Notes: generated by a model not told the origin, from the sequence alone. Shown: positions 1-34,134, counted from the first letter of the stretch. The stretch: DNA of 34,134 nucleotides from Sphingobacteriaceae bacterium (GCA_023251775.1 JAHEYC010000036.1:1-34134); one strand, 5' to 3'. A program made the numbers and translations.

Positions 1-530
1 ATAATATGGAGATCATTACCATTCCATTAATGGGCGAATTATCGCATAAAGACAGTATGGGAAATGCATCAACTATTACTAATGGAGAAATTCAGGTAAT
101 GAGTGCAGGAACAGGAATTCAACATAGCGAATTCAATAGCGGAAAAACAAAAACAAATTTGTTGCAGATCTGGGTGTTCCCAAAAATGAAAAATGTAAAA
201 CCACGTTACGATCAACAGCGATTAAATGAGGCTGATCGCAAAAATAAATTACAGAATATTCTTTCTCCTGAAAATGGAAAAGGTGTTGTGTGGATCCATC
301 AAGATGCTTGGTTCAATTTAGGAACTTTTGATAAAGATAAAAGCGCCTCGTACAACTTTAATAAATCTACAAGCGGTGTTTATGCGTTTGTAATAAAAGG
401 AAGTTTTAATTTGAGCGGACAAGAACTCAACGAGCGCGATGGTTTTGGAATTTGGGATACAAACGCTTTTGATCTAACGTCTTTAAAAGATGGCTCTGAG
501 ATATTGTTGATGGAAGTGCCGATGAATTAG
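1..530 (+). CDS. Pirin family protein, 5' truncated by the window edge
   Basis: This is a bicupin of the pirin/YhhW family, some members of which have quercetin 2,3-dioxygenase activity. The reading frame is open from base 3, and an in-frame ATG lies at 6. The first visible residues (MEIITIPLMGELSHKDSMGN) match the middle of the N-terminal cupin, so the true start lies upstream and the ATG is internal. The visible GIQHSE motif supplies the later metal-binding His and Glu of the cupin. The two earlier His residues of the family would lie off the window. The C-terminal cupin follows and ends with LLMEVPMN at a normal family C-terminus. The gene converges on purF, and a palindromic repeat separates them. 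Substrate and cellular role cannot be told from sequence. Family assignment is firm. Confidence 0.88.
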   Translation, partial: NMEIITIPLMGELSHKDSMGNASTITNGEIQVMSAGTGIQHSEFNSGKTKTNLLQIWVFPKMKNVKPRYDQQRLNEADRKNKLQNILSPENGKGVVWIHQDAWFNLGTFDKDKSASYNFNKSTSGVYAFVIKGSFNLSGQELNERDGFGIWDTNAFDLTSLKDGSEILLMEVPMN

Positions 531-535
531 AGGCA

Positions 536-622
536 TTAACCACGAAAGGCACGAAAATCTTACACGAAAATCACGAAAATTTTGTGTATTTCGTGTCAAT
601 GTTTCGTGTTTTTCGTGGTAAA
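536..622. repeat. Palindromic intergenic repeat of the 'CACGAAA' type
   Basis: The gap between the convergent pirin and purF genes is almost entirely an imperfect palindrome made of repeated CACGAAA words. The left arm begins TTAACCACGAAAGGCACG and the right arm ends TTTCGTGTTTTTCGTGGTAA. The outer arms pair over about 18 bases with a few mismatches, and inner CACGAAA/TTTCGTG copies can also pair. An A-run follows on the plus strand, so it does not have the T-tract of a classical terminator for pirin. It may still stop or stabilise transcripts from both sides. Confidence 0.75.
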
Positions 623-632
623 AAAAGGGAGA

Positions 633-2531
633 TCAATACGCTCTTACATTCTTACCTTCCATATAATTCACAAAGGCGCGATTAGAAACGCGAATGCCGC
701 CCGGAGTTGGATATTTACCTGTAAAATACCAATCGCCTAAATTATTGGGACACGATTGATGCAAACCTTCTATACTTTGGTAAATTAGTTTTAATTCGGC
801 TTTTAATCCCTTTGGTTTTATAAGTTCAGCTATTTTATCCGAAATTTCGTCGGGTGTAAATTGTGCATATAATTCACGCACAACATTTACTTGTTCCTCT
901 TTTGGTTTTTCAAGTTCTGCTTTAGCTTTTTCGTAAACATCGTCGATCAAATTCTCCTTATGTTTTTGTTTTAATAAAGAAACGCAAGCTTCAAACGCCG
1001 TAAAACGTCCCAACACCGCCATATCAATACCATAACAATCGGGATAACGAATTTGCGGCGCCGAACTCACCACAATTATTTTCTTTGGATTCAAGCGATC
1101 TAAAATGGAAAGGATGCTTTGTTTTAATGTGGTGCCGCGCACAATACTATCATCAACTATCACTAAATTATCTACGCCTTTTTTTACGGTTTGATATGTA
1201 ATATCATAAACCAAATTCACTAAACTATCGCGCGTTTCATCGGCTGTAATAAATGTACGTTGCTTCGCATCCTTTAAAATTACCTTGTGAATTCGCGGAT
1301 GCATGTCCAATATTTTTTTTAATTCTACATCCGATAAATTTTTATTCTTACTGATGCGATCCAATTTTACCTTATCACAATATCTGTGTAAACCATCTAT
1401 CAATCCGCCAAAAGCAACCTCAGCGGTATTTGGAATATAACTAAAAACGGTATTCTCCAGATCATGATCAATGGCGTTCAACACCGAATCCACTAAGTTT
1501 TTACCCAATGCATTTCGCTCTTTATAAATATCTGCATCGTTACCTCTGCTAAAATAAATACGTTCGAACGAACAGGCTTTTCTTTCGAGTGGTTCTATAA
1601 TTTCTTCTTCACTAAACGTGCCATCTTTTTTTACAATTACCGCATGTCCGGGTTTTAATTCCTGCACTTTTTCGAACGCAACATTTAAAACAGTTTGTAT
1701 CACCGGGCGCTCGCTTGCTACCACAACTATCTCTTCATCTTTATAATAAAATGCAGGTCGTATACCATTGGGATCCCTCAAAACAAAGGCATCGCCGTGA
1801 CCCATCAATCCGCACATCACATAACCACCATCCCATTTTTTGCTGCTTTCTTTTAAAATGGAAGTAACATTAATATTATCTTGAATGAGTTTACTTATTT
1901 CTTCGTTATCGTCGGTTTGCTCTTTGAATTGACGAAATAATTTATCATTTTCTTTATCTAAAAAATGACCGATCTTCTCTAGAACAGTTACCGTATCTGC
2001 TTTTTCGCGGGGGTGCTGACCAAGTTCTACCAATTGTTGAAACAACTCCTCTACATTCGTAAGATTAAAATTACCTGCTAAGGCCAGATTTCGACTCTTC
2101 CAATTATTCTGTTTACGAAAGGGGTGACAGCTATGAACGGTGTTTTTTCCGAAAGTTCCATAGCGTAAATGACCTAAAATAAGCTCTCCTAAAAATGGGA
2201 TATTTTCTTTTTGCCAATCGGCACTTTTATAGGCATCGGGATGCATTAAAGAGGCGTTCACAAAAAGGTCATTTATTTGCCCGAAAATATCCTGAACCGC
2301 TTTATGTTCAATGGATCTAAGACGATCGATATAAGTGGTCCCGGGCTCTGTATCCAGCTTAACTGTAGCAATTCCGGCCCCATCCTGCCCTCGGTTGATC
2401 ATTTTTTCCATGATCTGGTACATTTTATGCAAACCGTAGCGCGCCGAACCGTACTTTTCCTTGTAGTAACCATGCGGTTTTAAGAGCCTTATAAAAGCTA
2501 CTCCGCATTCGTGTTTGATCACTTCGCTCAT
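633..2531 (-). CDS. purF: Amidophosphoribosyltransferase (long Bacteroidota form)
   Basis: This class II glutamine amidotransferase (Ntn hydrolase) is fused to a phosphoribosyltransferase; the family carries out the first committed step of purine synthesis (PRPP + Gln to phosphoribosylamine). Starting at ATG 2531 the protein is 632 aa and opens MSEVIKHECGVAF. Cys9 is the expected N-terminal nucleophile after removal of an 8-residue propeptide. NRGQDGAG and GHLRYGTFG are the glutaminase-domain signatures, and LVIVDDSIVRGTT (about residues 452-464) is the PRPP-binding loop. The frame continues upstream to a GTG at 2552. I reject that start because a TAnnTTTG box (TACCTTTG) overlaps it and family members begin at MSE. 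At about 630 aa it is longer than the usual 460-500 aa PurF, as in a form seen in many Bacteroidota. Whether it is the only PurF in the genome cannot be seen. Confidence 0.9.
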   Translation of the reverse strand: MSEVIKHECGVAFIRLLKPHGYYKEKYGSARYGLHKMYQIMEKMINRGQDGAGIATVKLDTEPGTTYIDRLRSIEHKAVQDIFGQINDLFVNASLMHPDAYKSADWQKENIPFLGELILGHLRYGTFGKNTVHSCHPFRKQNNWKSRNLALAGNFNLTNVEELFQQLVELGQHPREKADTVTVLEKIGHFLDKENDKLFRQFKEQTDDNEEISKLIQDNINVTSILKESSKKWDGGYVMCGLMGHGDAFVLRDPNGIRPAFYYKDEEIVVVASERPVIQTVLNVAFEKVQELKPGHAVIVKKDGTFSEEEIIEPLERKACSFERIYFSRGNDADIYKERNALGKNLVDSVLNAIDHDLENTVFSYIPNTAEVAFGGLIDGLHRYCDKVKLDRISKNKNLSDVELKKILDMHPRIHKVILKDAKQRTFITADETRDSLVNLVYDITYQTVKKGVDNLVIVDDSIVRGTTLKQSILSILDRLNPKKIIVVSSAPQIRYPDCYGIDMAVLGRFTAFEACVSLLKQKHKENLIDDVYEKAKAELEKPKEEQVNVVRELYAQFTPDEISDKIAELIKPKGLKAELKLIYQSIEGLHQSCPNNLGDWYFTGKYPTPGGIRVSNRAFVNYMEGKNVRAY

Positions 2532-2551
2532 CTCGGAAATTAAGGAAAACA

Positions 2552-2559
2552 CAAAGGTA
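2552..2559 (-). promoter_or_regulatory. Candidate -7 box of purF (TACCTTTG)
   Basis: Read on the minus strand this is TACCTTTG, a full match to the Bacteroidota sigma factor -7 consensus TAnnTTTG, 20 bases upstream of the ATG at 2531. No good TTG -33 element lies at the expected spacing. It supports the ATG at 2531 over the upstream GTG. Confidence 0.45.
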
Positions 2560-2621
2560 CTACATAAATAATTGAATTAACAGGTAATATTTAACAAAAA
2601 TGGCCCCAAACCCAACTTTTC

Positions 2622-2653
2622 TTTGGGTTTTAGCGTATGGGTTAGTATATTTG
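2622..2653 (+). promoter_or_regulatory. Promoter of the CotH-like gene
   Basis: TTTG (2622-2625) and TATATTTG (2646-2653) are spaced by exactly 20 bases. This fits the Bacteroidota promoter consensus TTTG-N19-21-TAnnTTTG. The box ends 23 bases before the ATG at 2677. The -33 element lies inside the right arm of an 8-bp inverted repeat (AAACCCAA 2608-2615, TTGGGTTT 2623-2630), which could be a regulator site. Confidence 0.6.
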
Positions 2654-2676
2654 AATTGATTTATTTTAACATCTAA

Positions 2677-5514
2677 ATGTTTATGCAAATGCTAAAACTT
2701 AAACGGGCCTATATTATCCTGGTTTTACTGTCAACTTTTTGTACAAAACTCACTTATTCTCAGTCAGCTGTTGCTATTTGCTTAAACGAATATCAGGTTA
2801 CAAATACTACGAATTCTAATCTTGATAATTACTTTAAACCATCAGATTGGATAGAGCTTTACAATAACTTCACTGCAACTGTAAGTTTAGCCGGTTATTA
2901 CTTGAGTAACGATCGTTTTAATTTAAAGAAATGGCAATTCCCTTCTTCGTTCACCATGACACCCGGAATGTATTCTATTGTTTGGATGAGTGGACGAAAC
3001 GAAACTAAGATCATAAATGGTTTGCATCATATGCATACAAATTTTACCATTGATCAATGTAAAAATCAATGGATCATTTTAACCGCACCAAATGGTGTTG
3101 TGCGCGATTCTATATTTGTACAAAAAACCCAAGAGAATCATACACGCGGTCGTTTAAATTCTCCTACCTCCGATTATGTTACGGTTGGTGTTACAGGATG
3201 GAGAGTTTACACAAGTCCAACATTCTCTACAGTAAATAATCTTACACCTTATAAGGATTATTGTCCAACCCCATTATTCACAGAGGCTCCCGGAATTAAC
3301 GCGGTAACATCGCCAACCTTCGAGATGTATCATACATTTTTTAGCATCCCAATTGATACATCCTGTTATAATATTTGGTTCACTACCGATGGATCTTATC
3401 CATATCCTAATTGTCCAAACTCTTCGGGACAGGTCAATGCGAATTCACAGCAATATGTTGATCCGGCCACACCGCTTTTGGTTCCGCCTGCATTTTTGAT
3501 CATGTACCGCGCTGTTACTTGGCCTAAATCAACGTTTACCGTTGTGCCAGCAACTCAGCCAACGTATTGCGAGTTAAATTATTTACCAAGTTTTTGCGAG
3601 ACCAATACTTATTTCTGCGAACCCGGTGCATTGCAAACCGATTTCTCAAATAAATTCGGGGTCTTATCTTTAGCTATCGATCAGGGCGCTGTGGCACCTC
3701 CGGTTCCTCTTCTGTGGTTCGCCGTAGGAGTGCCCGCGCAAACAATTCATGCAGAGTATTACGAACTTCAATCACCGGGCAAAAATCGTTTTGTTACCGA
3801 AGGTTATGCTTCCATGTCGAAACCCATAAACGAAACTTGGATCACACCACAAAAGGGATTCAATATTAGTATTGATGATAGGCGCGGCTTTGGTTGTAAT
3901 TTTGAGAATCAAATATTCAATGTTCCCGAATTGGGCGTGAGTACGCGTACTCTTTTTTCATCCTTAGATGTTTATGGTGGCGACTTTGAATCTCATTCCG
4001 GTAATAATCCTTGCGGTACGGGAACAGGTTTGCGAGATGTATTCGTACAAACACTAGCGGCCAAAAATAATTTAAAAGTAAATCCATTGCATTATAAACC
4101 TATTGCCGTATTCGTTAATGCACGTTATATGGGTACGTATAATTTTAAAGAAGTTTTTGACGTGGATTACGAAGCGTTCTACAATCAGCAAACTACAAAA
4201 GATAAAACAACCATGTTGTTCTATCACAATGGCGAAGGTTCTGTACAAACGCATACATCAACCAATAACTGGAAAGGGTCGCCAACAAGTGATCTTTACA
4301 CATTTGCTGCTACCTATCCATTTAATGCACCAACATTAAATCCACCGAATCAATATTACAATACACTAAAAACGCGTATGGATATTCCCAACTTTATTGA
4401 TTGGAATATTTTGAACAGTTATATGCAAAACGGTAATATTTATAATTATGATATTGCCATGGCTAAAGGTTCTAATACCTTAACAAGTGGAGGAAGATGG
4501 CATCATTACCTTTGGAACATGCCTTCGATCTTGCAATTTACTTGTACGATATTAAATAGCGCGTATAATATTCCTTATTCAAGTCCTTGTGCTATTGGTT
4601 CACCAAGTTATGCCTTGAGTCCGAATGCTTATAACGGACAAGGTATCATCTTCAATAATTTGATGAATAAAAATGGTGGTAATGCTGAGTTCCGCAGAGA
4701 TTATATCATGCGTTACCAAGATCTATTAAACGGTCCTTTGCGTTGTACCGAAATACTAAATCATTGGAACACGATCAATAATTTATATCGCAACGAATAT
4801 AAAAAACACGAAGATCCGGGAACAACACCTTTACCGGGAGCATTTGTAACAGCTACTGACGCATGGGATTCAAATATGGCGGTATTAAAACGTGCTATCG
4901 ACGGTCGTTGTAAATTTATGGCTACTGCATTCAATACCGTAAGCTGTTATGGCTTGGTTGGTCCTTACGATCTTTACGTTAATGTTCGTCCAACCGGAGC
5001 AGGATCTGTGAAATTAAATACAACCAAATTACCTTATTATGTTTGGTCGGGTAAATATTTTATTGGTGGAATGGGCTTTAAAGCGTATCCAAGCGATACA
5101 AGTTTTGTGTTCGATCATTGGGAATTACAGAATCATGTGGAGACAAATAACCGTCCTTTAAGTTTAGATTCAATTGGTATTAACTTTGGAAATCCTTTAG
5201 GAGATAGCGTAGTTGCCGTATTCACCGATAGAAAAGAAGAAGCTGCATTACCTTCCGGTTTCTCACCAAATGGTGATGGGAAGAATGATGTGTTTGGTAT
5301 TTTGGGAAGCGGTAGGTATTCGCATAATTTTGAGTTCCGAATATGGAATAGATGGGGACAAGAAGTGTTTAGAAGTACCGATCCAACAGTTGGATGGGAT
5401 GGGAACTTTAATGGCGCACAAGCGCAAACGGGCGTGTATGCTTACCATATAACGTTCAACAATGTATTCAACGAACCAAAACAGTATAAAGGCAACGTCA
5501 CATTAGTCAGATAA
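2677..5514 (+). CDS. Secreted LTD/CotH-like protein with T9SS type B sorting domain
   Basis: This is a large surface or extracellular protein, 945 aa. A signal peptide covers residues 1-28 (hydrophobic IILVLLSTF, cleavage near TYS|QS). Residues about 30-165 resemble a lamin-tail domain (NEYQVTN, SDWIELYN). Residues about 220-300 resemble a chitobiase C-terminal module (IWFTTDGSYPYP). Residues about 355-770 resemble the CotH kinase-like domain (TPQKGFNISIDD, RYQDLLNGPLRCTEILNHW). The C-terminus from residue 858 (LPSGFSPNGDGKNDVF, IWNRWGQEVF, TGVYAY) is a gliding-motility-type T9SS type B sorting domain. CotH proteins are atypical kinases, but here the usual WDMD-like motif reads WNMP (613-616), so activity is doubtful. 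Three nearby Mets (1, 3 and 5) leave the start slightly uncertain. A PorP/SprF gene follows after 18 bases, as is common for type B cargo. Confidence 0.85.
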   Translation: MFMQMLKLKRAYIILVLLSTFCTKLTYSQSAVAICLNEYQVTNTTNSNLDNYFKPSDWIELYNNFTATVSLAGYYLSNDRFNLKKWQFPSSFTMTPGMYSIVWMSGRNETKIINGLHHMHTNFTIDQCKNQWIILTAPNGVVRDSIFVQKTQENHTRGRLNSPTSDYVTVGVTGWRVYTSPTFSTVNNLTPYKDYCPTPLFTEAPGINAVTSPTFEMYHTFFSIPIDTSCYNIWFTTDGSYPYPNCPNSSGQVNANSQQYVDPATPLLVPPAFLIMYRAVTWPKSTFTVVPATQPTYCELNYLPSFCETNTYFCEPGALQTDFSNKFGVLSLAIDQGAVAPPVPLLWFAVGVPAQTIHAEYYELQSPGKNRFVTEGYASMSKPINETWITPQKGFNISIDDRRGFGCNFENQIFNVPELGVSTRTLFSSLDVYGGDFESHSGNNPCGTGTGLRDVFVQTLAAKNNLKVNPLHYKPIAVFVNARYMGTYNFKEVFDVDYEAFYNQQTTKDKTTMLFYHNGEGSVQTHTSTNNWKGSPTSDLYTFAATYPFNAPTLNPPNQYYNTLKTRMDIPNFIDWNILNSYMQNGNIYNYDIAMAKGSNTLTSGGRWHHYLWNMPSILQFTCTILNSAYNIPYSSPCAIGSPSYALSPNAYNGQGIIFNNLMNKNGGNAEFRRDYIMRYQDLLNGPLRCTEILNHWNTINNLYRNEYKKHEDPGTTPLPGAFVTATDAWDSNMAVLKRAIDGRCKFMATAFNTVSCYGLVGPYDLYVNVRPTGAGSVKLNTTKLPYYVWSGKYFIGGMGFKAYPSDTSFVFDHWELQNHVETNNRPLSLDSIGINFGNPLGDSVVAVFTDRKEEAALPSGFSPNGDGKNDVFGILGSGRYSHNFEFRIWNRWGQEVFRSTDPTVGWDGNFNGAQAQTGVYAYHITFNNVFNEPKQYKGNVTLVR

Positions 5515-5532
5515 AGTTCTAAAAGAGGAATT

Positions 5533-6612
5533 ATGAAAAATTTGAGGATCATATTAGTAGTTTTTGTTTTAACGTGTGCTGTGCCAACGAAAGCGCAAGA
5601 CATTCACTTCTCGCAAGTAAGTGAAGCGCCACTTTTGTTAAACCCTGCCAATACAGGTTTTTTCCCGGGGTATTTCAGAGCCATTGTTAACTATCGTAAT
5701 CAGTGGGCATCAATGGGTCAGGCATTTAAAACCGTTAATCTTTCGGTAGATGCAGGTTTGTTTAAAAGCAAGAGAAGAAAAGCTTTTTTAGGTTTGGGAT
5801 TCGTATTATATCAAGATAAGGCAGGTTCAGCAAAAATAACAAGAACTCACGCCATGGTTAATTTGAGCGGACTTGTAAAACTGAGTAAAAAGAGTGTTCT
5901 GTGTGCGGGTTTATATGGAGGTGCTATTGGGAATACAGCAAATTACAGCAGTCTTACTTATGCATCACAGTTTGATGGCAATGCGATCATACCTGCTGCA
6001 CCAAGCGGTGAAAATGCCGTGTTCCGTAATTTCACAACAACCGATCTCGGAATGGGTGTAGCTTATGAATTAAGCAAGGTGATAATTGATACAGATCATG
6101 ATGATGTAACAAAACTAAGAATTGGTTTGGCAGCTTACCATGTGAACAAACCAAAACAAGAATTTTCGGCGGGTGCTGTGTACCGTTTACCTGTGAGATA
6201 TGTATTATCGTTATTCTCTAATATTGATTTTGAAGATACACGCTTTACATTGACCCCAACATTTATATTACAAAAACAAGGTAAAAAAGATAAATCGATC
6301 CCGGCTGATTATAGGATCCGCGGAGCTTACGAATTTGTTACCGGAAGTTATTTAAAAGTACGTTTGGCAACCGGGACCAAAACTACCGGCGAAAAGACCC
6401 AAAATGCTTTAGGATTTGGATTATTTTACCGTTCAAAAGATGCTTTGATACCAAAATTAATACTTGAACTCGGTGATTATGCAATTGGTATGTCGTACGA
6501 TGTAAATATCTCGGGTTATAAAACAGCCAGTAAGTCAAATGGTGGTTTTGAGATATCATTACGTTATAACAGACTTGCTAATTCGTTGTTTGATACACGC
6601 AGTGAGTTTTAA
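5533..6612 (+). CDS. PorP/SprF family type IX secretion outer-membrane protein
   Basis: The protein is 359 aa with a signal peptide (cleavage after TKA, before QDIHFSQ). The family's N-terminal signature follows: QDIHFSQVSEAPLLLNPANTG. The rest alternates polar and aromatic residues as in an outer-membrane beta-barrel. In the family, PorP/SprF proteins attach or help secrete proteins with type B sorting domains at the cell surface. The gene lies 18 bases after the CotH-like type B protein on the same strand, probably in one transcript, so it is very likely that protein's dedicated partner. Length is normal, and no damage is seen. Confidence 0.88.
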   Translation: MKNLRIILVVFVLTCAVPTKAQDIHFSQVSEAPLLLNPANTGFFPGYFRAIVNYRNQWASMGQAFKTVNLSVDAGLFKSKRRKAFLGLGFVLYQDKAGSAKITRTHAMVNLSGLVKLSKKSVLCAGLYGGAIGNTANYSSLTYASQFDGNAIIPAAPSGENAVFRNFTTTDLGMGVAYELSKVIIDTDHDDVTKLRIGLAAYHVNKPKQEFSAGAVYRLPVRYVLSLFSNIDFEDTRFTLTPTFILQKQGKKDKSIPADYRIRGAYEFVTGSYLKVRLATGTKTTGEKTQNALGFGLFYRSKDALIPKLILELGDYAIGMSYDVNISGYKTASKSNGGFEISLRYNRLANSLFDTRSEF

Positions 6613-6658
6613 TAAGCTTAAATTAGTTTTTTTAATACCTTTAAATTAAAACATTCCG

Positions 6659-6874
6659 ATGAAAAAAATAATATTTGCTCTATCAATAGTTGGGTTAACC
6701 TCAACATCTTGTCTCAAAAAACATACTTGTCAATGTTTTGATAGTACCGGTTTTTCACCCGGCCCTTCGTCGCTAACAACTTCAAGCAAATCTGAAAGAG
6801 AACAGTTCAAATCAGACTGTGAAAAAGCCGACAAAGCTCAAAAAACTGCCGGTGGTCATTGTGACTATAATTAA
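6659..6874 (+). CDS. Small cysteine-rich lipoprotein
   Basis: A 71-aa protein with a type II signal peptide: MKK, a hydrophobic stretch, then the lipobox TSTSC with Cys18 as the lipidation site. The mature part is about 54 residues, with four further Cys (in HTCQCF, KSDCEK and GGHCDYN) and many Lys/Glu/Ser. It follows the porP-like gene by 46 bases and may belong to the same transcript. A weak TAnnTTTG-like sequence (TACCTTTA, 6636-6643) lies 15 bases upstream of the ATG. I do not recognise a named family. Confidence 0.65.
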   Translation: MKKIIFALSIVGLTSTSCLKKHTCQCFDSTGFSPGPSSLTTSSKSEREQFKSDCEKADKAQKTAGGHCDYN

Positions 6875-6980
6875 TTCGATCAAACTCTTCCAGATCAAAA
6901 GCCTATTTACTCGTTTACTCCAGCTTGAAAACGATCAAATTCGGCGTTCACACTTTAATTTTATTTATCTTTAGAGCTCA

Positions 6981-8021
6981 ATGAAACGCTCATCGCTTAT
7001 TACCATTGTTGTACTGATCGCTCTTATCATCGGCTCTATTCTTATTTTCAAGAAGAAAGGTGGTTCAGGAACGTTAGATGAGGATGCGCGTAATTTTAAA
7101 GTAAAAGACACCGCCTCCATTACCAAAATTTTTATGGCCGATAAGAACGGTAAACAATGTACCGTTGTTAGAACACCAAAAGGCTGGATGGTGAACGATA
7201 AATTTTATGTGCGTGCGGATGCTATTCTTACCCTTTTAGAAACCATTAAGAACGTTGAGGTAAAACATCCTGTTGGCAAGGCAGCTAAAGAAGTAGCGCT
7301 AAAAGTATTGGCTTATAAAGCCATTAAAGTTGAGATCTATGCCAAGGATGAACTCATAAAACAATATTACGTTGGGCACGAAACTGCCGATGGTGAAGGA
7401 ACTCACATGCTTCTTACAGATATAGAAAGCGGTGAGAATTATCCCGATCCTTTTATTGTATTTATTCCCGGCTTCAATGGCTATTTGAATACACGGTATA
7501 TTGTTGAAGAAAAATTTTGGCGCAATTTATCGGTCATCAATTTTTCGCCTGATCAATTAAAACGAATTGAGTACTCAAACATGGTGAAACCGGATTCTTC
7601 TTTTGTAATTGATGTGATCAACACAAAGAAATTTGAATTGAGCGATCCTAAAGGACAAAAATTGCCCTTTGATGAATTGAATATGAAACAATACCTCGCG
7701 TATTTTTTGAACCTTAATTGTGAGGCCATTTTTACCGATACAGATAAACCAACACGTGATTCGCTCATCAAAAAAGGTAAGTATTTTGCTAGTTTTACAA
7801 TAACCGACAAACAAGATAAAAAGCACGATTATTTTTTCTATTTCAAATCTCCTCCATCAAAACGTAATATAGAATATGGCATTCGCTACAAGTACGATCC
7901 CGACAGGTTTTTTGTGAATTTCGACGAGAAAAAAGAATGGGCTGTCATTCAGTACTTCGTATTTGGTAAATTGTTCATTACTACCGAGTATTTCAAGCCT
8001 TCTGTGCCTGTTAAAAAGTAG
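6981..8021 (+). CDS. Membrane-anchored DUF4340-like protein
   Basis: A 346-aa protein with one N-terminal membrane anchor (residues about 6-23, ITIVVLIALIIGSILIF) followed by KKK. The rest should therefore be periplasmic. The N-terminal half (TASITKIFMADKNGKQCTVVRTPKGWMVND, given in part) resembles DUF4340, a beta-rich repeat domain often found beside gliding/ABC-type GldG proteins. A TATCTTTA sequence at 6966-6973 is a poor match to the -7 consensus and very close to the ATG at 6981. The gene ends 69 bases before dnaN on the same strand, and they may be co-transcribed. The molecular function is unknown. Confidence 0.7.
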   Translation: MKRSSLITIVVLIALIIGSILIFKKKGGSGTLDEDARNFKVKDTASITKIFMADKNGKQCTVVRTPKGWMVNDKFYVRADAILTLLETIKNVEVKHPVGKAAKEVALKVLAYKAIKVEIYAKDELIKQYYVGHETADGEGTHMLLTDIESGENYPDPFIVFIPGFNGYLNTRYIVEEKFWRNLSVINFSPDQLKRIEYSNMVKPDSSFVIDVINTKKFELSDPKGQKLPFDELNMKQYLAYFLNLNCEAIFTDTDKPTRDSLIKKGKYFASFTITDKQDKKHDYFFYFKSPPSKRNIEYGIRYKYDPDRFFVNFDEKKEWAVIQYFVFGKLFITTEYFKPSVPVKK

Positions 8022-8090
8022 CTTAAAACTATCGCCGGTATAAAACCCCCAATTATGCGGTAAGCTTAATTTTGTTACAAAATAAGCGAT

Positions 8091-9212
8091 ATGAATTTTG
8101 TTGTCTCAGCTACTACTTTACTTAAACATTTAAAAGCCATCAGTGGTGTTCTTGGAACAAATAATACAGTTCCAATATTAGATTGCTTTTTGTTTGAGAT
8201 CGACAGAGGTGAGCTAACAGTTTCGGCGAGCGATATGGAAACAGCCATTACCAGTTCGGTAAAAGTTGAATCATCGCAAGGTGGTGTAATTGCTATTCCT
8301 GCAAAAACATTAATGGAAACACTTTCCAATTTACCGGAGCAACCAATATCATTCATCATCGACAAAGCAAAATTCTCAACAAAGATAAAAACCGAGAATG
8401 GCGATTATAGTATCAGTGGACATAACGGAAATGATTATCCAAAAATGGCCAAGATCGAATCACAATCTTCTATCGTTATCAAAAGTGATGTTCTTGCATC
8501 AGCTATCAATAAAACTATTTTCGCTACGGGCAATGATGATCTTCGTCCTGTAATGAATGGTGTATATTGCCAATTCACCGAAAGCAATTCTATTTTTGTT
8601 GCAACAGATGCGCATAAATTAGTTCGCTATATTCGCAACGATGCCAAAGCAGGCGCTTCTGCTTCTTTCATCATGCCAAAAAAACCCTTGAATGTTCTAA
8701 AGAGTTTACTTACAGGAATTGATGATGCGGTAAAAGTTGAATTCAATAAAACCAATGCCTTGTTCAGTTTTGGAAATGTGAATTTGATGTGTCGCTTGAT
8801 CGATGGAAAATACCCGAACTACGAAGCCGTTATTCCAAAACAAAACCCAAATAAATTAACCGTTGATCGTTTAGCATTTTTGGGCGCCTTAAAACGTATC
8901 AGCGTTTTCGCCAATAAAGCAACGCATCAAATTCGCGTAAAGATCGCGGGGAGTCAATTGACAATTAATGCAGAGGATCTTGATTTTGCAAATGAGGGTC
9001 ACGAAAGTTTGGTGTGTACATACATTGGTGAGGACATGGAAATTGGTTTCAATTCGCGCTTCTTAATTGAAATGGTAAGTAATATCGAAGGAGATGAGAT
9101 CATCCTTGAGATGAGTGCTCCAAATCGGGCAGGTATTATTTTACCGAATAATAAAGCAAATCCTTCGGAGGATCTACTAATGTTGGTGATGCCGGTGATG
9201 CTAAATAACTAA
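8091..9212 (+). CDS. dnaN: DNA polymerase III subunit beta (sliding clamp)
   Basis: A 373-aa protein of the usual DnaN length. It begins MNFVVSATTLLKHLKAISGV and contains VPILDCFLFE, DDLRPVMNGV, VATDAHKLVR, IDGKYPNYEAVIP and the C-terminal LLMLVMPVML, all typical of beta clamps. The clamp is a dimeric ring that tethers DNA polymerase III to DNA. TAATTTTG (8067-8074) matches the -7 consensus TAnnTTTG and lies 16 bases upstream of the ATG, so the gene may have its own promoter. dnaA is not next to it, unlike in many bacteria, but separation is common in Bacteroidota. It converges on the HsdR_N gene with 14 bases between the stops. Confidence 0.97.
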   Translation: MNFVVSATTLLKHLKAISGVLGTNNTVPILDCFLFEIDRGELTVSASDMETAITSSVKVESSQGGVIAIPAKTLMETLSNLPEQPISFIIDKAKFSTKIKTENGDYSISGHNGNDYPKMAKIESQSSIVIKSDVLASAINKTIFATGNDDLRPVMNGVYCQFTESNSIFVATDAHKLVRYIRNDAKAGASASFIMPKKPLNVLKSLLTGIDDAVKVEFNKTNALFSFGNVNLMCRLIDGKYPNYEAVIPKQNPNKLTVDRLAFLGALKRISVFANKATHQIRVKIAGSQLTINAEDLDFANEGHESLVCTYIGEDMEIGFNSRFLIEMVSNIEGDEIILEMSAPNRAGIILPNNKANPSEDLLMLVMPVMLNN

Positions 9213-9230
9213 TTCGATTCCTAGAATTAG
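9209..9230. terminator. Small hairpin spanning two convergent stop codons
   Basis: CTAATTC (9209-9215) and GAATTAG (9224-9230) form a 7-bp perfect stem with an 8-base loop. The stem contains the stop codon of dnaN (9210-9212) and that of the opposite HsdR_N gene (9227-9229). No T-tract follows on either strand, so a terminator role is only a suggestion. Confidence 0.3.
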
Positions 9231-9736
9231 AGCTCGTTAAAACTCGGTAAATTGTTTGTTATAACCCCCGCTTTATAAAGCTGATCGTTCAATCCATTCG
9301 TTATAAAAACGTAATCTACATTCAAGATCAAATTATAACGTGAAGCTTGTTCTAAAACCTCTTGTGATAATTCAATGCTAGGCGCTTTGCATTCTACAAT
9401 CATAAAGGGTTTTAATTCTTTGGTATAAACCACCACATCATATCTTTTTTTAATTCCGTTGAGTTCAATTTCTTTTTCAAGAGAGATAAGTGATGCCGGA
9501 TATTTTTGTTGCGTGATAAAATAATTCACCACGTGTTGCCTCACCCACTCTTCGGGCGTAAGTTGCAGCCATTTCTTTCTAATAGCATCAAACACCATTA
9601 GTTTATCCTTGCCGCTTTCTTTTAAACGGATATTGAAAGGTGGATATTTTAGTTCGGGGAACAGGGTTTTTACGTAATTTTTAAATATCTTTATACAAGA
9701 TACAAGGGGTAAAACAGCTATTAAAAATACAAGCAA
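9227..9736 (-). CDS. HsdR N-terminal domain protein (PD-(D/E)XK fold)
   Basis: This is a stand-alone copy of the type I restriction enzyme R-protein N-terminal domain, without helicase or partner subunits. It contains LTPEEWVRQHVVNYF, then RYDVVVYT and IVECKAP; the Asp and the Glu-Cys-Lys give the D...ExK pattern of PD-(D/E)XK nucleases. Such short proteins are widely conserved in Bacteroidota and are not part of a restriction system here. The start is uncertain. The longest frame begins at TTG 9736 and would add a hydrophobic leader (LVFLIAVLPLVSC) unlike family members, which begin near FPELKYPPF. No ATG occurs before the Met about 47 residues in, and a CTG precedes FPELK. The true start probably lies between the TTG and that CTG. 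Function is unknown; a DNA-repair role is possible. Confidence 0.75.
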   Translation of the reverse strand: MLVFLIAVLPLVSCIKIFKNYVKTLFPELKYPPFNIRLKESGKDKLMVFDAIRKKWLQLTPEEWVRQHVVNYFITQQKYPASLISLEKEIELNGIKKRYDVVVYTKELKPFMIVECKAPSIELSQEVLEQASRYNLILNVDYVFITNGLNDQLYKAGVITNNLPSFNEL

Positions 9737-9739
9737 AAA

Positions 9740-10513
9740 ATGAAAACCAAAGAAGAAATTGTAAACAACTGGCTGCCTCGCTATACCGGTGTTCCACTAA
9801 ACGAATTTGGTGAGTATATTCTCTTGGTGAATTTCACCAATTACGTACATCTTTTTGCCAAACAATTTAATACAACCGTAAAAGGAATAGATAAGCCCAT
9901 GTGTAGCGCTACGGCTAATAATATCACCATCATTAATTTTGGAATGGGGAGTCCAAGTGCCGCAACAATTACCGACCTTCTCTCTGCCATTAAACCAAAA
10001 GCATTACTTTTTTTAGGAAAGTGTGGTGGCTTAAAAAAGAAAAATAATATCGGCGATCTAACTTTACCAATTGCTGCCATTAGAGGCGAAGGAACAAGTA
10101 ATGATTATTTTCCACCCGAAGTTCCCGCATTACCTGCATTTAGTTTACAAAAAGCAATTTCGTATACCATACGTTTAAGTAATAGGGATTATTGGACAGG
10201 AACTGTGTACACAACTAACCGACGCGTATGGGAACATGATGAGGAATTTAAAACCTACTTGCGTAAATTGCGTTGCATGGCTATTGATATGGAGACCGCA
10301 ACAATTTTTAGCGCCGGATTTTTTAATGAGATCCCTACCGGTGCTTTACTTTTGGTAACAGATCAACCTATGACAGCCGACGGAGTAAAAACCGAGCAAA
10401 GTGATAAATTAGTTACGGATGGTTTTGTAGAAGAACATTTACGAATTGGTGTTGAATCATTAAAAGAATTACAAAACAAAGGACTCTCGGTTAAACATTT
10501 ACGTTTTGAATAA
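9740..10513 (+). CDS. amn: AMP nucleosidase (short Bacteroidota form)
   Basis: A 257-aa member of the nucleoside phosphorylase/AMP nucleosidase superfamily, cleaving AMP to adenine and ribose 5-phosphate. It shows NFGMGSPSAATITDLL, LFLGKCGGLK and the late CMAIDMETATIFSAGF motif, in which the Glu of DMET contacts ribose in this superfamily. It lacks the long N-terminal domain of E. coli Amn, as expected for the Bacteroidota form. The ATG at 9740 lies directly beside the divergent HsdR_N frame. The 3' end overlaps the start of meaB by 8 bases, which suggests translational coupling. Confidence 0.88.
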   Translation: MKTKEEIVNNWLPRYTGVPLNEFGEYILLVNFTNYVHLFAKQFNTTVKGIDKPMCSATANNITIINFGMGSPSAATITDLLSAIKPKALLFLGKCGGLKKKNNIGDLTLPIAAIRGEGTSNDYFPPEVPALPAFSLQKAISYTIRLSNRDYWTGTVYTTNRRVWEHDEEFKTYLRKLRCMAIDMETATIFSAGFFNEIPTGALLLVTDQPMTADGVKTEQSDKLVTDGFVEEHLRIGVESLKELQNKGLSVKHLRFE

Positions 10514-11489
10514 ATTCAGCGATCATAAAACAGATGCCACATTTTACATTGATGGCGTTCTAAAAAGCGATATCTCTATCCTTAGTAGAGCTATTACCAT
10601 CATTGAATCTGCAAACTCCGAACATCACACCTTAGCTTCCGAGATCATTGAAGGAATTATTTCGCACAGCGGGAAGTCGTTCAGGCTCGGGATCACAGGC
10701 GTACCGGGCGTTGGCAAGAGTACGTTTATAGAAAGTTTTGGAAAAGAACTTTTAGAACACAACCATAAAATTGCTGTTTTAGCAATTGATCCCAGCAGTT
10801 CAAAAAGTAAAGGAAGTATTTTGGGGGATAAAACACGAATGGAATTTCTTTCGGCGCAACCCAATGTTTTTATTCGCCCAACTCCAAGCTCAGGATCATT
10901 GGGAGGAGTAGCGCGCGCGACTTACGAAACGATTTTATTATGTGAAGCAGCGGGCTTTGACTTTATTTTAATTGAAACAGTTGGGGTTGGACAAAGTGAA
11001 ATTGCCGTAAGTAAAATGACGGATTTCTTTTTACTATTAATGCTTGCAGGCGCAGGCGATGAATTACAAGGCATCAAGCGCGGCATTATGGAAATGGCGG
11101 ATAGTATTGTGATCACAAAGTCCGATGGTGACAATGTGCAGAGAGCAAAAATTGCAAAAGCCGAATATTCAAATGCCATTCATTTATTTCCTCCAAGCGA
11201 AAGTGGATGGATCCCAAAAGTAGAATTATGTTCAAGTATAAATAATACAGGCATTAAAGAAGTTCATCAATTAATCGAAACCTATAAGAATTATTCAACT
11301 ACTAAAGGATACTTCGCTAAAAAAAGAAAAGATCAATTGATAGATATCTTGAAAGAAACACTTAATGAAGAGGTAGTAAAACAATTTTACGACACTCATC
11401 AGATCAGCAAAAAATTAACTGATCTTTCCAAAAAAGAGGTTCTCAACCCCTATCAAGAAGCTTATAAATTACTAAAAGGGAAGGGCTGA
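10506..11489 (+). CDS. meaB: Methylmalonyl-CoA mutase-associated GTPase MeaB
   Basis: A 327-aa G3E-type GTPase (formerly ArgK) that guards and helps load cobalamin into methylmalonyl-CoA mutase. The Walker A motif GVPGVGKST is at residues 65-73. IAVLAIDPSSSKSKGSILGDKTRM (shown here as the IDPSSSKSKGSILGD core) and LIETVGVGQSE are family signatures, and ITKSDGDN replaces the NKxD base-recognition loop as in MeaB. The start codon is TTG at 10506. No ATG fits, an in-frame stop lies upstream at 10461-10463, and the N-terminus from this TTG aligns with family members. It overlaps amn by 8 bases. No mutase gene is in the window. Confidence 0.92.
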   Translation: MNKFSDHKTDATFYIDGVLKSDISILSRAITIIESANSEHHTLASEIIEGIISHSGKSFRLGITGVPGVGKSTFIESFGKELLEHNHKIAVLAIDPSSSKSKGSILGDKTRMEFLSAQPNVFIRPTPSSGSLGGVARATYETILLCEAAGFDFILIETVGVGQSEIAVSKMTDFFLLLMLAGAGDELQGIKRGIMEMADSIVITKSDGDNVQRAKIAKAEYSNAIHLFPPSESGWIPKVELCSSINNTGIKEVHQLIETYKNYSTTKGYFAKKRKDQLIDILKETLNEEVVKQFYDTHQISKKLTDLSKKEVLNPYQEAYKLLKGKG

Positions 11490-11506
11490 AAAGCCTTATT
11501 TTATTG
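11481..11506 (+). terminator. Probable intrinsic terminator of amn-meaB
   Basis: AAGGGCT, a GAAA-type loop and AGCCTT form a short stem with one bulged G, overlapping the meaB stop codon. A T-rich run (ATTTTATT) follows immediately on the plus strand. The stem is short, so confidence is moderate. Confidence 0.45.
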
Positions 11507-11615
11507 GCATTCCAACAATTCATCAACATTATCCTCTCTAAATCAATTTAAAGATTTAACCGGCTGTTAAGTCTCTATTTTCTTTGCTTAATTTCCTTAA
11601 ATTCGTGTCACTAAA

Positions 11616-14600
11616 ATGAAAAAAATTCTCCTTTATATTTTCTGTTCTGTCTTCATTTCAGCATTCTCATCAAACAACACTTTCCCTGTAAATAAATTCG
11701 CTTCAAGTTTTAAAAAAGCTTACCTCATTAACCCTTCTATTCCCAAAGGTGTATTAGAAGCGCTTGCATTTACGCAAAGTCGTTTTGAGGATCTAAAAGC
11801 ACATGAACCAAGTTGCATTGGTTACCCCGAAACAATAGGAATATTCGGTTTGATAGAAGATGGAAAAGGATATTTTAGAAATAACTTAGATCTTGTTTCT
11901 ATTTATTCGGGTTACAAAGCTCATTCCATGAATCAAAGTCCCGAAAATCAAATTATGGCATACGCAGCCGCTTTCTCTTCCTTACAAAGATCTTACAATA
12001 CCTTTGGAAATGATCCTAAGGATTATATCCGCATATTTATTGCACTTAGCGAATTGCCTGTTGCCGAAAATATTAAAGACGATTACGTTTTGAATACGCA
12101 TCTGTACCAATTATTTTGGTTCCTTACTAATAAAGAAGCGGCGACACAATATGACTTTAATGCATACAACATTGATCTACAAGAGATCTTTGGCGATAAT
12201 CTTAAAGTTCTTTCTTCACCGCACATTTATATAGATAACGATGAGATCTCAAACGGACAACAATCCTATAAATTCAGTTCTACTTCCACTCTTTATTCTA
12301 CCGATTATCCTCCTGCTATTTGGAACGCTGCCGCAAGTTGTAATTACAGTTCGCGAAACGGATCGCAAATTACCGCAGTAACTATTCACGATGTGGAAGG
12401 AACTTACGCCGGTTGTATCTCGTGGTTCCAAAATTGTAATGCGTCTGTTTCTGCGCATTATGTGTTACGTAGTAGCGACGGACAAGTAACGCAAATGGTT
12501 TTGGAAGCAAACAAAGCTTGGCATGTGGGTACTGAGAATCCTTATACCGTTGGTTTAGAACATGAAGGTTATAATAATAATGCCTCTTGGTATACAAATG
12601 CGATGTATGTATCATCAGCAAATCTAACGCGCGATATTTGTCAGAGCAATAGTATCAATCCATTACGCACGTATTACGGACCGGGTTGCAGCGGAACTTC
12701 TGCGCAATGTGGCTTGGGTGCTTGTACAAAAGTAAAAGGACACCAAATGTATCCTAATCAAACACACAATGATCCGGGGCCATATTGGAATTGGGCAAAA
12801 TATTATAAGCTCATTAATAATACATACACTGTTGTAACTTATACTGCAAGTGCCGGAAGTTTTTATGATACAGGCGGACCTGCAGGAAATTACTCTGATG
12901 ATGAACGTAAATTTTGGCTGATCACAAAACCGAGCATAACTAACATCACTTTGAATTTTACATCCTTCAATGTAGAGAACGGTTACGATAATTTATTTAT
13001 TTACGATGGGGGATCTGTGAACTCACCATTGATCGGTCAGTATAGCGGAACAGTAAATCCCGGTCCTGTTACTTCTAATAACGATAGTATTCTTGTTGAG
13101 TTTAGAAGTGATTGCGCCACTGTTGGAAGCGGATGGGCTGCAACGTATACAACTAATTCATCTGTGCCGACAACTACTGATGTTATTTCTCCAAACACAA
13201 CGATCAATACTATAGCTCCTTGGGTCACAACAAATTTTACAGCAACCATAAATGATGTTGATAATGTTGGTGGCAGCGGTGTAGAAAAAGGATATTACCA
13301 AGCTATTGATTTTAATGGAACAGAATGGCGCGCTAATTATACACACGGATTTTTTGCGGATAATTTTGATAATGCTATTCATCCCGAGTGGACCGTTAAA
13401 ACAGGTACATGGACCATAAGCGGAAATGCTTTAGTGCAAAGCGATGAAACAAGTACGGTGGCAGCTAATACAAATATTTACGCGGCACTTACACAAAGTT
13501 TATCTAATCGTTATTTATATCATTTCCTTGCTAAATTTGAAGGCACTCAACCAAACAGACGCGCAGGGTTACATTTTTTTGTTGATCAACCCGACAGCAG
13601 CAATCGTAATAACTCTTATTTTGTTTGGTTCAGGTTAGATGATCAAGCAATACAAATTTATAAAGTGGTGAATAATGTTTTTGGCGCTCCACAGTACACC
13701 GCATCACTTACATTTAATGCAGCGCAATGGTACGATATAAAAATAATTTACGATCGTATCACCGGAAAAATGAATGTGTACATGAATAATGCAAAAATTG
13801 CGACATGGACAGATCCTACGCCTTATAACAATGGCTCTTATATTTCATTTAGAAGTGCGAATTGTAAATTTAGTGTGGATGAGATAAAAGTGTATCGTTC
13901 GCGTTCTTCAAACATAAACGTAAGTGTTGGAAGCGGAATGGGTAACGATCTTCGCTATCAAAATTCTAGTCCAACACAAGCCGCAGGAAAAATAAAATCC
14001 ATTTGCCAGGATACAGCAGGCAACCTCTCCCCTGTTTTTTATTACGATCTAAATGTTGATTGGACACCGCCTTCAACTATTACAACTGTATATGATGGAA
14101 ATGGTTCTGATATTTCGATCGTAAATACTACCGATTCATTGTGCTCTAATTGGTCATTATCAAGTGATGCTAATTCGGGGGTCGTAAGGTACTGGTATAG
14201 TATTGGAACAGCGCCCGGAAGTACAAATACATTGGGTTGGACCAGCAATTGGGCTACGCCATTGGTTACCGCCAAACCACTTATACTTGTGCAAAATTCC
14301 ATTTATTACTTTAATGTACGCTCGGAAGATGGTGCGGGAATGTTTAGCGGAATAACCAGCAGCAATGGGCAAAAAGTAGATACAACTTATTTTGTTGGGG
14401 TTAAGAATGCGTCACTAATCATTTCATATTTGGAAATTTATCCAAATCCATTCAGCGATCAGATCTCGATAACTATGTTGAACGCCTCGGATTCTAAAGT
14501 AGTGATCACGGCATTGGATGTTTTAGGAAGAGAATTTAAATTATACGAAGCTAAAGTAAGTAAAGGAAGATCTATCATCCCTTTAAATTTTGATAATTCT

Positions 14601-14681
14601 ATCATGTCGGCCGGTACCTATATTCTTAAGATAAACGTGAACGATAAGGTTTATCAGAAAAAGATCATTAAGAACAATTAA
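11616..14681 (+). CDS. T9SS-secreted N-acetylmuramoyl-L-alanine amidase with CUB domain
   Basis: A 1021-aa secreted protein with a signal peptide at residues 1-18. Residues about 25-150 resemble a lysozyme/transglycosylase-like domain seen before amidases elsewhere (PKGVLEALAFTQSRF), but the position expected to be Glu is Gln54. Residues about 250-395 are an Amidase_2 domain. His258 (TIHD), His376 (KGH) and Asp386 (DPGP) match the AmiD zinc ligands in order and spacing, and Glu315 (VGLEHEG) is the catalytic acid position. Residues about 400-515 resemble a CUB domain (YDNLFIYDGG). Residues about 565-770 look like a concanavalin-type beta-sandwich, followed by a fibronectin-like part. The last 80 residues (LEIYPNPFSDQ, GTYILKI) are a T9SS type A sorting domain. 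It likely cuts peptidoglycan peptides outside the cell, perhaps of other bacteria. Confidence 0.88.
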   Translation: MKKILLYIFCSVFISAFSSNNTFPVNKFASSFKKAYLINPSIPKGVLEALAFTQSRFEDLKAHEPSCIGYPETIGIFGLIEDGKGYFRNNLDLVSIYSGYKAHSMNQSPENQIMAYAAAFSSLQRSYNTFGNDPKDYIRIFIALSELPVAENIKDDYVLNTHLYQLFWFLTNKEAATQYDFNAYNIDLQEIFGDNLKVLSSPHIYIDNDEISNGQQSYKFSSTSTLYSTDYPPAIWNAAASCNYSSRNGSQITAVTIHDVEGTYAGCISWFQNCNASVSAHYVLRSSDGQVTQMVLEANKAWHVGTENPYTVGLEHEGYNNNASWYTNAMYVSSANLTRDICQSNSINPLRTYYGPGCSGTSAQCGLGACTKVKGHQMYPNQTHNDPGPYWNWAKYYKLINNTYTVVTYTASAGSFYDTGGPAGNYSDDERKFWLITKPSITNITLNFTSFNVENGYDNLFIYDGGSVNSPLIGQYSGTVNPGPVTSNNDSILVEFRSDCATVGSGWAATYTTNSSVPTTTDVISPNTTINTIAPWVTTNFTATINDVDNVGGSGVEKGYYQAIDFNGTEWRANYTHGFFADNFDNAIHPEWTVKTGTWTISGNALVQSDETSTVAANTNIYAALTQSLSNRYLYHFLAKFEGTQPNRRAGLHFFVDQPDSSNRNNSYFVWFRLDDQAIQIYKVVNNVFGAPQYTASLTFNAAQWYDIKIIYDRITGKMNVYMNNAKIATWTDPTPYNNGSYISFRSANCKFSVDEIKVYRSRSSNINVSVGSGMGNDLRYQNSSPTQAAGKIKSICQDTAGNLSPVFYYDLNVDWTPPSTITTVYDGNGSDISIVNTTDSLCSNWSLSSDANSGVVRYWYSIGTAPGSTNTLGWTSNWATPLVTAKPLILVQNSIYYFNVRSEDGAGMFSGITSSNGQKVDTTYFVGVKNASLIISYLEIYPNPFSDQISITMLNASDSKVVITALDVLGREFKLYEAKVSKGRSIIPLNFDNSIMSAGTYILKINVNDKVYQKKIIKNN

Positions 14682-14737
14682 CTTTTCTTAAGAACCCTGT
14701 TTACAATAAGGGCCATGATGCGTCGTTATTATCTTTA

Positions 14738-15061
14738 ATGAGATCAAAACTTTTTATAGTAGCAATTTCCATTAGCCTTTTATCGTGTAGTAAATCTAAA
14801 AAAAATACTTGCGTTGACCCAAAGACAGATGATTTTAAAAAAACATGTTGCAGTAAAGATGCTAAGGTAAGCGAATACACATTTCAAGGAAATACAGTTT
14901 ATGTTTTTGATCCCGGAAATTGCGGTGCGGATATGACCAGCGAAGTTACCAATGCCAAGTGCGAAACCATAGGATATCTTGGAGGAATAAGCGGTAACAC
15001 AAAAATAAACGGTGAGGATTTTTCGAAAGCTAAATATAAGAAGACCGTTTGGTCAAATTAG
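14738..15061 (+). CDS. Small lipoprotein (DUF6970-like)
   Basis: A 107-aa protein with a lipoprotein signal: hydrophobic IVAISISLLSC with Cys17 as the lipidated residue. Several Cys follow (NTCVDP, KTCCSKD, GNCGADMTSE, AKCETIGYLGG). The run from YTFQGNTVYVFDPGNCGADM through GYLGGISGN to the final KTVWSN matches my recollection of a small Bacteroidota lipoprotein family, DUF6970; I cannot confirm the name. It sits between two giant T9SS cargo genes and ends one base before the convergent lectin-like gene's stop. TATCTTTA directly before the ATG is too close to serve as its -7 box. The function is unknown. Confidence 0.7.
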   Translation: MRSKLFIVAISISLLSCSKSKKNTCVDPKTDDFKKTCCSKDAKVSEYTFQGNTVYVFDPGNCGADMTSEVTNAKCETIGYLGGISGNTKINGEDFSKAKYKKTVWSN

Positions 15062-15062
15062 T

Positions 15063-17897
15063 TTATTGCTTCTTATCAATAATGATCTTAGAGGTATGTT
15101 TTTTATTAGTTACGGAATTACTTAGCGTAATAAAATAAGAGCCTGCCTCTAGTGAATGAAGATCAAGGATCATAAAGCCTTTGTTTAATACATCAGCCGA
15201 ATGAACCTTTCTTCCTAAAAGATCTGTAACGATCAACTTATCATAGTCAACACAATTACTTACATTAAATGTTCCATTACTAGGATTAGGATAAATGCCA
15301 ACTTCTAAAACGTCCTTGAACTCTACAGCTTCAATAGTTGAATAGGTAAACGTTTCATCTCTATCAACTATTTTTAAACGATAATAATTTATTCCCGGCA
15401 TTGGATAATAATCCATTGCTGAATAACTCAAAGTACGTTTACTGCTTCCTGCAGCTTTCACGTCTTTCATTTTAGTCCAATTCTCCGCATCCACCGATCT
15501 TTCTATCTCAAAGCGGTCGCTATTCAATTCATTTGCTGTTCTCCAATTTAAACAAACATCTTGTGAGCAAGCTACAGCATTAAAGTTGAGCATCTCAATT
15601 GGTAAAGGACTGTTAGGAGGATATGTACTTCCAATAGTGAAATATGAATTGTCTACAATATTAGATGCATCTACCGTAAAATAAACTCTATCTCCACCAA
15701 CGTTTGCTGTTGCACCCGCAACTACGGTAAAGTTACTCGCAGTATTTGGTCGGTTCAATAAACTATAACCCGATGCTGCACCCGGAGAGGTACCAATATT
15801 ATAATCGCTAAAGTCAAAATAAATGGCAACAGTTCCACCTGCAGTTCCAACCACATCAGTTTTATCAATGTACCAATCGTTTTGCCAACGCAATTGAATT
15901 GGCGCAACTATATTAGCAACTGAAGTTGAGAATGTAGGACAACTAATTCCGGCGCACATGTAATCACCATTATCTTTTAAATAAGCTGCCGCATTGGTAC
16001 TTAACGTAAAGCCCATGCCGGCCGATTCGCGGGTTGAACAAACACTATCAGTTGCACTAACGCGACCAACACCCAAAACATAACGTTGATAGGTGGTGGT
16101 GGTTGGTGGTGTATATTTTGTACCAGTAATAGCAAAATTATGAAATGCTGCTTGATTTGAATTCAATAGAACACGACGCGTATCATTTATTGCCGAATTG
16201 AACACTGCAATTTCTGTTTCTTTTAAAGCAGGATATCTGTCAATTGTATTTCTGTATCCACCAATATATAAGCTTCCTGTAATACTCGCACCAACCGTAG
16301 TTGTTGCATTTGATAATGGGGCATTAACGCCATTGAGATATGCCGATTGAGTTCCTGCTGCCAATTGTGTAAGTTCAACTGCAAACGGTGTAGCAGGATA
16401 AGTTACATTTGGACTAGAAGGACACCAAAGGATCCATTCTTTTAAGCCTATCAACGAATTTCCGGCAGCATCCCAAGTACCACCCGAGTTTCCAATACCA
16501 ATACCTACCCCCGAGGTTGTATTATTTACATTATCTACGCCACCTAATTTTACAAAAGCTCCATTCGTATTAACAGCAGAGTTACTCGCTATTGCAGAAA
16601 GTGTGATAGGATATGCAGAAACAGGACGATTAGCCACTAATCCTTTTTGCGCACCATTAAATTTTATAGCCGGGATAGTTGTACTATTCCTTTGTACAAC
16701 ACCACTAAGCATTATCAAAGGTTGGTTTGTTGTAACAGTAGGACTAGCATTTGCACCCGTGCTACTTTGATCGTACCAAGTTGCTACAGAAGCGCTTTGT
16801 ATACTTGCCGGTAATGTTCCAAGTGTTGGTCCTGCTATACTGTAATACTGCCCTTGTGTCCATTGTAAAAATCTAATATCTGTTGTTGATGGTATGGTAC
16901 CAAAAGTTACGATCTCTTGTATCCAACCATTCAAACCTGTTACACCATCATTTCTTTTTCCAATATTTAATGGTTGACCACGATCACTAAATGTTCCCGC
17001 TGCTCCACCTGCTAAAATAGAAGTTGCATTCAGCGAAGCAGATTGTGCAGCTGCGGTGGTGTTAAAGGTCCATATACCATTTGGTTGCGCTGCATTAAAA
17101 CTTGATGTAGGATTAAAAAAAGTTGCCGCCACTCCATTACCTACTATGTGATTCATAGTACCTGCCCCAACGTTGTAATAAAAATCAAAAGGAGAAGGAT
17201 AATTATTATTTGGTGCAATACCGGTCTTACTCACAAATGTGTTATAGGCCCCGGCTAAATTCGCGTTAACTCTTGCAACACCATTAAAACAACAAGCCGT
17301 ATTGTAACCCACAAAACCTGCAGTTGCTAAACCATCACTAATATCCTGGAACTTAATGGCCGGTCGTCCACTTTGATATTCAATAACGCCTGCATTCATT
17401 ATTCTTGGCTGATCGGCAACAGTATTCTGTAAGGCATTTCTTGCGTTCCCGCTTTGATCGTACCAAATAGTAACCGAAGCGCTATTAACAGTAATAAATG
17501 CTTTCATAGTGGCAGTATCCAGATCACCATTCGCAGTAAAGCCAATATCTGTAGTAGGATTTCCAACAGCAGAACTTCTTATCCTAATAGCGCTACCCGC
17601 ATAATTACAATTGAGCTTTCTTAAACTATAACACGCTTCTGAAGTTGTTGAAATTGCACTTAGAGGATTAGGAACAAGAACAAATGTTTTTAATGTCGCT
17701 GTATCAAGATCTCCGCAACTTGTAAAACCAATATTTACTGTTGCATTATCGCAACCGCGTCGAACTTGAATTGCACTGCCTGTATAAGTTGTAATGATCT
17801 TTCTTAATCCATAAGCTGCAACACTTCCGTAATGTACTTGAGAGTTTACAAAAGACGATGTACAGATCAATAAAAATATTAAGAAAAGCCTCTTCAT
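15063..17897 (-). CDS. T9SS type A cargo with arabinofuranosidase B-like/LamG-like modules
   Basis: From ATG 17897 the protein is 944 aa and starts with a clear signal peptide (MKRLFLIFLL, cleavage near VNS|Q). A segment related to the arabinofuranosidase B-type N-terminal fold is duplicated in tandem: YGLRKIITTYTGSAIQVRR at residues 29-47 and YSLRKLNCNYAGSAIRIR at 90-107. Each copy continues to IGF and GDLDTAT. Two lectin-like sandwich modules follow, each starting with a WYDQS motif and carrying an aromatic-rich core. The C-terminal 80 residues (VGIYPNPSNGTF, LEAGSYFITL) are a type A sorting domain. The frame extends upstream to a TTG at 17951, rejected because it would bury the signal peptide and lies upstream of the TAAGTTTG box. 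It probably binds polysaccharide outside the cell; I see no sure catalytic site. Confidence 0.82.
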   Translation of the reverse strand: MKRLFLIFLLICTSSFVNSQVHYGSVAAYGLRKIITTYTGSAIQVRRGCDNATVNIGFTSCGDLDTATLKTFVLVPNPLSAISTTSEACYSLRKLNCNYAGSAIRIRSSAVGNPTTDIGFTANGDLDTATMKAFITVNSASVTIWYDQSGNARNALQNTVADQPRIMNAGVIEYQSGRPAIKFQDISDGLATAGFVGYNTACCFNGVARVNANLAGAYNTFVSKTGIAPNNNYPSPFDFYYNVGAGTMNHIVGNGVAATFFNPTSSFNAAQPNGIWTFNTTAAAQSASLNATSILAGGAAGTFSDRGQPLNIGKRNDGVTGLNGWIQEIVTFGTIPSTTDIRFLQWTQGQYYSIAGPTLGTLPASIQSASVATWYDQSSTGANASPTVTTNQPLIMLSGVVQRNSTTIPAIKFNGAQKGLVANRPVSAYPITLSAIASNSAVNTNGAFVKLGGVDNVNNTTSGVGIGIGNSGGTWDAAGNSLIGLKEWILWCPSSPNVTYPATPFAVELTQLAAGTQSAYLNGVNAPLSNATTTVGASITGSLYIGGYRNTIDRYPALKETEIAVFNSAINDTRRVLLNSNQAAFHNFAITGTKYTPPTTTTYQRYVLGVGRVSATDSVCSTRESAGMGFTLSTNAAAYLKDNGDYMCAGISCPTFSTSVANIVAPIQLRWQNDWYIDKTDVVGTAGGTVAIYFDFSDYNIGTSPGAASGYSLLNRPNTASNFTVVAGATANVGGDRVYFTVDASNIVDNSYFTIGSTYPPNSPLPIEMLNFNAVACSQDVCLNWRTANELNSDRFEIERSVDAENWTKMKDVKAAGSSKRTLSYSAMDYYPMPGINYYRLKIVDRDETFTYSTIEAVEFKDVLEVGIYPNPSNGTFNVSNCVDYDKLIVTDLLGRKVHSADVLNKGFMILDLHSLEAGSYFITLSNSVTNKKHTSKIIIDKKQ

Positions 17898-17926
17898 TTG
17901 GAAGACTAAATTTACAAAAAAAAACG

Positions 17927-17934
17927 CAAACTTA
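17927..17934 (-). promoter_or_regulatory. Candidate -7 box of the lectin-like gene (TAAGTTTG)
   Basis: Read on the minus strand this is TAAGTTTG, matching TAnnTTTG, 29 bases upstream of the ATG at 17897. It supports that ATG over a TTG at 17951. A TTTG lies 14 bases further upstream, closer than the usual 19-21. Confidence 0.4.
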
Positions 17935-18007
17935 CAAGACATAATCGTCAAATATCTTACATCGATCTTGATCGGGGAAATGTTTAATACTTAACCATTT
18001 AGGGACT

Positions 18008-18325
18008 CTATTCCAGCATAAAAATAGCCTCCGAAAGTTCGTTTATAGCTTTATTATTTCTTTGATCTTTTGCAAATTCTAAACCTCTCTTATAATAATT
18101 AAGCGCTTCAGTAGCATTTTTATTCTGCTCGTATAATTTTCCCAAATGAAAAAATGCAGGAATATAATCAGGTTTAAAACGTAAGGTCTTTTTAAATTGC
18201 TCTTCGGCCAAACTAAAATTTCCATTAGAAACATATTCCAAACCTAACGAATAATTCAAAAAAATATCCTGTGGTTCGGTTTGAAGCATGGATAAAAGTG
18301 CTTCTATCCTATTAACGCGCTCCAT
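18008..18325 (-). CDS. TPR repeat protein
   Basis: A 105-aa protein made of about two to three tetratricopeptide repeats, for example FLNYSLGLEYVSNGNFSLAE and AFFHLGKLYEQNKNATEAL. It has no signal peptide, so it should be cytoplasmic. Its ATG follows the pheS stop codon with no base between, so the two genes form one operon. TPR proteins are protein-binding scaffolds; the partner here cannot be told. Confidence 0.82.
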   Translation of the reverse strand: MERVNRIEALLSMLQTEPQDIFLNYSLGLEYVSNGNFSLAEEQFKKTLRFKPDYIPAFFHLGKLYEQNKNATEALNYYKRGLEFAKDQRNNKAINELSEAIFMLE

Positions 18326-19357
18326 TTATTTAGAAACAGAAGTGAATTGTTTTAAGAAACGTACATCGTTCTCAAAAAATAAACGAAGATCTTTTACTTG
18401 ATACTTTAGCATAGCAATACGTTCAATGCCCATACCAAATGCAAAGCCTTTGAATTTGTTGCTATCTATCTTGCAATTATCTAATACTTGCGGATCAACC
18501 ATACCGCAACCCAAAATTTCTACCCAACCCGAATATTTACAAACGTTACAACCTTTACCTCCGCATAAGGTGCAACTGATATCTACTTCTGCGCTTGGTT
18601 CGGTGAATGGGAAATAGCTCGGACGTAAACGTATCTTTGTTTCCTCTCCAAACATTTCTTTTGCAAAATATAAAAGTGTTTGCTTTAGATCGGCAAACGA
18701 AACTTTCTCGTCAATATATAATCCTTCTACTTGATGAAACTGACAATGCGCGCGCGCACTAATAGCTTCATTTCTGTAAACTCGTCCCGGAGAAATTGTT
18801 CTGATAGGAGGTTTTTGTCGCTCCATAATATGCACTTGCACACTGGATGTTTGTGTACGCAATACCATTTCAGGATCTAAACTCACATAGAACGTATCTT
18901 GCATATCGCGCGCGGGATGATCTTCGGGCGTATTTAATGCGGTAAAATTATGCCAATCATCTTCTATCTCTCTTCCATCACTTACCGTAAAACCAATTCG
19001 CGAAAAAATATCAATGATCTCGTTCTTTACAATTGATAAAGGGTGACGACTTCCTAATTGAATAGTTGGATAAGCAGGTGTTGTGAGGTCTGAAGTTGCA
19101 GACTTTGTATCACCGTTAGAATGCTCAAATTTCTCTTTTAATTCGTTGATACGCTCTTGTGCTTTATTTCTAAGATCATTTAATTTGGCGCCGATATCTT
19201 TTTTTAACTCATTTGGAACCGTTCTAAAATCATCAAATAAAATGCTTATTTCACCCTTTTTACTCAACCATTTAATACGGTATTCCTCCACCTGCTCCTT
19301 AGTTTGAGCGGTAAACGATTCAACTTCCTCCAGTAAATTATTGATCTTTTCGAGCAT
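18326..19357 (-). CDS. pheS: Phenylalanine--tRNA ligase alpha subunit
   Basis: A 343-aa class II aminoacyl-tRNA synthetase subunit of normal length. The N-terminal coiled coil (residues about 1-90) is rich in Glu and Lys. The catalytic core shows HPLSIVKNEIIDIFSRIGF, LNTPEDHPARDMQDTFY, ISPGRVYRNEAISARAHCQFH (motif 2; core VYRNEAISARAH) and GFAFGMGIERIAML (motif 3). CTLCGGKGCNVCKYSGW is the Cys-rich segment common in PheS. It joins PheT to charge tRNA-Phe. pheT is not adjacent. Two candidate -7 boxes and a palindrome lie just upstream of the ATG, next to the MITE-like element. Confidence 0.97.
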   Translation of the reverse strand: MLEKINNLLEEVESFTAQTKEQVEEYRIKWLSKKGEISILFDDFRTVPNELKKDIGAKLNDLRNKAQERINELKEKFEHSNGDTKSATSDLTTPAYPTIQLGSRHPLSIVKNEIIDIFSRIGFTVSDGREIEDDWHNFTALNTPEDHPARDMQDTFYVSLDPEMVLRTQTSSVQVHIMERQKPPIRTISPGRVYRNEAISARAHCQFHQVEGLYIDEKVSFADLKQTLLYFAKEMFGEETKIRLRPSYFPFTEPSAEVDISCTLCGGKGCNVCKYSGWVEILGCGMVDPQVLDNCKIDSNKFKGFAFGMGIERIAMLKYQVKDLRLFFENDVRFLKQFTSVSK

Positions 19358-19375
19358 ACAATTTGCTTAATAGAG

Positions 19376-19393
19376 CAAATTTAATCAAATTTA
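19376..19393 (-). promoter_or_regulatory. Two candidate -7 boxes upstream of pheS
   Basis: On the minus strand TAAATTTG occurs twice, at 19376-19383 and 19386-19393; both match TAnnTTTG. A palindrome (AATTTGCT at 19360-19367, AGCAAATT at 19374-19381) lies between the boxes and the pheS ATG and overlaps the nearer box. The MITE-like element starts at 19394, so any -33 element would lie inside it. Confidence 0.4.
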
Positions 19394-19560
19394 TAGAAGT
19401 TATCTAAGAAATAGATTTTGATGCTTTTTCAAGTTTTGGCCTTTCAGACGAGGCGCTTTTCGAAGGGCATACCCAGAGGGTGTCTGTCCAAGAAAAGCTA
19501 CGAAGTATGAAAGGCCAAAACGAAGAAAAAGAACATAAGGTATTTCTTAGATAACTTCTA
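19394..19560. mobile_element. MITE-like 167-bp palindromic element
   Basis: The ends are a perfect 20-bp inverted repeat: TAGAAGTTATCTAAGAAATA at 19394-19413 and its reverse complement at 19541-19560. An inner 14-bp pair (GTTTTGGCCTTTCA and its complement) and a central GGGCATACCC/GGGTGTCTGTCC hairpin make almost the whole element one imperfect stem-loop. Both ends are TA, which would fit a TA target duplication as in IS630/Tc1-type elements, but other explanations exist. It has no credible open frame. It ends 7 bases before the ATG of the vWA gene and begins next to the pheS promoter region. Confidence 0.7.
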
Positions 19561-19567
19561 ACGTAAA

Positions 19568-20713
19568 ATGCGCCTGTTCCTAGTTTATATTATTTTGACT
19601 GTCACGGCTTTAAAAACCAATGCCCAATACATGCATTATGATGTGAGAGATGGTGATACAATTAATAAAGTGGATAAGGATAGTTTACGTCAGGGTGTTT
19701 GGAGAACGTATTACGGAACAGGAAAATTTAAAGCAGAAGTAGTTTACAAAAACAGTAAGAAACAAGGCTTGGAGATCCAATGGCATAATAATATTGGCAA
19801 TTGTGTGAAACAGGAAACGTATTATAATAATGGAATATTAGATGGTCCTATTACGTATTACTCGAAGAACTGTAAAAAAGAATTGATAGAAACATATAAA
19901 AATGGTGTGAAGGAAGGATATGAGATCTCGTATCACAACAATGGAAATATAAAAGCAGAAGGAAATTTTAAGAAGGGAAATTTGGATGGCGTTTATAAAA
20001 TTTATGATAAGGCCGGAAAATTTACCTTTGAAAGTAGAAGTACCAATGAAGAAGTGACCTATGAACCAAACATGGAGGATACATCCAATTATGGCGTTTA
20101 CAAAGTATTGGCGCGAAATTCCAAATGGAAAAAAACAATGATCGTAACTGATCTTACCGGAAGTATGTATCCATATCCTAAAGAAATAAATACATGGTTA
20201 AGATTACATTTTATGAGAGATACTGCGCAACAGTACTTTGTTTTTTTTAATGACGGTGATAATAAAAAAGATGCTGATAAAAAGATCGGCATCACCGGTG
20301 GGATTTATGTTTGCAAAGCAAAAACAACCGAGGACCTTGTAAATACAATGAAACTCACCATTAAAAAAGGCGAAGGCGGCGATTCGCCCGAAAATGTGGT
20401 AGAAGCAATTCTCACAGGATTAAAAAAAGTTCGTAAGCCCGATAATATTATTTTAATTGCCGATAATTGGGCCAAAGCCCGCGACCTAAGTTTAATATCT
20501 CGAGTAAAAGTACCGGTGCGTGTTATTTTGTGCGGTGTTTATGAAGGCATGGAGATCAACACCGATTATTTAAATATTGCTTACAAAACGCGTGGAAGTA
20601 TTCATACCATCGAACAAGACATTACTGATCTTATCAATCAAACATCCGGAAAAAAATTCAACATCAATGGGTTTGATTATATTATTAAGAACGGGAAGAT
20701 CATGGCGAACTAA
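19568..20713 (+). CDS. Secreted MORN-like repeat and von Willebrand A domain protein
   Basis: A 381-aa protein with a signal peptide (LFLVYIILTVTALKTNA|Q). Residues about 40-165 hold four to five short repeats of the MORN/YwqK type (GVWRTYYGTGKFKAEVVYKN, then GLEIQWHNN, GPITYYSKN, GYEISYHNNGNIKAEGNF, GVYKIYDKAGKF). From about residue 185 comes a von Willebrand A-like fold with an intact metal site start: Asp195, Thr197 and Ser199 in TDLTGSM. The later parts GGDSPENVVEAI and DNIILIADN also fit vWA. Such a fusion suggests a surface or periplasmic adhesion or scaffolding role. The ATG is 7 bases after the MITE-like element, so its promoter must lie in or beyond that element. Confidence 0.78.
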   Translation: MRLFLVYIILTVTALKTNAQYMHYDVRDGDTINKVDKDSLRQGVWRTYYGTGKFKAEVVYKNSKKQGLEIQWHNNIGNCVKQETYYNNGILDGPITYYSKNCKKELIETYKNGVKEGYEISYHNNGNIKAEGNFKKGNLDGVYKIYDKAGKFTFESRSTNEEVTYEPNMEDTSNYGVYKVLARNSKWKKTMIVTDLTGSMYPYPKEINTWLRLHFMRDTAQQYFVFFNDGDNKKDADKKIGITGGIYVCKAKTTEDLVNTMKLTIKKGEGGDSPENVVEAILTGLKKVRKPDNIILIADNWAKARDLSLISRVKVPVRVILCGVYEGMEINTDYLNIAYKTRGSIHTIEQDITDLINQTSGKKFNINGFDYIIKNGKIMAN

Positions 20714-20723
20714 ACTTCCAATG

Positions 20724-20804
20724 GCACGCGGATGACGCTGATCTTTTATGATTAACGCTGATAAGATCTTAAAAGATAATAAGCGATCCGCGTCATCCGC
20801 GTGC
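20724..20804. repeat. Palindromic intergenic repeat of the 'GCGGATGACGC' type
   Basis: The arms GCACGCGGATGACGCTGATC (20724-20743) and GATCCGCGTCATCCGCGTGC (20785-20804) pair at 19 of 20 positions. The A+T-rich loop contains a second partial copy (AACGCTGATAAGATCTT). It fills the gap between two convergent genes and probably also acts as a terminator-like hairpin for both. Sequences of this wording occur in intergenic regions of many bacterial genomes. Confidence 0.8.
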
Positions 20805-20816
20805 AATTAGAATGAA

Positions 20817-23498
20817 TTAAAACTCAAAAGTTATCTGCCCATCCCCATCAAAAAAATCTTTGCCACCTTTTAATTTTTCTGTGGCACGACGGTGCAATTC
20901 ACTTGGGGAAAGTCCGCCCTTTTCATTCTTGTCTCCTTTTTTTGATAAGAATTTTTTAGCGTTCTTAATTTCTTCCGGTTCGCGTAAGTTGATCTCTTTT
21001 ACTTTGTACATGGTAAGCTTCTTTCCTTTGGCTTTCATTGCTACCTCAGGTGCAAATTCAGTTAACTTAACCACCTCATCAGGAATAGTTTTTCCCTTTT
21101 CTTTATTGAATTTTATTTCAACTACAGGATCCGGCTGATTCGTGATCAACTCCACATTTGATTCTTCGTGCTCTGTAATAATAAGTGTTTTATTGGTGGT
21201 TGGCTCAGGTAAAAAGCGTTTAGTAAAGTACGACTTGCTTTCTCCATCATAATAAATACACGTGAGCAATTGCGTGTAATAATATTTTTCGATGATAATG
21301 ATGTCCTCATCAAAATGATTCACCAATTCGTAGGTATACAATTTGTAAATTCCTTTGCTCGTGATCGTCATGATCTTATCATCGTCAGCAAATTTTCCTA
21401 AATAGGTTCCGCGTTCTTCTTTATTTAAGCGATGCGTTGTTTCATCAAACCAAATATCCTCTGCGCCAAAAACTGCAGCACCTTTTTCTTTTAATACAGC
21501 TTTGTTTACCGTGTATTTTGTAACAATATTTCCTGCCGCAGTTCGTGCTTTCACAGGTAATTCGGCAAAGTCAACATCCAAATTTAATTTGCGCACTCCT
21601 GTTACTGCTCTCAATATCACAGTTACTTTATCTGTTTCGCTATTTGGATTTGCACTGAACCAAAACACAACACTTTCTTTATTTCCTCTTGTTAGATCGT
21701 ACTCTTTATTAAGCGTTACACCAACAACATTAAAACGCTTCATGAACACAATGCCTTTTGGTCCGTCGCGATAGATCATATTATAAGTGGTCTTCTCATC
21801 ATTTCGTTTAAAAATGGCCACGTGCAAAACATCTTTTCCAATAAATACTTTTTCCGATACCTTGAACACTTTCATTTTACCATCCTTACTAAAGGCAATG
21901 ATCTCATCCATCACACTGCAATCGGTCACAAATTCATCTTTACGTAATCCTGTGCCCACAAATCCCTCTTCACGATTCACGTAAAGTTTTTCTGTAGCCA
22001 TGATCACTTCCGATTTTTCGATAGTCTCTAACTGTTTGCTTTCGGTTCTACGCTCACGTCCTTTACCGTATTTTGTTTTAAGTGTTTTAAAATACTCAAT
22101 GGCGTACTCGGTTAAATTAGCAAGACTGTATTTTACATTTTCGATCTTCGATTCCAGATCTTTCATGAACTCATCGGCTTTGATGCTGTCAAAACGCGTG
22201 ATACGGATCATTGGAATTTGCGTTAAGCGGTGTAGATCTTCGTCTGTTACCTCGCGTAAGAATTTCCGTTTGTGCGGCTTAAAACGAGCATATAAATATT
22301 CGTATAAGGTTTCTTTATTGGCGTACTTCTTAAAATCAATGTACATCTCTTCCTTAATGAATAATTTCTCTAAAGAAGCAAAGTGCCATTTCTCTTGTAA
22401 TTCCTTCAACTCAATTTCCAACTCACGCTTTAAAAGTGCAAGTGTTTTGTGAGTAGAAATTTTAAGCATCTCACTTACACCAAGGAATTTTGGTTTTTGA
22501 TCTTCAATGATACACGCATTTGGCGCAATGCTCATTTCGCAATTTGTAAATGCAAATAAAGCATCGATCGTTTTATCGGTACTAATTCCTGGTTGTAAAT
22601 GGATCTGGATCTCTACATCTTCCGATGTATTATCCTCCACTTTTTTGATCTTGATCTTTCCTTTATCATTAGCAGCTAAAATTGAATCGATCAAAGAACT
22701 TGTTGTTGTGCCAAACGGAATTTCATTGATCACTAATGTTTTTGAATTCAATTCTTTTATTCGCGCGCGAACTTTTATTCTTCCGCCACGCAAGCCATCA
22801 TTGTATTCACTAAAATCGGCAATTCCTCCTGTATAAAAATCGGGATAGATATGTGCTTTCTTTCCTTTTAGAACTTGAATAGAAGCATCAATTAATTCAT
22901 TAAAATTATGCGGTAATATTTTACACGCTAAACCAACGGCAATTCCTTCAACACCCTGCGTTAACAGCAAAGGGAATTTCATTGGCAATGTTACAGGTTC
23001 TTTATTTCTTCCGTCGTAACTTAAAACCCACTCGGTAGTTTTTGGATTGAACACAACATCCAATGCAAATTTCGAAAGACGCGCTTCAATATAACGAGGC
23101 GCCGCTGCACTATCGCCGGTAAACACATTTCCCCAGTTACCTTGGCAATCAATTAAAAGATCTTTTTGTCCAACCGAAACTAATGCATCGCCAATACTCG
23201 CATCACCGTGCGGGTGATACTTCATGGTATTACCAATAAGATTTGCCACTTTGTTGTAGCGACCATCTTCCAATTCCCACATGCTATGCAGGATCCTACG
23301 TTGTACAGGTTTTAAACCATCTTCGAGTGCGGGAACAGCGCGTTCTAAAATAACATAACTGGCATAATCAATGAACCAGTTCTTGAACATTCCCGACACA
23401 TGCAATACGCGATCTACTTCACTATGTCCATCGCCGGAAAATAATTTATTAGCGTCATTTTCATCCGGGTTATAGTTCTTTTTATCCTTCTTGGCCAT
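20817..23498 (-). CDS. parC: DNA topoisomerase IV subunit A
   Basis: An 893-aa type IIA topoisomerase A subunit. DGLKPVQRRILHSMWELEDG, KYHPHGDASIGDALV and AAAPRYIEARLSK are canonical, and the active-site Tyr is Tyr136. Next come a GVEGIAVG region, a coiled-coil tower (residues about 350-470) and a C-terminal beta-pinwheel-like part ending in a Lys/Glu-rich tail. It acts with ParE to separate daughter chromosomes. The motifs and its Bacteroidota-typical short coiled form favour ParC over GyrA, but the two are close. The usual partner lies 5.4 kb away, with four envelope genes between. A TATATTTG box (minus strand, 23527-23534) lies 28 bases before the ATG. Confidence 0.9.
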   Translation of the reverse strand: MAKKDKKNYNPDENDANKLFSGDGHSEVDRVLHVSGMFKNWFIDYASYVILERAVPALEDGLKPVQRRILHSMWELEDGRYNKVANLIGNTMKYHPHGDASIGDALVSVGQKDLLIDCQGNWGNVFTGDSAAAPRYIEARLSKFALDVVFNPKTTEWVLSYDGRNKEPVTLPMKFPLLLTQGVEGIAVGLACKILPHNFNELIDASIQVLKGKKAHIYPDFYTGGIADFSEYNDGLRGGRIKVRARIKELNSKTLVINEIPFGTTTSSLIDSILAANDKGKIKIKKVEDNTSEDVEIQIHLQPGISTDKTIDALFAFTNCEMSIAPNACIIEDQKPKFLGVSEMLKISTHKTLALLKRELEIELKELQEKWHFASLEKLFIKEEMYIDFKKYANKETLYEYLYARFKPHKRKFLREVTDEDLHRLTQIPMIRITRFDSIKADEFMKDLESKIENVKYSLANLTEYAIEYFKTLKTKYGKGRERRTESKQLETIEKSEVIMATEKLYVNREEGFVGTGLRKDEFVTDCSVMDEIIAFSKDGKMKVFKVSEKVFIGKDVLHVAIFKRNDEKTTYNMIYRDGPKGIVFMKRFNVVGVTLNKEYDLTRGNKESVVFWFSANPNSETDKVTVILRAVTGVRKLNLDVDFAELPVKARTAAGNIVTKYTVNKAVLKEKGAAVFGAEDIWFDETTHRLNKEERGTYLGKFADDDKIMTITSKGIYKLYTYELVNHFDEDIIIIEKYYYTQLLTCIYYDGESKSYFTKRFLPEPTTNKTLIITEHEESNVELITNQPDPVVEIKFNKEKGKTIPDEVVKLTEFAPEVAMKAKGKKLTMYKVKEINLREPEEIKNAKKFLSKKGDKNEKGGLSPSELHRRATEKLKGGKDFFDGDGQITFEF

Positions 23499-23526
23499 TA
23501 AAGTGCAAATTCAATTAGTAAACGTG

Positions 23527-23534
23527 CAAATATA
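23527..23534 (-). promoter_or_regulatory. Candidate -7 box of parC (TATATTTG)
   Basis: Read on the minus strand this is TATATTTG, a full match to TAnnTTTG, 28 bases before the parC ATG. No TTG element is seen at the expected -33 position. Confidence 0.4.
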
Positions 23535-23654
23535 ATAGTTGAAGGGCGTTATAGGTGTGAATAAATTGGAGGTTTACTAACAATCTTCATTTTTTTAAGA
23601 ATTAGAAGTGCCTGAAATTAAGGATTTTAGAATTTTGAATTTGGTTCTTTTATT

Positions 23655-23842
23655 TGGGCGTGCCGGCGAAGCTCACTCAAAATTTACTGGAAGTTCGCTC
23701 GCCGTCGCGCTTTTCGCTACAAGCCTGCTTGTCCTTTGCTATGTTTGTAGGGCTGCGGTGGCTCCTAAGGTCGCCTCCTCGCCCAACAAACATACGCAAA
23801 GTACTAAGCAGGGCTTTTCGCTGCAATCGCTCACGCGGCAAT
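23655..23842. repeat. G+C-rich interspersed repeat with a long imperfect hairpin
   Basis: It starts TTTGGGCGTGCCGGCG and ends near CGCTCACGCGGC. Its G+C content is clearly higher than the flanks. A long stem runs from 23721-23753 to 23781-23816: for example TATGTTTGTAGGGC pairs with GCCCAACAAACATA at nearly all positions, and AAGCCTGCTT with AAGCAGGGCTT with one bulge. The motif GCTTTTCGCT occurs twice as direct copies flanking the stem. I recall similar TTTGGGCGTGCC...CTCACGC elements in Flavobacteriia intergenic regions; that recollection is unverified. Confidence 0.7.
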
Positions 23843-23866
23843 ACAGTTTACTATCCATTAAAAAAA

Positions 23867-25336
23867 TCAAGTATTCAATTTCTCGAGTCTCATGATCACC
23901 TTTTTGTCCTTTTTGTAGTATTCAAACACAGCTACATAACCCGGTTTTGCAGGGAGAACAGTGAATTGACTTGGCTTTGTAGTTAGTTTAACTTGATCGT
24001 TCAACATTTTTCCATCTTTATACGTTGCGGCACCAATAATATAATCACCACTATCCGAATCTTTTTCATAATTACAATACACAGTGGTAAATCCCATTTT
24101 ATCTGCTGTGATGGTTGTGTAACAATAATCGTCGGCGGTAAATAATCCCATTTTTAGCATCATTCCAACAGCAGCCTGACCGTTAACCGTATTTATATAA
24201 GAAGCAATATTTGTTTTTTTCTTATCCATGAAATTAATTTTCGTCAAAACTCCTTTTTCAATTTCAAAAATAAGCATGTCGTAAATATTTTTTTTGTCGT
24301 ACAATTCACCGATCACAAATGTTTTGTCGTTCATTTGAAAAACCTTTCTTATCAAAACCGAACGATCTTCCATCATCTTTAATTTTTCCGCATCGGTTAC
24401 AACTTTTGGTGCATCATCTTTTAAGGAAATATACGACTCACTTGCCAGAGCTCCGTCGTTTGAAATTACGCAAACTGCTATCCCAGTTTGTTTTGAGGAC
24501 TTATCATAAAACTCACCCGAAATTACTTTATATCCAGGTTTTCCTTCAACAAGATCCGTTACGCCAACTATATTTTTAAAATTAGGGATCATTAACTTCG
24601 GGAACATTTTTCCCGTTTTAAGATCGAACGAACCGAAAAATCGTTCTCCTTCAAATGGCTTTTTTCTGTCCTTATAAAAATTCATTTCAAATGTGATCCT
24701 ATCTTTATCCGAATTTAAAAATGAACACGCTTCGTAAGCCTTATCATCAGTTTTACCCGAGCCTGCTTTCCATAATTCAGTTCCACTATTATTAAATCCA
24801 ATGATCTCGAATTTTTGTGTGGTGGAATTTGTTCCATAAATAGCGAAACCAATTCCCGGTAAAGAAACCAAGGTATGCGTTTGTCCTATCATTGCAGCAT
24901 AAGGTGAGCCCTCTGATTCTTTCATTAATTCTACCATCTCCTTTGGTATGGCTGTTACGTATTTCCCTTTTTCGGTGAGATCAGAACTGTAGATAACATA
25001 CTCAAACTTCTTTTCTTTCTCGTCAAAAAAATGAAAACAAAAATGATCTCCATTAAATTTGGCATCCTTCAATTTTATATTTTTCGACTTGGTTACTTCC
25101 TTAAAATTAGTTTGCTTAAAATTATTATCATAAATACATAAGCCATATTTGCTTTCACCTGAACCGGCCTTTTCCATGGTATACATAAAATAATACCCCT
25201 TCACTTGATCGTTCTCGTAAATGGCTTTTACATTTTTAAAATCGAAGGATACAACTTTTTCAATGTTTGAGTTTTGCGATACACTAGTTTGTGCAACACC
25301 AAAAACTATCAGAAATGCAATGACTAATTTTTTCAT
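23867..25336 (-). CDS. Secreted protein of unknown function
   Basis: A 489-aa protein with a signal peptide (KKLVIAFLIVFGVAQTSVS|Q). I do not recognise the family with confidence. The mature part alternates short hydrophobic strands with Lys/Asp/Gly turns (for instance KGYYFMYTMEKAGSGESKYG, GIGFAIYGTNSTTQKFEIIG, GYKVISGEFYDKSSKQTGIA), which would fit a beta-propeller-like or repeated beta-sheet fold. There is no T9SS sorting domain and no lipobox, so it is likely periplasmic or secreted. It is the last of four envelope genes between parE and parC, 74 bases after the LPP20 gene on the same strand, and may belong to that transcript. Confidence 0.72.
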   Translation of the reverse strand: MKKLVIAFLIVFGVAQTSVSQNSNIEKVVSFDFKNVKAIYENDQVKGYYFMYTMEKAGSGESKYGLCIYDNNFKQTNFKEVTKSKNIKLKDAKFNGDHFCFHFFDEKEKKFEYVIYSSDLTEKGKYVTAIPKEMVELMKESEGSPYAAMIGQTHTLVSLPGIGFAIYGTNSTTQKFEIIGFNNSGTELWKAGSGKTDDKAYEACSFLNSDKDRITFEMNFYKDRKKPFEGERFFGSFDLKTGKMFPKLMIPNFKNIVGVTDLVEGKPGYKVISGEFYDKSSKQTGIAVCVISNDGALASESYISLKDDAPKVVTDAEKLKMMEDRSVLIRKVFQMNDKTFVIGELYDKKNIYDMLIFEIEKGVLTKINFMDKKKTNIASYINTVNGQAAVGMMLKMGLFTADDYCYTTITADKMGFTTVYCNYEKDSDSGDYIIGAATYKDGKMLNDQVKLTTKPSQFTVLPAKPGYVAVFEYYKKDKKVIMRLEKLNT

Positions 25337-25410
25337 AAATAGATTTATTAACTCTATAAATATATAAAGAATACTTGCATTTTAAAATAAAAGAGGGGGA
25401 AAATTAGAGA

Positions 25411-26823
25411 CTAATAGATGATCATTTTACGCTTCATGAAAAAAAGCGACTCGCTTAAGCGGACCTTTAATTTAGTGTTGCTATAAGCGTTTATTCCGGC
25501 TTTTTCGGAGCTATTGGCATAACCAAATATATCGGTCACCAAACTTTTATAAAGTACTTCGCCCTTATTATTCTTTAAAGCAACATTAATGGTCAATTGT
25601 GCAAGATTCAATTTAAAATTGCTCACCAATACATCATTACTAATATCTTCAGCAGTATTTGCGTCCATCTCTATCACGTAATCGCTTGCCTTTATATTAT
25701 CAATGATCTTTATTTCTTGTCCGTTAAATTTTTGCTCAACATATTGTTCGATCATATTTGTAGGCAATTGCTTACTAAAATTACTTTCTTTTGAAAGTAT
25801 AAAAAGACTGATCGGTTCAATATTCACTTGCACTTTCAACTCCGGTGTTTGAATGAATTGTTTTAAGATGGTGATACTTGTTTTTCCTATCGAATCATTT
25901 TCGATCAATTTTTCAATATCAGGGTTGAACGTTACTGATGATAATTGGAACTGCGGTTCAACGCCGTTGATCTTTAATTGGATCTCGCCCGACGAATTTG
26001 TAGCTATATGTTCTTCTATCTTTAAAAATTCATCATCACTGCTAAGCGAGAAAGGAAAATCATTTAACGCAGCCCCATTAGCGGTAGTTACTTTAAATAT
26101 GATCGGATTATAATTTGGTTGATATGGTTTTACTACCGGAATTACCTGTGGTTGAACAATAGTAATAGTTTGCAATTGGTTTTGAATAAGATTAGTTAAT
26201 TCAAATACATTTTTAATACCATTACTTTGTGTGGGATCAAAAACGATCTCTTCATTTAAATATGGATTTAAAATTCCAAAGGCCTGAATGCGTTTTTTTA
26301 ATGCAGCCGAAAAATTCTTATTCTTTTCATCGGCAAAAGATAAAGCAATTAAATTAGACGCTTTTGTAATTGTATTTTGTTTCTTTTGCTCTTTTCGTTT
26401 GGCATGTTCGGCTTTATCTAATTCGTAATATACCCAATATTGTTTATCGTTCTCGTAACTATCTACCATGGTATAACCTTCAATATTATCAGAGGCCGTT
26501 AATTTGATCAATGAATTAAAATTTTGATCAAAAGAATTATTAGTTGATACACTTTGTAAAACGGAGTTAGTAGAAATGTCCACTTTGATCTCGGAAGCAA
26601 GATCAAATAAAGCGTTTTGTTTTGCTTCGGTCTTATAATCCGATGAGCGTGATTTATCGGCCACGCCTATTCCAATATATTTAAAACCATTATTCGGACG
26701 ACTACTTACCCAATTTGGTGTTTTAGCTTCAACAGTTGTGGTGGCCTCTTTCCCCTTTTTTTGAGCAAAGCTTACATTACTAATAAGTAAAACAAGAAAA
26801 AGATATTTAAAATAGTTTCTCAT
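25411..26823 (-). CDS. LPP20 family envelope protein
   Basis: A 470-aa protein with a signal peptide (YLFLVLLISNVSFA|Q); there is no lipobox Cys. Residues about 35-145 match the LPP20 family pattern: PNWVSSRPNNGFKYIGIGVA, then an Ala-rich helix (EAKQNALFDLASEIKVDIS) and YWVYYELDK. LPP20 domains are found in outer-membrane lipoproteins such as H. pylori Lpp20 and Vibrio FlgP. A Lys-rich helix and a beta-rich C-terminal half of unknown fold follow. Its ATG is one base after the stop of the TPR lipoprotein gene, so the two are surely co-transcribed and probably work together in the envelope. Confidence 0.75.
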   Translation of the reverse strand: MRNYFKYLFLVLLISNVSFAQKKGKEATTTVEAKTPNWVSSRPNNGFKYIGIGVADKSRSSDYKTEAKQNALFDLASEIKVDISTNSVLQSVSTNNSFDQNFNSLIKLTASDNIEGYTMVDSYENDKQYWVYYELDKAEHAKRKEQKKQNTITKASNLIALSFADEKNKNFSAALKKRIQAFGILNPYLNEEIVFDPTQSNGIKNVFELTNLIQNQLQTITIVQPQVIPVVKPYQPNYNPIIFKVTTANGAALNDFPFSLSSDDEFLKIEEHIATNSSGEIQLKINGVEPQFQLSSVTFNPDIEKLIENDSIGKTSITILKQFIQTPELKVQVNIEPISLFILSKESNFSKQLPTNMIEQYVEQKFNGQEIKIIDNIKASDYVIEMDANTAEDISNDVLVSNFKLNLAQLTINVALKNNKGEVLYKSLVTDIFGYANSSEKAGINAYSNTKLKVRLSESLFFMKRKMIIY

Positions 26824-26824
26824 C

Positions 26825-28162
26825 TTATTTTACATAATTGGTCAAGGTTTGAGAAAATACTTTTACTGATTCCTGATTGGCAATGGTCTCTAATTCTTGT
26901 TCGGTCTTTACCACTTTATTAGCAGTGAATAATTTTCTCCAGTTCTTAGGATTGTATTGTGCCAAAGGGGTAGTTACTTGCGGATTATAGGGATAATAAT
27001 CATCTAAGGCCCCTTTTGGTGCATACGTGAATTCGTTATACTCTACTTCGTCAAACTTATTGATGGTAAGGGTTTGGAAGGTTACAATTTGATTGGTAAG
27101 AGCATTCACTAATTTATATTTAAAGTCGTACGAATACACACGTTTTGATTTTACTTGAAAATAATCGGTGGGTTTGTATTCTGTAATAACGGTTGTATCG
27201 TTCTTTCTATAAGTAACTCTTTGGTAACATTTTGAATTGGCTTTGGTAGGACCAACCACTTGCGATTTTTTATTAAGTACATCAAACACATAAAAGAAAT
27301 CGGCACCCGATGCCTTTCTGATGGCTTGAATAAGATCCACATTTCCTTCAATATCATTACCGGGTAAATTCACAAAGGGCGAATTATTGATCACTTCAAT
27401 ATGTTTAAAGCTGGTACTTGCTGTTTGAGAGAAATTATTAAATAGGTAATCCACTAGAACAGGATTTTGAGATGTTTTTGGTTGGAACATCAATAAACTC
27501 TTTGCTTGTTGCGCAGCACATAATTCGTAAAGCTCTTTTGAATCTTTGTACGAATCAGTTACGGCATGAATACTTGTTAAACTCTTTAACGCCGTCGAAT
27601 AATTCTTTCCTTGTATCATAGTGATCGCATTTTGATACATAGGTTCGCAAGTTGCAGTGATCTTAAATTGTTTGTTCTTTTTATATTCGGGCTTATACTT
27701 ATTTACGTTATTCAAATACGTTAAAGACTCAGTATATTTTTTTTGTTTTACTAATTCAGCACCTTGTACATAATTTTTTTCGCAATATTTTTCAATTGCT
27801 CTTTTGTAATCGTCCTCATAAGCAGTTGGGTAATTTAATGTAACGCTCAATGCTTCGGTGCGACCGGTAAAATTCTTTAGCTTCTCAAAGTTCTCGATAG
27901 AAGTTTCCATTTGTCCGGTGTTATAGTTCCTAAAGAACTCCGACGACATAAATGAAACATATTTCTGTCCCACTTCTTTTAATTTAATGCGGGCATCCAC
28001 ATTGGTTGGTTTGCGTTGCAACGATTCCAAATAGAACTCGGCTGCTTCGTTAACCAAACCTTGTTTCTCGAGCTTCTCGGCTGCCTTGAAGTACTTTTTG
28101 GTACCCGTGCAAGCCATCATGGCCACAAACAATAGGATTAATATTTTTAAACTGATCTTCAT
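26825..28162 (-). CDS. TPR lipoprotein with CsgG/LpoB-like C-terminal part
   Basis: A 445-aa lipoprotein: lipobox MMAC, with Cys18 as the lipidated residue. Residues about 20-230 contain TPR-like helical pairs (KAAEKLEKQGLVNEAAEFYL, KYTESLTYLNNVNKYKP, KNYSTALKSLTSIH). The C-terminal half (ASGADFFYVFDVLNKKSQVV and later YSYDFKYKLVNALTNQIV) is reminiscent of the mid-domain of CsgG/LpoB/FlgT-type outer-membrane proteins, but only by general pattern. It is followed one base later by the LPP20 gene and preceded, 110 bases upstream, by a terminator. It likely sits at the inner face of the outer membrane. The pathway is unknown. Confidence 0.72.
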   Translation of the reverse strand: MKISLKILILLFVAMMACTGTKKYFKAAEKLEKQGLVNEAAEFYLESLQRKPTNVDARIKLKEVGQKYVSFMSSEFFRNYNTGQMETSIENFEKLKNFTGRTEALSVTLNYPTAYEDDYKRAIEKYCEKNYVQGAELVKQKKYTESLTYLNNVNKYKPEYKKNKQFKITATCEPMYQNAITMIQGKNYSTALKSLTSIHAVTDSYKDSKELYELCAAQQAKSLLMFQPKTSQNPVLVDYLFNNFSQTASTSFKHIEVINNSPFVNLPGNDIEGNVDLIQAIRKASGADFFYVFDVLNKKSQVVGPTKANSKCYQRVTYRKNDTTVITEYKPTDYFQVKSKRVYSYDFKYKLVNALTNQIVTFQTLTINKFDEVEYNEFTYAPKGALDDYYPYNPQVTTPLAQYNPKNWRKLFTANKVVKTEQELETIANQESVKVFSQTLTNYVK

Positions 28163-28221
28163 TTTACTTGAACATCGCTTTAAGGCAATGCATAAAAAAG
28201 TAAGGGAGATTGATTGGAGGT

Positions 28222-28254
28222 TAAAAAAAGAGCATCTTTTTACGGATGCTCTTT
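28222..28254 (-). terminator. Intrinsic terminator downstream of the small lipoprotein gene
   Basis: On the minus strand AAAGAGCATC and GATGCTCTTT form a perfect 10-bp stem around the 8-base loop CGTAAAAA, followed directly by a T-run. It lies 18 bases after the stop of the gene at 28273-28845. This ends the parE-side transcript and separates it from the TPR/LPP20 pair. Confidence 0.85.
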
Positions 28255-28272
28255 ATTTAGGATCTATTTGGA

Positions 28273-28845
28273 TTATTGTTCGCTAGCCAATTTCTTCATC
28301 TCAGCATCAAAAATGTTTTGGAATTTTTGTTTATCATAATCCAATTTCAATTTTGCGTCGTTCGAGATCTTGGTATCCATGTTCTTGAAAACCTCATCTT
28401 TTGCAGCTTCTAAAGCCACCCAATAAGTGTATCTTCCATCAGGCTCAAGGAATGTTTTCTCATCTTTAACCCTGATATTACTCATGGTTTGGTTTGTTAC
28501 CTGACGAGCTAACTCTTCAAACTTGTTCTCATATTCCTGATCTTTTCCAACAGTACGTTGATTTGTATACTGATCGGTTACCTTTTTGATCATCGTTTGG
28601 ATCGCATCTGCTAACTCATTTGTAGCATTTTGCATGGCGATCTTTTTAGAAGCAGCAAGATCCGGAGATTTACCAACGTTCTTAGCTCTATAGAAGTTCT
28701 CATCAGATCTGTATTCTTTAGAACTAAAAGGTAAAGTGATCTCTACCGCACCTGTTGTTTGTGCAACTGTCTTTTTCTTTGATTTACATCCAACGATAGT
28801 TAAAAGAGCTATAGCCGGAATTAAAAGTAATTTTGTTGTTTTCAT
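28273..28845 (-). CDS. Small LPP20-like lipoprotein
   Basis: A 190-aa lipoprotein: KTTKLLLIPAIALLTIVGC with Cys20 as the lipidated residue, followed by KSKKKTV. The mature part starts with a short strand (AVEITLPFSSKEYRSDENFY) and then a long Ala-rich helix (SPDLAASKKIAMQNATNELA), then GRYTYWVALEAAKDEV. This resembles the LPP20 logic (A..A..A..L helix followed by YWV) found in the larger protein at 25411-26823, so the two may be distant paralogues. It ends in a charged coiled helix. It is 94 bases after parE on the same strand and ends at a strong terminator. Confidence 0.7.
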   Translation of the reverse strand: MKTTKLLLIPAIALLTIVGCKSKKKTVAQTTGAVEITLPFSSKEYRSDENFYRAKNVGKSPDLAASKKIAMQNATNELADAIQTMIKKVTDQYTNQRTVGKDQEYENKFEELARQVTNQTMSNIRVKDEKTFLEPDGRYTYWVALEAAKDEVFKNMDTKISNDAKLKLDYDKQKFQNIFDAEMKKLASEQ

Positions 28846-28939
28846 GGTTTGTTTTTTTTCTTAATTAAAGGTATTCCAATTGGCGTACCAAAGTATATAA
28901 AAGTAGGGTTTTTAACTGATATTAACTATTTAAATAGGT

Positions 28940-30799
28940 TTAGGCGAGCAAATTCTCCTCTGCGTCGAGTTCAACACGGAGGTTATCGATAATAAATTCC
29001 TGCCTCTCTTGAGTGTTCTTTCCCATATAATAATTAAGGAGTTCTTGGATGCTCGCTTTTTGGTCTAATAATACAGGCTCAAGACGTATATCCTTTCCAA
29101 TAAAATGCTTGAATTCGTCGGGACTAATTTCGCCTAATCCTTTAAAGCGGGTAATTTCAGGTTTTGGACCTAATTTAGCGATGGCTGCTTTACGTTCTTC
29201 ATCGCTATAACAATAAGCAGTTTCTTTTTTATTACGCACCCTAAATAAAGGTGTTTGCAAGATCTTAACATGATTATTTTTTACCAACTCCGGAAAGAAC
29301 TGTAAAAAGAAGGTCAATAATAATAAACGTATATGCATACCATCCACATCGGCATCGGTTGCAATGATGATATTATTGTAACGCAAATTCTCGATGCCAT
29401 CCTCAATATTCAAGGCTGCTTGCATTAAATTGAATTCCTCATTCTCGTACACAATTTTTTTACCCAAACCAAAACAATTCAAAGGCTTTCCTTTTAAACT
29501 AAATACGGCCTGTGTATTTACGTCGCGTGTTTTTGTGATCGAACCGCTCGCCGAATCTCCCTCGCATATAAATAAAGAGGTCTCCAATCTACGCACATCT
29601 TTTGTATCATCTAAATGTGTGCGACAATCGCGTAATTTTTTATTGTGAAGCGAAGATTTTTTAGCGCGCTCACGTGCCAATTTTTGAATACCCGTTAATT
29701 CTTTACGTTCACGCTCGTTGGCTATGATCTTGGCTTCAATAGATTTTGCAACCTCGGAGTTCTTATGCAAATAATTATCAAGTTCCTTTTTAATAAAATC
29801 ACCAATAAAACTGCGAATGCTTTGTCCGCCCGGAGCGATTTCGTTTGATCCCAATTTTGTTTTGGTTTGCGATTCAAAAATTGGTTCTTGAACTTTTACG
29901 GAAATAGCTGCTACAATTGATTTACGAATATCACTTGGTTCAAATTCTTTTTTAAAGAACTCGCGTATGGTTTTTACGATCGCCTCTCTAAATGCACCTT
30001 GATGCGTTCCTCCTTGCGTTGTGTATTGTCCATTCACATAACTATAATATTCTTCCGTGTAATGTTCATTGCTATGCGTCATCGCTAATTCTATATCCTC
30101 TCCTTTTAAATGAATGATGGGATATAATGTTTCGCCGGTGATATTCTTTTCTAATAGATCTTTTAATCCATTCTTTGATTCATACTCTGCTCCATTTAAA
30201 TACAATTTTAATCCTGTATTCAAATACGCATAATTCCATATCATACGATCCATGTACTCATGAACGTAATGGTATTTTTTAAAGATGCTGTCATCCGGTT
30301 TGAATTCAACAAGCGTTCCGTTCTTTTGTCCGGTGCTTGAAACTAAACGATGTTCCTTTACTAATTCGCCTTTGCTGAACTCTGCCGTTTTTGATTGACC
30401 ATCACGAAATGCAGTTACTTTAAAATTAATAGATAAAGCATTCACCGCTTTTGTTCCTACACCATTTAATCCAATTGATTTTTTAAATGCTTCACTATCG
30501 TATTTACCGCCTGTGTTCATTTTCGAAACAACATCCACTACTTTTCCCAAGGGAATTCCACGTCCGTAATCGCGAATAGAAACAATTCCATCCTTTACAT
30601 TGATCTCGATCTTTTCACCTTCGCCCATCATAAATTCGTCGATACAATTATCCATTACCTCTTTCAGTAATACATAAATTCCATCGTCGAATGCACTTCC
30701 GTCGCCCAATTTACCAATGTACATTCCCGGACGTGTACGAATGTGTTCTTTCCAGTCTAACGACTTTATATTGTCTTCGGTATAGTTTGATTTTGCCAT
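28940..30799 (-). CDS. parE: DNA topoisomerase IV subunit B
   Basis: A 619-aa GHKL-type ATPase subunit, shorter than GyrB (about 640-800 aa). [29 protein letters not shown] (catalytic Glu and Mg-binding Asn), DYGRGIPLG and [16 protein letters not shown] form the ATP site. [13 protein letters not shown] and [10 protein letters not shown] are the metal-binding toprim motifs, and [12 protein letters not shown] is the C-terminal signature. It acts with ParC to decatenate chromosomes. It follows the AIM24-family gene by 37 bases. Confidence 0.93.
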
Positions 30800-30836
30800 G
30801 ATATTTCTGGTTTCTGGTTCCTAGTTTCTAATAATA
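30800..30836. repeat. Phrase-like repeat 'TTTCTGGTTTCTGG'
   Basis: The 37-base gap between the AIM24-family gene and parE is made of near-identical words: TTTCTGG, TTTCTGG, TTCCTAG, TTTCTAA. Similar word-repeats occur in other Bacteroidota intergenic regions. It may be a remnant of a longer interspersed repeat. No function is evident. Confidence 0.55.
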
Positions 30837-31604
30837 TTAGTCGCCGCCTAATAAGTTGCCTAAAATGCCGCCCTCTTCTTTTCTGCGACCACCACCGTAC
30901 GATAAAATTCTTCCGGCCAATCTGCTAATAGGTAATGTTTGGATCCAAATTTTCCCCGGTCCGCGCAATGTTGCGTAAAACATTCCTTCGCCGCCAAATA
31001 ATGTATTTTTTACTCCTCCAACAAATTGTATATCGTAATTTACAGTACTCACAAATGCAACAATACAACCTGTATCTACTTTTAAAAGTTCGCCGGGTTG
31101 AAGATCTTTTTCTATCACATGTCCCCCACTATGCACAAAAGCCATTCCATCACCCTCTAACTTTTGCATAATAAATCCTTCACCGCCAAACAATCCTGTT
31201 CCTAATTTCTTTTGGAATTCAATTCCCACCGCTACACCTTTTGCTGCAGCCAAAAAACTATCTTTTTGACAAATAACTTTCTCGCCTAGTTTTGAAAGGT
31301 CGAGCGGAATTATTTTTCCGGCATATGGCGCAGCAAATGTAACTCTGCGCTTATCTGTAACAGTATTCGTATAAACTGTCATAAATAAATTCTCACCGGT
31401 CAACATTCTTTTTCCGGCCGAAAATAATTTACCTAAAATTCCGGTTTCATTTCCATCGCCGAACAAGGTCTCCATTTTAATTCCTTCGTTCATCATCATA
31501 AAACTTCCGGGCTCAGCGATCACTTGTTCTTGTGGATCGAGTTCAACTTCCACGCATTGCATTTCTTCGCCGAAGAGTTTGTAATCTATTTCGTGATTTT
31601 TCAT
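30837..31604 (-). CDS. TIGR00266/AIM24 family protein
   Basis: A 255-aa protein of the AIM24/TIGR00266 family, a beta-rich jelly-roll-like fold. It has VELDPQEQVIAEPGSFMMMN near the start, GILGKLFSAGKRMLTGENLF, the repeated LFGGEGF/LFGGEGM motif, and ISRLAGRILSYGG near the C-terminus. There is no signal peptide. The family is widespread and its biochemical function is not known; mitochondrial AIM24 affects membrane organisation. It lies 11 bases after ychF and 37 before parE on the same strand, probably one operon. Confidence 0.88.
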   Translation of the reverse strand: MKNHEIDYKLFGEEMQCVEVELDPQEQVIAEPGSFMMMNEGIKMETLFGDGNETGILGKLFSAGKRMLTGENLFMTVYTNTVTDKRRVTFAAPYAGKIIPLDLSKLGEKVICQKDSFLAAAKGVAVGIEFQKKLGTGLFGGEGFIMQKLEGDGMAFVHSGGHVIEKDLQPGELLKVDTGCIVAFVSTVNYDIQFVGGVKNTLFGGEGMFYATLRGPGKIWIQTLPISRLAGRILSYGGGRRKEEGGILGNLLGGD

Positions 31605-31615
31605 AGTATTAGTTT

Positions 31616-32716
31616 TTAAACGTTGAAGCGGAAGTGCATTACATCTCCATCTGCCACAACATATTCTTTTCCTTCAATTCTTAATTTTCCATTGTCTCTA
31701 CAGGCAGCTTCCGATCCCAACGTAATAAAATCATTATAGCTCATTACCTCTGCCTTGATAAATCCTTTTTCGAAATCGGTATGGATCACTCCTGCAGCTT
31801 GAGGTGCTTTAAATCCTTTGTTGATCGTCCATGCACGAACTTCTTTTACGCCCGCGGTAAAATACGTTTGAAGATCTAATAATTTATACGCCGATTTAAT
31901 TAATTTATTTACGCCCGGTTCATCTAATCCCATTTCGGCCAAGAACATTTGCTTTTCTTCGTAGGTTTCTAAAGAAGAAATTTCACTCTCCATTTGCGCT
32001 GTAATGACCAAAATTTGCGCATTCTCTGCTTTCACGGCTTCGCGAACAGCTTCCACATATTTATTTCCGCTTTTTGCTGAAGCTTCATCCACATTACAAA
32101 CATACATCACCGGTTTTACCGTAAGCAAATGCAGATCTTCAATAAAAGGCAATTCACTATCTTCTAGATGGCAAGCTCTTGCTGATTTACCACCTTCCAA
32201 GGTTTCTTTAATTTTCAAAAGTGTATTATAGGTTTTAACAGCCTCCTTATCATTTCCTATCTTCGATGCTTTTTCAAACTTTTTCAATTTTACTTCCACC
32301 GATTCAAGATCCTTTAATTGTAATTCCGTATCAATAATTTCTTTATCGCGAACAGGATTAACACTTCCATCCACGTGAATGATATTATCATCATCAAAAC
32401 AACGCAATACATGCAAAATAGCATTACACTCGCGAATATTTCCTAAAAATTTATTTCCCAATCCTTCGCCCTTGCTCGCGCCTTTTACCAAACCTGCAAT
32501 ATCAACGATCTCGACCGTAGTAGGTAAAATATTTTGTGGTTTTACTAATTCGGCCAATTTATTCAAACGCTCATCGGGAACAGTAATTGTACCAACATTT
32601 GGATCAATGGTGCAAAAAGGAAAATTTGCCGCCTGAGCTTTTGCATTACTCAAACAGTTGAACAAAGTTGATTTACCTACATTTGGCAATCCCACAATTC
32701 CGCATTTTAAGGCCAT
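31616..32716 (-). CDS. ychF: Redox-regulated ATPase YchF (Obg-like ATPase)
   Basis: A 366-aa Obg-family P-loop protein from ATG 32716 (MALKCGIVGLPNVGKSTLF). The Walker A motif GLPNVGKST covers residues 9-17, and DIAGLVKGASKGEGLGNKFL is switch II. CNVDEAS at the base-recognition loop replaces NKxD, which is why the family prefers ATP over GTP. The TGS-like C-terminus includes VIHTDFEKGFIKAEV. It binds ribosomes and modulates stress responses in other bacteria. The frame extends 9 bases upstream to a TTG, rejected in favour of the ATG. Confidence 0.95.
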   Translation of the reverse strand: MALKCGIVGLPNVGKSTLFNCLSNAKAQAANFPFCTIDPNVGTITVPDERLNKLAELVKPQNILPTTVEIVDIAGLVKGASKGEGLGNKFLGNIRECNAILHVLRCFDDDNIIHVDGSVNPVRDKEIIDTELQLKDLESVEVKLKKFEKASKIGNDKEAVKTYNTLLKIKETLEGGKSARACHLEDSELPFIEDLHLLTVKPVMYVCNVDEASAKSGNKYVEAVREAVKAENAQILVITAQMESEISSLETYEEKQMFLAEMGLDEPGVNKLIKSAYKLLDLQTYFTAGVKEVRAWTINKGFKAPQAAGVIHTDFEKGFIKAEVMSYNDFITLGSEAACRDNGKLRIEGKEYVVADGDVMHFRFNV

Positions 32717-32728
32717 AAAATTCAATTA

Positions 32729-32792
32729 GTGAATTTGTGAGTTAAGAATTGGTGAGTTATACGCGAAAAAATTCACTAACTCTCAAATTCAC
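32729..32792. repeat. Palindromic intergenic repeat of the 'GTGAATTTG' type
   Basis: GTGAATTTGTGAGTTA (32729-32744) and TAACTCTCAAATTCAC (32777-32792) pair at 15 of 16 positions. The loop contains further partial copies (AATTGGTGAGTTA, AATTCACTAAC). It fills much of the gap between the divergent ychF and transketolase genes and so lies in their promoter region. Confidence 0.75.
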
Positions 32793-32951
32793 CACGTCAC
32801 AAATTATTAAGGGGCAAATATACCAATAACACAAAGGCTTTTAAAGTGAAATAAAGCAAAGGAGGCTCATAGTTTTCAACATAAATTTTTGTTTTTAACA
32901 AAGCAATTTGGCTTGTTACTTAATAGTATTTTTACCGTTATTTCATTGAAA

Positions 32952-33800
32952 ATGACCAATAGTATAGGGAACAAAGAGATCTGCCAGCAAATTAGAAGAG
33001 ACATTGTAAGAATGGTTCACGCCGTTAGTTCGGGCCACCCGGGCGGTTCGCTTGGATGCGTTGAATATTTTGTAGCTATGTACGGAACTATTATGAAGTA
33101 CGACGCGCAAAATTTTACCATGGATGGAAAAAATGAGGATCTCTTCTTTTTGAGTAATGGTCATATTAGTCCGGTTTACTATAGCACACTTGCGCACTTC
33201 GGATTTTTTCCTGTAAAAGAGTTAGCTACATTTCGAAAACTTAATTCACGTTTGCAAGGACATCCAACCACACACGAAGGTTTGCCGGGAATTCGCATTG
33301 CTTCCGGTTCGTTAGGACAAGGCATGAGTGTTGCCATTGGTGCTGCTTTAGCAAAAAAATTAAATAAAGATAATTCTATTGTGTATTCTTTGCATGGCGA
33401 TGGTGAATTACAAGAAGGACAAATTTGGGAAGCTGTTATGTACGCCGCGGGAAATAAAGTAGATAATTTAATCTCTACAATAGATTATAACGGGCGACAA
33501 ATTGATGGTGATACAGACAAAGTTCTTCCGCTTGGAGATCTTCGCGCAAAATTTGAAGCATTTGGTTGGACCGTATTAGAAATTAAAAATGGTAACGATC
33601 TTGAAGAAGTTACTAAAGGATTGGATCACGCCAAAACATTTATTGGAAAAGGAAAACCAATCATGAATATCATGCATACCGAAATGGGTTTTGGTGTTGA
33701 TTATATGATGGGAACACACAAATGGCATGGGTCTGCGCCTAACGATGAACAATTAGCAAAAGCACTTGCACAAATTCCTGAAACAGTAGGAGATTATTAA
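32952..33800 (+). CDS. Transketolase, N-terminal (thiamine diphosphate-binding) subunit
   Basis: From ATG 32952 the protein is 282 aa. HAVSSGHPGGSLGCVEYFVA, FFLSNGHISPVYYSTLA, IRIASGSLGQGMSVAIGAAL and LHGDGELQEGQIWEA (thiamine diphosphate/Mg site) are canonical for the N-terminal half of transketolase. It belongs to the split form, whose second half (pyrimidine-binding and C-terminal domains) is a separate protein. Together they transfer two-carbon units in the pentose phosphate pathway. The frame extends upstream to a TTG at 32889, rejected because a family-like start (MTNSIGNKEI) is available at the ATG. The C-terminal subunit does not follow directly: a vWA gene starts at its stop codon. 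Confidence 0.9.
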   Translation: MTNSIGNKEICQQIRRDIVRMVHAVSSGHPGGSLGCVEYFVAMYGTIMKYDAQNFTMDGKNEDLFFLSNGHISPVYYSTLAHFGFFPVKELATFRKLNSRLQGHPTTHEGLPGIRIASGSLGQGMSVAIGAALAKKLNKDNSIVYSLHGDGELQEGQIWEAVMYAAGNKVDNLISTIDYNGRQIDGDTDKVLPLGDLRAKFEAFGWTVLEIKNGNDLEEVTKGLDHAKTFIGKGKPIMNIMHTEMGFGVDYMMGTHKWHGSAPNDEQLAKALAQIPETVGDY

Positions 33801-34134
33801 TGAAGTACGAGCTACGAATGACGAATGACGAATACGGATCTATTACATTCCCTAAAAAATATATTCTTCTTCTATTCATTCTAACTTCGTTCGTCACGCT
33901 TCGTTCGCAAGTAACAAACCGTATTCTTTTTATTTTTGATGATAGCTACAGCATGTATGCGCCTTGGAGCAGTAGCAATTCGAAAATTGATGTTGCCAAA
34001 AAAGTAATGGGGGAATTTTTGGATAGTTTAAAAGATATTCCTGATCTTGAAATTGCCTTACGTTGTTATGGACATCAAACTTATTTCAGACCAACACGCG
34101 ATTGTAAAGACACAAAATTGGAAGTGCCATTTGC
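33800..34134 (+). CDS. Secreted von Willebrand A domain protein, 3' truncated by the window edge
   Basis: The frame is open from ATG 33800, which shares its A with the transketolase stop (TAATG), to the window end. A signal peptide-like stretch (KKYILLLFILTSFVTLRS|Q) is followed by RILFIFDDSYSMYAPW. This is a vWA metal-site motif with Asp47, Ser49 and Ser51. LRCYGHQTYFRPTRDC follows, again typical of vWA. The first 18 residues (MKYELRMTNDEYGSITFP) are encoded by a phrase-like repeat of ACGA words, so the start could be the ATG at 33818 or another codon nearer the signal peptide. Domains beyond the vWA part are off the window. Confidence 0.75.
   Translation, partial: MKYELRMTNDEYGSITFPKKYILLLFILTSFVTLRSQVTNRILFIFDDSYSMYAPWSSSNSKIDVAKKVMGEFLDSLKDIPDLEIALRCYGHQTYFRPTRDCKDTKLEVPF
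33803..33838. repeat. Phrase-like repeat 'ACGAATGACGAATGACG'
   Basis: This run consists of ACGAGCTACGA, ATGACGA, ATGACGA and ATACGG words in tandem, similar in style to the word-repeats at 30800-30836. It follows the transketolase stop and overlaps the putative 5' end of the vWA gene. Confidence 0.5.

Follow-up and report, generated by a model that had tools for sequence, protein, structure and literature searches.

A conserved trio of envelope genes in Bacteroidia with domains resembling outer-membrane ring builders

Domains of the LPP20/FlgP, FlgT-M and CsgG types are builders of outer-membrane rings, chiefly in flagella and secretion. TolB and LptE have the same domain fold and form no rings, so that the fold itself is no proof of oligomerisation. 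Among the closest described systems, the H-ring of the Na+-driven motor consists of FlgO, FlgP and FlgT, and the flgO, flgP and flgT locus tags are consecutive (PMC6375700). FlgP from Campylobacter jejuni, a protein of the SHS2/LPP20 type, builds the concentric rings of the basal disk (PMC12222027), and both the FlgP basal disk and the FapH ring of Campylobacter and Helicobacter are rings of LPP20/SHS2 lipoproteins located under the outer membrane (PMC12222027, PMC11756786). Ring formation in the SHS2 family goes together with a beta-hairpin insert that separates the SHS2 helix from the second strand, and FlgT rings show a hairpin too (PMC12222027).

Here we describe three genes that bring such domains together in a genome of the Bacteroidota (3.6 Mb, 98.5% complete) with no detectable flagellar P-ring gene. 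An initial annotation of the window, which is the whole stretch of 34,134 nucleotides that was analysed, had proposed that a cluster of four genes inserted between parE and parC could encode an outer-membrane complex. The module is real, conserved and apparently undescribed, its real unit being three genes rather than four. No paper describing this trio was found in searches of an open-access library; its novelty is the combination, the parts being already known.

The locus and its proteins

The minus strand carries, in series, genes for a ychF-like GTPase and an AIM24-family protein, then parE, sLP, TPR-CsgG, LPP20, DUF6770 and parC, so that four co-directional genes separate the two topoisomerase genes. 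All four reading frames announced in the initial annotation are present, and the TPR-CsgG and LPP20 genes lie one base apart as it had stated (stop at 26825, start at 26823):

28940-30799, minus strand: parE, upstream flank of the insertion
28273-28845, minus strand: sLP, small lipoprotein of 190 aa with a divergent LPP20-like domain
26825-28162, minus strand: TPR-CsgG, lipoprotein of 445 aa with a TPR-like arm and a FlgT-M/TolB-N/CsgG-like domain
26824, minus strand: single base between the TPR-CsgG and LPP20 genes
25411-26823, minus strand: LPP20 protein of 470 aa with a signal peptide and PF02169
23867-25336, minus strand: DUF6770 secreted protein (PF20559), an accessory passenger outside the conserved module
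20817-23498, minus strand: parC, downstream flank of the insertion (NCBIfam PRK12758, 1301 bits)

Promoter and terminator scans of the locus did not find a clear operon boundary. The last gene before parC, whose product had been taken as secreted, encodes a recognised DUF6770 protein (PF20559, 2.2e-51 in Pfam). It is missing from the other 36 genomes searched, and in the closest relative (L002) an ORF6N gene fills its slot. Being present in only one of 37 genomes, it was rejected as a fourth member, which leaves the sLP/TPR-CsgG/LPP20 trio as the functional unit.

The smallest protein of the trio, sLP, has a lipobox (...TIVGC-KSKKK), also present in 31 of 32 relatives, and a conserved C-terminal motif, D-Y-D-x2-K-F-x3-F-D-x-E-M. 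Since its score against LPP20 (PF02169; 16 bits, E 0.016) is under the gathering cut-off of 25.9, we name it LPP20-like and do not count it as a family member. Its description as a small LPP20-like lipoprotein holds, the weak match being backed by its recurrence in 10 of 16 orthologues (Pfam) and by the alignment of the sLP and LPP20-protein profiles (hhalign E 2.9e-6, probability 88%). The sole match of a PDB search with the sLP profile was Helicobacter pylori Lpp20 (E 0.36).

The TPR-CsgG protein, with the lipobox ...MMAC-TGTKK, had been read as a TPR lipoprotein with a CsgG/LpoB-like end. Its TPRs are weak by Pfam (E 0.0089) and clear in its relatives and in the predicted model. The AlphaFold2 models used here rest on shallow alignments of six rows, consisting of the window protein and related-locus sequences; the one of TPR-CsgG (pLDDT 86.6, pTM 0.52) places a helical TPR-like arm at residues ~20-219 and an alpha/beta domain of the FlgT-M/TolB-N/CsgG type at ~219-445. 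The latter contains a long beta hairpin (289-320/324-353) with two strands of ~30 residues each, which are polar on both faces, 24-30% charged and without a lipophilic face. The best PDB match of this C-terminal domain is 8z5n (Z 14.9, 144 residues, 2.9 A), followed by Vibrio FlgT in 3w1e (Z 13.9, 145 residues, 3.6 A), CT253 (Z 13.6), TolB (12.7), HpaA (11.6) and the PelC dodecamer (11.5). The title of entry 8z5n says LPHT ring, and its matching chain is, in our own reading from chain size and the 3w1e match, FlgT. The scores of 8z5n, 3w1e and CT253 are nearly tied. Neither FlgP nor LpoB is among the best Foldseek matches listed, which proves nothing, as the list shows the best ones.

At the sequence level, the window TPR-CsgG protein has no Pfam match to CsgG (PF03783) at E up to 10, and none to LpoB (PF13036). 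Its orthologue L038 matches CsgG above the cut-off (1.3e-11, 44.6 bits versus 20.8), and LpoB matches appear in three relatives (best 7.4e-6), with 20.0 bits for L037 and 20.4 for L038, under the cut-off of 22.3. The proposed C-terminal end is thus upheld by the model and by the CsgG match of L038, and not by Pfam on the window protein itself. FlgT sequence families gave no match in the window proteins (Pfam, E up to 10), and they are absent among the 25 listed families of TPR orthologues.

The LPP20 domain announced for the third protein is solid, with 47.2 bits against the PF02169 cut-off of 25.9. This protein is composed of the LPP20/SHS2-type domain (36-136), a helical linker, an Ig-like domain (~220-336) and a TolB/FlgT/CsgG-like domain (336-470). 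Its model has a pLDDT of 74.7 and the LPP20 domain is poorly modelled: between the LPP20 helix and the second strand, all families have ~35 residues of strand-like alternation, which in the model (residues 79-113) fall below a pLDDT of 50. When either the LPP20 domain or the corresponding profile was searched against PDB sequences, the matches were all spurious. The C-terminal domain matches TolB (Z 10.2) and FlgT (3w1e), CsgG and HpaA (~9.7) in a tie, and the TraT decamer is also among the fold matches of the C-terminal domains. A common origin of the TPR-CsgG and LPP20 C-terminal domains was rejected at the profile level, because the profile comparison gave no alignment of these domains; their likeness is therefore at fold level only.

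Regarding membrane placement, the lipid-site cysteine is followed by basic or small residues both in sLP (CKSKKK) and in TPR-CsgG (CTGTKK). Bacteroidota have an acidic surface-export signal at this site; as it is missing here, all the trio proteins should, judging from these sequences, face the periplasm. In this genome the LPP20 protein carries an ordinary signal peptide ending in ...SFAQ, with no lipobox, and hence is no lipoprotein, whereas its orthologues in most species are.

Distribution and genomic setting

Profile searches covered 395 Bacteroidia genomes, of which 85 have TPR-CsgG, 77 LPP20, 85 sLP, and 72, about a fifth, all three. The TPR-CsgG and LPP20 genes are adjacent, in invariant order, in 61 of these 72 genomes, distributed among 11 families. 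LPP20 is accompanied by sLP in every one of its 77 genomes, even though the two are unlinked in 26, and in each of the families with mixed presence (f1, f15, f28, f34 and f38) LPP20 and sLP are present or missing as a pair. Overlaps at the genus level reach p values of 2e-23 (26 genera) and ~1e-30 to 2e-30 (30 genera), uncorrected for kinship. Co-occurrence of the families is far beyond chance, with adjacency kept across 11 families; neither of the conditions that the initial annotation had set for its own refutation, a lack of co-occurrence or unrelated predicted folds, was borne out. Some genera have TPR-CsgG without LPP20, or LPP20 without TPR-CsgG. The trees of these two proteins are concordant (Pearson 0.91 of distances), with families largely monophyletic, an agreement also to be expected from common vertical inheritance. 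The gap between both genes is -4 at most loci outside this genus, and -4 to +6 at most loci within it (g1); the 4-base overlap, common in other families, makes their translational coupling likely. Outside the class, TPR-CsgG homologues are found without sLP or LPP20, which indicates that this protein can act alone there.

Within the genus, TPR-CsgG was found in 34 of 36 genomes. One of the two exceptions has a completeness of 73%. The second, G019, is split by contig ends inside LPP20 and inside parE, its apparent loss of TPR-CsgG being a contig break. All readable loci of the genus have the order sLP, TPR-CsgG, LPP20. In other families with the three genes linked, sLP is located downstream instead of upstream, so that the genus and these families do not share one gene order. 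Apart from the trio itself, no gene recurs near it in more than a few families, and so no neighbour points to a client.

The trio mostly lies directly after parE in this genus, and about half of the longer loci continue with parC. As had been assumed, parE lies next to parC in many families across the class where the trio is missing or located elsewhere, and an empty site exists within the same family, in two sister-genus genomes that lack the trio and have a parE-parC spacing of 110 bp. A functional meaning of the setting is not supported, since the trio is found in unrelated contexts in the other families examined, and lies away from parE in some g1 genomes, among them G023 and G035. The position between parE and parC is the history of the genus and incidental to function.

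A role in chromosome segregation together with parE and parC, to which we would give almost no weight, could appeal to the fact that most genomes of the genus have the trio between the two genes for topoisomerase IV. This idea was rejected and is largely refuted by the survey, given the unrelated contexts in every other family examined, the sister-genus parE and parC lacking the trio, and the export signals carried by its proteins.

Proposed assembly and rival explanations

We tentatively favour, at somewhat below an even chance, the reading that the trio forms one conserved outer-membrane-anchored envelope assembly of Bacteroidia, namely a periplasmic ring or scaffold with a TPR arm for a client. 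Here sLP, TPR-CsgG and, in most species, LPP20 would be anchored as lipoproteins in the outer membrane's periplasmic leaflet; the FlgP-type (LPP20) and FlgT-M/TolB/CsgG-type domains would line up beside one another below the membrane to form a ring or a lattice like one; and the TPR arm would extend into the periplasm to recruit or hold the client. This would parallel the FlgO/FlgP/FlgT H-ring around the Vibrio flagellum, here minus the flagellum. Gene linkage, co-inheritance and the fold matches to ring formers (FlgT/LPHT, the PelC dodecamer, CsgG and the TraT decamer) count for such an assembly, whereas we infer a single physical complex, its ring geometry and its scaffold function by analogy with the FlgP basal disk and the H-ring. 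The 4-base overlaps, the concordant trees, the lack of further recurrent neighbours and the missing acidic export signal also speak for it; the TPR-CsgG homologues without partners outside the class, the genera with only one of TPR-CsgG and LPP20, and the poorly modelled LPP20 domain speak against it.

The likeness to FlgP and FlgT drawn in the initial annotation is borne out at fold level, as the predicted C-terminal domains are of the FlgT/TolB/CsgG/PelC type, with FlgT on top for TPR-CsgG, and it fails as membership, in view of the missing FlgI and FlgT-family sequence matches. The FlgI P-ring gene (PF02119) is absent from this genome, while the same search, which covered this one flagellar gene, found it in 3 of 14 control genomes; this agrees with the initial annotation's statement that there is no flagellum, and makes a flagellar role of the trio very unlikely. 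A more specific and rather doubtful possibility is that of a flagellum-independent counterpart of the H-ring or basal disk, bracing the outer membrane around another trans-envelope machine, e.g. that of gliding or type IX secretion. If true, flagellar accessory rings would derive from a wider envelope-ring family. A link to type IX secretion was sought through SprA, which is present in 37 of 37 genomes with the trio and in 38 of 41 without it, and being near-universal is uninformative on the client.

Control of the cell wall and export are live rivals to this assembly. In the former, which we consider unlikely, the trio would control peptidoglycan synthesis or hydrolysis, with TPR-CsgG reaching a synthase through the sacculus in the manner of LpoA/LpoB or NlpI, and sLP and LPP20 as co-factors. 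An outer-membrane lipoprotein combining TPRs with an LpoB/CsgG-type domain would suit this role, as would the LpoB matches in three relatives, some of them barely below the cut-off, and LpoB acts on PBP1B from the outer membrane (PMC9593243). However, the surroundings of the trio show no recurrent peptidoglycan enzyme, FlgT ranks above LpoB-like folds, and a distribution limited to roughly one fifth of the class is unlike a core wall regulator. Export, through a portal or periplasmic funnel resembling the curli pore CsgG or the polysaccharide funnel PelC, is in our view markedly improbable. The CsgG match of L038, the match to the PelC dodecamer (Z 11.5) and a long hairpin at the position of the CsgG membrane hairpins speak for it, against which stand the polar and highly charged strands (24-30%), unlike those of a membrane barrel, and the lack of recurrent secreted-substrate, curli or polysaccharide genes nearby.

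The three could also be related but separate envelope proteins, e.g. stress or trafficking factors, encoded in a common operon without ever assembling into one complex. Partners absent in some genera, genes unlinked in parts of the class and the generic character of these envelope folds would agree with this, even though the strict co-inheritance of LPP20 with sLP and the frequent overlap of TPR-CsgG with LPP20 make it distinctly unlikely. Coming back to the favoured assembly, a fixed three-gene set with ring-builder folds in at least 11 Bacteroidia families points to an unnamed envelope structure, and gives a defined gene set for predictions testable in the laboratory.

Comparison with known systems

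Compared with H. pylori Lpp20 (PF02169), a small, single-domain lipoprotein, the 470-aa LPP20 protein is multi-domain. Both this protein and sLP are related to FlgP at fold or profile level only. In the FlgP basal disk, as in the LPP20 protein, lipidation varies between species; contrary to the proposed assembly, the FlgP and FapH rings of Campylobacter and Helicobacter are flagellar. With the CsgG/LpoB/PelC/TolB-N superfamily, the two larger trio proteins share the fold of their C-terminal domains, and an orthologue of TPR-CsgG scores above the CsgG cut-off. The window TPR-CsgG protein itself, however, lacks a CsgG Pfam match and has the domain fused to TPRs, and its hairpin, unlike that of CsgG, is polar, so that a membrane pore is unlikely.

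In relation to the FlgO/FlgP/FlgT system of Vibrio and Shewanella, the trio adds a TPR arm and an Ig-like domain, and occurs in a genome without FlgI. Both sets consist of three outer-membrane-associated proteins with domains of the LPP20/SHS2 and FlgT-M types; the FlgT-M-type fold is found in the predicted C-terminal domain of TPR-CsgG, that of the LPP20 protein being tied with other TolB/CsgG folds, and FlgT is the best structural match of the former.

Accessory genes around parE and parC

The gap between the gene for the LPP20 protein and parC (23499-25410 in the window) is a small insertion hotspot, whose accessory genes differ even between close relatives: a DUF6770 gene in the window and an ORF6N gene in its closest relative (locus L002, 6301-6846). 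Two further features accompany this region, the first of them found in several genomes of the genus:

L046 5052-5456; L049 3904-4308; L051 4403-4798; L052 11364-11759 (related loci): small protein similar to the four-helix-bundle proteins known from 23S rRNA intervening sequences, encoded between the AIM24-family gene and parE
Window 19568-20713, opposite strand, downstream of parC: secreted protein with weak Pfam matches to MORN_2 repeats and to a von Willebrand A-like domain

Relatives and cysteines of the lipoproteins

Outside Bacteroidia, loci L118-L123 encode TPR lipoproteins with a CsgG-type end that have neither LPP20 nor the small LPP20-like lipoprotein (sLP) as neighbours, and this family may predate the trio. 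As for sLP, two cysteines (YCSG... and ...TIC) are kept outside the genus of the window (L038, L057-L059, L067, L068, L070) and both are missing within it (window 28273-28845), which suggests that a disulfide was lost as a pair. Among the second hits of a profile search of 395 Bacteroidia genomes, many genomes, such as G046, G158, G219, and G156, show a further sLP paralogue at a separate genomic site, more distantly related than the first (E about 1e-30).

Lipobox of the LPP20 protein

Within the genus, some lineages, that of the window among them, have an LPP20 protein whose lipobox has been lost (26700-26823; L004-L006, L041, L048, L054); the remaining lineages retain a CKSKK-type lipobox. 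This is the same pattern as in Helicobacter, where the lipobox of FlgP likewise varies between species (PMC11756786).
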